From the NCBI RefSeq assembly GCF_016950255.1, contig NZ_JACGFN010000001.1, forward strand, positions 620,001 through 684,000: DNA of 64,000 bases, given 5' to 3'. The notes under the pieces are model-generated. The model saw nothing but the letters and a program-made list of their open reading frames with translations, did no database searches and was not told the DNA's origin. The stretch comes from Pectobacterium brasiliense. Lineage in GTDB: Bacteria; Pseudomonadota; Gammaproteobacteria; Enterobacterales; Enterobacteriaceae. Of this stretch, positions 1-64,000 are shown one piece after another (within the stretch, counting starts at the first letter, position 1; each line of letters begins with the position of its first letter). Made by a program: the position numbers and the translations under genes.

Positions 1-510
1 ACAATAGCAAAGGATTTAAGTGATTTAGTTAATTATCGATTATATGCAGTTAAAATTTATTGTGAAGGAATCTCGTCTGGCGGAGTGAGTGATTCTACGA
101 GAGAGCATTATCGGAAGTCTGTATCAGAATGGAACAGTAAAATTCATTCAATATATAGTTCACTCAACATGTATGACATTGTAGACCTTTCCACCGAAAT
201 CGAGTCTGACATACATAATGAATTTGTAAGAATACATAATTTATTTGTTAAGAACATTGAGAAGAAGTATGTAGATCCAGTTGTTATTTTTGAAATAAAA
301 AAATCAATTCATCAAATTGGTAATAAGTCGTCATTTTATTCTAGAGTTATATCGGAGATGGCTGATGCATCATGGGATAAGACACTAGATAAAACAGAAC
401 CTCTCACTCAATATAACTTACCAATCGCTAGTAATCTTACTCTTGTAAAAAGACTCTTTAATTTTAATCGATCTTCTTTGAGTGTGAATCGCTCTATTTA
501 TAAGGAGTAA
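1..510 (+). CDS. Hypothetical protein, 5' end outside the window
   Basis: The frame is open from base 1, so the gene very likely starts upstream; a GTG at 85 is the first possible internal start. The visible 169 residues are Lys/Ser/Asn-rich and mostly helical in character, without a signal peptide, membrane segment or motif I recognise. The DNA is very AT-rich, unlike the core genome to the right, which points to transfer. The last 93 bp overlap the 3' end of the convergent transglycosylase gene. No function can be assigned. Confidence 0.5.
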   Translation, partial: TIAKDLSDLVNYRLYAVKIYCEGISSGGVSDSTREHYRKSVSEWNSKIHSIYSSLNMYDIVDLSTEIESDIHNEFVRIHNLFVKNIEKKYVDPVVIFEIKKSIHQIGNKSSFYSRVISEMADASWDKTLDKTEPLTQYNLPIASNLTLVKRLFNFNRSSLSVNRSIYKE

Positions 511-1098
511 ATCTCTTTTTACTGATGGGTTTTTAGGTCTTGGTTGTTGAAGCATGGCTGCTATCATGGAACTTTCAAATATTGTTAGGTCTGCAACATT
601 ATATTTATGAAACATGTAGCTCATTGACTCGTGAACACCATTCATATAGGCTCCAAAATAAGCATAATTAAGATAGCAATTTAATATACGTAACTTTGAA
701 TATCTTCTATTGATAGCTATAGCTAGAAGTATTTCTTTAATTTTTCTAGATAAAGTTCTATCTTTATATTTCGTTATTGTTCTTACGAGTTGCATCTCTA
801 TTGTACTGGCTCCTCCATGGTCTCTAAAAGTAGCCATTTTTATTAAATTTCTCACTATCGATATAATATCAACGCCATAGTGATAGAAAAAACGCCTATC
901 TTCTATTGCTATTACATGAAAATGTAGGTCTGTGTAATCATCTGAAACCCACCAATAGTTATTGAATTTACTTTCTATTTCGTACAAATCATCGTTTATC
1001 TTAACAAGATAATCGTGAAGGGCATTTTTTGCTCTTTTTAATGAAATGACTAATTTTTTTAAACTTAAAAAATGCGACATAGGATTATTAGCTGGCAC
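418..1098 (-). CDS. Stand-alone GT51 peptidoglycan glycosyltransferase-like protein
   Basis: About 226 residues. The middle and C-terminal part carries the family-51 transglycosylase signature: the E-D-R-R-F block with the catalytic Glu near residue 69, then G-A-S-T-I-E-M-Q-L-V-R-T, the R-K-I-K-E-I block, Y-L-N-Y-A-Y-F-G, and a final Q-P-R-P-K-N-P. Family members polymerise lipid II into glycan strands. MtgA is the usual monofunctional form and has an N-terminal membrane anchor; I see no clear anchor here, only a basic helical N-terminus. The start is uncertain: GTG at 1098 or ATG at 1080, neither with a strong ribosome site. It is AT-rich, isolated from any cell-wall operon, and overlaps a convergent gene by 93 bp. 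It is probably an accessory gene of phage or island origin. Confidence 0.7.
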   Translation of the reverse strand: MPANNPMSHFLSLKKLVISLKRAKNALHDYLVKINDDLYEIESKFNNYWWVSDDYTDLHFHVIAIEDRRFFYHYGVDIISIVRNLIKMATFRDHGGASTIEMQLVRTITKYKDRTLSRKIKEILLAIAINRRYSKLRILNCYLNYAYFGAYMNGVHESMSYMFHKYNVADLTIFESSMIAAMLQQPRPKNPSVKRDLLLINRAIHTQRRSIKIKESFYKSKITSDW

Positions 1099-1330
1099 TT
1101 TGAGTTGTTTTTTCGTACCGGAGTAACAGAGCGTATAAGACGACTGAAACCAAATTTTATTCTATCAGTTTAGCCTTAATTAAGGTGATCCTTCAAGGGG
1201 GCAGTAAAATAATTCAGCATACCCGAACCAAAACTGCTATAGCCTGTGGTGTAAGTATCCCGGTAAACCGAACCATTCACTTTTAGAGATCTTCCGACAT
1301 ACTGATTATGTCTCCATTGAGGAGATCGCT

Positions 1331-1642
1331 ATGTGCAAAGCCCGATTTACCGAGCACCAGATCATCGCCGTGTTGAAGTCCGTTGAAGCCGGACGTACCG
1401 TCAAAGACGTTTGTCTCGAAGCGGGGATATCCGAGGCCTCGAACTACAACTGGAAAGCCAAATTTGGTGGTATGGAAGCGTCTGATATCAAAAAGATGAA
1501 AGATCTGGAAGACGAAAACCGACGGCTGAAACAGATGTTTGCCGATCTGAGTCTGGAGTGCCGTGCACATCAAAGATGTTATTGAAAAAAAGCTTTAAAA
1601 CCAGCGATAAAGCGTGAGCTCGTCATATTGATTTGTTAGAAA
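1331..1642 (+). pseudogene. Remnant of an IS3-family (IS407-type) transposase orfA/orfB
   Basis: The 84-residue reading frame begins like IS407-group OrfA (R-F-T-E-H-Q-I-I-A-V-L-K-S-V-E-A-G), has the helix-turn-helix and the leucine-zipper-like K-D-L-E-D-E-N-R-R-L-K-Q-M-F-A-D-L. It then shifts frame after L-S-L-E-C-R-A. The usual orfA end and the first codons of orfB (L-K-P-A-I-K-R-E-L-V) are visible just after in another frame, up to about 1642, and then the similarity is lost. The DDE domain is absent, so the element cannot move itself. A possible left end, TGTAAGT, lies near 1250. Confidence 0.8.
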
Positions 1643-1680
1643 TGGCTCGTGAGATATGAAGTTGTTTGTCGCAGTAGGAT

Positions 1681-1801
1681 ATTTAACTTATATTGAGCGA
1701 GAATCCAGTTCATAAACCACAGATGACATATCTCTTTGCTTTAAATGAATATTTTTAATAGAAAGATGAATTCACTTCCAGGTAACTTCATGAACTAACA
1801 G
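1681..1801 (+). repeat. 120-bp island repeat, copy A
   Basis: The left block, 1681-1713 (begins ATTTAACTTAT, ends CAGTTCAT), matches 6152-6184 at all but three or so positions. The right block, 1785-1801 (ACTTCATGAACTAACAG), is identical to 6255-6271. The roughly 70 bp in between are unrelated. Total length is 121 bp here and 120 bp in copy B. Conserved ends of fixed spacing around a free middle suggest a recombination or attachment site rather than a gene. Confidence 0.75.
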
Positions 1802-2195
1802 GAATTATGAGCATTTCTTGGCAGCTTGCTCTACTTCTGTTCATGAACCATTTCCCAACGTAATCGCATAGCCAGGCCCATCAAGCTTTAGGGATTATCT
1901 GATTGTCTTCTTGAACAATTAATGAATTTTGGTAACATTTGGATACATCAATACTTAATCAGGGCTGAAGTCTCTGATGGCGGTAGCGTCCTTACCGCGG
2001 GCTGGGTTACCTAAATCGTATGTAGCCTTAGATCTCATGCTTAACACCACTATAAAATTTTGCTCTTAATTTAACCGAAACCGGAATTCATGTGGAGGAA
2101 GAGAGCAAAGAATCGTATGGCTGTTTTCATCGTACTAATCCAGGCTGACTTGTTTTGCCAGAAGGGTGATAAGTTCAGTCCGTAGTAGCCAGCTA

Positions 2196-2217
2196 ACTGA
2201 CAAATGAATTTGTCAGT
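2196..2217. other. Perfect 9-bp hairpin
   Basis: ACTGACAAA and TTTGTCAGT form a perfect stem around a TGAA loop. There is no T-tract on either side, so it is not a normal terminator. Its role is unknown. Confidence 0.4.
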
Positions 2218-2297
2218 CCCTTACCTGTACTTATATAAACATAATTATATAAGATTGAAAATTCCAAGCATCTGCTTCAAACCAAGTAAAATCAGAA

Positions 2298-2480
2298 GTG
2301 GTCAAGAAAAATAATTATTTGGTATCAGTGCCGTTTTGCGGAAGTTTCTGTATCGCAGAGGTAAATACCGCGCTAATTGATGCTGTACTCAGCGGCTTTC
2401 GGGTATGTAGAATCTCGTCAAACACAACATATAGTGGTATATATCACCTAATAAGGCACTACATGTTGCAACTAGAGTGA
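2298..2480 (+). CDS. Possible 60-residue hypothetical protein
   Basis: Short frame starting with GTG and lacking a ribosome-binding site. It holds three cysteines and a hydrophobic stretch near residues 8-33. No family was recognised and there is no supporting operon context, so it may be a chance reading frame. Confidence 0.2.
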   Translation: MVKKNNYLVSVPFCGSFCIAEVNTALIDAVLSGFRVCRISSNTTYSGIYHLIRHYMLQLE

Positions 2481-2656
2481 AAGTGAAGGGCGTGTGGAAG
2501 AATAACAGAAGATCCGCACATTCAGACATGTGAACGATAAGGAGGTAAGGGCAGAGACAGAATAAAAATGTTTAACGCAGACGGACACTCAGGGTATGCT
2601 GTAAAAAACAGTTCATGTTCGCACTCAAGTAAAATTACATTAAATGGGAAAAGACA

Positions 2657-3685
2657 ATGCTTGATCGCCAGCGTAGGGAATATGACATAACCTATGTATT
2701 TTCACTACTCAGTACAAATATTACCTTCAACAGCCAGCAGTCCAAGCTCGATATAAATAAAGTGATGGAAACAGTGTTGACTGGCCTGTTGAATAAGATA
2801 CTGGGTCTCTCACTGGTAAATCTCAATACAATAAAGCATAACCATCCTGCTATTGATTTAGGAGATTACGCAACAGGATCGGCCATACAGGTAACATCTG
2901 ACGGTTCAAAAGCAAAGTTTGAAAAAACAATCGATATGTTTATTAAACACAATTTGCAACAATCGTTCAGTAAAATATCGTTTCTCATCATATCTAATGA
3001 CCCTAAGATTTCTTTTTCACGAAAGCCATTTGATATAGAAGTAAATAATTTATCAGATCTCGCTAAAGAGATATGCGATCTAGAAGACGGGCGTTTTAAT
3101 GAAGTATATGCTTACTGTGAATCGAACTTTAGCGTATATTTTCCTAATAATAACAGGAGCATGCTTGAGCCAACGTTACGCTCATCAGTTGATCCGTCAT
3201 CGATCATTGGTTTCTTTTTAAATGCAAATGATATAGTTGTAACAGATGAGCATATAAATTGCTCAGTAGATGACATAAGGGATCAACTGATAAGCTTAAA
3301 AGAAAGATTAAGTAAATTTTCTAATGATCAACGTTGGTTTATTTACAGGGTAATGGAATGGACTATGAATGAGTATAAATCTAAGTGGATAGAATATTGC
3401 CTCGCCCCTAGAACGGTAATAGAAAGATCAATTGATGATATAGACATAAGAAAACTAAGAGACATAGTTAGTTCTCTTGAGCACTCGGGCGTGGCAGGAT
3501 ATGACGAATGCGACCATAATCTTCAAACTGATGGCTTTTTTATACAATATAAAACAGGTATGCCTGAAGAATTTGACTATTTTGCTGGGATAGTAACCTT
3601 TCTTAGAAAGACCGAAGAGGTGCGGAATCGAAATAATAACCTAAAACAGATCATAATCGATTGTGACTTTTCCTGTATTAACTGA
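2657..3685 (+). CDS. SMEK-domain protein, probable defence-associated
   Basis: 342 residues. The first 110 fit the SMEK domain: an N-terminal helix with the S-L-L-S-T-N-I segment, then V-N-L-N-T (residues 54-58), P-A-I-D-L-G-D (64-70), A-I-Q-V-T-S (76-81) and a lysine-rich helix. The D-x(n)-Q-V-T-S arrangement recalls a nuclease-like fold, which is inference. Known members sit at the N-terminus of proteins encoded in predicted conflict or defence loci. Residues 130-342 have no domain I recognise and may be the effector or sensor part. The gene is AT-rich, lies between the two island repeats, and is followed by a gene remnant and an FRG-domain gene in the same direction. Confidence 0.7.
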   Translation: MLDRQRREYDITYVFSLLSTNITFNSQQSKLDINKVMETVLTGLLNKILGLSLVNLNTIKHNHPAIDLGDYATGSAIQVTSDGSKAKFEKTIDMFIKHNLQQSFSKISFLIISNDPKISFSRKPFDIEVNNLSDLAKEICDLEDGRFNEVYAYCESNFSVYFPNNNRSMLEPTLRSSVDPSSIIGFFLNANDIVVTDEHINCSVDDIRDQLISLKERLSKFSNDQRWFIYRVMEWTMNEYKSKWIEYCLAPRTVIERSIDDIDIRKLRDIVSSLEHSGVAGYDECDHNLQTDGFFIQYKTGMPEEFDYFAGIVTFLRKTEEVRNRNNNLKQIIIDCDFSCIN

Positions 3686-3689
3686 ATGA

Positions 3690-3956
3690 TTAAATCAGGA
3701 AATTATAAAATTTAGGTATTCGTTTACGCATGCGGAAGAATACCGCTTTCTCCGCAGGGATAAGAATGATGAAAAGAGAAGGGGCGAGAAAGTAAAACAG
3801 GACGAGGCAACCGCTTCGTCCTGGCTAACCATTCATTATGATGCTTGGGAGGTCGTACACACCATTAAAGACCTGATGAGTTCATTGCCAGACTTCACTA
3901 ATGTTGATACCGAATTTCTGGCAAAAAAAACGGCTGATAAATCTGTTCGGACTTAA
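3690..3956 (+). pseudogene. 5'-truncated gene remnant coupled to the FRG gene
   Basis: The frame is open for 88 codons and looks coding: charged helical sequence including E-E-Y-R-F-L-R-R-D-K, then S-W-L-T-I-H-Y-D-A-W-E-V-V-H-T-I-K-D-L-M. It has no start codon before an internal ATG about 80 bp from the end. Its TAA stop overlaps the ATG of the next gene (TAATG), the arrangement expected for translational coupling. It therefore looks like the C-terminal part of a former partner gene upstream of the FRG gene. I do not recognise the family. Confidence 0.45.
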
Positions 3957-4924
3957 TGAGGAAACAGAATAAAATGCGTTACAGGAAACAACCTGAAGAA
4001 GCAATTGAGTCTGTCATAGATTTTGTTGAATACGTCAATGGCTGGACACACGGAGGAAAGTTTCCTACAGCTTTCCGGGGGCAAGCTTTCTATGGATGGA
4101 TTGCGAAGCCTAAGATATTCCGTGGAGAAGGACAAATGTATGAAAATGAGAACAGGGCGATTAGAGATATAGTTTCAATTCACCCCTCTGAATTTGAGTC
4201 AGACAAAACAATGTTTGATCGTCTGGTGCGTATGCAACATTTTGGTCTGCCAACAAGACTCATGGACATCACTCTAAACCCGCTTGTCGCATTGTGGTTT
4301 GCTACAGAGGATTACGTTTTTACCGATAATAGCAAATCTATAGTTAAAGGTCCGCAGGGAGGGACGGTTACAGCTTATTTTGTCCCTGAATCAAGGCAGC
4401 GTTACTATGACAGCGACCGCGTAAGTTGTATGGCGAACGTGGCTAACCTGAGTGGTAAAAGCAAAGAAATGTTATTTAGTTTGGCGCTTAATAGCACTGA
4501 TTGTGAGACATTCCTAGAAAAGAGTGCGAACGAAAAAAATATTCATGGTTTTAACAAAGATGTGCTGGATGAGCTTTACTATCATATAGGTATGGAAAAA
4601 CCTCACTTCAGAAAGTTAATGAACCCTCAAGACTTACTCAAACCCATTTATGTGAAACCGAAACTGAGTAATAAAAGAATTATTGCACAGTCTGGCGCAT
4701 TTATGCTCTATGGTTCGCAAGTTAACACGGTGAAATCAACTGAAGAAGTACTTCCAACAGGCAGGATCTTCATCGCTGCTGAACACAAAGAGCAAATTAG
4801 GGTGCAACTTGAGCGTTTAGGAATTTATGAAAGCATTCTCTTCCCTGAAATTGAGAGGTCAGCAAAATTTATTTCTCGTAATTATTCCAGAATGCTTTCG
4901 GATGAAGATGAATTATACTTATGA
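3956..4924 (+). CDS. FRG-domain protein
   Basis: 322 residues with a clear FRG domain: F-R-G-Q at 40-43, a conserved Trp at 48, P-S-E-F at 77-80, and M-Q-H-F-G-L-P-T-R-L-M-D at 93-104 followed by N-P-L-V-A-L-W-F-A. FRG domains are named for the F-R-G motif. Their activity is not settled, and they are often found in phage-defence loci and prophages. The start ATG overlaps the stop of the preceding remnant. A gene with a HEPN-like motif follows 142 bp downstream on the same strand. Either the two genes work together or each is a separate cargo. Confidence 0.85.
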   Translation: MRKQNKMRYRKQPEEAIESVIDFVEYVNGWTHGGKFPTAFRGQAFYGWIAKPKIFRGEGQMYENENRAIRDIVSIHPSEFESDKTMFDRLVRMQHFGLPTRLMDITLNPLVALWFATEDYVFTDNSKSIVKGPQGGTVTAYFVPESRQRYYDSDRVSCMANVANLSGKSKEMLFSLALNSTDCETFLEKSANEKNIHGFNKDVLDELYYHIGMEKPHFRKLMNPQDLLKPIYVKPKLSNKRIIAQSGAFMLYGSQVNTVKSTEEVLPTGRIFIAAEHKEQIRVQLERLGIYESILFPEIERSAKFISRNYSRMLSDEDELYL

Positions 4925-5066
4925 AGCCTAACTATAAAAGGACACTATTGATCTTATCCATCCATAGGATTTTAGGGAGCCATCAATCATATTGATGCAA
5001 TCTAGAATTCTATAATAATTAACATAAAACATAGTATTCCGATACTTAGTCTAAAGAGGTTTTTCA

Positions 5067-5780
5067 ATGCTTACACACTCTTTCGAAACGCTTGCCCAGT
5101 CATTTCGTATAATGATTGAAGCTGACTGGAATTATAAAAGGCTCTTAAATATAGACCGAGCCGAAGCTATTGGAAATCTTGAGTCTGGAATTAACACCCA
5201 ATTGAATGCATTTCACAGCTTTTATGATCAGATGCTGGCACTTCAATTGCCACCTGATTGGTATCTAACACATGAGTTGCTATCTGTTCTGGTCATTAGG
5301 AACGCTCGCCATCACAATAAGGCTAACAGAATCCGCACACTTCCAACTTATCATCGTTATGAAGTTGACCCTCCTGAAAAGGAGAAAACGTATTTTTATG
5401 TGGATACGCCAGTAACAGAGGACGGAGGTGATTTTTTTGATGTTCCTATTAGCTGGGCAGATATTGATGAAATGCTTTCATTACCGAGAAGTGAGTCAAG
5501 GCTCAAACCTGAAGCAAGAGAAAGAGTAAGAGAGTATCTTAATGCCGAATTATTTGAAACTTCTGCACAGGCCAGTGGATTTGCTAAAGAGGATATTTTT
5601 ATAAATTACGTGGCCCTTGCTCATAATGCCGGTGTTTCGCTCTACCCCTATATTAATGATAAGGTTTCACCCCATGATGACTCTGTTGAAGCCAAGTATT
5701 TCATTAAGCACTTTGAAACTGTCGAATACGGAGATACCCGGAATCCGGTATTCTCCCTTATAAAATTCAAATTTAGATGA
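5067..5780 (+). CDS. Hypothetical protein with a HEPN-like R-x4-H motif
   Basis: 237 residues, with AGAGG eleven bases before the ATG. Residues 1-95 look all-helical. Within a hydrophobic helix they carry I-R-N-A-R-H-H (R78, N79, H83), which fits the R-polar-x3-H catalytic signature of HEPN ribonucleases. The C-terminal part (95-237) is acidic and aromatic and unlike anything I recognise. HEPN proteins commonly act as RNA-cutting toxins in defence and toxin-antitoxin systems, and many unrelated proteins contain R-x4-H by chance. Position next to an FRG gene inside a repeat-bounded block favours a defence role, but this is inference. Confidence 0.5.
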   Translation: MLTHSFETLAQSFRIMIEADWNYKRLLNIDRAEAIGNLESGINTQLNAFHSFYDQMLALQLPPDWYLTHELLSVLVIRNARHHNKANRIRTLPTYHRYEVDPPEKEKTYFYVDTPVTEDGGDFFDVPISWADIDEMLSLPRSESRLKPEARERVREYLNAELFETSAQASGFAKEDIFINYVALAHNAGVSLYPYINDKVSPHDDSVEAKYFIKHFETVEYGDTRNPVFSLIKFKFR

Positions 5781-6151
5781 TAATTTCTTCAGCGCTATTC
5801 AAATCATAGCTACCCATTGTAGCCATGGAGGAAGCGCTGCAGGATGCGATCAATAAAGCATCCGCTGCGACAAACTAAAAAGCTAAGCGCGTCCGAGGCT
5901 CATCGCGGGCGCGCTGTATTGAAAATGATGCGAGTGTTCACCATCAGCGTGATTATCCACGTTGCAGCAATCTAAGAGGACAGCTGTGCAATGCAGGGTG
6001 AGCATGCCTCGCGAGGAGAATTGAAATGTTGCCGGAGTTTACGCCAGATTTCAGTAAGTCCGTATCAGGTTCCTTGATAATTAACGATCATTGACGAGAA
6101 CAACACAGCAGGGAACGGGTAAGCGGGGCAAAATACCTAACCAGAGCTTTC
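5781..6151 (+). other. Inter-gene stretch with a short coding remnant and a hairpin
   Basis: Bases 5825-5878 read M-E-E-A-L-Q-D-A-I-N-K-A-S-A-A-T-N then stop, which looks like the tail end of a lost gene. A GC-rich hairpin follows at 5887-5914 (GCGCGTCC pairing with GGGCGCGC), like the terminator of that lost gene. Nothing else is recognisable. Confidence 0.35.
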
Positions 6152-6271
6152 ATTTAACTTATGTTGCGCGAGAATTCAGTTCATGAAAAAAATATCAGTA
6201 TCATATTGTTTTTAATTATTATTTAAGTTAACAGGCCTATTGGCTGCATAGATGACTTCATGAACTAACAG
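6152..6271 (+). repeat. 120-bp island repeat, copy B
   Basis: Same architecture as copy A. The left block, 6152-6184 (ATTTAACTTATGTTGCGCG and on), and the right block, 6255-6271 (ACTTCATGAACTAACAG, identical to A), are separated by unrelated AT-rich DNA. Copies A and B are direct repeats 4.35 kb apart that bracket the SMEK, FRG and HEPN-like genes. Confidence 0.75.
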
Positions 6272-6493
6272 AAAAAAGGTGATGTTTGTCGGTCTTATCG
6301 TTATCTGGTGGCAACATGCTGATACTGGTTTCGGGAAAGGCTATCTACGAGGTTTGCTTACGAAGCGACCATGGGGACGAATAAGAGCCCCTTGAGAAGC
6401 GTTGCCATCGTCTACATATTTGAGAGGCACCCCTCAATGTGAACGGAACCTGATTGCAGGCAAATTGCATACAACATCATGATTTGATTAAAT
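6272..6493. other. Non-coding spacer
   Basis: No reading frame or recognisable signal between repeat B and the left end of the IS remnant. Confidence 0.4.
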
Positions 6494-6760
6494 GTGGACT
6501 GACCCCGCCCCGGTAGACGATCCTGCCCTATAGTTTGAGCATAGGAGGAGCATATGGGCACACCACGATTTACCCCTGAATTTAAGGAAGAAGCCGTCCG
6601 TCAGATAACGGAACGCGGTTATTCCGTTGCCGAAGTATCCGACCGTCTTGGCGTTTCTGCGCACAGCCTCTACAAGTGGCTACGGGCTATCAAGCCTGAT
6701 AATAGCGAACATCTTACCTCGCTTAAATACCAATACATTTTTAATGGGTATAATATGTGA
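6494..6760 (+). pseudogene. Truncated IS3-family orfA with IS left end
   Basis: Starts with TGGACTGACCCCGCCCCGG, which resembles an IS3-family terminus, then AGGAGG and an ATG at 6554. The protein runs as IS3-group OrfA (P-R-F-T-P-E-F-K-E-E-A-V-R-Q, helix-turn-helix, L-Y-K-W-L-R-A-I-K-P-D-N-S-E) and breaks off near 6710. The remaining codons to the stop at 6760 are unrelated. The rest of the element is missing, so it is an immobile fragment. Confidence 0.75.
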
Positions 6761-6799
6761 CTGCTTTTGCCGCATTATTGACAGGAACAAGGACTGGTG

Positions 6800-9700
6800 A
6801 TGAATATTGATTTCAGTTTAATTCGCAGCGCCCCCAAAAGCCGTAACGATAGCTTTGAAGCACTCGCCGTACAGTTATTTAGGAAAACCTGTCGAGTACC
6901 GACAAATTCAACATTTATTAGTCTGCGTGGAGATGGTGGAGACGGTGGCGTTGAGGCATATTTCCGCTCACCGGACGGTGCCGTATTCGGTGTTCAGGCA
7001 AAATACTTTTTCCAGCTTGCTTCCGCAGAGCTTACACAGATTGATAGTTCCCTTAAAGCCGCGCTAAGCAACCATCCCACACTAACCGAATACTGGATTT
7101 ATATACCGTTTGACCTGACCGGGCGTGTTGCTGCGGGAAAGCGAGGAAAAAGCCAGGCGGAACGCTTTGAAGAATGGAAAAGTAAAGTCGAATCGGAAGC
7201 GTCAGCGAAAGGGAAGTCGCTTTCTATTGTCCTTTGTACCGCTGCTGTTATCTGCAATCAATTACTTGAGATAGACCCTTACGGAGGGATGCGCAGGTAT
7301 TGGTTTGATGACACGTTGCTGACAGCAGCTCAAATTCAACAATGTCTGGATGACGCCATTGCTTTTGCCGGGCCAAGATATACTTCAATGCTGGATGTGG
7401 TGACGAATGCTCATGTCGGCCTGGATTTCTTTGGTGGGAGTGGTGACTTTTGCGAGTGGTACGAAACATCATTAACACCAATCGTTCGAGAGTTCCATTC
7501 ACTGAATGGATACGGACGCAAATCGCTGGATATACTCGGCGAAACCCGTGCTACATCCGCCACGGCATTGATTGAAGAAATAATTGCCTACTGTGAGAGC
7601 ATGAGAGATAACAATGTCACGGCCACATCGGTTACAGATCTTTGCGTCGCTCTGTCATCCCTATTGACACTTTTCGCTGATGCCCGCCATGCTCAAGAAG
7701 ATAAATTTTATGAAAAGCATGGCAAGCATAGTGATACAGAATCGTTCCGACAGTTCCACGCAGAGTATATGTGTGCATTTCCTGCCGGAGATATGGATGC
7801 GGCGAGAAAATGGGAAGAGCAGGCGCAGCAACTGCAAAATTTGCTGACTTCTCAGGTCATTGGTGCCGCAACAGCACATTCCTTACTGCTGGTTGGGCCA
7901 GCGGGTATCGGCAAAACCCACGCGATTGTCAGCGCAGCATTGCGTCGACTGGAACATGGTGGTTTTTCCCTGGTCGTCTTTGGAGACGACTTTGGCAAAG
8001 CAGAGCCTTGGGAAGTGCTACGCAGTAAAATAGGGCTGGGTGCCGCCATCGATCGTTCGACATTATTTGAATGCATACAGGCCTGCGCCGAACATACTGG
8101 CTTACCTTTTGTCATTTATATCGATGCCTTGAACGAAAGCCCGCGAGAAGTTCGCTGGAAGGACAAGCTTCCCGAATTGCTCGCTCAATGCAAGTCTTAT
8201 CCAGACATCAAAATCTGCGTTTCAACCCGAGATACCTATCGCAATCTTGTGGTCGATTCACGCTTTCCAGGGTTTGCTTTCGAACACATCGGTTTTTCAG
8301 GACATCAATTCGAAGCGGTACAAGCTTTCGCAGCATACTATGGGCTGGATGCAGAGATTACACCACTTTTTTCACCCGAACTCAGTAATCCTTTATTTTT
8401 ACACTTGGCCTGTAAAACGCTAAAGAGCGAAGGCCGTGACAGTCTGGATATTTCTTTGCCGGGTTTTACCTCTCTGTTTCAAGGACATCTCAAACATTGC
8501 GATGTTTTAATTCGAGAACGCCTCCACTACGCAAACCCTGGCAATCTGGTAAGGGCTGCAATGATGGCACTCGCGAATACCCTGACACATGAGTTGCCGC
8601 AGAACCGAACCTGGGAAACCTGTTGCGAAGCACTGAGCAAAATAGTGGGAACTGAGACCACACCTGAATCCTTTTTAAATGCATTGGCGCATGAAGGCCT
8701 CATTATCCTTTCTGTTGTAGATGAGGATACCTTCCTGATCCGTCTGGGTTATCAACGCTACGGTGACATACTCCGTGCTATCAGCCTTGTGGAAGCTCTT
8801 GATTCGGATACAGCAAAACTAGCGGAGAAAATTGCAGCGTTAACAGAAGAAGATGCTGGATTGCTGGAAGCTCTTGCCGCCGTGCTGCCAGAGAAAACTG
8901 CTCTTGAAATTACTGCTGAAGAAGTAGGATTACCATCCGAACAAGCCCATAAGCTGTTCATCCAGTCATTGGTTTGGCGCTCCCGACAAAGTGTAGTGGA
9001 AGAAATTGAAGAACACATCCATGCAGCACTGCATACACCTGGATTATGGGAGTCGGTTTATGAAGCGCTGTTTTCACTTAGTCTGGTTCCTGACCATCGT
9101 CTAAACGCAACTAACTGGCTGGGGCCATTTTTACGGCAGTCATCCTTAGCTGAACGTGACACCTACTTGTCTTTAGCTGCGCTGGGATCATTTGATAACA
9201 AGACTGCTGTCTATTCACTCATCCATGCAGCACTATTTGCTGACATAACCCATTGGCCTGCTGAAAGCCGGAGGCTGGCCAGTCTAACACTTGCCTGGCT
9301 CACTTCGTGTGCTGACCGCCGAATCAGGGATTTATCCTCAAAAGGGCTAAGCAGAATCCTGGCAAGCTACCCGGAAAACTGCCAAACAGTAATCAGTGAA
9401 TTTGCATATTGTGATGATGATTACGTATTAGAGCGTATTAGCCTTGCTATCTACAGTGCATGCTTATTGTCACGCCAACGTAGAAATGCGTTTATGCCAG
9501 CGCTCCCTGGTCTATTAAGCATTGCGTCCGAAAGCGAGAATATTCTGCTCCGGGATACGGTTCAGCTATTAGTAAACTTGTTGAAAACAGGAGAATTTCC
9601 CACAGCCGTAACAAGCCAATTACAGCATTACCAGACAAACGTATCATTACCATCACGATGGCCTGTACTGGCGGATGTCAAACCCCTCCTAGATCTGGAA

Positions 9701-10927
9701 CATTTACCATCAAACATGGTGCTCTGGGGAGAGTCCATGGCCCCGGATTTCTGGCGTTATCAGGTGGAATCGAAGATTTCCGGCTTTGACTTGGAGAGCG
9801 CCAATATCAGCCATGAAAACATTGCCTGTTGGTTAATGCGAGAAGCACTTAATTTAGGATATCCCGGTTATAACCACTGCGCGCTCAATTATGATCGCCA
9901 TATCGGGAGTCAGTATGGCTCGGGACGGGGTAGAAAAGGGTATGCTGACCGACTCGGTAAAAAATATTACTGGATCGCCTTACATCGACTACTGGGCATT
10001 CTGGCCAGTAATGTTCCCGCACTGGAAGACCCATATTCCGACTACGAACCTACAAGTGATCATCTATGGTCAGTCGACGTCCGTAAAGTCGACCTGACCG
10101 ATGTACGCGACATCACCGCAGAAAGTGTCTATCCAGTACTGATGGAAGAAACAAATTATGCATTTCCTGACCGCAATTCAGATATCAAAGGTTGGGTTCG
10201 GACCGATGATTTGTCACCTTATGAAGCTTGTCTGATTCGAACTGACAAGGAAGGGGAACAGTGGGTAGCGCTTTCACACAGCTATTGGGACGAGGATAAA
10301 GCGCCGAATGAAAATAGCTGGAATTCACCTTACCTGGCAGTGCGTGCTTATTATTCAAGCGCACTCATAAATGAAAGCATCCAGAACTTTAAACAGAAAA
10401 GTGCGCGCGATATTTTCCAATATAATCAGGGGAATAGCTGTTATCGCGGTTATCTTGCTGAATATCCTGACAGCCCAGTGTACAAACAACTTCTTAATAA
10501 TGAGGAAGATAGTGAAGCATTTAATTTTACAGAAGTCAGTTTACTACGCGGAAGCGAATGGGAATATGACTACTCATATACCACGCCCGAGCGCCAGGAT
10601 AACCTTATTGCGCCATGCCAGGGAATCATTCAAAAACTCGAACTTTTATGGGATTGTCAAAGCGGTTGGGTTGATCGTTCTGGCAAACTTATCGCCTTCC
10701 ATCATAAAGGTGTAAGACAAAGCGGACTTTTCATTCATCGTTCGGCGTTGAACGCCTACCTGTCCATAACAGGTGAAGAACTTATATATCGCCGTTTTGC
10801 TAACAGGGGATATTTTGATTTAGCTGGCCGTAACGGCTCGCAAATAGACCTGAAAACTTGGCTCCAGTACCGGGCAGACAAGGCGCCAGTAGTTTTACGA
10901 GAAGAGGAACTGCCGTTTAACTGCTGA
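6800..10927 (+). CDS. Nuclease-STAND NTPase, Avs-like defence protein
   Basis: 1375 residues from ATG 6800, preceded by AAGG at 6789-6792; a GTG at 6797 is in frame. Near residues 44-71 are G-D-G-G-D-G-G-V-E-A and G-V-Q-A-K-Y-F, the Asp and Q-x-K parts of a PD-(D/E)XK (Mrr-like) nuclease. A P-loop G-P-A-G-I-G-K-T lies at about 365-372, Walker B F-V-I-Y-I-D-A-L-N-E at about 437-447, then V-S-T-R-D and N-P-L-F-L-H-L-A-C-K, the layout of STAND NTPases. The long C-terminal half is repeat-like and helical, as in sensor regions. Avs proteins with N-terminal nucleases recognise phage proteins and then degrade DNA; membership here is inferred from architecture. GC content is higher than in the left island. 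An AlbA_2-type gene once followed 135 bp downstream. Confidence 0.75.
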   Translation: MNIDFSLIRSAPKSRNDSFEALAVQLFRKTCRVPTNSTFISLRGDGGDGGVEAYFRSPDGAVFGVQAKYFFQLASAELTQIDSSLKAALSNHPTLTEYWIYIPFDLTGRVAAGKRGKSQAERFEEWKSKVESEASAKGKSLSIVLCTAAVICNQLLEIDPYGGMRRYWFDDTLLTAAQIQQCLDDAIAFAGPRYTSMLDVVTNAHVGLDFFGGSGDFCEWYETSLTPIVREFHSLNGYGRKSLDILGETRATSATALIEEIIAYCESMRDNNVTATSVTDLCVALSSLLTLFADARHAQEDKFYEKHGKHSDTESFRQFHAEYMCAFPAGDMDAARKWEEQAQQLQNLLTSQVIGAATAHSLLLVGPAGIGKTHAIVSAALRRLEHGGFSLVVFGDDFGKAEPWEVLRSKIGLGAAIDRSTLFECIQACAEHTGLPFVIYIDALNESPREVRWKDKLPELLAQCKSYPDIKICVSTRDTYRNLVVDSRFPGFAFEHIGFSGHQFEAVQAFAAYYGLDAEITPLFSPELSNPLFLHLACKTLKSEGRDSLDISLPGFTSLFQGHLKHCDVLIRERLHYANPGNLVRAAMMALANTLTHELPQNRTWETCCEALSKIVGTETTPESFLNALAHEGLIILSVVDEDTFLIRLGYQRYGDILRAISLVEALDSDTAKLAEKIAALTEEDAGLLEALAAVLPEKTALEITAEEVGLPSEQAHKLFIQSLVWRSRQSVVEEIEEHIHAALHTPGLWESVYEALFSLSLVPDHRLNATNWLGPFLRQSSLAERDTYLSLAALGSFDNKTAVYSLIHAALFADITHWPAESRRLASLTLAWLTSCADRRIRDLSSKGLSRILASYPENCQTVISEFAYCDDDYVLERISLAIYSACLLSRQRRNAFMPALPGLLSIASESENILLRDTVQLLVNLLKTGEFPTAVTSQLQHYQTNVSLPSRWPVLADVKPLLDLEHLPSNMVLWGESMAPDFWRYQVESKISGFDLESANISHENIACWLMREALNLGYPGYNHCALNYDRHIGSQYGSGRGRKGYADRLGKKYYWIALHRLLGILASNVPALEDPYSDYEPTSDHLWSVDVRKVDLTDVRDITAESVYPVLMEETNYAFPDRNSDIKGWVRTDDLSPYEACLIRTDKEGEQWVALSHSYWDEDKAPNENSWNSPYLAVRAYYSSALINESIQNFKQKSARDIFQYNQGNSCYRGYLAEYPDSPVYKQLLNNEEDSEAFNFTEVSLLRGSEWEYDYSYTTPERQDNLIAPCQGIIQKLELLWDCQSGWVDRSGKLIAFHHKGVRQSGLFIHRSALNAYLSITGEELIYRRFANRGYFDLAGRNGSQIDLKTWLQYRADKAPVVLREEELPFNC

Positions 10928-10987
10928 CAACGATACTTATTAAGTAATCAACTGGCTGCCCTGGCATCGAATGCCAGAAGAGCCATT

Positions 10988-11728
10988 TCACACTACCAAT
11001 TTAAGTAGACTGAAGGAATACTTGGTACAAGCAAACGCACGCCATATCGGATAGAGGGGACTATGAACGAAACCATCGAAAAACTGATTGCCAGTGGAAA
11101 GGAAGGACCATGGTGGGACTTTAAACAAACCTACCCGAATCGCTGTGGCCATTTCAAACAGTCCTGCGCTGATCATGTTTTTTTCGAGTGGATCGAGGAC
11201 ATTGTCAACTTCCTGATAGATGCCCCAGTCATTGGAATGTGGGCGTGGAATGAATTCGATCTCTTCGTAATCGTCGAGGGTGAAGCCGGGGAATGCTTCA
11301 GCGCAGAGGATTTTTAAGCCGAAAATGATATAGTAAAAATATCGTGGTTCTATTTCCTGTGTTTCAAGGTAATCTTTCAACACTGCAAACGTGAAAGAAG
11401 ATTTGGTTATGCAATGTTCCGTTGCCAAAGACCATGCATGGAGAACTCCAGGAACCTGGGCTGGACACTTGGCTGACGCATAACGGAAACAAATATATTT
11501 GATTAATTGGTTGCTGATTTTATCCTGACGATAGTGGGCATAGCAGCGGCTACCTGAATAATCGAAAACCCAACTATCACTTGTTGAGTTGATATACTTA
11601 TCATCGAAAAAATCTGCCGACTTGAGATAAATGCTAGCTGGTATATTAACATTTAAAACACGCTCAACAAATACAGATGCGTAAATGCTACTCCTCGGCT
11701 CATTTAGCTGTCTATTAATTCGACTCAT
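10988..11728 (-). pseudogene. Truncated large tyrosine recombinase (second recombinase)
   Basis: The likely start is ATG 11728, with GGAG five bases before it, overlapping the end of the upstream recombinase by 14 bp; an earlier ATG is at 11752. About 195 residues look native and resemble the N-terminal region of large recombinases paired with smaller ones in multi-recombinase elements such as Tn554. From about 11140 to 10988 the frame only runs through the antisense of another gene's start, so the native C-terminus, including any catalytic domain, has been lost. The family assignment is an inference from layout, not from conserved motifs. Confidence 0.45.
11063..11140 (+). pseudogene. Start of an AlbA_2/Schlafen-type gene, cut off
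   Basis: Has GAGGGGACT before ATG 11063, then M-N-E-T-I-E-K-L-I-A-S-G-K-E-G-P-W-W-D-F-K-Q, the usual opening of AlbA_2 (Schlafen-like) DNA- or ATP-binding proteins. After about codon 26 the similarity stops and the DNA belongs to the opposite-strand recombinase. The gene originally lay 135 bp after the Avs-like gene on the same strand and may have been its partner. Confidence 0.55.
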
Positions 11729-13175
11729 ATACACTCCATTCGTCGCATACATTTGAAAAGGTTGCTCTCAGGGCCTCGTTATCCATCGCAATTCGATGAA
11801 GATTGGCCGTATTAGCCTGCTGCGATAGAAATCTTTTGGCATAAATATCAGGCATATGGCTATTGTAACTCCAGCCGCCAAGCAGTCGTAACTCATCCTT
11901 GGCCTCATTCATCAATCCAGCGCTAGAAAAATCTATTGCCGCCAAACGTGAGTTGACATTAATCTTTTTAAGTTTTTCACCATAAATGCGTTGAAGTGTC
12001 AAATAGGCCCATGTATGTCGTGTTATATGAGGCGAGATGCTTTCAATGGCATCAAAGCATTTATCTGATTTATATTCAGGATGCTGTACGCTAAATGTGT
12101 CATCTATCTTGGAAAAAATGTCATAAATAGTGTGGTATGACAGCGGCGGATGTTGTCCCTGAGTCGAAGTGAACAGGAAACTATGCGAGGTTCGATGGCG
12201 AACTTTACGGGTATAAAGACTTAGAAAGTGGTAGTCCAGTTTATCTAACGCCAGCACCCGGTTTGCATAGATATTCTTTAATGAAGGCAATCTTTTTCGT
12301 GGGTCTGGTATGTCTTCATCCACAGTTGTCACAATTAGGCTGAACTGATCCCCTCGGAGATTGGGTTTAATAGAATGACACTCCAAAAGCAGTAATTCAC
12401 TGACACGTAATCCATAATTTAAAAGTAATCTGCAAATCAGAAAGTTACGTAATTGTATTTCACCAGCAGGGAAGGGATTAAGTGGGTTTTTCTTTGAAGC
12501 TGAATCGGGTGTAATGATTTGGTAAAAAGCTATGATCATATCAGTCGTTAGACTTCGAAAGCGCTGATGGGTAATTTTGTTGTTCATCTGACGAGAATGA
12601 GCAAGAGTGCGGAATTCTTCTTTATGTATCGATAACCGACTAGTTAACTGTGTGGCAAGCCGTGTGAGTTCTATAGGCGAGCCATCAACATACCTCGGCG
12701 AGACATACGTATTAATCAGATATCTCATAAAGCGAATAACCGCATGTACATATCCAACGTTTGTGCGGCGTGAAGACGTGTTCTGTATAGAGCCGATAGC
12801 TAAGATTGGTGCACATGAATGCCCATTTTCCAGATAATGAAAAAAGGCTGTCAGTTCTTCAATGGCGATTAATGGATTGTGGTCCGAGGAATTGAAACTG
12901 AAGCAAAACGTCACGCCATATTTCTGGTACCAGAATTCATAGAAAAACTTGATCGCTTGAAGTGAAGCGGATTGGGTAGCTGCTGTACGCAAAGCCAGGT
13001 GGTCCACAAGATATTGTAGCGGGTACAAAAGCGGCAGGCATGTATGAGTATCCATCAGTACCCATAGGCGCTGCCGTTGGTTGATATTGAACTGTGCGAG
13101 TGCGAACATGCGGCATTTATCCTCACAAGTAATATGTGTATAAAGAAAATAACCGGCAAACATAATGCGTAGCAA
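11715..13175 (-). CDS. Tyrosine site-specific recombinase
   Basis: Up to 486 residues; M23 is an alternative start. The N-terminal half (about 50-200) is the likely core-binding helical domain. The catalytic domain has all expected residues: R257 in G-L-R-V-S-E-L-L, H383 and R386 in H-I-T-R-H-T-W, W435 in G-G-W-S and the nucleophile Y445 in D-I-Y-A-K-R. These enzymes cut and rejoin DNA at specific sites for integration, excision or inversion. The gene begins about 80 bp from dif and reads away from it, followed by the truncated second recombinase. This makes it the probable integrase of the island or of an element inserted beside dif. It is larger than XerC/XerD (about 300 residues) and is not either of them. 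Confidence 0.88.
   Translation of the reverse strand: MLRIMFAGYFLYTHITCEDKCRMFALAQFNINQRQRLWVLMDTHTCLPLLYPLQYLVDHLALRTAATQSASLQAIKFFYEFWYQKYGVTFCFSFNSSDHNPLIAIEELTAFFHYLENGHSCAPILAIGSIQNTSSRRTNVGYVHAVIRFMRYLINTYVSPRYVDGSPIELTRLATQLTSRLSIHKEEFRTLAHSRQMNNKITHQRFRSLTTDMIIAFYQIITPDSASKKNPLNPFPAGEIQLRNFLICRLLLNYGLRVSELLLLECHSIKPNLRGDQFSLIVTTVDEDIPDPRKRLPSLKNIYANRVLALDKLDYHFLSLYTRKVRHRTSHSFLFTSTQGQHPPLSYHTIYDIFSKIDDTFSVQHPEYKSDKCFDAIESISPHITRHTWAYLTLQRIYGEKLKKINVNSRLAAIDFSSAGLMNEAKDELRLLGGWSYNSHMPDIYAKRFLSQQANTANLHRIAMDNEALRATFSNVCDEWSVYESN
12469..12476 (+). promoter_or_regulatory. KOPS motif pointing toward dif
   Basis: GGGAAGGG fits the FtsK-orienting consensus GGGNAGGG. It lies left of dif on the plus strand, the orientation that would guide FtsK toward dif. 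Confidence 0.45.
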
Positions 13176-13254
13176 GGAGAAGATGAAGTGTAGGGTAAGT
13201 GTATGATTGATCGTAGTCTGCAGGTGGTTATGAACTAAAGGGATGGCAGACTAA

Positions 13255-13282
13255 ATTTAACATAATATACATTATGCGAACC
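13255..13282 (-). other. dif: dif, chromosome dimer resolution site
   Basis: Read on the minus strand: XerC arm GGTTCGCATAA, centre TGTATA, XerD arm TTATGTTAAAT. This equals the E. coli dif sequence except for one base in the outer XerC arm (GGTT for GGTG). XerC and XerD recombine here, activated by FtsK, to separate chromosome dimers at division. It marks the replication terminus and forms the boundary between the accessory island and core genes. Confidence 0.92.
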
Positions 13283-13361
13283 AACGGAGATGCTCGCGGG
13301 AACTGGCAGCTTTGCTGAGCAAATCCCCATAAGTAAAATGCTTCATGTCAGCCATGGATCC

Positions 13362-13769
13362 TTAGTTTGCTGTTGGTGTTCCCTGATGAAACCGCATTTG
13401 CCAGGCATCGGGATTTGGGCTGTCAGCATTTTTAATCCATAGCGATGTCCGCCATGTTTTACTGACGATGTTATTCTCGTCTGCCTTGTAACTCATGTAT
13501 GTCAGCAACACACTTTTTTCATCCACCACTGATAACTCGAAGTTATCGGCCTGTATTTGTTGTTCAACCGTTTCAGAAATTAGTGCGTCGATAACCTGCT
13601 GTTTGTCGTATCGCATCCCAGAACGGCCAATTTCAAAAAAGTCGCGGTGCAGCAGCTGATCAGTGATGGTCTTCTTGCTGCGCGTTGCCTGGCAATGAAG
13701 TTGTCTTTCATAATGTACAATCAGCGACTGTAACTTTTGTCTCTCTGAAATCATGAGTTCTGAGCTCAT
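13362..13769 (-). CDS. NTF2-like (DUF4440-type) small protein
   Basis: 135 residues, opening with a helix-rich segment and ending with the curved-sheet pattern of the NTF2/SnoaL superfamily (W-R-T-S-L-W-I ... W-Q-M-R-F-H-Q-G-T-P). The fold binds small hydrophobic ligands or acts as a lyase or isomerase; the substrate is unknown. It starts 10 bp after the next gene upstream, a second NTF2-like protein, so the two probably form an operon. An internal ATG at 13754 is an alternative start. Confidence 0.7.
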   Translation of the reverse strand: MSSELMISERQKLQSLIVHYERQLHCQATRSKKTITDQLLHRDFFEIGRSGMRYDKQQVIDALISETVEQQIQADNFELSVVDEKSVLLTYMSYKADENNIVSKTWRTSLWIKNADSPNPDAWQMRFHQGTPTAN

Positions 13770-13779
13770 CCATTGTTTA

Positions 13780-14115
13780 CTAAGAAAAGAAAAACCAAGC
13801 TGTATTAATAAGGCCGTTATCTATCTCAAAGACGGCAACACTTTCTATAGGTTCTGCCGCAAGTCCATGTATCAATTCATGGTCAAATACCTTGTTGCCT
13901 AACACGGTACGAGATACCAATTCCGCTCTCAGTTTTGGGTTGTTGAATCGGTTATTCACGTAAAACTCTCTCAGCGCTTCTTTTCCTACCATCGACGGCG
14001 TTTCTGCTGGCATACGGTACGCTTTGAAATCAGGTGCAAAACATGACACAAATGCATCGATATCATGTTCGTTATAAGCCTTAAACTGTGCCGCTACGGC
14101 CGATTCTGGTGACAT
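13780..14115 (-). CDS. SnoaL/NTF2-like protein
   Basis: 111 residues with GGGAGA before the ATG. The pattern of an N-terminal helix (A-V-A-A-Q-F-K-A-Y-N-E-H-D-I-D-A-F), then F-A-P-D-F-K-A-Y, G-K-E-A-L-R-E-F-Y and a final sheet ending in A-W-F-F is typical of SnoaL-like cupped folds. It is first of a two-gene operon. The reaction and substrate cannot be read from the sequence. Confidence 0.75.
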   Translation of the reverse strand: MSPESAVAAQFKAYNEHDIDAFVSCFAPDFKAYRMPAETPSMVGKEALREFYVNNRFNNPKLRAELVSRTVLGNKVFDHELIHGLAAEPIESVAVFEIDNGLINTAWFFFS

Positions 14116-14270
14116 GGTTTCTCCCTACTATGTGTTTTTCTACTGTGTCTGAATAAATAAATTGTGTGCCAATTATCAAGAAATCAGGAAGGCTCGCGGT
14201 AGATTTATCTGGGCCTCAGAGCGTTTTCCTCTACAATGTACTTTCCAGCCCGCTTATCAGGTTCATACCC

Positions 14271-14537
14271 ATGCAAAGACTGACTCAGAAAGACATGACC
14301 GAAAGTGAACAACGTCAGCTTAAGACGCTACTCGATCAGGCGCGAAAAAAACAGGGCCGCACGCTGACCAACTCTGAGAGTAATCACATTAAAGATGATT
14401 ACATCGATAAGCTTATGAAGGAACGTGAAACCGTAGCAAAACAGGTGAAGGCTGATAAGAAGAAAAATAAGTTTAAACCTGATTCCTCAGCAACATATGA
14501 ATGGTCAGCCAGTACAAACCTACGGGGCCGCCGCTAG
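14271..14537 (+). CDS. yjbD: YjbD-like DUF3811 protein
   Basis: 88 residues when started at ATG 14271, giving the expected M-Q-R-L-T-Q-K-D-M-T-E opening. The Lys-rich middle and the end S-A-S-T-N-L-R-G-R-R match E. coli YjbD. An upstream in-frame start at 14166 would add 35 residues that do not fit the family. It is a small basic cytosolic protein of unknown function. Confidence 0.85.
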   Translation: MQRLTQKDMTESEQRQLKTLLDQARKKQGRTLTNSESNHIKDDYIDKLMKERETVAKQVKADKKKNKFKPDSSATYEWSASTNLRGRR

Positions 14538-14578
14538 CATTTACGTCAATGATTGCTGTATCCCTGGCTTGACACTAT

Positions 14579-15460
14579 TTACCGAAAAAGATGCCGAACA
14601 GCCGCAGTTCGCACGCTCTGGCTTAATGCTTCCAGCGATGCAGAACGGATATTCCAACGGTGCCAGTACAGACGAATATCGATAGGATTTCCGGCTTGAA
14701 ACGGCACTAATTCGCCTTTTTCCGTATGAGATGATGCCATATGTTCTGGGATCATCCCCCACCCTAGCCCTCTGAGAATGGCGCCGACAAAAGCTGCCGT
14801 TGAAGGAACGAATTGCTGCGGTGGTTCAATGGTTGCCGGAACCAGCGATGCTATAAATAAGGACTGTAATCTGTCCTTATTGTTAAATATCAGGAGCGGC
14901 GCTTTTTGCAAACTGTCCGCATTGATGCCATCCGCAAAGTACGTCTCGTGAAAAATCTGTGAGCAATACGCGCGGTAACGCATCGTTCCTAAATATTCTA
15001 CGCCACAGCCTTGAATCGGTTCCGGGCTAGCGCTGACCGCTGCCATGACGCGACCTTCACGCAGCAAGGTTGCCGAGTGCTCCTGATCCTCGACGAGGAT
15101 ATCGAGCAAAATACTGGATCGGTGACAGGCATCGTCCATCGCATCCAGAAACCATCCGTCTATTGAATCCGCATTCACCGCCACTGAAAGACTCTGTCTG
15201 GCCGGCATTTCAAGCGTGCTGAAAAGCTCACTCTCCAACATATCTATCTGTTCTGCGTGTCGAAGTAACGCTTGCCCCGTCAGCGTTGCTCGACACGGAT
15301 TGCCCCTTACGATCAGTACCTGACCAAGCTGATCTTCTAACTGTTTGATACGCTGGCTGATGGCAGACGGCGTGACGTGGAGTTTACGAGCCGCAATTTC
15401 AAAGCTGCCGCTACGGACAATCTCCATGAAAGCTCTCAGACAGGGGTAATTCAGGTTCAT
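14579..15460 (-). CDS. LysR-family regulator, ArgP/LysG-like
   Basis: 293 residues. Winged helix-turn-helix at about 18-60 (F-E-I-A-A-R-K-L-H-V-T-P-S-A-I-S-Q-R-I-K-Q-L-E), then a substrate-binding effector domain. The opening L-N-Y-P-C-L-R-A-F-M-E-I-V and R-G-N-P-C-R-A-T resemble ArgP, which controls arginine and lysine export and synthesis. No exporter gene is adjacent, so its target is not evident. It is convergent with yjbD. Confidence 0.75.
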   Translation of the reverse strand: MNLNYPCLRAFMEIVRSGSFEIAARKLHVTPSAISQRIKQLEDQLGQVLIVRGNPCRATLTGQALLRHAEQIDMLESELFSTLEMPARQSLSVAVNADSIDGWFLDAMDDACHRSSILLDILVEDQEHSATLLREGRVMAAVSASPEPIQGCGVEYLGTMRYRAYCSQIFHETYFADGINADSLQKAPLLIFNNKDRLQSLFIASLVPATIEPPQQFVPSTAAFVGAILRGLGWGMIPEHMASSHTEKGELVPFQAGNPIDIRLYWHRWNIRSASLEALSQSVRTAAVRHLFR

Positions 15461-15604
15461 GATTATTTATTCTTAACAATATCAGGATGATTTAATCTGC
15501 CTTAATTAAAGGTTCGATACAACTAGTGGTGAATGCCATACGTGATAGTGAGGAAAATTGAGGGGGGAATGTGAGTAAGAATCGCAGAAGGATATCAGAA
15601 TATT

Positions 15605-15630
15605 ACCCGGCAACCTTTCGGCTGCCGGGT
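15605..15630 (-). terminator. Hairpin after the chemoreceptor gene
   Basis: ACCCGGCA pairs with TGCCGGGT, followed on the minus strand by a weak AATATT tract. It lies 15 bp beyond the chemoreceptor stop. Confidence 0.6.
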
Positions 15631-15644
15631 GACAGTGTCACTTT

Positions 15645-17618
15645 TTATTTTAAGAGCGCACGAGGTGACACGTGCTGCTGTTCCAAACGAAAATGCTCTA
15701 TCGCCTGCGCTAACGACATGGACTGATCTTCCAGCGAACTGGCTGCAGCCGACATCTGCTGTACCAGTGCGGAGTTTTGCTGCGTGACGCCATCCATTTC
15801 ATTGACGGCAATCGTGACCTGACTAATGCCTTTCGCCTGCTCATCCGATGCCGTGACAATCTCACCGATGATACTTTGTACCGAGCTGACGGCGTGTGTC
15901 ATATCCTGCATGGTTTTACCGGCATCGTTCACCAGTTTAACGCCGCTTTCAACACGCTGACTGGATTCCTCAATCAGTGCGGCAATCTCTTTCACCGCGC
16001 TGGCGCTGCGCTGTGCCAGACTGCGAACTTCCGATGCCACAACGGCGAATCCTCTTCCCTGCTCGCCCGCTCGCGCCGCTTCTACTGCGGCGTTCAGCGC
16101 CAGAATGTTGGTCTGGAAAGCGATGCTGTTAATCATGGCGGTAATATCGCCAATCTTCTTCGCGCTCTCATCAATCTGCGACATCGTCTGAACCACCTGA
16201 CTGACCAGCGATTCACCGCGCTGAGCAATCTTCGTGGCATTCTCTGTCAGCGTCGTGGCCTGATGAGCATTGTTGGCATTGTGTTTCACCGTTGCAGTGA
16301 TCTCTTCCATACTCGCCGCGGTTTGCTCCAGCGCAGCAGCCTGCTGCTCCGTACGCGATGCCAGGTTGAGGTTACCGCTGGCAATTTCCGCAGCGCCTTG
16401 TCGTACGGAATCACTGGCGTCTTTGATCTGTCCGACCACCTGACGCAGCTGTGACTGCATCGTATTCAGCGCGAAGAACAGGCTGTTACGATCGTTGGGT
16501 TGCACGTCAATCACATTACTCAGTCGACCTTCCGCAACAGCCAGCGCAATGTTGGCCGCTTCGCGTGGTTCGCCACCCAGTGGTTTAAGCACTTTACGGC
16601 TGAATACCCAGCCCAGCAGCGCGCTCACCAACAGGATACTGATCACCATCATGATGACGGCATTCATTAACTGACGTTCAGACGCCGCCATCACTTGGCT
16701 CACAGGGACAACAATGGCCAAATGCCATTTATCTGTGCTGTTGCCGATAGCAATGGGTTGCCAGGTAATCAGCGCTTCTTCACCCAAAATGGCATCGTCG
16801 TGTTGTACCACTGAGGACGTGAAGTTGTCCGTCGGCCCTTGCCAGGCTTTGCTCGTCTGGGATTTATCCGGATAAGAGATGACTTTACTCTCACTGGATA
16901 GCAGCATTGCGTAGCCGCCGCCTTCCCAAGGCTTAATCTGGTTCACTTTTTGCTGTAATGACGCAAGGGAGATGTCTGACGTAACGACGCCCCACAGTTT
17001 CCCCTGACTGACTATCGGTGCGGCGACTGACGTCAGTAGCGTAGGTACGCCGTTGTAAGCATAGGAGTAGGGTTCGATGAGCGTATCTTTCTGGCTCTTT
17101 TGCGGCAACAGGTAGTAATCGCCTTGGCCGGGCGTCAGATAGGAAAGCAGCGGATGCATCTTGTAATTGCCAGCCTGATCGCGGTCGACAAACCAGGCAT
17201 AGCGGCCTTTAGGTGCCTGGCCTGGTTGATCGGCAAACTCGGCGTCGCGACCGTCAAACACATTCTCTTCAAAAATGACTGAAATCGAGAGGTATTCTGG
17301 GTTATCCCTTAGGGCATATTCCATCATTTTATCGACCACTGCGCGATCTTTAATGCCTGCAGCGGGCAATGCAGCCAGTCCTTGTCCAAGGTTATGTGCC
17401 ACATCCCGGGCGTAGTTGAGTTCCTGTTGAATTCTTAATGCTTCGCTTTGGGCTATCTGCTGCAAATAGCGTTCGGCCAGAGACTTTTGTTCCTTACTAG
17501 ACTGCCAGCTGAGCACCCCTATGGTGACAGCGAAACCGAGTGCGATAGTTAATGCGCCAGTTAGCAGCACTTGAGCGCGGGTACTCATTGTTTTTTTTTG
17601 TATTAATTGTTTGGCCAT
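15645..17618 (-). CDS. Methyl-accepting chemotaxis protein
   Basis: 657 residues from ATG 17618, preceded by AGGGGAG; the longer frame to 17657 has no such site. TM1 at about 15-35, a large periplasmic Cache-type sensor region (about 36-320), TM2 at about 322-345 (V-I-M-M-V-I-S-I-L-L-V-S-A-L-L-G), a HAMP domain, and the signalling hairpin with the near-invariant tip (I-A-F-Q-T-N-I-L-A-L-N-A-A-V-E-A-A-R-A-G-E). It would signal through CheW/CheA. The C-terminus lacks the N-W-E-T-F tether for CheR/CheB. The ligand is unknown. Confidence 0.92.
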   Translation of the reverse strand: MAKQLIQKKTMSTRAQVLLTGALTIALGFAVTIGVLSWQSSKEQKSLAERYLQQIAQSEALRIQQELNYARDVAHNLGQGLAALPAAGIKDRAVVDKMMEYALRDNPEYLSISVIFEENVFDGRDAEFADQPGQAPKGRYAWFVDRDQAGNYKMHPLLSYLTPGQGDYYLLPQKSQKDTLIEPYSYAYNGVPTLLTSVAAPIVSQGKLWGVVTSDISLASLQQKVNQIKPWEGGGYAMLLSSESKVISYPDKSQTSKAWQGPTDNFTSSVVQHDDAILGEEALITWQPIAIGNSTDKWHLAIVVPVSQVMAASERQLMNAVIMMVISILLVSALLGWVFSRKVLKPLGGEPREAANIALAVAEGRLSNVIDVQPNDRNSLFFALNTMQSQLRQVVGQIKDASDSVRQGAAEIASGNLNLASRTEQQAAALEQTAASMEEITATVKHNANNAHQATTLTENATKIAQRGESLVSQVVQTMSQIDESAKKIGDITAMINSIAFQTNILALNAAVEAARAGEQGRGFAVVASEVRSLAQRSASAVKEIAALIEESSQRVESGVKLVNDAGKTMQDMTHAVSSVQSIIGEIVTASDEQAKGISQVTIAVNEMDGVTQQNSALVQQMSAAASSLEDQSMSLAQAIEHFRLEQQHVSPRALLK

Positions 17619-17774
17619 TATGGCTCCCCTAGAGTTGATACTTATCGTAATCAACATTCCGTTGCAATGAGCTCCTACTATTTGTTTATCGGCGTCTTTT
17701 TTTTGAACTTTAGTTACACAGATGTAAACAAAATAGTGGCATTGGGGGCCTGTGGTCGTTGAGGTGTACTTGCC

Positions 17775-18275
17775 CTATTTCATCGGGTTAATTGCGGTCT
17801 GATGAGGGTTCGGCTCCAGGTTTTTATGCATGTTGAAACCGGTGATTTGGAAGCCATTTTTTTCATATAACATCTTGGCAACCGGATTATGTGCAGCCAC
17901 TCTTAGCCCGATTTCGCCAATACCTAATGCCGTGAGCGCGACGTCCATCGCGGCAAGCGAGGCTTTACCGAAACCACGGCCCCGCCACGCGGGCAGAAGG
18001 CAAAAATCAGAGACCCAGGCTGCGTGTTCTTTCAGAACTACCCACAAGTAACCAATGATGACGCCTGCATCATCTGAGGAATGAATGCACCATAACTTAT
18101 TGGCTCTCGTGTGAACGCCCTGCGGTAGCGCAATATCGATCGATTGCGTGGCGATCGCCCTCGCCTTTTCCGCGTCATATCCCCGAGATTCTTGTAGATC
18201 CTGAGCATATTCAAGAATAAAAAACTGGCGATATTCGGGGTAATCCCCCTCAGCCATATCCGTTAACTTTACCAT
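17775..18275 (-). CDS. GNAT-family N-acetyltransferase
   Basis: 166 residues from ATG 18275, with GGGAAAG nine bases before it; a GTG at 18284 is in frame. The acetyl-CoA motif A is clear: V-S-D-F-C-L-L-P-A-W-R-G-R-G-F-G-K-A, with motif B in A-K-M-L-Y-E-K-N-G-F. The acceptor is unknown; the closing M-H-K-N-L is common in this group. It is a single gene. Confidence 0.85.
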   Translation of the reverse strand: MVKLTDMAEGDYPEYRQFFILEYAQDLQESRGYDAEKARAIATQSIDIALPQGVHTRANKLWCIHSSDDAGVIIGYLWVVLKEHAAWVSDFCLLPAWRGRGFGKASLAAMDVALTALGIGEIGLRVAAHNPVAKMLYEKNGFQITGFNMHKNLEPNPHQTAINPMK

Positions 18276-18299
18276 TGTGTTCACTTTCCCAGTTCAGAG

Positions 18300-18404
18300 T
18301 CACGGCCAGTCTCGCTGGCCGTGATTTATCACATCACTTATAATCAACGTAATCAATAGCGTGGAACAGATTGCGCGGTTCCGATAACACGAAACGGAAC
18401 CGCG
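18300..18404. terminator. Two hairpins between acetyltransferase and ybjJ
   Basis: 18300-18324: TCACGGCCAG pairs with CTGGCCGTGA. 18374-18404: CGCGGTTCCG pairs with CGGAACCGCG. Both are perfect 10-bp stems with weak T-tracts. The second lies just after the ybjJ stop and probably ends its transcript. Confidence 0.5.
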
Positions 18405-18412
18405 TAGAAACA

Positions 18413-19609
18413 TCAGGATAGGGTGTCAGATGCCGTTCTGGTCGCACGTTCACGGGCGGAAGACGAACAGATAAATGCCAAAATTACCATGACAAGTACC
18501 GGCAGCATGGCGATGCGTAACCCCGCAACCTCGCCAAGGAAGCCCAGTGCAGGTGGGCCGACGAGGAAAGCAAAGTAGCCCAGCGTTGCCGCAATCGTGA
18601 CGCGAACGGCACTGTTTTCTCCGCTTCCTGCGGCAGAAATAGTGAGCGGAAAACCCAGCGATGCACCGATACCCCAGAAGATAACCGCAGCAGCGGCCAG
18701 CAGCGGCGCATTAGAGAAAATGACCAGCGTCAGCCCAAGTGCGGCGGAAGCGGCGCTGAAACGGAGCATATTGACCTTGCCGAAGCGATCGACAAAGTAC
18801 CCGCCTGCAAAACGCCCTAGCGTCATACCGGCAGTGAAGCCGACATAAACCAGCGTGCCTGACGTGTGACCAAAATTGTGACCATCGATCATCAATAGTG
18901 GCAACCAGTCATTGGCAGAACCTTCGGCCAGCGCCATCGCAAGAATAACCACACCGAGAATCAGCAAGCGGCTGTCTTTAAGTTCGTTGAAGACCTGCGT
19001 CTTATAGTCGCCCTTTTCCTCTTGCTCAGAACGGGCCAAATCGCTCAGCCACGGCATTTGGCGCATCAGCACAATCGCGGTAAGTATCGACAGTGCTACG
19101 GCCACAACAAAATGCAGCGTAGTATTGATGCCAAACGCCGTCATCGCCATTCCTGTCAGCGCACCGACCAGCGTTCCCAAGCTAAAAAAGCCGTGCAGCG
19201 TGGTCATCAGGCTTTTATTCAGATGCTGCTCAAACGCCGCCCCTTCAATGTTGATAGCAATATCAACCAGACCGACTCCCGCGCCGAAAATCAACAATCC
19301 CATAAAGGCGCTGGGCGTGCTTTGAATCGAAAGCGACGCAGCAAGCATAAGCAGCCCAAGAAGCAGCAGCAGGAATCCTCCGGCCATGGTTTTACGGATG
19401 CCGAGGACATTAATGACTTTACCTGCCCCCAATACGCCGAGCATGGAACCACATGAAAAACCAAACAGAATCATGCCCATCGTTTCCGTTGAGGCATTCA
19501 GAACGTCACGCATGACAGGGGTTCGGGTCACCCAGGTTGCCCACGTAAAACCGGGAATGAACATCAGCCCGAACAGTGCAAATTTATTGATAGCGGGTTT
19601 TGTGGTCAT
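18413..19609 (-). CDS. ybjJ: MFS transporter YbjJ
   Basis: 398 residues with twelve hydrophobic segments and the MFS loop G-K-V-I-N-V-L-G-I-R-K-T. The start N-K-F-A-L-F-G-L-M-F-I-P-G-F-T-W-A-T-W and overall length match E. coli YbjJ, an inner-membrane transporter of unknown substrate. It lies downstream of a TetR gene on the same strand; in E. coli the YbjJ and YbjK/RcdA genes are also neighbours. An 18-bp palindrome 28 bp before its start suggests repression by that regulator. Confidence 0.85.
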   Translation of the reverse strand: MTTKPAINKFALFGLMFIPGFTWATWVTRTPVMRDVLNASTETMGMILFGFSCGSMLGVLGAGKVINVLGIRKTMAGGFLLLLLGLLMLAASLSIQSTPSAFMGLLIFGAGVGLVDIAINIEGAAFEQHLNKSLMTTLHGFFSLGTLVGALTGMAMTAFGINTTLHFVVAVALSILTAIVLMRQMPWLSDLARSEQEEKGDYKTQVFNELKDSRLLILGVVILAMALAEGSANDWLPLLMIDGHNFGHTSGTLVYVGFTAGMTLGRFAGGYFVDRFGKVNMLRFSAASAALGLTLVIFSNAPLLAAAAVIFWGIGASLGFPLTISAAGSGENSAVRVTIAATLGYFAFLVGPPALGFLGEVAGLRIAMLPVLVMVILAFICSSSARERATRTASDTLS

Positions 19610-19636
19610 AGCTCTCGTCGTCTTTATCTAAATGAA

Positions 19637-19654
19637 TTCGTACATATGTACGAA
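19637..19654. promoter_or_regulatory. 18-bp palindromic operator before ybjJ
   Basis: TTCGTACATATGTACGAA is perfectly self-complementary and lies between the TetR gene and ybjJ. Size and place fit a TetR-dimer operator; binding by the neighbour is inferred. Confidence 0.65.
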
Positions 19655-19745
19655 AAACTATCGCACGAATATACACCGTTTTGCACCTGTTTCATTAGGT
19701 TCTTTTTTAAATCGGAAATGCCTGACAAGATCGCGCCAGGTGGAG

Positions 19746-20300
19746 TCAGGAGGTCAATTTGATTACCGTATTGAGGATGTCTTCACGGCTGACCGCTTCA
19801 TTATTGAGATAGTTATGGATCGTATATCCTTCAATTATTGCATCCAGTGAACACGCGGTTGCAATGCTGAAATGGAGGTGAAGCGATTTTCTGCTGCGCG
19901 TCATCCACTCCTGCAATATCAGCCGATACTCTTCTTTCCGCGATGCCAGCGCGTACAGTTCAAAACTTAACGTCAGGTGACGCGGCGTTGCCCAGATGTC
20001 TCCACAGATCAGGTCAACCACAGCTTCACGCGCGCTGCCGATATCCTTTGCCTGCTTGAGGCGGACGCGGAATGCATGTGAGATACCATCGACCATATAG
20101 ATGAACGCGCTGCTCAACAGCACTTCAATACTGCTGTAGCGGTAGGTTAACGTCCCCGGTGACAATCCGGCCTGCTGCGCTATTTTTCGGTAGGTTGCCC
20201 CTCTCACGCCGTGATCCAGTATGACTTCCAACGCAGCTTCAAGAATTCTGCTTTGTGTATCTTTGCCATCATGCGTTGCATCGTGTGATGGTGACGTCAT
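19746..20300 (-). CDS. TetR-family regulator, YbjK/RcdA-like
   Basis: 184 residues. TetR helix-turn-helix at about 17-62 (I-L-E-A-A-L-E-V-I-L-D-H-G-V-R-G-A-T-Y then I-A-Q-Q-A-G-L-S-P-G-T-L-T-Y-R-Y). The C-terminal ligand domain resembles YbjK, known as RcdA, which influences biofilm regulation in E. coli. AGGGGAAACAGG precedes the ATG. The pairing with ybjJ and the palindrome between them suggest local control. Confidence 0.75.
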   Translation of the reverse strand: MTSPSHDATHDGKDTQSRILEAALEVILDHGVRGATYRKIAQQAGLSPGTLTYRYSSIEVLLSSAFIYMVDGISHAFRVRLKQAKDIGSAREAVVDLICGDIWATPRHLTLSFELYALASRKEEYRLILQEWMTRSRKSLHLHFSIATACSLDAIIEGYTIHNYLNNEAVSREDILNTVIKLTS

Positions 20301-20346
20301 CCTGTTTCCCCTTAGCTGGCAATCCTGACTGTCATAACGTTTATAA

Positions 20347-20385
20347 TAAAAAAAACCGCCAGTGAATGCGATCCCACTGGCGGCT
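20347..20385 (-). terminator. Rho-independent terminator of cybC
   Basis: CCGCCAGTG pairs with CACTGGCGG. On the minus strand an eight-base T-run follows. Confidence 0.9.
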
Positions 20386-20406
20386 TTATGGTAAACGAAA
20401 AGCGAC

Positions 20407-20802
20407 TTAGCCTCTCAATTTACTGTGGTATTCGCCTTTCAACGTGTTGATTTCAGCTAATACCGCTTTGGCTTCGCTCAATTTACCGGCATCCGCCAGA
20501 GCCTGTGCGCTGTCCACTTTTTGCAAAATCTTATCCAAACCTTCCACATAGGCTTTTCTGTCTGGGCCATCGGCAGGCTGTTTGGCGAAATCAGGCGGCA
20601 CCTGCGTTTTAGCGTGCTCGACGTGCTCACGGAATGTGCTCAGCGCGGTTTTCAGCGCAGCGGCATCGTCCGCTTTAGTGGCGGCGGTATAACTTTTCTG
20701 CATACCACGCATGTCTTCCGACGTGGTGGCGTTTGCCAAAACAGGGGTCAGCAAACTACCGGCCAACAGCACAGAAAAACAGATCTTGGTCATTTTATTC
20801 AT
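20407..20802 (-). CDS. cybC: Cytochrome b562
   Basis: 131 residues from ATG 20802; an in-frame ATG at 20826 would add eight charged residues before the signal peptide. A Sec signal peptide (M-N-K-M-T-K-I-C-F-S-V-L-L-A-G ... A-N-A) directs it to the periplasm. The mature four-helix bundle keeps M-x-x-M-Q-K-S-Y near the start and H in G-E-Y-H-S-K-L-R-G at the end, the positions of the Met and His haem ligands. Single gene with its own terminator. Confidence 0.85.
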   Translation of the reverse strand: MNKMTKICFSVLLAGSLLTPVLANATTSEDMRGMQKSYTAATKADDAAALKTALSTFREHVEHAKTQVPPDFAKQPADGPDRKAYVEGLDKILQKVDSAQALADAGKLSEAKAVLAEINTLKGEYHSKLRG

Positions 20803-21007
20803 CTTGAACTCTCGCTTGTGTTCCACAGCACGACATACTCAGAGAATCTGACCACCACAAACCGGCCAGCCCAATATTGCTCTTGTTATATTGCGTCCTA
20901 CGCCATAGCCCGTATCACGCAGCGATGACAATGCTAATTTTATGGTTATTATCGTAAAGATGTTAAATTATTTTTAATCGTTTCGTTGTTTTTAATTGTA
21001 CAAATGT

Positions 21008-21044
21008 AAAAAGACTTACCAGCACGACGCCGGTAAGCCTTTTT
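21008..21044 (-). terminator. Terminator downstream of osmC
   Basis: CTTACC pairs with GGTAAG around a GC-rich loop. A five-base T-run follows on the minus strand, about 65 bp beyond the osmC stop. Confidence 0.7.
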
Positions 21045-21108
21045 ATCAGCACAATTTTTATCGGAACAGCCTGGCTCAGCAGCGTGTTCTTAGTCCAACT
21101 GCTCGTAC

Positions 21109-21537
21109 TTAATTCAACTGATAGGCCAGCGTAATCTCGGCCTTGAGCACTTTGGATACCGGGCAGCCCGCTTTCGCTTTTTGGATGATGCTATCAAACG
21201 TTGCTTCATCAATACCCGGTAATTTCACCGTACTGTGCAGTGCGATTTTGGTGATGGCGAACCCGCCATCGACTTTATCCAGCGACACATCCGCCGTGGT
21301 ATCTATCGACTCAGGTTTATGTCCTTCTTCACCTAACATCAGCGAGAGCGCCATAGAGAAACAGGCCGCATGCGCCGCACCAATCAGTTCTTCCGGGTTT
21401 GTGCCGGGCTTACCCTCAAAGCGGGTATTGAAGCCGTAAGGCTGCTGTTGCAATGCACCACTTTCCGTTGAGACGGTACCTTTTCCCTGTTTGATATCCC
21501 CTTCCCAATGCGCTTGCCCTTTCTTATGAATGGTCAT
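21109..21537 (-). CDS. osmC: OsmC peroxiredoxin
   Basis: 142 residues, the family length. The two catalytic cysteines lie in A-A-C-F-S-M-A and A-G-C-P-V-S-K. It reduces organic hydroperoxides in the cytoplasm. The gene starts after GAGGAGACAGC. It is divergent from the expansin gene, with about 320 bp between. Confidence 0.93.
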   Translation of the reverse strand: MTIHKKGQAHWEGDIKQGKGTVSTESGALQQQPYGFNTRFEGKPGTNPEELIGAAHAACFSMALSLMLGEEGHKPESIDTTADVSLDKVDGGFAITKIALHSTVKLPGIDEATFDSIIQKAKAGCPVSKVLKAEITLAYQLN

Positions 21538-21772
21538 GCTGTCTCCTCTTCATCATAATAAATTAGCCATTCGCCGTTATCCGCGTTGGTGCGAAATAAT
21601 ATTATCGGCCTACCCTTTAAACCGTAGAACATATTCTGAATAAATCCAAATCAATTATTCATGCACATAATTATTTCACTCTATAGAAATAAACCCAGTG
21701 ATATATTCACTGCTTTACTTTTTTAAGATAAAACCGATTTACCTTTTTATACAAAAGACCGATTATTCAGGT

Positions 21773-21810
21773 GCCAAAAAATGGATTTCCGTTTTGGCGT
21801 TTTTATTTTT
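21773..21810 (+). terminator. Terminator-like hairpin in the expansin leader
   Basis: GCCAAAA pairs with TTTTGGC over a 12-base loop and is followed by GTTTTTATTTTT. It lies about 50 bp before the expansin start with no gene upstream on that strand. It could end a short leader RNA or act as an attenuator; the remaining 21538-21772 shows no gene. Confidence 0.5.
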
Positions 21811-21856
21811 ACTACTCACCTATGTTATTAATCTTGAATCATATTGGATGTGAAAC

Positions 21857-22546
21857 ATGAATAAAATAACCTCATTAGCCTTGTCTGCATTATGCGTTAT
21901 TCCCCTAATTAATACCGCTCACGCCCAGTGGGAACTGGACGATATCTGTTACGGCTACGCCACCGCAACAGGCTCTGGCTATCAGGGCGGTGCCCTTTTG
22001 CTGGATCCGATCCCGCAGAATATGGAGATCACGGCGTTAAACCGGAACCAACTGGATTACCGTGGCGTGAAGGCGTCGCTGGCTGGGGCCTACCTGAAAG
22101 TGAATGGACCAAAAGGCAGTACGGTGGTTTATGTCACTGACCTCTATCCCGAAGGTGGCGATTGTGCATTGGATTTATCGTTTAACGCTTTTGAAAAAAT
22201 AGGCGATCTGCGAGACGGAAAAATTAATATCGACTGGACGCTGATCGAAGCGCCAGTAAATGGCAACGTTATTTATCGTATAAAGGAAGGTTCAAACCCT
22301 TATTGGGCTGCGGTGCAATTCAGGAACGTAAAATATCCCGTTATTGAAATGAAATATATGCGCAATAACCAATGGATTGCTGCACAGAAAACCGATTATA
22401 ACCACTTTATTGTTGAGCACGTTGGAATGAACGATATTCCGATTGAATTTACCGACGTAAAAGGTAATGTCCTCAGCGATACGCTGCCGCCGATGTCACA
22501 AAGCACCTCATCCGCTTACCTGATCACGGGTAACGTCCAGCTTTAA
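21857..22546 (+). CDS. exlX: Bacterial expansin
   Basis: 229 residues with a signal peptide ending near A-H-A. The N-terminal double-psi barrel (G-Y-A-T-A-T-G-S-G-Y-Q-G-G-A ... L-D-P-I-P) and the C-terminal carbohydrate-binding domain align closely with Bacillus subtilis EXLX1. The conserved Asp is in A-L-D-L-S. The binding surface has Y-W-A-A where EXLX1 has W-W-A-A, and the third aromatic in D-Y-N-H-F is kept. Cysteines in D-I-C-Y and G-D-C-A are absent from EXLX1 and may form a disulfide. Expansins loosen plant cell walls without hydrolysis and are found in plant-colonising bacteria. It is secreted and has its own terminator. Confidence 0.93.
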   Translation: MNKITSLALSALCVIPLINTAHAQWELDDICYGYATATGSGYQGGALLLDPIPQNMEITALNRNQLDYRGVKASLAGAYLKVNGPKGSTVVYVTDLYPEGGDCALDLSFNAFEKIGDLRDGKINIDWTLIEAPVNGNVIYRIKEGSNPYWAAVQFRNVKYPVIEMKYMRNNQWIAAQKTDYNHFIVEHVGMNDIPIEFTDVKGNVLSDTLPPMSQSTSSAYLITGNVQL

Positions 22547-22559
22547 TTCTCACGGCCTT

Positions 22560-22593
22560 GAGGGAGGCTGACGTCGCGCAGCCTCCCTCGTTT
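22560..22593 (+). terminator. Terminator of exlX
   Basis: A perfect 11-bp stem (GAGGGAGGCTG with CAGCCTCCCTC) followed by GTTT, 14 bp after the stop. Confidence 0.8.
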
Positions 22594-22834
22594 CCACAAA
22601 TCACTACTGAAAGAGAATGCCTCGTTTTTACCAGCGTTTTCATCATATTATCTGGACGTGGTCGGCTGTACGTGCGTACACTTCCCGTTTCCCACTTTTT
22701 CTATTGCTCAAATATTTGTTAGTTTTATCACTTCTTTAAGCGTTTGATTCGCCATCATTCGCACTACAGTATACCCTGTCGCAGATTACACTCTATTTTC
22801 TGCTTTAGGCATCATTACAAAAGGTCTCTTTTGC

Positions 22835-24241
22835 GTGGCAAAATTATTTTTACGTAGTGGAAGTTTGGATGATTTTCTGGCGCTGGGTGAGAACGGGCAG
22901 CCAGTTTATGCATCAGCACTTCAATTGCGGGAAACGTTACGTCTCAGAAAACAGCAGCAGATTGCCGATTGCCTGGCGATTCCCCAACCCAACGAGCATG
23001 GCGACCGCATTGACTGGTATTCGCCGGTTGACGGTAAAGTCACCTCCTGGATTGCCGCGAGCGAAGAAGAACGAGAAAAGGCGCTGGCGTTACTGGAAAC
23101 CTATCAAGCTGCGGTGGCCGACATCAGCCAGCGTGCGCAAAATGCAGAAAAAGCCGGGCAGAAACTTTTCGGTGTCCTGCTGGCAAAAGCGATACAGTTC
23201 CCTGGAGCAAACCACGTCTATCTGGTTGATGGCAAACCCGTCTTAACGTTCTGGGGCTTCGTCAACCTTGATAAAAAATCTCGTCTTGATGCGTTAGACT
23301 GCCTGCGACCTGTCATCAGGGAAGCGGAACCGCTTTTTGTTGCACCCGCCCCCGCAGCAAGCGCACCAACACAGCCGTTGGTCGAACCCGTTTCTGAACC
23401 TGAGCCACAGCCGGTCAGCCCACCGGAACCCGTCGAGCCAGCGCCAGCCGTCACCGCAGCGGCACCAGCTCGCCCACAGTTCTTCCGCCTGTGGTGGCTG
23501 TTACCTGCCGCCGCGCTGTTAGCGATTTTGTCATTGCAGATACGTGGCTGCGTGTCAGGGCAAGACGACAAGCCGACATCCGATTTAGCCGCGACGGTCA
23601 AACCAGAAAAACGCGCCCTGCCGTCTTCAACTCCGGCTGAACCTGCGCCGCAGCAAGAAAGCACTCCTGTTCCGCCTGCCGCAGAAAAAGAGGTCGCGAA
23701 AGCCGCTGAGCCACCAGTCGCTACGGCCCCGGTTGCTGCTGCGCCAGTAGCAGAAGCGGTCAAACCGGAAGCGCCTGCGGTCACGGAACCAAAAGAGCCT
23801 GTTGCGCCGCCAGTTGAGCCCGTTGTTGAGCAAGTGCCAGCGATTCCTGCGGGCAAAGACGATCTCGTCATGCCAGCCGACGCGGTGAAAATCGGCTCCA
23901 TCAAATTCCTGAACGGCAACTGGCGCGTCATTGTTGATGGCAAAGCGCCGATTACCGGTAGGCCACCTAGTCTGCGCTACCAGATTCAAAATGGAAAAGG
24001 CACGGCACGTATCACTCATGGTGACGGTGTCACGTGTCGCGCTAACGTTGAGGCAGGATTAATGAGCTCTGGCAATCTGATCATCAACAGCCGTTCCGGT
24101 GCCCGCTGTTCCGATAATTCTCGTTTCCAAATGCCAGAGCTGGTCTGTAAACAAGGCGCTTCCGGCGCCGCTGCGGAGTGTATCGGTCGTTACGACGCAG
24201 ACACCGTTTTCCCGATGACGATAAAGCGCGAGAGTAAATAA
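22835..24241 (+). CDS. srfA: SrfA family protein
   Basis: 468 residues from GTG 22835. The opening F-L-R-S-G-S-L-D-D-F-L-A-L-G and the W-Y-S-P-V-D-G segment match SrfA. A proline-rich linker is followed by one membrane helix at about 222-240 (L-W-W-L-L-P-A-A-A-L-L-A-I-L), a long Pro/Ala/Glu-rich stretch, and a C-terminal domain with four cysteines, probably periplasmic. First gene of srfABC, two bases before srfB. The srf genes were first named in Salmonella as SsrB-regulated; molecular function is unsettled. Confidence 0.88.
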   Translation: MAKLFLRSGSLDDFLALGENGQPVYASALQLRETLRLRKQQQIADCLAIPQPNEHGDRIDWYSPVDGKVTSWIAASEEEREKALALLETYQAAVADISQRAQNAEKAGQKLFGVLLAKAIQFPGANHVYLVDGKPVLTFWGFVNLDKKSRLDALDCLRPVIREAEPLFVAPAPAASAPTQPLVEPVSEPEPQPVSPPEPVEPAPAVTAAAPARPQFFRLWWLLPAAALLAILSLQIRGCVSGQDDKPTSDLAATVKPEKRALPSSTPAEPAPQQESTPVPPAAEKEVAKAAEPPVATAPVAAAPVAEAVKPEAPAVTEPKEPVAPPVEPVVEQVPAIPAGKDDLVMPADAVKIGSIKFLNGNWRVIVDGKAPITGRPPSLRYQIQNGKGTARITHGDGVTCRANVEAGLMSSGNLIINSRSGARCSDNSRFQMPELVCKQGASGAAAECIGRYDADTVFPMTIKRESK

Positions 24242-24243
24242 TC

Positions 24244-27231
24244 ATGCTGGCGACGATTACCGATTATAAACAACGCATTACGTTGATCCAGGACAGCGGA
24301 ATTCAGTTTTTGGATTTTGCCTTAAAGCCGCAGTTTTCAGCTGAGCAGCCTAACCGCTATGTGCGTAAAAGTGCCAACGGCCCTCTGTTGCACCTGCTGT
24401 ACGATGAACACTCGGACAAATTCCTGCTGCCTTCTGCCACCGGTATGCCGCCGGAGGTGGTGAAGCCTGAGCTGAGTATTTCGCTTGAGCAATCGCTGAA
24501 GCTGCTGGAGAACATCTGGTTGCCGCTGCCCTTCTTCCGCTTTAATCCGCCTCGCACCTTCATGGGCGGACCGGATAACTGGGCGCGGATGCAGATTCTT
24601 GCGTTGGATAAGCCCGATCAGGACGGCAACACGCACCGCATTTGTCTGGCGTTCGATACCAAAACCTACCCAGAAGGTCACGAGTACGAATCGCTGGCAC
24701 CTAATGCCAATGACATCAAAACCGGCGGGAGCTTCGCGCTGGCTTACCACAGCGACGAACTGGGTGAATTCCTTGATGAAACCTGGGTCGATGGCTGGCT
24801 GCGCGAAGTCTTTACTCAGCGGGTTAAAGCGCTGGAAAGCCGCGACAGCCACGATGTAAAAGTGGCGCTCAGAGGGTTTGAATATCAGGCACATTACCTG
24901 AATGTGTTGGATATGCTGGGTAACCAGCTCGAAATACCGGAAATCCGCATCAATACCAGCACGTTGCAGGAACCGGCAGTTAACGTTGACCTGATTTTGG
25001 ACGTCGGTAACTCGCACACCTGCGGCATTCTGGTTGAGGATCATGCAGACGAAAGCAACGGTCTGAAGCAGACCTATGAGCTGCAATTGCGCGATCTGAG
25101 TGAGCCACATTATCTGTACAACGAACTGTTCGAGAGTCGCGTTGAGTTTTCACAGGCGAAGTTCGGTAAAGAAAACTTCTCGGTAGAAAGCGGCCGTGAT
25201 GACGCCTTTATCTGGCCGTCAATCACTCGCGTCGGACGCGAAGCCAGCCACATGGCGCTGCTGCGTCAGGGAACGGAAGGATCGAGCGGTATTTCCAGCC
25301 CGCGTCGCTACCTGTGGGACGAAGAAAGTTATGCGCCAGGCTGGCGTTTCAGCCAGACCGACGCACATTCGCAGACCGAACCGCTAGCGACAGCCATGCC
25401 ATTGACCATCATGCTGAATGATGAAGGTCAGCCGCTCTACAGTCAGCCGCTGGAAGAGCGTTTACCGGTGTTTTCACCGCACTACAGCCGCAGTTCGATC
25501 ATGACATTCATGCTCTCCGAACTGCTGGCACAGGCGCTGATGCAGATGAACAGCGCCGCTCAGCGTTTGAAGATGATCCACAGCAGCGCGCCGCGTCAGT
25601 TGCGAAATATTATTCTGACGCTGCCTTCCGCGATGCCGAAACCCGAGCGTGAAATTTTCCGCCGCCGTATGCATGAAGCGATCGCGCTGGTCTGGAAAGC
25701 GATGGACTGGCATCCGATGGATGAGGATTTCACCACGCCAGCCGACAAGCAGCACAGCCGGGTTCCGGTGCCTGACGTGCAAATCGAGTGGGACGAAGCC
25801 ACATGCGGACAGATGGTTTACCTGTATAACGAAGCGCAGGTGAATTTTGGCGGCCGTGCGGAAGATTTCTTCGCCAGTATGGCGCGCCCCGATAAAGAAC
25901 TCGATGAGGGCGAACCCGCTGGCAAAACGCTGCGCATTGCCTCAATCGACATCGGCGGCGGCACCACCGACCTCGCCATTACGCAATATCTGCTCGATGA
26001 CGGCGTCGGCAACAACGTTAAAATCATTCCCCGCCTGCTGTTCCGTGAAGGCTTTAAGGTCGCTGGCGACGATATTCTGCTGGATGTGATTCAGCTTTAT
26101 ATCCTCCCGGCGCTACAGGCCGCGCTGAAAACCGCCGGAATGGCCAGCCCGGATGCGCTGATGGCGAAGTTGTTCGGCAATGAAGGTCGTATGGACGCAC
26201 AGCTCACGCTGCGCCAGCAGGTGACGTTGCAGGTCTTCATCCCGATCGGCCGGGCGATCCTGGAAGCCTATGAACGCTTTGATCCGCTGGACACCAGCGC
26301 CGAGATCGAATCCACCTTCGGCGAATTATTGGAACAGGCACCAACGGAAAAAGTGCTGGAATACATCAATACAGAAGTGCAACGCGAGCTACCCGTCAGC
26401 GACAAGGTCTTCGATATTTTGCAGGTGCCGCTGATTCTCAAACTGAGCAAACTGCACGGCGAATTCCTGTCTAACAAGATGAACATCACGCAGAATCTGC
26501 GCCTGATGTCTGAAGTGGTGTCGCTGTATTCATGCGATGTGCTGCTGCTGACCGGTCGCCCTTCGCGCTTCCCAGGAATTCAGGCACTGTTCCGCCACCT
26601 GCAGCCGCTGCCGATTAATCGGATGCTGTCGCTGGATGGCTATCACACCAATGACTGGTATCCGTTTAACAAACGTGGGCGCATCGATAATCCGAAATCC
26701 ACTGCCGCCGTCGGCGCGATGCTGTGCCTGCTGGCGCTCGATCTGCGCCTGCCGGGCTTTTACTTTAAGGTCGGTGATTTCCAGCCTTATTCTACGGTGC
26801 GCTATCTAGGCATGATGGACAGTAGCAACGCGCTGACGCTGGATAACGTTTACTACAGCGATATCGATCTGGATGCGCCGGATTTCGAGCTCGACCCGAC
26901 ACTCAGTTTCCAGGTACGTGGCTCACTCTGCCTCGGCTTCCGCCAGTTGGACAACGAGCGCTGGCCTGCGTCCTCACTTTATATGCTCTCAATCGTCGAT
27001 CAGGATTTAGCGCGTAAGGTCGTCGGCGACAGTAAGCTGCGTGTCCGACTGGCCGTAACGAAAAGCGACGATCAAGACAGTCCCGAACGCTTTGAGATTG
27101 CCGATGCGGTACTGGAAGACGGCACCCGAGTTCCACCACAGCATTTACGACTCAAATTGAACACATTATCCGCTAACGGCTCAGGTGCGACCCATTATTG
27201 GATCGATAGTGGGAGTGTATTTAAAAAATGA
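24244..27231 (+). CDS. srfB: SrfB family protein
   Basis: 995 residues. It has actin/Hsp70-like phosphate-binding motifs: L-D-V-G-N-S-H-T near residue 257 and I-D-I-G-G-G-T-T-D-L-A near residue 568. It is therefore probably an ATPase of the actin-like superfamily, cytoplasmic, without signal or membrane segment. It follows srfA by 2 bp and overlaps srfC by the 4-bp ATGA, so the three are translated together. No truncation is seen. Confidence 0.9.
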   Translation: MLATITDYKQRITLIQDSGIQFLDFALKPQFSAEQPNRYVRKSANGPLLHLLYDEHSDKFLLPSATGMPPEVVKPELSISLEQSLKLLENIWLPLPFFRFNPPRTFMGGPDNWARMQILALDKPDQDGNTHRICLAFDTKTYPEGHEYESLAPNANDIKTGGSFALAYHSDELGEFLDETWVDGWLREVFTQRVKALESRDSHDVKVALRGFEYQAHYLNVLDMLGNQLEIPEIRINTSTLQEPAVNVDLILDVGNSHTCGILVEDHADESNGLKQTYELQLRDLSEPHYLYNELFESRVEFSQAKFGKENFSVESGRDDAFIWPSITRVGREASHMALLRQGTEGSSGISSPRRYLWDEESYAPGWRFSQTDAHSQTEPLATAMPLTIMLNDEGQPLYSQPLEERLPVFSPHYSRSSIMTFMLSELLAQALMQMNSAAQRLKMIHSSAPRQLRNIILTLPSAMPKPEREIFRRRMHEAIALVWKAMDWHPMDEDFTTPADKQHSRVPVPDVQIEWDEATCGQMVYLYNEAQVNFGGRAEDFFASMARPDKELDEGEPAGKTLRIASIDIGGGTTDLAITQYLLDDGVGNNVKIIPRLLFREGFKVAGDDILLDVIQLYILPALQAALKTAGMASPDALMAKLFGNEGRMDAQLTLRQQVTLQVFIPIGRAILEAYERFDPLDTSAEIESTFGELLEQAPTEKVLEYINTEVQRELPVSDKVFDILQVPLILKLSKLHGEFLSNKMNITQNLRLMSEVVSLYSCDVLLLTGRPSRFPGIQALFRHLQPLPINRMLSLDGYHTNDWYPFNKRGRIDNPKSTAAVGAMLCLLALDLRLPGFYFKVGDFQPYSTVRYLGMMDSSNALTLDNVYYSDIDLDAPDFELDPTLSFQVRGSLCLGFRQLDNERWPASSLYMLSIVDQDLARKVVGDSKLRVRLAVTKSDDQDSPERFEIADAVLEDGTRVPPQHLRLKLNTLSANGSGATHYWIDSGSVFKK

Positions 27232-29690
27232 AACGATTAACGCCCAAACAGCTTTCTACCCGACTTCACGGCCAGCTACAGGCCGTTGCGCAAGGTGTTG
27301 AACAGGCCATCGACTGGGTTGAAAGCACACGCCAGAACGCCCCGCGTCTGGATATCGAAGCCGACCGTCTGATCGTCAAACTGCGCCGTAATCACAATAA
27401 AGCGCAACACCTGTCCGACGTGGCGCAAAAAGAGATCGCCATCGGCTTTTTTGGCCTGTCTCAGGCGGGAAAATCTTACCTGATCGCGTCGCTGGCCGGG
27501 GGTGAAAACGGCAAGCTGGAAACCGCTTTTGAAGGGCAAGAGCTGGATTTTATCGATCACATTAATCCGTCCGACCGAGCAACCGCGCTCGTCACGCGCT
27601 TCAGCCGACAGTCGGGCGTGAAGAACAAATCGTTTCCCGTTCAGTTGCAACTGCTCAACGAATTGGATATCGCTAAGATCATGGCCAACGCGTTTTTAAA
27701 CGATCTCAATCAAGAGACCACGTTTGAAGAGTTGGACGAACGCCATATTGCCGAACACATTAAAACCCTGGTGATGCACCGTCAGCCAGAACCGGTTGAA
27801 GGGATGAGCCGCGATGAAGTCGTCGAACTCTGGGACTATCTGGCACGTCACGATGTTAAACGACAAAAACAGCTGGAAACCCACTTCTGGCCAGTTGCGA
27901 TTGAATTAGCGCCTTACCTCACCGTTGACGATCGCGCCCAGCTTTTCTCCGTACTGTGGGACGAGTTGAATTCGCTAACCACCGCATATCGTCATTTCAG
28001 CCACACGCTGCAACACCTATCCGGTACGCGCAAGCTGTTAGCGCCGCTGCGGATACTGGTGGATGATGAATTAAATCCGGCAGACGGTCTGATCGACGGT
28101 TCTGCGCTGGAACGCTTGCACAGTGCTGACGATCCCGGCGTGCTGGTGCGGCCGGTTCAGAATGGCCGTGCAGGGAAAACGACGGAGCTTTCGCTGGCCG
28201 AGTTAACGATGCTGACGGCGGAGCTACTTATCCCACTGCATTTGCCGCCTAAAGAAGCGCTGTTCGAGCAGGTTGATGTGCTGGATTTCCCCGGCTTTGG
28301 TGAGATTCGCGAAACGCGGAACGAGCCACCAGCAAGACAGCAAAGCACACCGCATCCACTAGCGCACACGCTATTGCGAGCGAAACGCGCCTATCTGCTG
28401 GAGCGCTATACCGATAATCAGGAAATGAACGTACTGATGGTATGCAGCGCCGCGGGCAACCGCGCTGACGTTAAAGTGGTCGGCAAGGCGCTGGACCACT
28501 GGGTTAAACAGACGCAAGGCGAAAATGCACAGGTTCGTAGCCACCGTAAACCAGGGCTGATTTGGGCGGTCACCCGTCACGATCGCCGTATTACGCACGG
28601 GCAAAACTATGATGCCGCGGTACAGCGCTATGTCGGTAATCCGGGCGATGCCTGGGGAACGATGCTGGCGATGGATAAGCGCGGCGTAGCGCGGATGGCA
28701 ACATGGCTGGGCGCGGAAGTTCACCGGGATGTAAAACTGGGGCGCATCAGCGAACAGCTGAGCGAACTCCAACGAGAACTCAGCGATAACCTGCTGGGTA
28801 ATTGGTATCTGCCCGTTGATGTTGACGATCCGGCGGAAAAACAGCGCATCGCAGAAACCTTGCTCAAATCGCTCCAGACCCGCACCGGCGTGCACGGTGA
28901 ACTGCTGGAACGGTTGCTGCCTTCGCGTGATGAACTGCGCCGCCTGTACCTGCAACAGAAAGGGGCAAGCTATGGCGGTTTCCACGCTGATGCCGAAGAC
29001 CTTTCCGCCCCGTCCGCGCATAGCGATCCGTTTGGTGTCGGGATCGAAATCGATCTGTTTGCTGATGAACCAATCGCTATCGATCAGCCTGCACCGCCGA
29101 TTTTGACGATCGATCACGGCTATGAGGCAGACTACGCGCACGGCGTTTATCGTTATTGGATTAACTATCTACGTGGCTTGCCGGAAAATGCCCCGCTTCT
29201 CGATTTGCTGAACGTGCCGAAAGCGACGATCGAAATGCTGGTTGAAGAATTGATTACCGGCAGCATCCGTTTGCGGATCGAAGAGGCACTGGTCGATATG
29301 CTGGTCGACGGTGAGCAGTTGGGCATCAACCGCGAGAATAAAGCTGACCGTCAGGTTTCACGCGTGCTGACCATTCTTGGTGACTTCGTTGCCTGGCTCG
29401 GCTTCCAGCAGCTTGATGAATCCCTGCGCCCTGCCAGCCGCATTAATCGCGGTCATAAAATTTTCGCTAAACCCGAAAAGCAGGCCGTCAGCTTTGGGGC
29501 TTCACAGCGCTTAACCAAATTGTCGCTCACGCCGACCAACAATACCGCGTTTTATATCTATGACTGGCTGGTGGGTCTGAATGAAATGATCATCCAGAAT
29601 GCAGGCTATTCCGCTGCGCGAGAAGTCAGCGATGAACAACGTGAACAATTGGGCACGATTCTGACGTTGATTAAGCCTGCTGAGAAATAA
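27228..29690 (+). CDS. srfC: SrfC family GTPase-like protein
   Basis: 820 residues. The P-loop G-L-S-Q-A-G-K-S lies at about 76-83 and D-F-P-G-F-G-E at about 350-356, the G1 and G3 motifs of dynamin-like or large GTPases. Annotated in many genomes as a putative virulence effector; I recall reports treating srfABC as a toxin-antitoxin-like operon but cannot confirm them here. Last gene of the operon, followed by a terminator. Confidence 0.9.
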   Translation: MKRLTPKQLSTRLHGQLQAVAQGVEQAIDWVESTRQNAPRLDIEADRLIVKLRRNHNKAQHLSDVAQKEIAIGFFGLSQAGKSYLIASLAGGENGKLETAFEGQELDFIDHINPSDRATALVTRFSRQSGVKNKSFPVQLQLLNELDIAKIMANAFLNDLNQETTFEELDERHIAEHIKTLVMHRQPEPVEGMSRDEVVELWDYLARHDVKRQKQLETHFWPVAIELAPYLTVDDRAQLFSVLWDELNSLTTAYRHFSHTLQHLSGTRKLLAPLRILVDDELNPADGLIDGSALERLHSADDPGVLVRPVQNGRAGKTTELSLAELTMLTAELLIPLHLPPKEALFEQVDVLDFPGFGEIRETRNEPPARQQSTPHPLAHTLLRAKRAYLLERYTDNQEMNVLMVCSAAGNRADVKVVGKALDHWVKQTQGENAQVRSHRKPGLIWAVTRHDRRITHGQNYDAAVQRYVGNPGDAWGTMLAMDKRGVARMATWLGAEVHRDVKLGRISEQLSELQRELSDNLLGNWYLPVDVDDPAEKQRIAETLLKSLQTRTGVHGELLERLLPSRDELRRLYLQQKGASYGGFHADAEDLSAPSAHSDPFGVGIEIDLFADEPIAIDQPAPPILTIDHGYEADYAHGVYRYWINYLRGLPENAPLLDLLNVPKATIEMLVEELITGSIRLRIEEALVDMLVDGEQLGINRENKADRQVSRVLTILGDFVAWLGFQQLDESLRPASRINRGHKIFAKPEKQAVSFGASQRLTKLSLTPTNNTAFYIYDWLVGLNEMIIQNAGYSAAREVSDEQREQLGTILTLIKPAEK

Positions 29691-29715
29691 TATTCAGCCT
29701 ATTGCTGTCGACCGA

Positions 29716-29766
29716 GGAAACATGGCGTGACGTTGTCACTATACTTTGCGCTATGTTTCCTTTTTT
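29716..29766 (+). terminator. Terminator of srfABC
   Basis: GGAAACAT pairs with ATGTTTCC, extended by GCG/CGC, and is followed by six T. Confidence 0.8.
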
Positions 29767-29945
29767 CCGCCATATTTTCCCTCCACATGTGTTTACCGTC
29801 CCCTGTCGTTCTCAAAAATCTTATTGACGAACGGTGGATTCAATCTATACCTAAGTTGATATCTTTCAATTAATAAGCGTTGACGTTCCTCTATCTGTTA
29901 GCCATTTCCACCGCGTGGGAGTGGGTGACCTTAACAGGAGTGGTT

Positions 29946-30425
29946 ATGACGATAGAACAAGCGCGCGAGGAAGACGACATCTCGGTAGAGAATGGCGAGC
30001 ATGAACCTATTCTGCTGAAAATAAGGGCATTTTATCGAGAACTGACAGCCGAGAAATTAACGGAGTTGGGTGATATCTATCACCAGGATATTCACTTTAT
30101 TGACCCTGTTTCCAGCTATCATGGGCTGAATGCTTTGCATCGCTACTTTTCTCATTCACTCGACAATCTGCGCTACTGTCAGTTCGAGATCGCTGATGTC
30201 CATACCTTCCGCGGCGGTGCAACGATGTTCTGGACGATGCACTATGCACACCCGTCGTTAAAGCGTAACGCGCCGCTGACATTAGCAGGCTGTAGCCACC
30301 TGCTCTTCGCCGACAACAAAGTGATCTACCACCGTGACTATTACGATATGGGCGAGATGCTTTATCAGCATGTTCCCCTGCTTGGTTCGCTTATCCGCTA
30401 CCTGAAATCAAGAATTCAGACATGA
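29946..30425 (+). CDS. NTF2-like protein of the DUF1365/CFA operon
   Basis: 159 residues from ATG 29946 with AGGAG before it; the frame upstream has only a TTG without a ribosome site. The pattern I-H-F-I-D-P-V-S-S-Y-H-G-L ... F-W-T-M-H-Y-A-H-P-S-L is that of the NTF2-like proteins that begin cyclopropane-fatty-acid gene clusters in gamma-proteobacteria. In those clusters a short-chain dehydrogenase, an FAD oxidoreductase, DUF1365 and a CFA synthase follow. Its stop overlaps the next start (ATGA). Confidence 0.75.
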   Translation: MTIEQAREEDDISVENGEHEPILLKIRAFYRELTAEKLTELGDIYHQDIHFIDPVSSYHGLNALHRYFSHSLDNLRYCQFEIADVHTFRGGATMFWTMHYAHPSLKRNAPLTLAGCSHLLFADNKVIYHRDYYDMGEMLYQHVPLLGSLIRYLKSRIQT

Positions 30426-30574
30426 AACAACACCAACAGCAGCGCGAACGTAGTAATAGGCACAACCGCAGCGGGTTTTGTCGTGCCGATGGGTACAATG
30501 GTTTTCACGAAGATGGCATCAGAAGCTCGCTGGATGTCGTCAACTACCTTCATCAGAGTGTGCAAGATGAATAG
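30422..30574 (+). pseudogene. Deletion remnant: start codon fused to an amine-oxidase C-terminus
   Basis: A 50-codon frame. It begins with ATG overlapping the previous stop and ten Gln/Arg-rich codons, then runs into G-F-H-E-D-G-I-R-S-S-L-D-V, the typical final segment of flavin amine-oxidase-type proteins found in this operon family (usually G-F-H-E-D-G). Its stop overlaps the ATG of the DUF1365 gene. The simplest reading is an in-frame deletion of the dehydrogenase and most of the oxidoreductase, keeping translational coupling through the operon. Confidence 0.65.
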
Positions 30575-31292
30575 CGCCTTATATGTCGGCAAGGTTCGTC
30601 ATCGACGCTTCACGCCCGTCACGCATCGTTTCGACTATGCGTTATTCATGACGTTAATTGATTTAGATGAGATTCCCGCCTTACCGCATGTCGGCATTGC
30701 GCTGGAGCGCTTTTCCCCTGCGTCATTTTGTCGCGGCGATTACCTCGGTGGCGGCGATATCAAAACCAAAGCGCAGGATCGGATTGCAGAACTGACCGGA
30801 GAACGCCTCACAGGGAAAGTGTTGCTACTGTGCCAGCTACGGTATCTGGGCTGCTATTTCAACCCGGTCAATTTCTATTATTTGTACGATGGGCATAACG
30901 AACTACGCTGGTTATTGGCAGAAGTGCGTAATACGCCCTGGAACGAACGCCATACTTATGCCGTCGTCCCCGATGGTTCTACGCCGGTTTCCAAAGCGTT
31001 TCATGTGTCGCCTTTTAACCCGATGGATATGGTATATCACTGGCGACTCACGCCGCCAGACGCGCGTCTGCGGGTCCACATCGAGAACCACAGACAAGGA
31101 CGTGAGTTTGACGCGACGCTGGTGCTGCATCGTCAGCCGCTCACTCGTGCCGCCCTGCGCGCTCAGCTTTGGTCTCTGCCGTTAATGACGATGAAAACCG
31201 CCTGCACCATATATTGGCAGGCTTTGAAACTGTGGATTAAACGCTCGCCCATTTATCCTCATCCGCAGTCTGGAAAGAAGGACAACCCATGA
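30567..31292 (+). CDS. DUF1365 protein
   Basis: 241 residues from ATG 30567. M-N-S-A-L-Y-V-G-K-V-R-H-R-R-F-T-P is the standard opening, followed by L-G-Y-C-F-N-P-type sequence (here Y-L-G-C-Y-F-N-P-V-N-F-Y-Y) and K-A-F-H-V-S-P-F-N-P-M. DUF1365 proteins are encoded with CFA synthases and are thought to take part in lipid modification. Overlaps the CFA gene by 4 bp. Confidence 0.85.
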   Translation: MNSALYVGKVRHRRFTPVTHRFDYALFMTLIDLDEIPALPHVGIALERFSPASFCRGDYLGGGDIKTKAQDRIAELTGERLTGKVLLLCQLRYLGCYFNPVNFYYLYDGHNELRWLLAEVRNTPWNERHTYAVVPDGSTPVSKAFHVSPFNPMDMVYHWRLTPPDARLRVHIENHRQGREFDATLVLHRQPLTRAALRAQLWSLPLMTMKTACTIYWQALKLWIKRSPIYPHPQSGKKDNP

Positions 31293-32518
31293 GTTCAACG
31301 GAAACCCAACTGGTACGTCACCCGAGCAATACCGCTCGCTATACGCGGGCCAGAAAAGTGGTATTTCTTCTGCTTAGTCGAATCGAAGGCGGAGGGTTGC
31401 GCCTTCGCGAACCAGAAGGCAATGAAACGTTATTCGGGGATCGGCACGCGGCACTGCAAGGTGACATCACGATACATAACCACCGTGTTTATCGCCGTAC
31501 CTTGCTGGGTGGCAGCATCGCTGCGGGTGAAAGCTATATCGATGGCGACTGGAGCTCAAGCAACCTCACGCTCGTTCTCCAGCTTTTGGCGCAGAATCAG
31601 GCACTAGTCGATACGCTTGAAACGCGCTTTGGCTGGCTGACGGGGCCATTTCATCGTGTCATCCACTGGTGCCGTCGTAATCGTCCGCAGCAGGCACAGA
31701 AAAATATTGCCGCCCATTACGATCTGGGCAACCATTTTTACCGCAGCTTTCTCGATAGCGAGATGCTCTACTCCAGCGCCTGGTATCAGCAACCCGAAAT
31801 GACGCTGGAAGACGCACAGCGCGCCAAGCTGCGTCGCCTCTGCGAACAGTTAGCGCTCTGTGAAACGGATCACTTACTGGAAATTGGCACCGGCTGGGGA
31901 GGATTAGCCGAGCTGGCCGCGCGTGAATATGGCTGCCACGTCACCACTACCACGCTGTCGCAACAGCAGTATGACTATGCAGTTGAGCGCATTCAGCACG
32001 CCGGACTGAGCCACAAAGTCACGGTACTGCTACAGGATTACCGCGCGTTGACTGGTCAGTATGACAAACTGGTGTCGGTCGAAATGATCGAGGCGGTCGG
32101 AAAGGCTTATTTGTCCACCTTCTTCAAGCGCTGCCAGCAACTGCTGCGTCCACAAGGCCGCATGGTGCTTCAGGCAATCACGATTGCCGACCAGCGCTAC
32201 AGCCACTACAGCCGCAATGTCGATTTTATCCAGCGTTATATTTTCCCCGGCGGTTTTCTGCCCTCGATTACTGCGATGACTACCACCATGACGCGGCATA
32301 CCGACTTTATCACCCGCGATCTGTTTGATATCGGTCAGGACTATGCCCGTACCCTTAGCGAATGGCGGCAACGATTTTATCAGCAGTGGCATATGCTGGA
32401 TGCTCAGGGCTTTGATGAAACGTTCCAACGCCTGTGGGTGTTTTACCTTTGCTATTGTGAGGCGGGCTTTCGCGCACGCACTATTAGCACGGTACAGCTC
32501 ACCGCAGAAAGAGCATGA
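31289..32518 (+). CDS. Cyclopropane-fatty-acid-phospholipid synthase-type methyltransferase
   Basis: 409 residues. The SAM-binding motif L-L-E-I-G-T-G-W-G-G lies at about 197-206, and the N-terminal part has G-E-S-Y-I-D-G-D-W. Also H-Y-D-L-G-N-H-F-Y, S-V-E-M-I-E-A-V-G and R-Y-I-F-P-G-G are typical of CFA synthases, which add a methylene from SAM to unsaturated phospholipid chains. It is the DUF1365-linked paralogue rather than the stand-alone E. coli-type cfa, so a related modification is possible. It ends 53 bp before sodC. Confidence 0.88.
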   Translation: MSSTETQLVRHPSNTARYTRARKVVFLLLSRIEGGGLRLREPEGNETLFGDRHAALQGDITIHNHRVYRRTLLGGSIAAGESYIDGDWSSSNLTLVLQLLAQNQALVDTLETRFGWLTGPFHRVIHWCRRNRPQQAQKNIAAHYDLGNHFYRSFLDSEMLYSSAWYQQPEMTLEDAQRAKLRRLCEQLALCETDHLLEIGTGWGGLAELAAREYGCHVTTTTLSQQQYDYAVERIQHAGLSHKVTVLLQDYRALTGQYDKLVSVEMIEAVGKAYLSTFFKRCQQLLRPQGRMVLQAITIADQRYSHYSRNVDFIQRYIFPGGFLPSITAMTTTMTRHTDFITRDLFDIGQDYARTLSEWRQRFYQQWHMLDAQGFDETFQRLWVFYLCYCEAGFRARTISTVQLTAERA

Positions 32519-32571
32519 GCAAAAAGCATCGCGACTGATTCTTTACACTCAACCCTAAGAGGCAAAAGACA

Positions 32572-33096
32572 ATGAAACTGAAGGCACTTATCCTGACAGG
32601 CGTGTTCTTTTCCTGTTCCACCTTCGCGGCAAGCACCACGGTGACGCTGAATGAAGCTCTGCCAACAGGCACAGGCGGAAGTATCGGTGAAATATCCATT
32701 ACGGAAACGCCGTACGGCCTGCTTTTCACGCCGACTCTGAAGGGGCTGGACGCAGGCATTCATGGGTTCCATGTGCATGAAAATGCCAGCTGTGAACCTG
32801 CCGAGCAAGACGGTAAATCAGTTCCCGCTCTGGCGGCAGGTGGCCATCTCGATCCGAAAAAAACCGGCAAACACCTTGGCCCTTATAACGACGAAGGACA
32901 TTTGGGCGATTTACCCGGATTGGTGGCTAATGCCGACGGCACGTCAACCTACCCAATTCTGGCTCCCCGGATAAAATCACTGTCTGAGGTGAAAAATCAT
33001 GCGTTGATGGTTCACGTCGGCGGGGATAACTACGCGGATACGCCAGCAAAACTGGGCGGTGGCGGAGCCAGAATGGCGTGTGGGGTGATTAAGTAA
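32572..33096 (+). CDS. sodC: Periplasmic Cu/Zn superoxide dismutase
   Basis: 174 residues with a signal peptide ending near T-F-A-A. Metal ligands are visible in H-G-F-H-V-H-E, A-G-G-H-L-D-P ... H-L-G-P and H-A-L-M-V-H-V-G-G-D-N-Y; disulfide cysteines are in A-S-C-E and M-A-C-G. It removes superoxide in the periplasm, useful against the plant oxidative burst. Same strand as the CFA operon and without a terminator between, so possibly co-transcribed. Confidence 0.93.
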   Translation: MKLKALILTGVFFSCSTFAASTTVTLNEALPTGTGGSIGEISITETPYGLLFTPTLKGLDAGIHGFHVHENASCEPAEQDGKSVPALAAGGHLDPKKTGKHLGPYNDEGHLGDLPGLVANADGTSTYPILAPRIKSLSEVKNHALMVHVGGDNYADTPAKLGGGGARMACGVIK

Positions 33097-33113
33097 GGCG
33101 TAACATTCGAGAC

Positions 33114-33148
33114 GTGCGATGCCATCTCGTTTCGACATGGCATCGCAC
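33114..33148. terminator. Hairpin between convergent sodC and solute-binding gene
   Basis: A perfect 12-bp stem (GTGCGATGCCAT with ATGGCATCGCAC) without a long T-tract. It sits between convergent genes and may serve both. Confidence 0.6.
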
Positions 33149-33162
33149 ATTAACAGCGGTAG

Positions 33163-34482
33163 TTAGCGGATCGCACGTTTTAATATACGGTTAGCGCTGT
33201 TCAGGAAATCATCGGCAACCTTATTCACCTCTCCGTTACCGTAATCCAGTTTTTGCAGACTACTCGTCCACAGCTGAACCAATTCCTGATTTTCCATAAA
33301 CGGTGAAACAGGTACCTTAGTCGCAGGCTGCTCCGCTGCCGCCCGATAGGCATTCGCTAACAGGTTACCGGGGTTGATCACACCGATATCCTCCAGCAGT
33401 TTTTGCGCTTTCGGGTTAGCAGGCATCCCGTTTTGCAATCCTAATGCCTTCACGCCCTCCGGGTTACTCAGCATGAAACTCATCAGCATCGCCGCCTCTT
33501 TAGGATGCTTACTGTTCTTGCTGATGGCAAACAGCGAAGACGGTTTGGAGATCAGTCCCGAATCTTTGGCATTGGGCATGGTGAGGAACGGCCCCGTTTC
33601 CAACACCGCATCCTTCGGCATATTGCTGGAGTAGGTATAGATGGCCGAATCCCATAAATACATCCCGGCTAACTCGCCGTTAATCCAGGGGCGAATCTCA
33701 TAGACGTTGGTGCGGCCGAACGAGGAGAAATAACGCTGATCGGGTATCACATGGGAATCAACCAGCTTTTTATAAAAGCCGAAGAGTTCCCGTACCTGAT
33801 CGCGACTATAGGCAATGCTCTGCTTCTTCTCATCGATCATATCAATGCCGTATTTCTGGGCCATGTAACTACGGCCGAGCGTCAGAATATCCAGCACATC
33901 GCTTGAACCTTGAGCAACACCAAGTGGGTAATAATTGTCGCCTAGTTTTTGTTTAAACACCGGACCGGCGGCAAACAGCTCATCCCAGGTTTGCGGATAG
34001 GCGATGCCTGCTTTATCCCAGGTGGTTTTATTGTAAATCATACTGCGGGACGTCATCGAAATCGGGAGACCTTGTAGCTTCCCTTTTACGTCTGCCGTTT
34101 TCAGGGCACTAGGCGGAAAATCTCCCAGCCCCAGAATATCTTTTTGCTTATTCAAATCATAAAAGCCGTCACCATTGCGGGAAAACTGTGGCAGCCAGTT
34201 CCAGTCGATACGAATCACATCTGGCTCTTGCCCCCCTGCCATCTGGGTTGACAGACGGGAAAGGTAGCCATCCCAGCCAGCATATTCGGCTTTGACGGTA
34301 ATCGTCGGGTTGGCTTTTTGGAACGCGTTAATTGCCGCGAGTGTCGCTTCATGCCGCTGATTGCCCCCCCACCAAGAGATACGGATCTCGGCGGCGTCAG
34401 CGGAGTGAGAAAATGCCGCGCCCACGGGCAGCGCAGCACAGAGCAGGAGTAGGTGAGATAATTTGTTCCGTGTTTTCGCCAT
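33163..34482 (-). CDS. Family-1 sugar-binding protein, TogB-like
   Basis: 439 residues from ATG 34482, with AAGGGT before it. Signal peptide ending at S-A-D-A-A, then I-S-W-W-G-G-N-Q-R-H, Y-A-G-W-D-G-Y-L-S-R-L-S-T-Q and N-W-L-P-Q-F-S-R-N-G-D-G-F-Y-D-L-N, closely following TogB, the periplasmic oligogalacturonide-binding protein of soft-rot bacteria. No permease or ATPase gene is adjacent, so it must borrow transport components or act separately. The ligand could be a different pectin-derived sugar. It is followed upstream by a Gfo/Idh oxidoreductase on the same strand. Confidence 0.8.
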   Translation of the reverse strand: MAKTRNKLSHLLLLCAALPVGAAFSHSADAAEIRISWWGGNQRHEATLAAINAFQKANPTITVKAEYAGWDGYLSRLSTQMAGGQEPDVIRIDWNWLPQFSRNGDGFYDLNKQKDILGLGDFPPSALKTADVKGKLQGLPISMTSRSMIYNKTTWDKAGIAYPQTWDELFAAGPVFKQKLGDNYYPLGVAQGSSDVLDILTLGRSYMAQKYGIDMIDEKKQSIAYSRDQVRELFGFYKKLVDSHVIPDQRYFSSFGRTNVYEIRPWINGELAGMYLWDSAIYTYSSNMPKDAVLETGPFLTMPNAKDSGLISKPSSLFAISKNSKHPKEAAMLMSFMLSNPEGVKALGLQNGMPANPKAQKLLEDIGVINPGNLLANAYRAAAEQPATKVPVSPFMENQELVQLWTSSLQKLDYGNGEVNKVADDFLNSANRILKRAIR

Positions 34483-34593
34483 AATAGAACCCTTATAATA
34501 GTATTCGGAGGTTTCCACCTGTCTGCCGGTATGCGGACAGACAGGTACTACGGATGCGGAAGCATTTTCTGCCTGAAATGGCAGGTACTCTGA

Positions 34594-35889
34594 TTAATTC
34601 CCTCTTTTCAGGTTAACGGCCAGTTCGCTTATTTTCACTGGCAGTTCGGTGCGTAATGATCGATTGGCAGCGATGCCAGTTAAAATAGACATGGCCCCAT
34701 CACGATAATCTGCTGCGCGATGTAATGGATCGGGTTCCGGTGTACCAAACAGATCGTTCAACATGACCTGATCGCCGCCGCCGTGTCCGCCCGCTTTAAA
34801 TTCAACCGGTACGACATAAGGCTCGTCAAACATCGGATAGATCTTTATTTCACATTCATTCAGCGCACCTTCATCCTCTTTTTGTCCGCCTCCGTTTACA
34901 TAAGATTTTTCTACCAGTTTCATTTCTAACCGGCCCTTGCTGCCATTAAACACCACATTCAGCCCTTCCCAGGGTAAATAGGCGTTTAATGAGTACGTCA
35001 TGATAGCTTTGCTCTTATAGCGCACCATCACACCCAGTACATCTTCAATATTAATACCGTCATCGAACACGCTTTTATCACGGTAATAGCCGTCTTCATG
35101 TTCAGCGTCTAAATATAAGGCGGTCAGCTGTTCGCTTTTATTCATGTGCAGCGCAAACGGGTCGTTTTCTGCCGCCGCGCTATTATGTGAACGGGAATAA
35201 AATTCTGTGACACCGCGCGCTTCGGCATTCGCTTTACCGTAAAAACGTAAATCACCCTGCGCATAGACTGTTTCCGGTTCGCTATTCAACCAGAAATTCA
35301 CCAGATCAAAATGGTGCGTGGATTTATGTACCAACAGCCCGCCGCTATTGCGTTTGTCACGGTGCCAGCGACGGAAATAATCTGCCCCGTGCTCGGTATT
35401 CAGCAGCCATTCAAAGTGAACGGAATAGACTTCGCCAATCACTCCAGCGGCAATTAATTCACGGACTTTACTGTGATGCGGGGCGTAACGGTAATTAAAG
35501 GTCACGCGCAATTTACGGCCAGTACGGTTAATCGCATCGATAATCGCCTGACATTTCTCTTCATCAATCGTCATCGGTTTTTCACTGATGACATCACAGC
35601 CCAATTCCATTGCCCGGATAATATAGTGATGATGCGTCCGATCCAGAGATGTCACAATAACCACATCCGGCTTGGTTTCCGCGATCATCTGTTCGAACTG
35701 TTCGGCGCGGTATGTCGGCACATTATCGTGTCCATATTTATGGACAATCTGGTTGGCGTAATTCATTCGCGTCTGGTTTGTATCGCAAAAAGCAACAAAC
35801 TGTCCCTGATCCTGATAATCCCTGGCGATTGACTCCAGATAAAGGCCCGCACGGCCTCCCGTTCCCACTACGGCATATTTTTTTTTCAT
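34594..35889 (-). CDS. Gfo/Idh/MocA-family oxidoreductase
   Basis: 431 residues from ATG 35889, nine bases after GGAGG. The Rossmann motif V-V-G-T-G-G-R-A-G is at the N-terminus, S-E-K-P-M-T near residue 100, and G-G-L-L-V-H-K-S-T-H-H-F-D carries the catalytic Lys/His. It would oxidise or reduce a sugar or inositol derivative with NAD(P). Lies about 110 bp upstream of the TogB-like gene and is probably co-transcribed, suggesting use of the imported sugar. Confidence 0.85.
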   Translation of the reverse strand: MKKKYAVVGTGGRAGLYLESIARDYQDQGQFVAFCDTNQTRMNYANQIVHKYGHDNVPTYRAEQFEQMIAETKPDVVIVTSLDRTHHHYIIRAMELGCDVISEKPMTIDEEKCQAIIDAINRTGRKLRVTFNYRYAPHHSKVRELIAAGVIGEVYSVHFEWLLNTEHGADYFRRWHRDKRNSGGLLVHKSTHHFDLVNFWLNSEPETVYAQGDLRFYGKANAEARGVTEFYSRSHNSAAAENDPFALHMNKSEQLTALYLDAEHEDGYYRDKSVFDDGINIEDVLGVMVRYKSKAIMTYSLNAYLPWEGLNVVFNGSKGRLEMKLVEKSYVNGGGQKEDEGALNECEIKIYPMFDEPYVVPVEFKAGGHGGGDQVMLNDLFGTPEPDPLHRAADYRDGAMSILTGIAANRSLRTELPVKISELAVNLKRGN

Positions 35890-36434
35890 TCTGTGCATTT
35901 CCTCCAAATAACGTAGGACACATAGCTATTCGTACATAAAAACAGGATGCTAAAACGTTTACCGGATTGACAGGCAAGAGGCTGACTGAGTGATTTTCAT
36001 TATGACAAGCCATACCCACACGCTGATGCCTTTGCCATAAAAAAATAGAGCATACCAACATCGTTCACCTTCATATTATTGCCATGTGATGATGTTGTCT
36101 GGCAGTAGGATGAAGATTGGCATGTTCCATCTCTCATAAATACAAATTGAGTATTTTCCACATTAACGATTGATTTTATTGGCAATGTTAGAAGAAATGC
36201 ATCCCTATACCTTACGTTGGATGTGCATTGCCTCTCTTACGTGTTCGTACATCAACAGGATTCGCTCTCACGTGGCGCAACCCAACACGAGTGACGAGCG
36301 TGACAGTTTTCTCTTTTTTCACCTTACCGCGTGACATATCTCGCATTTTATTTTCAATCCGTCGGAGGATGCCGGATAATCGGCACGTCACCCATGAGAG
36401 AAGCAAGAAAGCGATAAGCGCGTAAGGAATCACT
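35890..36434. other. Long intergenic region, no gene seen
   Basis: Divergent upstream region between the oxidoreductase and ogt. Frames on both strands look unlike proteins. It should hold promoters for both, but I cannot point to a specific site. Confidence 0.4.
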
Positions 36435-36962
36435 ATGCAGACTTTTTTTCAGGACACTATGGCAACTCCGCTGGGGGAGTTATTGATTATTGCGGATGAA
36501 AATAATCATTTGCGTGCCGTCGAGTGGCGCGAGTATGAAGACGATTTATTTCGCATGCTCAATCGCAGTTATCGAAATGATCCCTTTTCGTTACAGCCGC
36601 GCCATAATCCAGGTGGTCTGACAGAGAGCCTGCAACGCTATTTTGATGGTGAATTAGCGATTATTGATACGCTGCCCGTTGCTTCCGTTGGGACCGAATT
36701 TCAACAGCAGGTCTGGAAGGAATTACGTCGAATCCCCTGTGGAGAAATTACCACGTACGGCGAACTCGCAACGCTACTGGGACGCACCGGTGCAGCACGT
36801 GCAGTCGGGATGGCAAACGGCTCCAACCCTGTCAGCATCGTGGTTCCGTGCCATCGTGTTATCGGCACGGGTGGTGCGCTGACGGGCTATGCAGGCGGCA
36901 TTCACCGTAAACAGTGGCTGCTCGCTCACGAAGGTTATTTACCTCGACAGCTATTTAGCTAG
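36435..36962 (+). CDS. ogt: Methylated-DNA-protein-cysteine methyltransferase Ogt
   Basis: 175 residues with AAGGA before the ATG. The acceptor-cysteine motif I-V-V-P-C-H-R-V-I and G-Y-A-G-G-I-H-R-K are intact. It repairs O6-methylguanine and O4-methylthymine by transferring the alkyl group to its own Cys. It precedes fnr, as in E. coli. Confidence 0.95.
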   Translation: MQTFFQDTMATPLGELLIIADENNHLRAVEWREYEDDLFRMLNRSYRNDPFSLQPRHNPGGLTESLQRYFDGELAIIDTLPVASVGTEFQQQVWKELRRIPCGEITTYGELATLLGRTGAARAVGMANGSNPVSIVVPCHRVIGTGGALTGYAGGIHRKQWLLAHEGYLPRQLFS

Positions 36963-37014
36963 ACTGAATAATTTGCCGTTATAATTTACGTTTCACAACA
37001 CGCGAACATGCCTT

Positions 37015-37044
37015 CCGAATTGCTTATCATCGTAAGCAATTCGG
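37015..37044. terminator. Hairpin after ogt
   Basis: A 12-bp perfect stem (CCGAATTGCTTA with TAAGCAATTCGG) without a clear T-tract, between ogt and fnr. Confidence 0.5.
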
Positions 37045-37217
37045 ATTAATCAATGTGTTAACTGCACTGTAACGTAATAGACAAAAATATGACCTCCGCA
37101 CGGGCCTTATATATCGGAATATTTCCCAGAAAAATCGAAAAATTATAGTTAGTTCACTATTTATTGGTCTATTCCGGTGATTACCGGTCTTATCAGAGCC
37201 GATAAAAGCTGTTAAAA

Positions 37218-37231
37218 TTGACCAATATCAA
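37218..37231. promoter_or_regulatory. FNR box upstream of fnr
   Basis: TTGACCAATATCAA against the consensus TTGATNNNNATCAA: one mismatch. It lies about 20 bp before the fnr start, consistent with the autoregulation known in E. coli. Confidence 0.75.
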
Positions 37232-37251
37232 TTATTGCCTGAGCAAAGCCT

Positions 37252-37998
37252 ATGATCCCGGAAAAGCGAATTATCCGACGCATCCAGTCTGGCGGTTGTG
37301 CAATCCACTGTCAGGATTGCAGTATCAGTCAGCTATGCATCCCTTTCACCCTGAATGAACACGAGCTCGATCAGCTCGACAACATCATTGAAAGGAAGAA
37401 GCCTATCCAGAAGGGGCAGGCGCTGTTTAAGGCTGGCGATGAACTGAGATCGCTGTACGCTATCCGCTCCGGTACGATAAAAAGCTATACCATCACGGAG
37501 CAAGGCGACGAGCAAATCACCGGCTTTCATCTGGCAGGTGACCTGGTGGGCTTTGATGCTATCGGTACGGCCCAACACCCGAGCTTCGCTCAGGCACTGG
37601 AAACGTCAATGGTCTGCGAAATTCCTTTCGAGACGCTGGACGATCTCTCAGGGAAAATGCCTAACCTGCGTCAGCAAATGATGCGCCTGATGAGCGGCGA
37701 AATCCGCGGCGATCAGGACATGATTCTGCTGCTATCGAAGAAGAATGCCGAAGAGCGTCTGGCGGCGTTTGTCTACAACCTTTCCCGCCGTTTCGCTCAG
37801 CGTGGTTTCTCGCCGCGTGAGTTCCGTCTGACCATGACGCGCGGTGATATCGGCAACTATCTGGGGCTGACCGTTGAAACCATCAGCCGTCTGCTGGGGC
37901 GTTTCCAGAAAAGCGGTACGCTGGCAGTAAAAGGAAAATACATCACGATCGAGAATCTGGATGCGCTTTCCGAATTAGCAGGCTCTTCACGCAAGTAA
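37252..37998 (+). CDS. fnr: Fumarate/nitrate reduction regulator Fnr
   Basis: 248 residues. The iron-sulfur cysteines at 20, 23 and 29, and the later one in M-V-C-E-I-P, match E. coli Fnr. The C-terminal helix-turn-helix ([19 protein letters not shown]) carries the E-T-I-S-R recognition residues. Oxygen-sensing global regulator, followed by its own terminator and uspE as in other enterobacteria. Confidence 0.97.
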
Positions 37999-38016
37999 CC
38001 TTTCCAGCCTAACTAT

Positions 38017-38056
38017 TTGACGTTGCCGCTCTTTTACTGTGGCAACGTCAATTTTA
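38017..38056 (+). terminator. Terminator of fnr
   Basis: An 11-bp perfect stem (TTGACGTTGCC with GGCAACGTCAA) followed by TTTT. Confidence 0.85.
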
Positions 38057-38188
38057 TCCCCCTCTTTTCCTCCCCCTCCGTGATATTTCCTATTTTGTTA
38101 TTCTGCAGCTTATCTCTGTTGTTCAAAACGATTCCATTGCGGTACTCTTGAAAGACAGGCTGTGGAGTAACAGCTGTTTGGAGGAGCT

Positions 38189-39142
38189 ATGGCAAAGTAT
38201 CAGAACTTACTGGTAGCTATTGACCCAAATCAGGATGACCAACCAGCGCTGCGTCGGGCGGTTTACCTGGTTCAGCGACTTGGCGGCCGTATCAAGGCAT
38301 TTCTGCCTATTTATGATTTCTCTTATGAAATGACAACCCTGCTTTCTCCCGATGAACGGGTGGAAATGCGTCAGGGCGTTATTCAGCAACGGACCGAGTG
38401 GATTGCAGAACAGTGCAAATACTACATCGAAGCGGGCGTTTCGATAGAAATCAAAGTGGTGTGGCACAACAAGCCCTTTGAAGCCATTATCCGGGAAGTG
38501 ATTTCCGGTCAGCATGACCTGTTGTTGAAGATGGCGCATCAGCACGATCGGCTGGAAGCCGTTATCTTTACACCAACCGACTGGCAGCTACTGCGCAAGT
38601 GCCCTTGCCCCGTGTGGATGGTAAAAGATCAGCCTTGGCCAGTCGAAGGTCGTGCGTTAGTTGCCGTCAATCTGGCTAGCGAAGATCCGTATCACGATCC
38701 GCTTAATATCAAACTGGTATCGGAAACGCTGGAACTGGCACAGCATGTTGATCAGACTGAGGTTCATCTGGTCGGTGCCTACCCTGTTACCCCCATCAAT
38801 ATCGCTATTGAACTGCCTGATTTCGATCCCAGCGTCTATAACGATGCAATTCGAGGGCAGCACCTTATCGCCATGAAGTCGCTACGGCAGAAATTCGGCC
38901 TGGATGAACGCGTAACGCACGTGGAAAAAGGGTTGCCGGAAGAAGTGATACCCGATCTGGCGGAGCATTTGCAGGCGGGCGTCGTGGTGTTGGGGTCGCT
39001 GGGCAGAACTGGCCTTTCCGCTGCCTTTATCGGCAACACCGTCGAGCATGTTATCGATCACTTGAAGTGCGATTTACTTGCGATCAAACCCGATGATTTC
39101 GTGTCACCGATTACGCTCGAAGAAGACGGTGATAACAGCTGA
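38189..39142 (+). CDS. uspE: Universal stress protein UspE
   Basis: 317 residues made of two tandem Usp domains. The opening [16 protein letters not shown] and a second domain with [19 protein letters not shown] match E. coli UspE. Cytoplasmic, involved in stress survival, motility and aggregation. GGAGGAG precedes the ATG. Confidence 0.95.
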
Positions 39143-39169
39143 TTGCTCGTGTCATCATGCTCAACATCA

Positions 39170-39202
39170 AATAATGCCAGCCTCAGCGCTGGCATTATTT
39201 TT
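39170..39202 (+). terminator. Terminator of uspE
   Basis: A 12-bp perfect stem (AATAATGCCAGC with GCTGGCATTATT) followed by T residues. Confidence 0.9.
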
Positions 39203-39234
39203 AGCGATGCCACGCATCACTATATTTGAGATGT

Positions 39235-39265
39235 AAAAAAGGGGCGACTCCGCCCCTTTCGTTTT
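39235..39265 (-). terminator. Terminator of pntAB
   Basis: AAAGGGGCG pairs with CGCCCCTTT. On the minus strand a T-run follows, about 20 bp after pntB. Confidence 0.85.
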
Positions 39266-39280
39266 CTACTTCCCCTACGC

Positions 39281-40669
39281 TTACAGCGCTTTCAGAATCG
39301 CCTCAACGCTGTCTTTGGCATCGCCAAACAGCATCTGCGTGTTCTCTTTAAAGAACAGCGGGTTCTGTACGCCAGCGTAACCGGTATTCATGGAACGCTT
39401 GAACACGATAACATTCTGCGCTTTCCACACTTCCAGCACTGGCATGCCAGCGATTGGGCTGTGTGGATCTTCTTGCGCCGCTGGGTTAACGGTGTCATTC
39501 GCGCCAATGACCAGTACGGTATCGGTATCGGTGAAATCATCATTAATCTCATCCATTTCCAACACGATGTCGTAAGGTACTTTTGCTTCAGCCAACAGCA
39601 CGTTCATGTGACCAGGCAGACGCCCTGCAACTGGGTGAATACCAAAGCGAACGTTAATGCCACGTGCGCGCAGTTTTGCGGTGATGTCGTGCACAGGATA
39701 CTGCGCCTGCGCGACGGCCATGCCGTATCCCGGCGTGATGATGACGGAAGTTGAGTTCTTGAGTAAATCAGCCACGTCTTCCGCTGAAGCTTCACGGTAT
39801 TCACCGACTTCTTCACTCTCACCAGAGGACACGCCATCCGTACCAAAACCACCGGCAATCACGCTGATAAAGGAACGGTTCATCGCTTTACACATGATGT
39901 AAGACAGAATCGCACCCGAAGAACCCACCAGAGCACCGGTCACGATCAGCAGGTCATTACTCAGCATGAAGCCCGCTGCCGCTGCCGCCCAACCAGAGTA
40001 GGAGTTCAGCATAGAAACGACGACCGGCATGTCCGCACCGCCAATCGATGCAACCAGATGCCAGCCAAATACCAGTGCAATCGCCGTCATCAGGATCAGC
40101 GCCAGTACCTGCAATGCAACGCTGCCCGTATTGACGAAAACCAGCAGCAGCAGGAAGGACACAACCAGCGCCGCCAGATTCATTTTATGGCGATGAGGCA
40201 GCATCAATGGCTTGGAAGAGATGTTGCCACGCAGTTTGCCGAACGCGATCACTGACCCCGTGAAGGTCACAGCACCGATGAAGATACCCAGAAAAACTTC
40301 CGTCAAATGGATATTGACCATCACCGGATCGGTGATTTCACCGTGATCGAGGAAACTGTTAAAGCCAACCAGTACCGCAGCCAAGCCCACAAAGCTGTGA
40401 AGAATCGCGACCAGCTCTGGCATCTCGGTCATTTCAACCTTACGCGCCAGATAAATACCGATTGATCCACCGATCGCCATCGCGACGATGATCCAGCCCA
40501 CGTTGCCAGAATCTGGCCCCAGAATCGTCGCGATCAGCGCAAGCGCCATGCCGCTGATACCAAAGATGTTCCCTTGTTGCGACGTTTCGTGCTTGGACAA
40601 CCCAGCCAAACTGAAAATAAAGAGAATTGCGGCAACAATGTATGCAGCAGTTACTAATCCACCAGACAT
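39281..40669 (-). CDS. pntB: NAD(P) transhydrogenase subunit beta
   Basis: 462 residues, the E. coli length. Several membrane helices fill the first 250 residues. The C-terminal NADP-binding domain has [10 protein letters not shown] and I-G-A-N-D-T-V-N-P. With PntA it couples proton entry to NADPH formation at the inner membrane. It starts 10 bp after pntA. Confidence 0.97.
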
Positions 40670-40679
40670 GTGTTACCCC

Positions 40680-42209
40680 TTAGTTTTTACGGAACATTTT
40701 CAGCATGCGCTGAGTCACGGTGAAACCACCGAAAATATTGATGCTGGCGATCAATACGGCAATGAATGAAAAGAACGACACCCATCCGCCGTGGCCGATC
40801 TGCAACAATGCTCCGACAACGATAATGCCTGATATGGCGTTAGTGACTGACATCAATGGCGTGTGCAATGCGTGGCTGACATTCCAGACAACGTAATAGC
40901 CCACCACGCAGGACAGCGCAAAAACGGTAAAGTGAGACAAGAACTCTTTAGGCGCAACATCAGCCAGCCAGCCAAATAGCAGGATGGCGATCACAAGGAA
41001 CGCATATTTCTTCCACGGCGACGTCGGCTTGGCTTCTTCCTTCACCACGGCAGCGGCAGGTTTTGCCTGCTGTGGCTGTGCGGAAACCTGAATGGGCGGT
41101 GCCGGCCAGGTGATCTCACCTTCTTTAATGACGGTCACGCCACGAATCACGGTATCGTCAAAATCGACGTCGATCTCGCCGTCTTTCTCTTTGCAGAGTA
41201 ATTTCAGCAGGTTAACCAGATTCGTACCATAAAGCTGTGAGGATTGCGTCGGCAGACGGCTAGGTAAATCGGTGTAACCGATAATTTTGACGCCGTTTTC
41301 CGTCACGGTGACGCGATCGGCTACGGTCAATTCGCAGTTCCCGCCCGTTTGTGCCGCTAAATCGACAATCACGCTGCCGGGTTTCATGCTCAGCACCATT
41401 TCTTTGGTGATCAGGCGCGGGGCCGGTTTTCCAGGGATCAGTGCGGTAGTGACGATAATGTCGACTTCTTTTGCCTGAGCGGCAAACAGTTCCATTTCGG
41501 CTTTAATGAAGGCTTCAGACATGACTTTAGCATAGCCGTCGCCGCTGCCAGCTTCTTCTTCAAAGTCGAGTTCGAGGAACTCAGCCCCCATGCTCTTAAC
41601 CTGCTCTTTTACTTCAGGGCGGGTATCAAAAGCACGAACGATAGCACCTAAGCTACCTGCGGCACCGATCGCAGCCAAACCAGCCACGCCAGCCCCGATA
41701 ATCATGACCTTAGCGGGCGGGACCTTACCTGCGGCGGTAATCTGTCCGGTAAAGAAGCGGCCAAACTCGTGAGCAGCTTCAACGATGGCACGATAGCCCG
41801 CGATGTTAGCCATCGAGCTAAGCGCATCCAGTGATTGCGCGCGCGAAATACGCGGCACGGAATCCATCGCCATCACCGTCACCTGACGGGCAGCCAGCTT
41901 CGCCAGCAGTTCCGGGTTCTGCGCTGGCCAGATAAAGCTGACAACCGTACTGCCCGCTCGGGTCAGTTCGATTTCATCATCCTGCGGCGCATTCACCTTC
42001 AGGACGATATCGGCTTGCCAGACTTCCGAACTGTCAACAATCGACGCACCGGCTTCTTCGTATGCCGCATCGTCAAAACTTGCCAGTTTTCCCGCTTCAC
42101 GTTCTATCGAGACCGTAAAGCCCAGTTTCAGCAGCTGTTCAACCGTTTTCGGCGTCGCTGCTACACGGGCTTCATTGGCCAACCGCTCTCTTGGTACACC
42201 AATACGCAT
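40680..42209 (-). CDS. pntA: NAD(P) transhydrogenase subunit alpha
   Basis: 509 residues from ATG 42209 (M-R-I-G-V-P-R-E), with AAGGGT before it; the upstream frame extension is not needed. NAD-binding alanine-dehydrogenase-like domain ([15 protein letters not shown]) followed by C-terminal membrane helices. It is first of the pntAB operon, divergent from ydgH as in E. coli. Confidence 0.97.
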
Positions 42210-42788
42210 GCTGATACCCTTTTCGCTTATTTTAACGAAGGTTATTATTCTCACCCTATTCTGTTATACGAATTCGCCGAGACCTACTGCACCCTGTATC
42301 CCCGCATTCACGCGGTAGGAAGAGGGTCTTATCATCTTCTTACCACTCGTTTTTTGAGGCGTCTCACTGTAGGCGAATTCATTTATAACGTACTGAAAAT
42401 GTGATCGATGATCCATAAATAAAATGAATTTCACAGAAAAGCCGAGTTATCACAGGTTCTGTCAGCCTTTCTTGGTCGAAAATCATGCTCTTCTCTGCCT
42501 TTTGTAGCATTATTACAGAAGTATTTTTCTGGGCTGTTTCACAAAAACGATGTGTTACAAGGTTGTTAATGCGATAAATTGTATAAATATCCCTTATGAT
42601 GTCAAAACAATCATTAACCGTTATTATTAGCACTTTTCTTGTTGCAAACCGAAGTATCATGGCTTTTCAGCCCGCTGAAAATGCTAAAGCACAAGAATTT
42701 ATTCCGTGCGATAATCAGCCCTATTCCGTTACAGGTTGATTGCTATACCTTAAATAATTCGAGTGGCAGGAAGGCGAAAGGATTTTTT
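42210..42788. other. Divergent intergenic region pntA/ydgH
   Basis: About 580 bp with no convincing gene. It must hold the promoters of pntAB and ydgH. The last part contains half of a dispersed repeat (42745-42776). Confidence 0.5.
42745..42776 (+). repeat. One end of the dispersed ATACCC repeat
   Basis: ATACCTTAAATAATTCGAG, then TGGCAGGAAGGCG. It matches the left end of the 199-bp repeat at 55158 in most positions. Only the end is present, and it lies 13 bp before ydgH. Confidence 0.7.
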
Positions 42789-43742
42789 ATGAAGCTGAAG
42801 ACTACTGTTATTGCATCTACATTGTTGTTATCACTCTCGGCATTTTCAGCGCAGGCGGCACAGGAACTGACGCCTGAACAGGCAGAATCCCTGCAACCCT
42901 TTGAACGAATTACGTTTAAAGGACGTTTTAACGCGATCAATGAAGCGGTAGCCGCAGCCTCAAAACGCGCCGACAAGCTGGGCGCAGAGTCGTTTTATGT
43001 ACAAGCGATGGATGACGCTAATTCGAGCGGCAACTGGAATGTCACGGTCGACCTGTATCGCAAAGATGCGCCAAAGGCGAACCAGGATGTCCAATTCCGC
43101 ACCTTCTACGGTGTGAAAGAGCTGCCGAAAGATGTGGCGTACGGGTTGGAACCGTATGACACCGTCACCGTTGGCGGATTCTTCCGCAGCCAACCGGACG
43201 TGAACGACGCGATTGCGAAAGCAGCAAAAGAGAAAAATGCCGATTCGTTCTACATCGTTCGTCAGGTTGATGTGAACTCGAATAGCGGCAACCAAAAAAT
43301 TACTGCCTACATTTATAAAGCCGACGCACCAAAGCGTCAGACCCAGAGCACCGACGTCATCCCTGCGGATTCTGATGCAGGCCGTGCGGCGCTGGCTGCG
43401 GGTGGTGCAGAAGCCGCCAAGGTGGAAATCCCTGGTGTTGCCAACTCTGGCAGCCCTAGCCGTAACGTAGGTAATTTCTTCGAAACACAGTCATCAAAAG
43501 GTGGACGTTACACGGTAACGTTAGCGGATGGTTCCAAGATTCAGGAACTGAACAATGCTACAGCAGCGCAGATGGTGCCTTTCGATTCGATTAAATTCCG
43601 CGGCAACTACACCAACATGACGCAGGTGTCTGAAGCCGTTGCTAAACGCGCAGGCGAGAAAGGTGCCAAGTACTACCACATCACCAGACAGTGGGAAGGT
43701 AAAGGCAACAACATCACAATCAGCGCTGACCTTTATAAATAA
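42789..43742 (+). CDS. ydgH: YdgH family periplasmic stress protein
   Basis: 317 residues from ATG 42789, with AAGGA before it. The signal peptide ends near A-Q-A-A. Three repeated YdgH/BhsA/McbA-like domains follow, each with a G-x-F/Y ... V-x-x-A-x-x-K-A-x-x-x-G/N-A-x-x-F/Y-Y pattern, at about 30-115, 120-200 and 240-317. The position beside pntA matches E. coli. Function is poorly known; related small proteins respond to stress and affect biofilm. Confidence 0.92.
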   Translation: MKLKTTVIASTLLLSLSAFSAQAAQELTPEQAESLQPFERITFKGRFNAINEAVAAASKRADKLGAESFYVQAMDDANSSGNWNVTVDLYRKDAPKANQDVQFRTFYGVKELPKDVAYGLEPYDTVTVGGFFRSQPDVNDAIAKAAKEKNADSFYIVRQVDVNSNSGNQKITAYIYKADAPKRQTQSTDVIPADSDAGRAALAAGGAEAAKVEIPGVANSGSPSRNVGNFFETQSSKGGRYTVTLADGSKIQELNNATAAQMVPFDSIKFRGNYTNMTQVSEAVAKRAGEKGAKYYHITRQWEGKGNNITISADLYK

Positions 43743-43779
43743 GTTAAATGAAACGGCCCGCAGCAATGCGGGCTAAACA

Positions 43780-44322
43780 TTATCGGGTAGTAAACTCCCC
43801 CTTCTTCAGCGTTTCCACGCTATTGCCATTCGCATCCTTGATCTCAAAATCTGCTCCTTTTTCTTTCAGCGCTTTCAAAAGCTCTGAACGCTGGAACAGC
43901 GAGGCGTACATCGCGGCCGTTTGTCCTGCATGATTACGCTCATCAGGGTTGCACTCAGCGGCAATCAATCGGCGGGCGATTTTGATCTCACCTTTAAAAA
44001 CCGCCCCCATTAACGCAGTATTACCACGTGCATCACGCAGACATGGATCGGCACCTGCTTTTATCAACGCTTCCACCGCAGCATCATGTCCGTGATAAGC
44101 CGCAAGGATTACCGCTGTGTAGCCCTTTTCATCAGCTACATTCAGATTGTAGTGTGATGTAATGAAGGTCTGGAGTATTTCAATATCGCCATGCCTGGCT
44201 GAATCCCATAAGTACTGATTAAGCGATGAGGTGACGTCGCTTTCTTTTAGACTCGTTTCTTCGCTTTGTGCCACCTGGGGGATAGCGACGAACAATCCTA
44301 GAATCAGCAATAGTGTTTTCAC
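43780..44322 (-). CDS. Ankyrin-repeat protein paired with catalase
   Basis: 180 residues from GTG 44322, with AAGGAGG before it. The signal peptide is V-K-T-L-L-L-I-L-G-L-F-V-A ... V-A-Q-S. At least three ankyrin repeats follow, with G-Y-T-A-V-I-L-A-A-Y-H-G-H and G-N-T-A-L-M-G-A-V-F-K-G. It lies 60 bp after the catalase. In Pseudomonas aeruginosa the ankyrin protein AnkB supports full activity of the catalase KatB; an equivalent role here is inferred. Confidence 0.85.
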   Translation of the reverse strand: MKTLLLILGLFVAIPQVAQSEETSLKESDVTSSLNQYLWDSARHGDIEILQTFITSHYNLNVADEKGYTAVILAAYHGHDAAVEALIKAGADPCLRDARGNTALMGAVFKGEIKIARRLIAAECNPDERNHAGQTAAMYASLFQRSELLKALKEKGADFEIKDANGNSVETLKKGEFTTR

Positions 44323-44382
44323 TGTCTTTCCTCCTTGAGATAAACGCCCTGCGCCAGTCATGACGTAGGGCTTTTAATACGC

Positions 44383-45927
44383 TTAGTCAGACAGTTTTTC
44401 AGCCAGCTTTTTCACCGTGGCAAGCTCAGCTTTTGCGATCGCAGTCAGACGCGAGCCATACTCCGCATCAGCCTTATAAAAGTACGACAGCATGATGTCG
44501 CGGCTTTCTTTATCGGCCGTTGCTAACGCCGTACCCAGGCTATTAACCAGATCGGTCCGCTCTTTATCACTGTAGGAACGATACAGTTCTCCCGTTTGCT
44601 TAAAATTCTGCTCTCGCTGGATTTTACTCTGTGTCGTACTGCCCTGTAATGGCAAGTGGCTATAACGTGCGGAAACCAACTCCTCACGAGGATACAATCG
44701 ACTAGGCTGGTAGTTGACGCCTTTGTCCTGCGTTTTCCCACTGTTCAGGCTACCATCCTGATTACCGTTGTTAACGCCATTTTGCGGCATATTGATTGGC
44801 AAGCTGAGTCCGTTGGCTCCGATGCGATACATTTGCGTGTCGGCATAGGCAAAGAGCCGCCCTTGAAGCAATTTATCTTCCGAAGGTTCAATTCCCGGAA
44901 CCAGATTGGAAGGAGCCATCGCAACCTGTTCTGTTTCCTGAAAAATATTTTCAGGATTGCGATTCAGCACCATTTGTCCAATTTTTCTTTCGGGGACATC
45001 AGGCCAGATTTTTGTCGCATCCAGCGGATCGAAATCAAACTTCTTCAAATCCTCCGGCTTGAGGACCTGAATGTAGAGATCCCATTTAGGGAAATCGCCG
45101 CGCTTAATTGCCGACACTAAATCGTTGGACATATGGCTGTAATCCTTCCCCTGCACCTGCTCAACCTGTTGCGGATCGAGGTTTTTGATTCCTTGCAGCG
45201 TTTTCCAGTGGAATTTGACGTAATGAATCTCGCCCTTACTATTCACTAACTTATAAGCGTGTACGCCATTACCATCCATATTGCGATAAGTGGCAGGCGT
45301 GCCTTCATTGGAATAGAGTAGCGTTAGCGTACGAATGGATTCGGGTACGTGGGAAAAGAAATCGAATCGACGGGCGTCGTCATCCAAATTGGTGCGCGGG
45401 TCGGGCTTAAACGCATGCACCATATCTGGAAATTTAATCGCATCCCGGATAAAGAATGTGGGGAAATTATTACCGACTAAATCCCAATTTCCCTGAGACG
45501 TATAGAATTTGGTCGCGAATCCCCGCGGATCGCGTAGCGTTTCTGGTGAATGATTACCATGAACCACGCTAGAAAAGCGAACGAAAACCGGCGTCGTACT
45601 TCCCGCCTTAAACACCTCAGCAATGGTTAAATCGGAAATATCCGCTGTCGCGCTAAATTCGCCATAAGCACCTGTACCACGAGCATGAACAACGCGTTCA
45701 GGAATACGCTCACGGTTAAATCGCTGCAATTTTTGCAACAATTGCACATCTTGCAAAAGCACCGGCCCATTATCACCAGCCGTTTGTGAATTTTGATTAT
45801 CGCCAACTGGCGCGCCATTATCACGCGTCAAGGTCGCCGCGCTAACCGAAGAAGCAAAAAGTCCCAGCAAAACCATTGCCGCACTTTTTTTATAGGAAAA
45901 GAGATTGCTCACAAAGGGATAATTCAT
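44383..45927 (-). CDS. katB: Periplasmic KatB-type catalase
   Basis: 514 residues from ATG 45927, with GAGGA before it; the longer frame has no ribosome site. The signal peptide ends near V-S-A-A. Clade features: R-V-V-H-A-R-G-T-G-A-Y-G holding the catalytic His, F-V-R-F-S-S-V-V-H-G-N-H, D-P-R-G-F-A-T-K-F-Y, and the haem-ligand Tyr in R-L-F-A-Y-A-D-T-Q. It breaks down hydrogen peroxide in the periplasm. Operon with the ankyrin gene. Confidence 0.93.
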   Translation of the reverse strand: MNYPFVSNLFSYKKSAAMVLLGLFASSVSAATLTRDNGAPVGDNQNSQTAGDNGPVLLQDVQLLQKLQRFNRERIPERVVHARGTGAYGEFSATADISDLTIAEVFKAGSTTPVFVRFSSVVHGNHSPETLRDPRGFATKFYTSQGNWDLVGNNFPTFFIRDAIKFPDMVHAFKPDPRTNLDDDARRFDFFSHVPESIRTLTLLYSNEGTPATYRNMDGNGVHAYKLVNSKGEIHYVKFHWKTLQGIKNLDPQQVEQVQGKDYSHMSNDLVSAIKRGDFPKWDLYIQVLKPEDLKKFDFDPLDATKIWPDVPERKIGQMVLNRNPENIFQETEQVAMAPSNLVPGIEPSEDKLLQGRLFAYADTQMYRIGANGLSLPINMPQNGVNNGNQDGSLNSGKTQDKGVNYQPSRLYPREELVSARYSHLPLQGSTTQSKIQREQNFKQTGELYRSYSDKERTDLVNSLGTALATADKESRDIMLSYFYKADAEYGSRLTAIAKAELATVKKLAEKLSD

Positions 45928-46303
45928 AACGCAGTCCTCATTATTGTCGTGAAGTCCATTCCCTGCCGCGTTAGCGATGGTGTATTTCCTCGCCTCAGCC
46001 CACAAGGCATTCCGAGCCCGTGTCGGAATACCGGATACTCTACCGATGGGAACAGAAAGACGTGAGTACCCGGTACCTATTACATCAATAGCTGTAATCT
46101 AATTCCATAGAGAAAAAGCGGGTAAAAGGACGCTAATTAAAGGGAAATAAAAAAATCACGAGGAAAAAAGGAGGGGGGATAACCTGATTAGTATCACATT
46201 TTACTATTTTTCATCCAAGTGATGACCGACGACCATCAGTTGGAGATCGTGATCTGCGCGCCCCGCAATATTTCTTCAGCAGCGCACAGATCCACAACTC
46301 TTG
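45928..46303. other. Intergenic region between katB and kdsA
   Basis: No gene seen. An inverted repeat (ATTACA ... TGTAAT, 46079-46098) lies about 150 bp before katB and could be an operator; the regulator is unknown. Confidence 0.4.
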
Positions 46304-47185
<882 letters not shown>

Positions 47186-47233
47186 TTAACGTTGCATTAC
47201 TGCAAAACGGTTTCTTAATGTAAGACTGTTTTT

Positions 47234-48043
47234 TTAATGCAAGACAATCTGTTTCTGCTCTATCGAGTGAATCTGCACTTTTATCATTTCACTCACAGGA
47301 TCTTCCGGGCACTGTTCAACGAAATAGTTGAGATCGGACAGCGCAATATGGTCGCAATCCAATTGAGCATAAATCAGGCCGCGGTCGCGAATTTCATAGG
47401 GATCGTCCGGGTCAAACTGCAGCACCGCTTCGCTGGCTCTCAACGCCAGCTCCATCTGTTTTTCTTCCATCAGAGCGACTTTCAGCGTATCGAGCATTTT
47501 ACGCACAATCAGGACGTTTTCAGCTTCATCCAGATCTTCATCGAGCAGGCGGGTTGACGGGCCGATATTACCTTTTAGCCAGACTTCCAGCACATGCTCG
47601 CTCAACGTATCGCCATTTAACGGATTGATCAGCCACATCTCTTCGTCGAGCCAGTCGGCACGCAGAATCAGCTGCGTCGGGAAAATCACCGGCATCAGCG
47701 GCAGGCCAAGCTCATTGGCGATATGCAGAAAGATGACGCCAAGCGATACAGGCATGCCCTGACGAGATTCAAGCACCTGATCCAGCCACAGCGCATCAGA
47801 CAGACGATAAACACCGCCCGCACCGCCGAATCCCCAGGTGTGATAAAACAGCTCAATCAGCTTTTCAAGCTGAAGATCTTGCTCAAGGTCGTCAGGAATA
47901 GCAGCTCGAGCGTTCTCAACCAGCTGTTGCAGATTTTGCCGCACATCCTGAGCGGGAAAGTCGCGGCGAATCGCCTGTGAAACCAACACGACACCATCAC
48001 TTAGCAGTGACTGGTTGAATTCAAAATCAGCAATAGCACTCAT
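47234..48043 (-). CDS. sirB1: SirB1 family protein
   Basis: 269 residues from ATG 48043. M-S-A-I-A-D-F-E-F is the expected opening. It has a transglutaminase-like domain (R-Q-G-M-P-V-S-L-G-V-I-F) and a C-terminal tetratricopeptide region. It follows sirB2 by 2 bp. Exact role unknown. Confidence 0.93.
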   Translation of the reverse strand: MSAIADFEFNQSLLSDGVVLVSQAIRRDFPAQDVRQNLQQLVENARAAIPDDLEQDLQLEKLIELFYHTWGFGGAGGVYRLSDALWLDQVLESRQGMPVSLGVIFLHIANELGLPLMPVIFPTQLILRADWLDEEMWLINPLNGDTLSEHVLEVWLKGNIGPSTRLLDEDLDEAENVLIVRKMLDTLKVALMEEKQMELALRASEAVLQFDPDDPYEIRDRGLIYAQLDCDHIALSDLNYFVEQCPEDPVSEMIKVQIHSIEQKQIVLH

Positions 48044-48045
48044 AA

Positions 48046-48447
48046 TTATTCCATCAGCAACGGTGACTGCGTCAGTGCCAGCAGCACGACCACACCAAAG
48101 CATATTAAAGCAGATACAAACGCCAACCAGCGAACGTTCTGGCTACGGGGGCGTTTCCCCAAGGCGATAGCGCCAAGAAGGATATAAATGATAACGCCAA
48201 ACAGTTTTTCCGTCAGCCAGCTTTGCTCGGGAGTAAACGGATACGTATGGCTAAGCGTGATTAAACCAATACCGCTGATTAATAACAAGGTGTCGTTAAT
48301 ATGCGGCAGGATTTTAACCCAGCGCTGTTGCAGCATAGCGGATTGTCGGCACAGCCAAAAAAAACGAATCACAAACAGGGAAATACTAATGCCAACCGTT
48401 GCCAGATGCAGATATATCGTGGCTGGGTAAAGAGTTATCACGTCCAT
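48046..48447 (-). CDS. sirB2: SirB2 family membrane protein
   Basis: 133 residues with four hydrophobic helices. Matches SirB2 in length and position between prmC and sirB1. Inner-membrane protein of unknown function. Confidence 0.92.
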   Translation of the reverse strand: MDVITLYPATIYLHLATVGISISLFVIRFFWLCRQSAMLQQRWVKILPHINDTLLLISGIGLITLSHTYPFTPEQSWLTEKLFGVIIYILLGAIALGKRPRSQNVRWLAFVSALICFGVVVLLALTQSPLLME

Positions 48448-48452
48448 TGCTC

Positions 48453-49298
48453 CTAATAAATTGGGGCATCCGACCAGCGTCCTAACGACACACGGTCATT
48501 GCCACCATAATCCTGACAGGTTTCTATTTGTGTAAATCCTCGGGCATGCAATAGCTGACGCACCGCGTCAGCCTGCTGCCAGCCATGTTCCAGCAGCAGC
48601 CAGCCATCGTCGTCCAAATAATGCGGCGCAGATTCAATAATGGTGCGTAAATCCGCCAGGCCATTGTCGGCAGCAATCAGCGCGCTGGCAGGTTCAAACC
48701 GGACATCGCCCTGCGACAGATGCACATCATCGGCATCAATATACGGGGGATTACTGGCGATAAGCGCAAAGCGCGTATGATCAAGCGGTGAATACCAGCT
48801 TCCGGATAAGAAATGGACATTGCCTAGCCCCAATTGCTGGGCGTTTTTTGTCGCTAACGCAACGGCATCGGGTTGAACATCAACGCCAGTCACCCGACAA
48901 TCATGCCGTTCACTCGCCAGCGCCAGCGCAATCGCGCCGGTTCCAGTGCCCAGATCCAGCACGGCACACGGCGTTTGAGGCAGGCGTAGCAAGGCTTGTT
49001 CGACCAGACATTCGGTATCGGGACGAGGAATCAGCGTGGCGGGCGACACGGCCAGCGGCAGTGACCAGAACTCGCGCACGCCGATCAAATAAGCGATAGG
49101 TTCCCCCTGTTCACGACGCAGCAGCAGTTCAGTTAACTGCTGCTGTTCAGCCGTGTTCAGCTCAGTTTCACCAAACGCCAGCAGAAACGTGCGGGACTTG
49201 CCAGTCACAAATCCCAGCAAAATCTCCGCATCTCGCTTCGGACTTTCTCCCGCCGCGAGCTGCGCCGCAGCAGAGATTAACCAATCCTGATATGTCAT
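48453..49298 (-). CDS. prmC: Release-factor glutamine methyltransferase PrmC
   Basis: 281 residues. SAM motif L-D-L-G-T-G-T-G-A-I-A-L-A and the N-P-P-Y motif (A-S-N-P-P-Y-I-D) are intact. It methylates the Gln of the G-G-Q motif in release factors. The start overlaps the prfA stop. Confidence 0.96.
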   Translation of the reverse strand: MTYQDWLISAAAQLAAGESPKRDAEILLGFVTGKSRTFLLAFGETELNTAEQQQLTELLLRREQGEPIAYLIGVREFWSLPLAVSPATLIPRPDTECLVEQALLRLPQTPCAVLDLGTGTGAIALALASERHDCRVTGVDVQPDAVALATKNAQQLGLGNVHFLSGSWYSPLDHTRFALIASNPPYIDADDVHLSQGDVRFEPASALIAADNGLADLRTIIESAPHYLDDDGWLLLEHGWQQADAVRQLLHARGFTQIETCQDYGGNDRVSLGRWSDAPIY

Positions 49299-50380
49299 TA
49301 TTCCTGCTCGGACAACGCAGCAAGTTGATCGGCCTGGTATTCCTGCACAACCGGTTGAATCAGCGTGTCCAGCTTCCCTTCCATGACTTCATCCAGCCGG
49401 TAAAGCGTCAGGTTAATGCGGTGATCGGTTACCCTTCCCTGTGGGAAGTTGTAGGTACGAATACGGTCAGAACGATCGCCGCTACCGAGCAGGTTACGAC
49501 GAGTTGACGCTTCTTCCTGCTGACGTTTCTGCACTTCTGCGGCACGAATACGCGCCCCCAACACCGACAGCGCTTTGGCTTTGTTTTTGTGCTGTGAACG
49601 CTCGTCCTGACACTCCACGACAATACCGGTTGGCAAGTGGGTAATACGGATAGCGGAATCGGTGGTGTTAACGTGCTGACCGCCTGCGCCAGAAGAGCGG
49701 AAGGTATCGATGCGCAAATCCGCCGGGTTGATGTCCGGCATCTCCGCTTCCGGCACTTCCGCCATCACGGCGACCGTACAGGCCGAAGTATGAATGCGCC
49801 CTTGAGATTCCGTCGCGGGAACGCGCTGAACGCGATGACCGCCGGATTCAAATTTAAGCTGGCCGTACACACCGTCACCGGAGATTTTGGCGATAACCTC
49901 TTTATAGCCGCCATGTTCGCCATCGCTGGCGCTCACCACCTCAACGCGCCAGCGGCGTGATTCAGCATAACGGCTGTACATGCGGAACAGGTCGCCGGCA
50001 AAGATCGCGGCTTCGTCACCGCCCGTTCCGGCGCGAACTTCCAGAAAACAGCCACGCTCATCGTCAGGATCTTTCGGCAACAACAGCACCTGAAGTTGCT
50101 GCTCCAGTGCTTCAATTGTCGCTTTGCTTTCTTTCAACTCTTCCTGCGCCATATCGCGCATTTCAGGATCGTCCAGCATCATCTCTGCGGTTTGCTGATC
50201 CTCTTGCGCCTGCTGCCATTGCTGGAAACAGCCGGTAATATCAGTGAGCTGCGCATATTCTCGCGACAACGTGCGAAAACGATCCATATCAGCGATGACG
50301 CTGGGCTCACCGAGTAACGCCTGGACTTCTTCATGGCGTTCTTGTAACGCTTCCAGTTTAGCAACAATAGAAGGCTTCAT
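49298..50380 (-). CDS. prfA: Peptide chain release factor 1
   Basis: 360 residues. The [13 protein letters not shown] catalytic loop is present. It ends translation at UAA and UAG. Lies between hemA and prmC as in E. coli. Confidence 0.97.
49432..49439 (-). promoter_or_regulatory. KOPS motif pointing toward dif
   Basis: CCCTTCCC on the plus strand is GGGAAGGG on the minus strand. It is right of dif and so points back toward it. It lies inside prfA. Confidence 0.4.
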
Positions 50381-50413
50381 GCGGGCGGTTAAATCCTGTA
50401 ATAGAGATGAATG

Positions 50414-51670
50414 CTAGTCCAGCCCAAGGCTGTCACGTAAAATTTGTAACCGGTGTTGGTCGCCGTCACGAGCGGCTTGCTGAAGGGATTTGGTCGGCGC
50501 GTGAATCAGACGGTTGGTTAAACGGTGTGTCAGTTCCTGAATCACCGCTTCAACGTCATTGCCTTGTTGGATGGCGGCCAGCGCCTTGGCCGTCATTTCC
50601 GCCCGCAATTCATCGGCCTGAGCCCGATAATCGCGGATGGTCTCCACCGCGGACTGCGCACGCAGCCACGCCATGAAGTCAGAGCTTTCCTGCTGCACGA
50701 TAGATTCAGCCTGCACCGCCGCCGCCTTGCGCTGCGCGAGGTTATGCTGAATGATGGCGTGAAGATCGTCCACACTGTAGAGATAAACGTTCGGCAATTT
50801 GCCGACTTCCGGCTCAATATCGCGCGGAACCGCAATATCTACCATCAGCATTGGCTGATTCCGTCTCGCCTTCAGCGTCCGTTCCATCATCCCTTTTCCG
50901 ATAATCGGCAACGTACTTGCCGTTGAACTGATCACGATATCGGCATGAACGAGCTGTTCGTCCAGCTCTGCCAGTGTGATGACTTCTGCGCCCACTTCCG
51001 TTGCCAGCGCCTGCGCGCGTTCACGGGTGCGGTTAGCAATCACCATTTTCTGTACTTTGTGCTCGCGAAGATAGCGAGCGACCAGCTCAATGGTTTCTCC
51101 GGCACCGACCAGCAGCACCGTGACATCCGACAGTGATTCAAAAATCTGCCGCGCCAGCGTACAGGCTGCAAATGCCACCGACACCGCGCTGGCACCGATA
51201 TCCGTTTCCGTACGAACCCGCTTGGCCACGGTAAAGGATTTCTGGAACAGCCGTTCCAGTTCGCTGGACAGAGAATGACCACGCTGTGATTCGGCAAACG
51301 CCTTCTTCACCTGACCCAAAATCTGCGGTTCGCCTAACACCAGAGAATCCAGACCGCTGGCAACGCGCATCAAATGGCTAACGGCGGCATTATCCTGATG
51401 CCAGTACAGGCTGCCGTTGACCTCTTCCGGGCGCAATTGGTGATATTCACACAGCCAGCGAATCAGTTGCTCACGCTGGTTTTCCTGTTCGTCAACGCTA
51501 AGATAGAGTTCCGTGCGATTGCAGGTAGACAGCACAACGCCGCCCTGCACCAGCGGTTGCTGTAGCAGACTGTCGAGGGCCACCCCGAGTTTATCTGGTG
51601 AGAACACAACACGTTCACGCAGAGAAACCGGTGCGGTTTTGTGATTAATACCAAGCGCAAGCAGGGTCAT
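50414..51670 (-). CDS. hemA: Glutamyl-tRNA reductase
   Basis: 418 residues. The opening [19 protein letters not shown] and the catalytic Cys in S-T-C-N-R-T-E are intact, with the NADPH-binding G-A-G-E-T-I. First step of haem synthesis from glutamyl-tRNA. Divergent from lolB. Confidence 0.97.
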
Positions 51671-51902
51671 TAGGCTGTTTCTGAGTAATACCGGTCTTAG
51701 TATGGATTTCGTTTGAATCGCATTCTACTTGATGCAGGAGTGCAAGAAAAGCGACAGCACGCGATACACCTCGTCTGAGGTAGTCACTTTTTGACAAAAA
51801 ACAATAAACGCCATTAACGAATAACAATCATTGACGCTGAGCGGTAAGCCCGTTAGCGTGACGTATTTCACGAACTTCGTTCATTTACAGGATACGACCG
51901 AC

Positions 51903-52526
51903 ATGCCAACCAAAACCGTCCGATGCCTGCGTTTACTGCCTTTAGCCAGCGTATTGCTTGCCGCCTGTAGCATTAATCAACCCACCCAAACGGGTAAAAG
52001 CCCTACCTCGCCAGAGTGGCAACAGCATCAGCAAAAGGTTCAGAAACTCAGCCAATATCAGACTCGCGGCGCTTTTGCCTATATCTCCGATAGCAAAAGA
52101 GTATCAGCCAATTTCTTCTGGCAAGACACTCCGCCGCAGCGTTATCGACTGCTGCTGACCAACCCGCTCGGCAGCACCGAATTAGAACTGCGTGCCCAGC
52201 CTGACGGCGTGCAAATCACCGACAATCAGGGTAAGCGTTACGTAGGTAAAGATGCCGAATACATGATTCAGCAACTGACCGGCATGGCGATCCCGCTGAA
52301 TAATTTGCGCCAGTGGATTCTCGGCATCCCAGGTGACGCCACCGAATTCACGTTGGATGAAAGCTATCTGCTGAAAACCATCACCTATCGTCAGGGCAAC
52401 CAAAACTGGAACGTCAGCTATCAGAGCTACAACACCGAGTTAACGCCTCCTTTGCCAACCAGTCTGGAGCTGGTTCAGGGTGAACAGCGTATTAAGCTGA
52501 AGATGAATAACTGGATGGTTAAATAA
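51903..52526 (+). CDS. lolB: Outer-membrane lipoprotein LolB
   Basis: 207 residues from ATG 51903. The lipobox L-A-A-C is at about 17-20. The body ([22 protein letters not shown]) matches LolB, which inserts lipoproteins delivered by LolA into the outer membrane. It precedes ispE by 3 bp. Confidence 0.95.
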
Positions 52527-52529
52527 GCG

Positions 52530-54487
<1,958 letters not shown>

Positions 54488-54528
54488 TCGCCGCTGATCG
54501 GGTAATCGATCAAAAACGATAATGAAGG

Positions 54529-54560
54529 AGCCACCTGTAACAAGGTGGCTTTTTTATTTT
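54529..54560 (+). terminator. Terminator of prs
   Basis: AGCCACC pairs with GGTGGCT around TGTAACAA, followed by a T-run. Confidence 0.9.
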
Positions 54561-54663
54561 TATCACGATCAAAAACAAAAAACCGCCATAGCGAGGCTAC
54601 AGCGGCTCTATTGTTCATTTTATTAATACTTATAGCGTATTAATACTTGTGGGTAATTAACGG

Positions 54664-54933
54664 TTATTGATGGTGCTGGCGGCGACAACGCTTATCAAAG
54701 TGCTTGACCCACCAGTAACGATCCGCGACTTCTTCACGTCCGCTAATACGCGCCCCCGCCAACCAAAATATTGCGCCAGAAAAAATACTGACCAGATCAA
54801 TGTAAGTCATATATTCAGGAACATTCAGTTTCGGGAACTGGCTGGCAATAGAAAAACCGATGCCGCCAATCATCATGATCATCCCGATACCCATCAATAC
54901 ATTACCTAGTACTGTCACGTTCTTGCGTTTCAT
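54664..54933 (-). CDS. ychH: YchH (DUF2583) stress protein
   Basis: 89 residues with two membrane helices. M-K-R-K-N and W-L-A-G-A-R-I-S-G-R-E-E-V-A-D-R-Y-W-W-V match YchH, an inner-membrane protein induced by stress. Between prs and pth as in E. coli. Confidence 0.93.
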   Translation of the reverse strand: MKRKNVTVLGNVLMGIGMIMMIGGIGFSIASQFPKLNVPEYMTYIDLVSIFSGAIFWLAGARISGREEVADRYWWVKHFDKRCRRQHHQ

Positions 54934-55157
54934 CTGCCACCTCCAGATTAATTCTGTGGATGAATCGGAGTGCCATTACTGTTTACTGTCTTATTATTGA
55001 TGTAATTATAGACAACAATGTACGTAGATGATTGCGGGAGCGATCACAGATAAGGGGAATGATTAATATTTTTTTACGTTTAAACAAACAAATAGACAAA
55101 AATCCGAATAATCACGCTACTAAACAAATAACAGTATTTTTACATTCCAACACCGAC

Positions 55158-55356
55158 ATACCCTAAATAATTCGAGTTGCAAGAAGGCGGCAACGCAGTG
55201 ACAAATCGGTTAGAGACCGATTTGAACAGCGCTAACGCTGGCCCGAAGGGTGGACCTCATTTATGAGGTCCATTAATCCCCTGGAGCTTACAGCGGTAAG
55301 TGACTGGGGTGAGCGAGGAAAGCCAACGCACGTGCAGCTTGAAGTATGACGGGTAT
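55158..55356. repeat. 199-bp dispersed repeat with inverted ends (MITE/ERIC-like)
   Basis: The ends are imperfect inverted repeats of about 24 bp: ATACCCTAAATAATTCGAG then TTGCA on the left, and the complement of ATACCCGTCATACTTCAAG then CTGCA on the right. Inside are two perfect hairpins: AAATCGGT/ACCGATTT (55203-55223) and GGACCTCAT/ATGAGGTCC (55252-55271). It has no reading frame. Other copies are at 60986-61101 (decayed) and 42745-42776 (end only). Confidence 0.8.
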
Positions 55357-55445
55357 ATTTGGCTATACCTCATGCGGTGTGTAAACTAGCGCTTTCGTTA
55401 TCACACTACCCTGCGTCAGTTTAAGCACGTAATCTGGAATATACC

Positions 55446-56033
55446 GTGAGCAGCATTAAATTAATTGTCGGCCTGGCGAATCCCGGCGCTGAATACGCCG
55501 CCACCCGCCATAATGCGGGCGCCTGGTTTGTCGATCGTCTGGCGGACGCTTACCGTCAGCCGCTGAAAGAAGAAAGCAAATTTTTTGGTTACACCTCCCG
55601 CCTGAATCTGGCTGGGCAAGATGTACGTCTGCTGGTTCCCACCACGTTCATGAACCTGAGCGGCAAAGCCGTCGCGGCAATGGCCACCTTCTACCGCATT
55701 CAGCCTGATGAAATTCTGGTTGCACACGATGAGCTGGATTTATTACCGGGAATTGCCAAACTTAAGCTGGGCGGCGGACATGGCGGCCATAACGGTCTGA
55801 AAGACATCATCAGTAAGTTAGGTAACAACCCGAACTTCCATCGTTTACGTATCGGTATCGGCCATCCGGGCGATAAAAGCAAAGTGACCGGCTTTGTGCT
55901 GGGCAAACCGCCGACGAGCGAGCAGACGCTGATCGACGATGCCATTGACGAAGCCGTACGCTGCACAGAAATCCTGATGAAAGAAGACATGATCAAAGCG
56001 ATGAACCGCTTGCATGCCTTCAAAGCGGCATAA
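55446..56033 (+). CDS. pth: Peptidyl-tRNA hydrolase
   Basis: 195 residues from GTG 55446. [19 protein letters not shown] with the catalytic His, and H-D-E-L-D, match Pth. It frees tRNA from stalled peptidyl-tRNA. Precedes ychF. Confidence 0.97.
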
Positions 56034-56162
56034 TCTGATCAGAATGCGGATGGCAGATCGAGATAAATCGCCATTCCGTGTATAATCGGCCGAAATATTT
56101 CCATTCTGACAGGCAAGAGATAGTAATTGCCTGATTAATAAGTTATTTAAGGTGATATAAAC

Positions 56163-57254
56163 ATGGGATTCAAATGCGGTATCGTTGGGCTGCCTAACGT
56201 CGGTAAATCCACTCTGTTCAATGCGCTGACCAAAGCTGGCATCGAAGCGGCCAACTTCCCGTTTTGTACCATCGAGCCGAACACTGGCGTAGTACCGATG
56301 CCCGATCCACGTCTGGACAAACTGGCTGAAATCGTTAAGCCACAGCGTATCCTTCCAACCACCATGGAATTTGTTGATATCGCCGGTCTGGTAAAAGGCG
56401 CGTCCAAAGGTGAAGGTTTGGGTAACCAATTCCTGACCAACATTCGTGAAACGGAAGCCATCGGCCACGTTGTACGCTGCTTCGAAAACGACAACATCAT
56501 CCACGTAAACAACAAGGTTGATCCAGCTGATGATATCGAAGTCATCAATACTGAATTAGCACTGTCTGACCTCGACACCTGTGAACGCGCTATTCATCGC
56601 GTGCAGAAGAGAGCCAAAGGCGGCGATAAAGATGCTAAAGCCGAGCTGGCCGCGCTGGAGAAATGTTTACCGCAGTTGGAAAACGCTGGCATGCTGCGCT
56701 CGCTGGATTTAAGCGATGAAGATAAAGCCGCCATCCGCTACCTGAGCTTCCTGACGCTGAAACCAACGATGTACATCGCTAACGTCAACGAAGACGGTTT
56801 CGAAAACAATCCATACCTCGATAAAGTGCGTGAAATCGCCGCCGCTGAAGGCTCTGTCGTTGTGGCCGTCTGCGCCGCCGTTGAATCAGATATTGCCGAG
56901 CTGGACGATGCTGACCGTGAAGAATTCATGGCTGAGTTAGGGTTAGAAGAGCCAGGCCTGAACCGCGTTATCCGTGCGGGCTATGAACTGCTGGACCTGC
57001 AAACTTACTTCACCGCTGGCGTGAAAGAAGTTCGTGCCTGGACTATCCCTGTCGGCGCTACCGCTCCGCAGGCAGCCGGTAAGATTCACACCGACTTTGA
57101 AAAAGGCTTCATCCGCGCCCAGACTATCGCCTATGAAGACTTCATCACCTACAAAGGTGAACAAGGTGCGAAAGAAGCCGGAAAAATGCGTTCAGAAGGC
57201 AAAGAATACATCGTTAAAGATGGCGATGTGATGAACTTCCTGTTCAACGTCTAA
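56163..57254 (+). CDS. ychF: Redox-regulated ATPase YchF
   Basis: 363 residues, the E. coli length. P-loop [14 protein letters not shown] near the start, the N-V-N-E-D motif that gives ATP preference, and a C-terminal TGS domain. Obg-family protein binding ribosomes. Confidence 0.97.
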
Positions 57255-57311
57255 TCGCTTCTGTTGTCTCATGCGATTTCAGTGAATCGCATGAAGACTA
57301 GAAAATCCTCT

Positions 57312-57340
57312 AAAATCCACGCAGTTGCGTGGATTTTTTA
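57312..57340 (+). terminator. Terminator of ychF
   Basis: AATCCACGCA pairs with TGCGTGGATT, with a T-run after. Confidence 0.9.
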
Positions 57341-57435
57341 TATCCATCAATTCACATAGGAAATTCACTGCTACGAATGTTCAATAGAGAAGAAAGATAA
57401 ATCGATTACATTAACTGGCGGGTTGCATCAACAGC

Positions 57436-57714
57436 TCAGATATCATCCGTTGTATGGTCCACAATAATTTCTAGTGTTTTACGAATAACATCGCCCTTAA
57501 CCACATCATCCGTGGACTCAAGCAGTTCCATCAGTCGCAAGATAATGGTTTTATTGGTCAGAGGTTCACCGCTGGCAAGCATGCTACGGATAACTGCGCC
57601 GAGCATTGCAGATTCATCTGCCAGCATATCGCCAGCATTACGAAAGTATTCAGACAATATCGTATCAGGGATATCTGTATAATTTTCTGACTGTTTAAGT
57701 GTAGTCTGACTCAT
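57436..57714 (-). CDS. ariR: AriR/YmgB family regulator
   Basis: 92 residues. The ending I-V-D-H-T-T-D-D-I and the E-S-A-M-L-G-A-V-I-R-S-M-L-A-S-G-E segment match AriR/YmgB, a small dimer acting in acid resistance and biofilm control. Last gene of ycgZ-ymgA-ariR. Confidence 0.88.
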   Translation of the reverse strand: MSQTTLKQSENYTDIPDTILSEYFRNAGDMLADESAMLGAVIRSMLASGEPLTNKTIILRLMELLESTDDVVKGDVIRKTLEIIVDHTTDDI

Positions 57715-57753
57715 GATTCACACCGTTATTGATTTATTTGTCATTAGGTACTG

Positions 57754-58065
57754 TCAGTGTTTTTTATCGGTACTACCCTGTTGGCGGTCACCAAACAACG
57801 GATAGACATTATCCATTTCATCCCTATTCCATTCGCTTTCTTCATGCGTTGGGTTGGTATCCATTGATTTACCATTATTGTGATTCATTTGAGCGATAAT
57901 TTGTGCCATCGTTTCTCGCCGCTGCACATTGGGCTCATGAATCTTCATTGCTTCCAGCTTCGCGATAAGCGACTGAAGGCTAATGGGACAATGTTCCTTG
58001 AGGAGGGACAATACCGCCTCTCCGATTAATTCATCTGTCAGTTGATTAATTTCACTACTTTTCAT
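57754..58065 (-). CDS. ymgA: YmgA-like connector protein
   Basis: 103 residues from ATG 58065. M-K-S-S-E-I-N-Q-L-T-D-E-L-I-G-E-A-V-L-S-L-L is the family opening; a start at 58110 would add 15 unmatched residues. Its tail is longer than that of E. coli YmgA. Between ycgZ and ariR, it is probably controlled by BluR and feeds the Rcs pathway. Confidence 0.8.
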   Translation of the reverse strand: MKSSEINQLTDELIGEAVLSLLKEHCPISLQSLIAKLEAMKIHEPNVQRRETMAQIIAQMNHNNGKSMDTNPTHEESEWNRDEMDNVYPLFGDRQQGSTDKKH

Positions 58066-58222
58066 AACTGCGTCTCTGGTCGCCGCAATGACCGGAGTGG
58101 AACGCGGCATTAGTCAGATACTCTGATGGAGGTATCAGTCAAAAGATTATTAGTCCTCTGAGAAACCTTTATTCCAACCAAAATTGACTTTTGTAACGTT
58201 TATTACGATTAATCAGGCACTT

Positions 58223-58462
58223 TTAACGGTCAAAAAGCAAGCCAATCAACGTGTAATAATGTCTTTCCTCTTCTTCATCGCACGCCAGTTCAACTCGGCG
58301 AAGCAATTTGTTGCAAAGTGCTTTTCGGCTCAGGTTTTTCCCCTCGCTTAAAATTTCCACGACAATTTGCCCTAACGTTTCCTGCTGGCTAGGCAGGGTT
58401 GCCTTATTGAAATACCGGGTAATGGCATTAGCAGTATCTGGAATGTAGCCATTCTGATGCAT
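58223..58462 (-). CDS. ycgZ: YcgZ
   Basis: 79 residues. M-H-Q-N, A-I-T-R-Y-F-N-K-A, Q-Q-E-T-L-G-Q-I-V and L-I-G-L-L-F match YcgZ. In E. coli it heads the BluR-repressed operon and acts through the Rcs system to lower curli production. AGGAG precedes the ATG. Confidence 0.9.
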   Translation of the reverse strand: MHQNGYIPDTANAITRYFNKATLPSQQETLGQIVVEILSEGKNLSRKALCNKLLRRVELACDEEEERHYYTLIGLLFDR

Positions 58463-58817
58463 ATGTCACTCCTCTAATTTTTAGTAATCAATGAAATCGC
58501 CACTAAAGTTATACAAAAAAATCACATCCGTACATAAAATCTGTACATATTTTTTCAAAAACATAGCTGTATAAAATAAAAACAAATTATTTCAATGGGT
58601 TATATAAATTAGGGCAAAATCAATGAGGCGTTTAAGTTGTACAATATTCAGGGGTATAAAATAGGCAGAGATAAAACGTATATGCATCAGAAAAAGTATT
58701 GCTATGTCAAGGTGTTATATTCCCCGGCTAACGTTAGCGCAAATGACATTCCTTACAAGACGTGCAGATAAGCATCTGCTAGTGTAGTGGTTCATCCTTT
58801 TTTGCTTCAGGACTACC
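58463..58817. promoter_or_regulatory. Divergent ycgZ/bluF region with TGTACA-type boxes
   Basis: Contains TTGTACAA at 58637-58644 and a pair of GTACAT repeats at 58530 and 58543 (13 bp apart). The same TTGTACAA word occurs twice before bluR. MerR-type light and biofilm regulators bind TGTACA-like words, so these are likely BluR sites. Confidence 0.55.
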
Positions 58818-60038
58818 ATGCTCACAACCATCATTTACCGTAGCCATATTTGCGACAACATTCCGATTAATACACTGGAAGACATGGTAGCTGCTGCAAA
58901 TGAAAAAAATAGCCGGGCTAACGTAACAGGAATTTTGCTTTTCAATGGCACCCACTTCTTTCAACTGCTTGAAGGGCCAGAGGAAAATATTATTCCTATC
59001 TACCGTCATATCTGCGAAGACTCTCGTCACCATAACGTGGTAGAGCTTTTATGTGACCACGCGCCATCGCGACGGTTTGGTAAGGCAGGGATGGAGCTCT
59101 TTGATTTAAGAAAATATGACAGGAATGAAGTGCTCCAGAATGTACTGGATAAAAGCACGTCTAAATATCAGTTGATCTATGATGACCGTGCACTTCAATT
59201 CTTCAGAACATTCGTTGAGGACAGAGAAAAAGAGAACTATTTTGAAATCCCCCCGGCTGGCTCATGGGATTTCATTCTTGACGAGAATTCCACTCAATCC
59301 AAAACCATTGCCACGGATAAAGCATCGGATTGTAGCTTCGCTTTTCAGCCGATCATCGACCCACTTTCCCGGCAAATTGTGTCGCTGGAGGCATTAATCC
59401 GTCCCCCATCAGGTGAACTGCCCCACACTTATTTCGAGGGGCTGACAGATGATGAGGCCTACGAAACGGATCTCAAAAGTAAAAAAGTCGCCTTTGCTAT
59501 GGCTGCTGCACTACAGCTCGGAGAACAGAGCCTGTCGATTAATCTTAGGCCGATGACGTTGGTTAAGATTCCTCAAGCGGTTAACTTTCTCTTGCAAGAA
59601 ATTCAGATAAACGGGCTTGTACCAGAGCAGATTATTATTGAATTTACCGAAACTGAGGTTATCTCACGCTTTGACGAATTTACGGACGCGGTCAGGCTTT
59701 TGAAAGCCGCGGGCATTCGCGTCGCCATTGATCACTTCGGTGCCGGTTTTGCCGGGTTATTATTGCTCGCTCAGTTTCAACCTGACAGGATAAAAATCAA
59801 TCGGGACCTGATCAAAGATGTACACAAAAGCGGCTCTCGTCAGGCCATTGTTCAAGCCATTATCAAATGTTGTACCTCACTTGAAATCTCGGTTTCCGCC
59901 GTAGGCATTGAGAAACCTGAAGAGTGGATGTGGCTCGAGTCTGCGGGCGTTTCTCTGTTTCAGGGATATTTGTTCGCCAAGCCGGAGATTGGCACAATTC
60001 CCGCAGTTGCCTGGCCAGAAAAAAAATCAGATTTTTAA
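58818..60038 (+). CDS. bluF: BluF, BLUF-EAL blue-light sensor
   Basis: 406 residues. BLUF domain 1-95 with flavin-contacting Tyr7, Asn in N-V-T-G-I-L and Gln in F-F-Q-L-L-E-G. An EAL domain follows (about 165-395). The E-A-L word is present, but the D-D-F-G motif is D-H-F-G and the A-E-G-V-E motif is A-V-G-I-E, so c-di-GMP hydrolysis is unlikely. In E. coli, lit BluF binds and releases the BluR repressor. Divergent from ycgZ. Confidence 0.92.
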   Translation: MLTTIIYRSHICDNIPINTLEDMVAAANEKNSRANVTGILLFNGTHFFQLLEGPEENIIPIYRHICEDSRHHNVVELLCDHAPSRRFGKAGMELFDLRKYDRNEVLQNVLDKSTSKYQLIYDDRALQFFRTFVEDREKENYFEIPPAGSWDFILDENSTQSKTIATDKASDCSFAFQPIIDPLSRQIVSLEALIRPPSGELPHTYFEGLTDDEAYETDLKSKKVAFAMAAALQLGEQSLSINLRPMTLVKIPQAVNFLLQEIQINGLVPEQIIIEFTETEVISRFDEFTDAVRLLKAAGIRVAIDHFGAGFAGLLLLAQFQPDRIKINRDLIKDVHKSGSRQAIVQAIIKCCTSLEISVSAVGIEKPEEWMWLESAGVSLFQGYLFAKPEIGTIPAVAWPEKKSDF

Positions 60039-60075
60039 AATCAAAACATTAGCGGGCTAAACACAACCCCCTTAC

Positions 60076-60102
60076 TTGTACAATAAAAAAAAGTTTGTAC
60101 AA
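60076..60102. promoter_or_regulatory. Paired TTGTACAA sites before bluR
   Basis: TTGTACAA at 60076-60083 and again at 60095-60102, 19 bp apart, about 60 bp before the bluR start. Each is a perfect palindrome. Probable autoregulatory BluR sites. Confidence 0.6.
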
Positions 60103-60160
60103 CTTATTCTGATTAGTTAACTTTAGTAGCAAGCGTGCGACTTTTAGCATGAGGGTGTCA

Positions 60161-60895
60161 ATGACCTTTTATAGTATTGGTGATGTAGCTGAACGATGTG
60201 GAATTAATCCTGTAACACTGCGTGCTTGGCAACGGCGCTATGGGTTGCTGAAACCACAGCGCAGCGAAGGAGGACATCGCCAGTTTGATGAAACTGATAT
60301 TCAGCGAATCGAAGAAATTAAGCGTTGGGTCGAAAGTGGGGTTCCAGTGGGTAAGGTTAAAGCGCTACTGGAGGAAAGAAGCATGGCGATAGATGATGAC
60401 TGGTCATCACTTCAGGAAGAGATGATGACCGTGTTACGCCATGTGCGCCCTGCCAAACTGCGAACCATGATCATGGCAATAAACCGCGAGCACTCAGCCG
60501 ACTCTATCATCGACCACCTTTTTGTCCCCGTCCGTCAACGCCTTGGGCTTGATCAAAATACGTCACGAATTATGTGTAGCATGCTGGATGGCGTTCTTAT
60601 TGAATACGCTGTCCTGCGCCTTGCAGAGACGCGTAAGAAAAAAGGGGAAGACGCGTTACTGATCGCATGGGATAACGATGACCGCACACGGCTATGGTTA
60701 GAAGCGTGGCGACTTTCACAGCAGAACTGGAATATTGAAGTTCTGGCAGAACCGCTCGGTTCCCCACGCCCAGAACTCTTTCCCGGTCAACACATCTTTG
60801 TATGGACAGGGAAAGCAACCTTGTCTCACAGCCAAAATGAACAACTCACTCACTGGCAGAAACAAGGCTTTGCCATTGATTTTCATAAAACGTAA
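60161..60895 (+). CDS. bluR: BluR, MerR-type repressor
   Basis: 244 residues from ATG 60161, with GAGGG before it. MerR helix-turn-helix at 3-40 ([25 protein letters not shown]), then a degenerate cobalamin-domain-like C-terminus. Represses ycgZ-ymgA-ariR in E. coli until bound by lit BluF. Here it follows bluF, the reverse of the E. coli order. Confidence 0.9.
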
Positions 60896-61395
60896 TGGCT
60901 TGTTGAGATAAACTAAAATTCGAGTCGCCGCAGACACCACCACCCGCGTACCTGTTTCAGGGTAAAAAACAGTCTGTACTTCGATATATTCTCGTCATAC
61001 TTCACATTGCTTGTGCGTTGTCTGCACTACTCAGCCAACTTGCGTGGGCTTCGCCCCGTTGAGGTCGCTGCCTGCCTGAAACTTGAATGATCCAGAGTAT
61101 AGCGTGCCTTCTTAATACCGCATGGCCTCTTCTTGACGGAAAAGTAGAGATCGGTAGATCAACAGCTTTCTGTTAGTTAAGAATCATTACAATCAGATTG
61201 TTGACCCGCTTGTTAAAAATTATATCGTTGAGAACATTACATCATCCCATCCCTTGGTTCTGATTCTGATGGATGAACATTCCAGTAAGAGAGCGAGCTG
61301 TGCTATCAGCCTCCTAACATTGAGATAACCGCCACCGGCTTGAACCTGAATTTGTCTTAGCCACGACATAAAATCTCCAGACAGAAAGGAATAGA
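60896..61395. other. Intergenic region with a decayed repeat
   Basis: No gene seen. The middle carries the diverged repeat copy; the last 200 bp presumably hold the promoter of the MFS gene. Confidence 0.45.
60986..61101. repeat. Decayed copy of the ATACCC repeat, inverted and shortened
   Basis: Starts TCTCGTCATACTTCA then CATTGCTTGTGCGTTG, matching the complement of the right end of the copy at 55158. It ends CTGAAACTTGAATGAT then CCAGAGTAT, matching the complement of the left end. The centre is mostly deleted. Confidence 0.65.
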
Positions 61396-62595
61396 ATGCC
61401 ACTACGTTCACTGCAAGCGCTTTGCCTGCTAAGTTTTTTTATGGCCGACGTGCGTGACGGGCTCGGGCCTTTTCTCGGCATATTCCTTACACAGCAGCAT
61501 TGGGCACCGGGGGAAATAGGCTTTATCATGACATTAGGGGGCGTTGCCGGGTTACTTGCTACCATTCCTGCTGGGTTGATCACGGATTTCTCTCACCACA
61601 AACGGCAAATGCTATTGTTCGGATGCGTGATGATTACGTCCGCGACCTTACTTTTATGGTTCAATCAAAGTCCCTGGGTTACAGGGATCTCTCAGATAAT
61701 CAACGGTATTGCAGCAGCATTTATTGGGCCGATTCTCACCGGGTTAACGTTGGGCCTGACCGGGCAAAACGGTTTTAAACAACAAATGGGGAAAAATGAA
61801 GCCTTTAATCACGCAGGGAACATGGCTGCCGCAACGATCGCGGGAATTTCTGTCTGGTACTGGGGGATAGGTTCAATATTCATTCTTATGACAGCAATGG
61901 CTTTCCTGTCAGCGTTAGCGATAATGGGTATCCGTGAAAATGACATAAACCATAAAGCGGCCCGTGGTATTGATTCCAATGTCACAAGAAAACCGATTTC
62001 ATGGTCATCCCTATTGATAAATCATTCGTCTCTTATGACAATCGGCGTCACTTTACTTCTTTTTCATCTTGGGAATGCGGCGTTGCTACCCATGCTTAGC
62101 ATACGTGTCGCTTCAGAACCCAGCTCAGTGAATCCTGGTCTCTATGCAGCGGCGACAGTCATCATCTCTCAGGCTGTCATGATCCCCGTTGCGCTTTGGA
62201 CGGCCGGTCGCGCAGAAAGATTAAGCTACCGCCAACTTATTATGATCGCATTACTGATACTTCCCATCCGTGCCGCGTTGGCGGCCACCTTCTCATCACC
62301 CTATTCCGTCATTCCGGTTCAAATCTTGGATGGTGTCTCTGCGGGTATTCTTGGCGTCGCGGTTCCTGGCTATATCGTGAAAGAACTACAAGGGAGCGGC
62401 CATATCAACGCAGGACAGAGTATTGTTATGTTCATGCAGGGTGTTGGTGCGACAGCCAGCCCGGCACTTACCGGTATTATGGTCGGCATGTATTCATACA
62501 GCACGGCTTTCTCCGCGTTGGGTGCCGTGGCTCTACTGGCGTTGCTCATCTGGTGGCAGACAAATCGGTCAATAGATTCATCCGTCACCCGTTGA
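61396..62595 (+). CDS. MFS transporter
   Basis: 399 residues with about twelve membrane helices and the loop G-L-I-T-D-F-S-H-H-K-R-Q. AAGGA precedes the ATG. Opening M-A-D-V-R-D-G-L-G-P-F-L resembles MFS proteins annotated as general efflux carriers; substrate unknown. It precedes ybiR by 62 bp and may be co-transcribed. Confidence 0.85.
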   Translation: MPLRSLQALCLLSFFMADVRDGLGPFLGIFLTQQHWAPGEIGFIMTLGGVAGLLATIPAGLITDFSHHKRQMLLFGCVMITSATLLLWFNQSPWVTGISQIINGIAAAFIGPILTGLTLGLTGQNGFKQQMGKNEAFNHAGNMAAATIAGISVWYWGIGSIFILMTAMAFLSALAIMGIRENDINHKAARGIDSNVTRKPISWSSLLINHSSLMTIGVTLLLFHLGNAALLPMLSIRVASEPSSVNPGLYAAATVIISQAVMIPVALWTAGRAERLSYRQLIMIALLILPIRAALAATFSSPYSVIPVQILDGVSAGILGVAVPGYIVKELQGSGHINAGQSIVMFMQGVGATASPALTGIMVGMYSYSTAFSALGAVALLALLIWWQTNRSIDSSVTR

Positions 62596-62657
62596 TGATA
62601 AAAAATTAACAACAGCCACATCGGCTTCCATCTTAATATTTATTCCTGAGAGACATA

Positions 62658-63758
62658 ATGCGCGAATTGCTAACTCCATTTATGCGTGACAAATTTCTTC
62701 ACGCTCTCGTTGTGCTGGGGATCGTACTCAGTTTTTTTGCAGTATTTCAAACGAACGAATTGACGGCTGCCGTTGACTGGAAAACCATCCTGACGCTGAC
62801 AACGTTACTTATGCTCACCAAAGGCATTGAACTCAGCGGATATTTTGACAAGATGGGTTTGAAACTGGTGAATAAGTTCAGGAAACAGAAAACGCTGGCA
62901 TTATTTATCGTGACGTTAGCAGCGTTATTATCAACGTTCCTCACGAATGATGTTGCACTGTTCATTACGGTGCCACTCACGCTTTCATTGTCTAAATCCT
63001 CTGAGTTTCCCGTTGGACGATTAATTATTTTTGAAGCCCTCGCCGTTAATGCGGGATCTTTACTCACGCCTATTGGCAACCCACAAAACATTCTTCTCTG
63101 GAGCAAGAGCGGATTAAGTTTTATGGAGTTTGTGATGACCATGCTCCCCCTGAGCGCCCTGCTGTTTATTGCATTACTGGTCTTAACCGCGTGCAGTTTC
63201 AGTAATAAGGAGATCGCGATACCGGATAGCTCTCTCGGGGGAGATTATCGTCATGGACTGCTTTTAGGTACGCTGGTGTTGTACGTGCTGTTTATCGTGG
63301 CACTTGAGTTGGACAGAACCCTACCGATACTGATTCTTGTCCCGCTGTTTTATCTGTTGTGCGCGCGACGCGTACTGCTACAGCTTGACTGGGGATTGCT
63401 GGCCGTGTTTGTTTTGATGTTTATTGATGTATTCCTCCTGACGAAATTACCGATCCTTAGCAACCTTATTGCGTTAATACCGCATTGGAGTGATGGAGCG
63501 CATTTCCTGCTGGCGATAGGCCTTTCGCAAGTCATCAGTAACGTACCTGCGACCATCTTTCTGCTTCATGCCGTCCCTTCATCGGTTCTACTGACATGGG
63601 CTGTGAATATCGGTGGTTTTGGATTACTTCAAGGTTCAATGGCTAACCTTATTGCGTTACGTATGGCAAACGATCGCCGTATTTGGTGGCAATTTCATCT
63701 ATTTTCGATACCCGCACTTTTTTTCGCGATGATAGCGGGTTGGCTGATGTTGCCTTGA
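62658..63758 (+). CDS. ybiR: Anion-transporter-like protein YbiR
   Basis: 366 residues, about ten membrane helices. F-L-T-N-D-V-A-L-F-I-T-V-P-L-T, E-A-L-A-V-N-A-G-S-L-L-T-P-I-G-N-P-Q-N-I and a late V-I-S-N-V-P-A-T-I match E. coli YbiR of the ArsB/NhaD (ion transporter) superfamily. Inner membrane; substrate unknown. Confidence 0.9.
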   Translation: MRELLTPFMRDKFLHALVVLGIVLSFFAVFQTNELTAAVDWKTILTLTTLLMLTKGIELSGYFDKMGLKLVNKFRKQKTLALFIVTLAALLSTFLTNDVALFITVPLTLSLSKSSEFPVGRLIIFEALAVNAGSLLTPIGNPQNILLWSKSGLSFMEFVMTMLPLSALLFIALLVLTACSFSNKEIAIPDSSLGGDYRHGLLLGTLVLYVLFIVALELDRTLPILILVPLFYLLCARRVLLQLDWGLLAVFVLMFIDVFLLTKLPILSNLIALIPHWSDGAHFLLAIGLSQVISNVPATIFLLHAVPSSVLLTWAVNIGGFGLLQGSMANLIALRMANDRRIWWQFHLFSIPALFFAMIAGWLMLP

Positions 63759-64000
63759 TGGCCTACCAAAAACGGCACAAGCTATGCCATTAATACCGCC
63801 AAATGGTGAAACCCCACATTACGTCCGCTGCCTGGTACTCACACCTGCTGGCCGTTCACGCAGCAAGACGAATACCGGGCAGGATCGACACGGCGGTATA
63901 ATGCCGAACATCTCATCCATTCAACCACGCGGCAAACATGTTGATAAACATGCTTAACTCTCGTTCCGCCCCATTACCACCACTGACTAAACGTCTGCTG
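63759..64000. other. Right edge, possible start of a further gene
   Basis: A plus-strand frame opens at ATG 63938 (second ATG 63950) and stays open to the window end, but no ribosome site or family is evident. Confidence 0.2.

Follow-up and report, generated by a model that had tools for sequence, protein, structure and literature searches.

The window, by which we mean the whole 64,000-nt stretch of DNA analysed (contig C1:620001-684000), holds a chromosomal dif site with an accessory island on one side of it (Table 1). Read on the minus strand, the site is GGTTCGCATAATGTATATTATGTTAAAT. It shares 27 of 28 bases with the E. coli dif, a query that is matched exactly in MG1655, and the single mismatch is the fourth base, in the outer XerC arm, as the initial annotation had it. 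The mismatch is ordinary, because T stands at this base in 23 of 25 genomes of the genus. The site has the structure of a dif (28 bp, with an XerC arm, a 6-bp centre and an XerD arm, one per chromosome), and each of the 25 genus genomes carries exactly one copy. At ≤3 mismatches, the E. coli sequence finds one match in the window and none in 100 shuffles, and the window's own dif sequence finds one match in the 4.88-Mb genome (7 contigs).

GC skew is positive in 10 of the 11 stretches left of dif on the contig (ten of 20 kb plus the 13-kb part within the window), the sole negative one being 600-620 kb (-0.018). To the right, the skew is negative in every one of the 13 stretches between dif and 2.92 Mb and positive in the last sample, at 3.2 Mb. 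The motif KOPS, which we take to be GGGNAGGG, reverses its polarity at the same point: counts below 1.8 Mb are 10:2 left of dif and 0:14 right of it (Fisher p = 1.2e-5, a test that omits five samples beyond 1.8 Mb with 0:4). The identification as chromosomal dif thus stands on the sequence match, the single copy in the genome and the position at the GC-skew and KOPS switch. The initial annotation had named a better dif elsewhere, or skew switching far away, as what would overturn it; there is one dif per genome, and the switch is at dif. The host genome has one XerD match above the family cut-off and a second match, below it, that may be XerC. None of the phage records matches the dif region.

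The island lies on the XerD side of dif and is about 13.7 kb long, ending ~0.5 kb left of the window. It opens with a left end that also stands behind the XerD arm in the E. coli, Klebsiella, Citrobacter and LSJC7 copies, followed by ginA, whose start faces the XerD arm. This gene has 80% identity to ginA of LSJC7, and its catalytic residues, picked out by eye, are likely R256, H383, R386, W435 and the Y445 region. From about 11134 leftward, similarity to the gin operon ends and 98.7% identity to the cargo of genome G022 begins. A complete ginABCD is thus absent from the window, which has ginA and the start of ginB, and ginC was not found in the window's genome in a search run without a positive control. 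Because the operon is incomplete, we file the island as a remnant of a GInt (ginABCD island) and not as a GInt. A Pseudomonas GInt requires all four gin genes to excise and to integrate, according to the available part of PMC5385486, and by that analogy the youngest layer, which is without ginC, ginD and most of ginB, should be immobile by itself.

The cargo of this layer is an Avs2 homolog, present in two of the 25 genus genomes: the window's own and G022, whose 99% identical copy is also near dif. As an aside, the cargo (window 11134-6494) matches G022 (L065), which belongs to another species, at the DNA identity given above, and the adjoining gin genes differ. Judging from these sequences, dif islands have probably exchanged cargo recently.

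Behind the operon, as in a GInt, come this cargo region and a right-end sequence, scar 1, which is followed by unassigned sequence. The second layer has lost its own left end and retains three genes, two of them with matches to defence-related models. Scar 2, which shares the pattern CAAyATAAGTTAAAT with scar 1, abuts an older left end, and the island is therefore a stack. Imperfect direct repeats of ~10-17 nt mark the ends (TATGTTAAAT at 13255 versus TAAGTTAAAT at 6152/1681). We read the window as holding three layers of decayed GInts.

Table 1. Features of the dif site and the adjoining island, from dif leftward (window coordinates)
Feature	Position	Strand	Remarks
Chromosomal dif, putative rebuilt attL	13255..13282	-	only such site in genome; skew and KOPS switch
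XerC arm of dif	13282-13272	-	
dif centre	13271-13266	-	
XerD arm of dif, TTATGTTAAAT	13265-13255	-	
Left end of youngest GInt layer, TTAGTCTGCCATCCCTTTAGTTCATAACC...	13160..13254	-	extends to roughly where ginA homology begins
ginA, tyrosine recombinase gene with open frame, 486 codons	11715..13175	-	Pfam Phage_integrase 1.4e-5
ginB 5' part, broken	10988..11752	-	similarity to intact ginB stops at about 11134
Avs2 homolog, cargo, 1376 codons	6797..10927	+	PADLOC Avs2 3.6e-201
Right-end scar 1, CAACATAAGTTAAAT	6152..6166	-	
Second layer ORF, 237 codons	5067..5780	+	no family found
Second layer FRG-domain protein	3956..4924	+	matches candidate defence model PDC-S15
Second layer SMEK-domain protein	2657..3685	+	partial match to Argonaute-associated nuclease model
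Right-end scar 2, CAATATAAGTTAAAT	1681..1695	-	
Left end of oldest layer, ATCCTACTGCGACAAACAACTTCATATCTCACGAG...	1610..1680	-	directly behind scar 2; resembles dif left end in G014, G022
Oldest layer ORF with transglycosylase domain	418..1098	-	

The island edge in related genomes

The dif site is the exact edge of the accessory island, and the placement of the island beside it is no accident. Synteny with 20 of 24 genus relatives restarts 13,698-13,811 bp from dif, about 445-560 bp past the window start. In G011, G023, G005 and G017, the point at which synteny resumes is only 147-211 bp from dif. The syntenic stretch beyond the island is absent from the stretches fetched for G009, G013 and G019. 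The initial annotation had everything left of dif as accessory and everything right of it as core. The first half is true inside the window, synteny returning only beyond its start. The second half is roughly right, with two exceptions: an ArgP-type gene right of dif is present in 17 of 25 genus genomes, and the first 1.9 kb on the XerC side is patchy, coverage in relatives ranging from 0 to 1891 bases.

Two further observations concern the surroundings of dif. In G006 (L063), DNA that lies beyond the island in relatives sits inverted on the XerC side of dif, which suggests a rearrangement around dif. The region 8-16 kb to the right of dif in the window contains SrfA-family, SrfB and putative virulence-factor genes (srfABC-like) and an expansin gene (22835-29690 and 21857-22546).

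Junctions at empty and occupied sites

Strains of E. coli give the junctions base by base. In MG1655, where the site is unoccupied, the sequence runs dif-CATGTCTGAGTG. Occupied strain H3 has dif-TTAGTCCGTCG, then ginABCD and CBASS genes, and 11.5 kb on, GTTCAACATAAGTTAAAT-CATGTCTGAGTG. The right junction of PK5, whose element carries a type I restriction system, is the same as that of H3; on the XerC side PK5 also has ISNCY and three more genes. Compared with K-12, host sequence in both strains is intact through the last base of dif and restarts directly after GTTAAAT at the far end, so the crossover falls within these seven bases. They are common to the XerD arm and the right end of the element. 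The breakpoint accordingly lies in the outer XerD arm, outside the central region of XerC/XerD strand exchange; one side of the insertion has a whole dif, and the opposite side has a scar. For another GInt, six-nucleotide staggered cuts were inferred (PMC5385486, accessible part).

The gin module and its target

In LSJC7 (L035), the GinA homolog leads a row of four genes that overlap or abut and encode 488, 524, 787 and 144 residues; the first two have Pfam Phage_integrase matches, and the last two have no Pfam match. Close homologs of the window's GinA in relatives adjoin dif in the same orientation. A full ginABCD stands at dif in LSJC7, in G009, in the distant G054 (32-38% identity) and in G006, with one stop in ginA. 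No solved structure was matched by sequence. The centre of the G054 dif, TCTATC, was considered as a swap made by the element and rejected, as the same centre occurs in many genomes of that genus and is native.

Across 37 GinA-type loci, 31 have the exact XerD arm 52-206 bp before the GinA homology and in the same orientation. These 31 loci, on chromosomes and plasmids and with GinA identity down to 31%, are not independent, because many are near-copies. The other six are L103, in which ginA is cut at the start, L142, a GInt adjoining ssb, L134 and L143, both on Acinetobacter plasmids, and L110 and L133. The count leaves out weak recombinase matches (L014-L024, L029-L033), with no dif-like site within 8 mismatches, and the fragments L025/L034 (G019), L027 (an inner layer in G002) and L037 (Kosakonia), with no dif within 9 mismatches. 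The ginA fragments of G019 (L025 and L034, G019:C19:218889-219231) lie on another contig with no dif nearby, as an inner stack layer or a second site.

At plasmid Xer sites, the left half varies (AGTACATATAA-CAAAGA, TGTGCGCACAA-TCTATC, GGTGCGTGTAA-TCATTG and others) and the XerD arm is constant. Plasmid pKOCBH-A (L104) has an Xer site with no GInt on the XerD side; the sequence beyond the site occurs in only 5 plasmid records, which makes this site at most a candidate for the ancestral empty one of the L093 plasmid family. In a GinA tree of 31 rows, the Xer-targeting members do not form one clade (4 changes versus a shuffled mean of 4.8). The available portion of PMC5385486 likewise describes GInts of <35% identity that share the ssb target.

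The left-end motif, picked after the sequences were seen, stands directly behind dif in 19 of 25 genus genomes (absent in 6). It turns up in 426 of 14,252 background windows and, on the XerC side, in none of the 25 genomes. Three left-end subfamilies in E. coli, queried as dif plus ~1.2 kb, are at least 80% covered in 141, 93 and 34 of 5,426 genomes, as unmerged counts with a few places on plasmids; 2,627 of the 5,426 have the contiguous K-12 arrangement at dif. A set of 553 E. coli genomes was dropped from the occupancy count because many of its matches span only dif and a few bases. The survey beyond Enterobacterales is thin, with GinA matches in 2 of 369 class-level genomes (the window's own included) and 7 of 394 order-level genomes.

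Stacking and cargo

Dif-side DNA from 29 sources (541 kb) has five forward occurrences of the right-end motif, taken as ≤2 mismatches to the sequence of scar 1, and no reverse one. The window's genome accounts for two of them, and G002, G006 and G022 for one each. The six E. coli loci scanned gave six further copies, all exact. Of these 11 motifs, eight run straight into another left end, two into the K-12 post-dif sequence, and one, scar 1 of the window, into unassigned sequence. Neighbours within E. coli stacks differ in subfamily (L095, I then II; L096, II and later I; L097, III then II). The scar-to-left-end joins mean that dif is open again after an insertion and that the next element enters at the same point.

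Cargo was scanned for eight proteins from loci that were picked by their integrase and are not a random sample. PADLOC matches included a CBASS cyclase and TRIP13 (L092), a type I restriction system (L091), Gabija (L095), and PtuA with LmuB (L098); a helicase in L096 had weak partial matches only. Cargo of LSJC7 includes genes that, by eye, resemble arsenic-pump genes.

Probable integration at the XerD arm of dif

So, how did the island come to stand at dif? We conclude, with a probability of roughly 0.83, that it is a stack of decayed GInts whose attachment site is the outer XerD arm of dif. Junctions, orientation, scars, stacking and the same arrangement at plasmid Xer sites, as read from the DNA, all point this way. 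The incoming element, probably a circle, would carry its joined ends as CAACATAA-GTTAAAT-(left end), and GinA, GinB and GinC, with GinD, would exchange strands in the GTTAAAT shared with the XerD arm TTAT-GTTAAAT. At one junction, the left end and ginA would then come after a complete dif, and the other would be a scar, CAACATAAGTTAAAT, followed by the former neighbour sequence of dif. With dif whole again, dimer resolution should continue, the next GInt could enter and older ones would be pushed outward.

The initial annotation had suggested an element that uses or tolerates Xer recombination. Toleration is a fair description, since the dif sequence stays whole. Use would be expected of an IMEX, an island with a dif mimic inserted by host XerC/XerD, and the exact position at dif in a host with XerD above the family cut-off is what such an element would show. 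However, a search of 73 kb on the island side for a second dif-like site at the far end, allowing 9 mismatches, found none, the scar retains the outer XerD arm with neither XerC arm nor centre, the breakpoint falls outside the XerC/XerD centre, and the elements bring their own multi-recombinase module, the window's tyrosine recombinase belonging, in relatives, to a four-gene one. Use of Xer recombination is therefore not supported, and we regard an IMEX as very unlikely. Even less credible is that GInts insert widely and that homologous recombination around dif has retained or spread those beside it. Near-identical copies are numerous in E. coli, and some spread by recombination or descent is likely, but against this reading stand the base-exact junction, the single orientation, a position shared between unrelated plasmids and between genera, and heterogeneous stacks with a scar at each join.

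A variant of the GInt reading, which we think improbable, keeps strand exchange by the Gin proteins and has the target recognised through XerD bound to the arm, not through the DNA letters alone. It would explain why the XerD arm stays constant among the targets while the XerC arm, centre and outer flank vary, and why GinA groups of 31-33% identity have a common target. Yet direct recognition of DNA fits the same data, natural Xer sites conserve the XerD arm anyway, and AACATAA at the right end is the inverted inner arm TTATGTT, an arrangement to be expected of a single recombinase that binds the two. A broader proposal, speculative and in our judgement unlikely, is that a guild of defence-carrying islands docks at one common address, dif and plasmid Xer sites, which GInts find through arm-bound XerD, perhaps in an FtsK-timed state. 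A cell-division site would then have a second role as the place where chromosomes and plasmids take up immune genes, with each stack an ordered record, oldest outermost.

Relation to known elements

The assignment to GInts follows the published description of these islands. The four-gene operon (two Phage_integrase proteins, a long third and a small fourth) with cargo behind it has the layout given in the accessible text of PMC5385486, and imperfect direct repeats at the ends, site specificity and, in E. coli, defence cargo are further shared features. The targets differ: those published, in the portions available, comprise an ABC-transporter gene and the ends of two others, ssb and a ribonucleotide reductase gene, whereas the elements described here target the XerD half of dif or of plasmid Xer sites, and are stacked. 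As for naming, GInts are called Tn6571-family in the part of PMC10121019 at hand, and the ginABCD elements Tn6488 and Tn6571 are placed under the Tn554 family in PMC8865565.

IMEXs such as LME-1 and the gonococcal island also integrate at dif and leave one intact dif; unlike the present elements, which encode a recombinase module and in which no mimic was found, they rely on a dif mimic and host Xer recombinases (PMC9765430, excerpts). Filamentous phages, too, have been described as dif-mimic elements inserted by XerC/XerD. The IS1202 family, for example ISKpn21, targets dif and dif-like plasmid sites in one orientation, but it does so with a transposase, ~5 bp outside the XerC arm and with target duplication (PMC10132070, available part), whereas GInts use the XerD side and tyrosine recombinases. 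The window's island, which lies on the XerD side and has a tyrosine recombinase gene at its head, is thus not of this family. Strand-biased circularizing elements and Tn554 share several tyrosine-recombinase-type proteins, target specificity and a 6-bp footprint with GInts; they differ in gene sets and targets, and GInts are kept apart in the accessible sections of that paper (PMC10214605).

Already known, then, are GInts, the GInts of E. coli defence hotspots, and dif as a target of IMEXs and, on the XerC side, of the IS1202 family. What appears to be new is a widespread set of GInts that target the XerD half of dif or of a plasmid Xer site and form stacks there. Neither that use nor the stacking was found among the titles and abstract openings listed for open papers, and the word dif has no occurrence in the main texts of PMC5385486, PMC10214605, PMC10121019 and PMC8865565. 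GInts are placed at several E. coli defence hotspots, including number 39, in the available part of PMC10121019, and dif may figure in its supplementary site table.

Implications

The dif site is non-coding and strongly conserved, and many plasmids carry a copy of its XerD arm. By targeting this arm and leaving the site whole, an element would find somewhere to land in most hosts of the group, and would pay little for it. Such targeting would help explain the abundance of GInts and the presence of the same subfamilies in plasmids as in chromosomes; it also offers a mechanism for a defence-gene hotspot beside hipA in E. coli. The highest GInt rate, 39.5% of replicons, was reported for Pectobacterium, by gene content the likely genus of the window, with cargo suggested as a reason (PMC10214605, accessible part). 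A reusable landing site is perhaps another reason, beside cargo, and fits the 19 of 25 genomes with the left-end motif. The scars make the order of acquisition readable.

Two minor observations were made in the course of the survey. A contig labelled 'Chryseobacterium sp. 18061' (L036) has a gammaproteobacterial dif and gin genes 73-85% identical to those of LSJC7, and is probably contamination or a mislabelled contig. The XerC side of the Xer site in L091, L095, L098, L100, L102, L104, L138 and L139 carries insertion sequences of the ISNCY/ISKpn21 type. A single Xer site can thus be bracketed by unrelated mobile elements, an IS on the XerC side and, where present, a GInt on the XerD side; the IS half of this arrangement is already published in the available part of PMC10132070.
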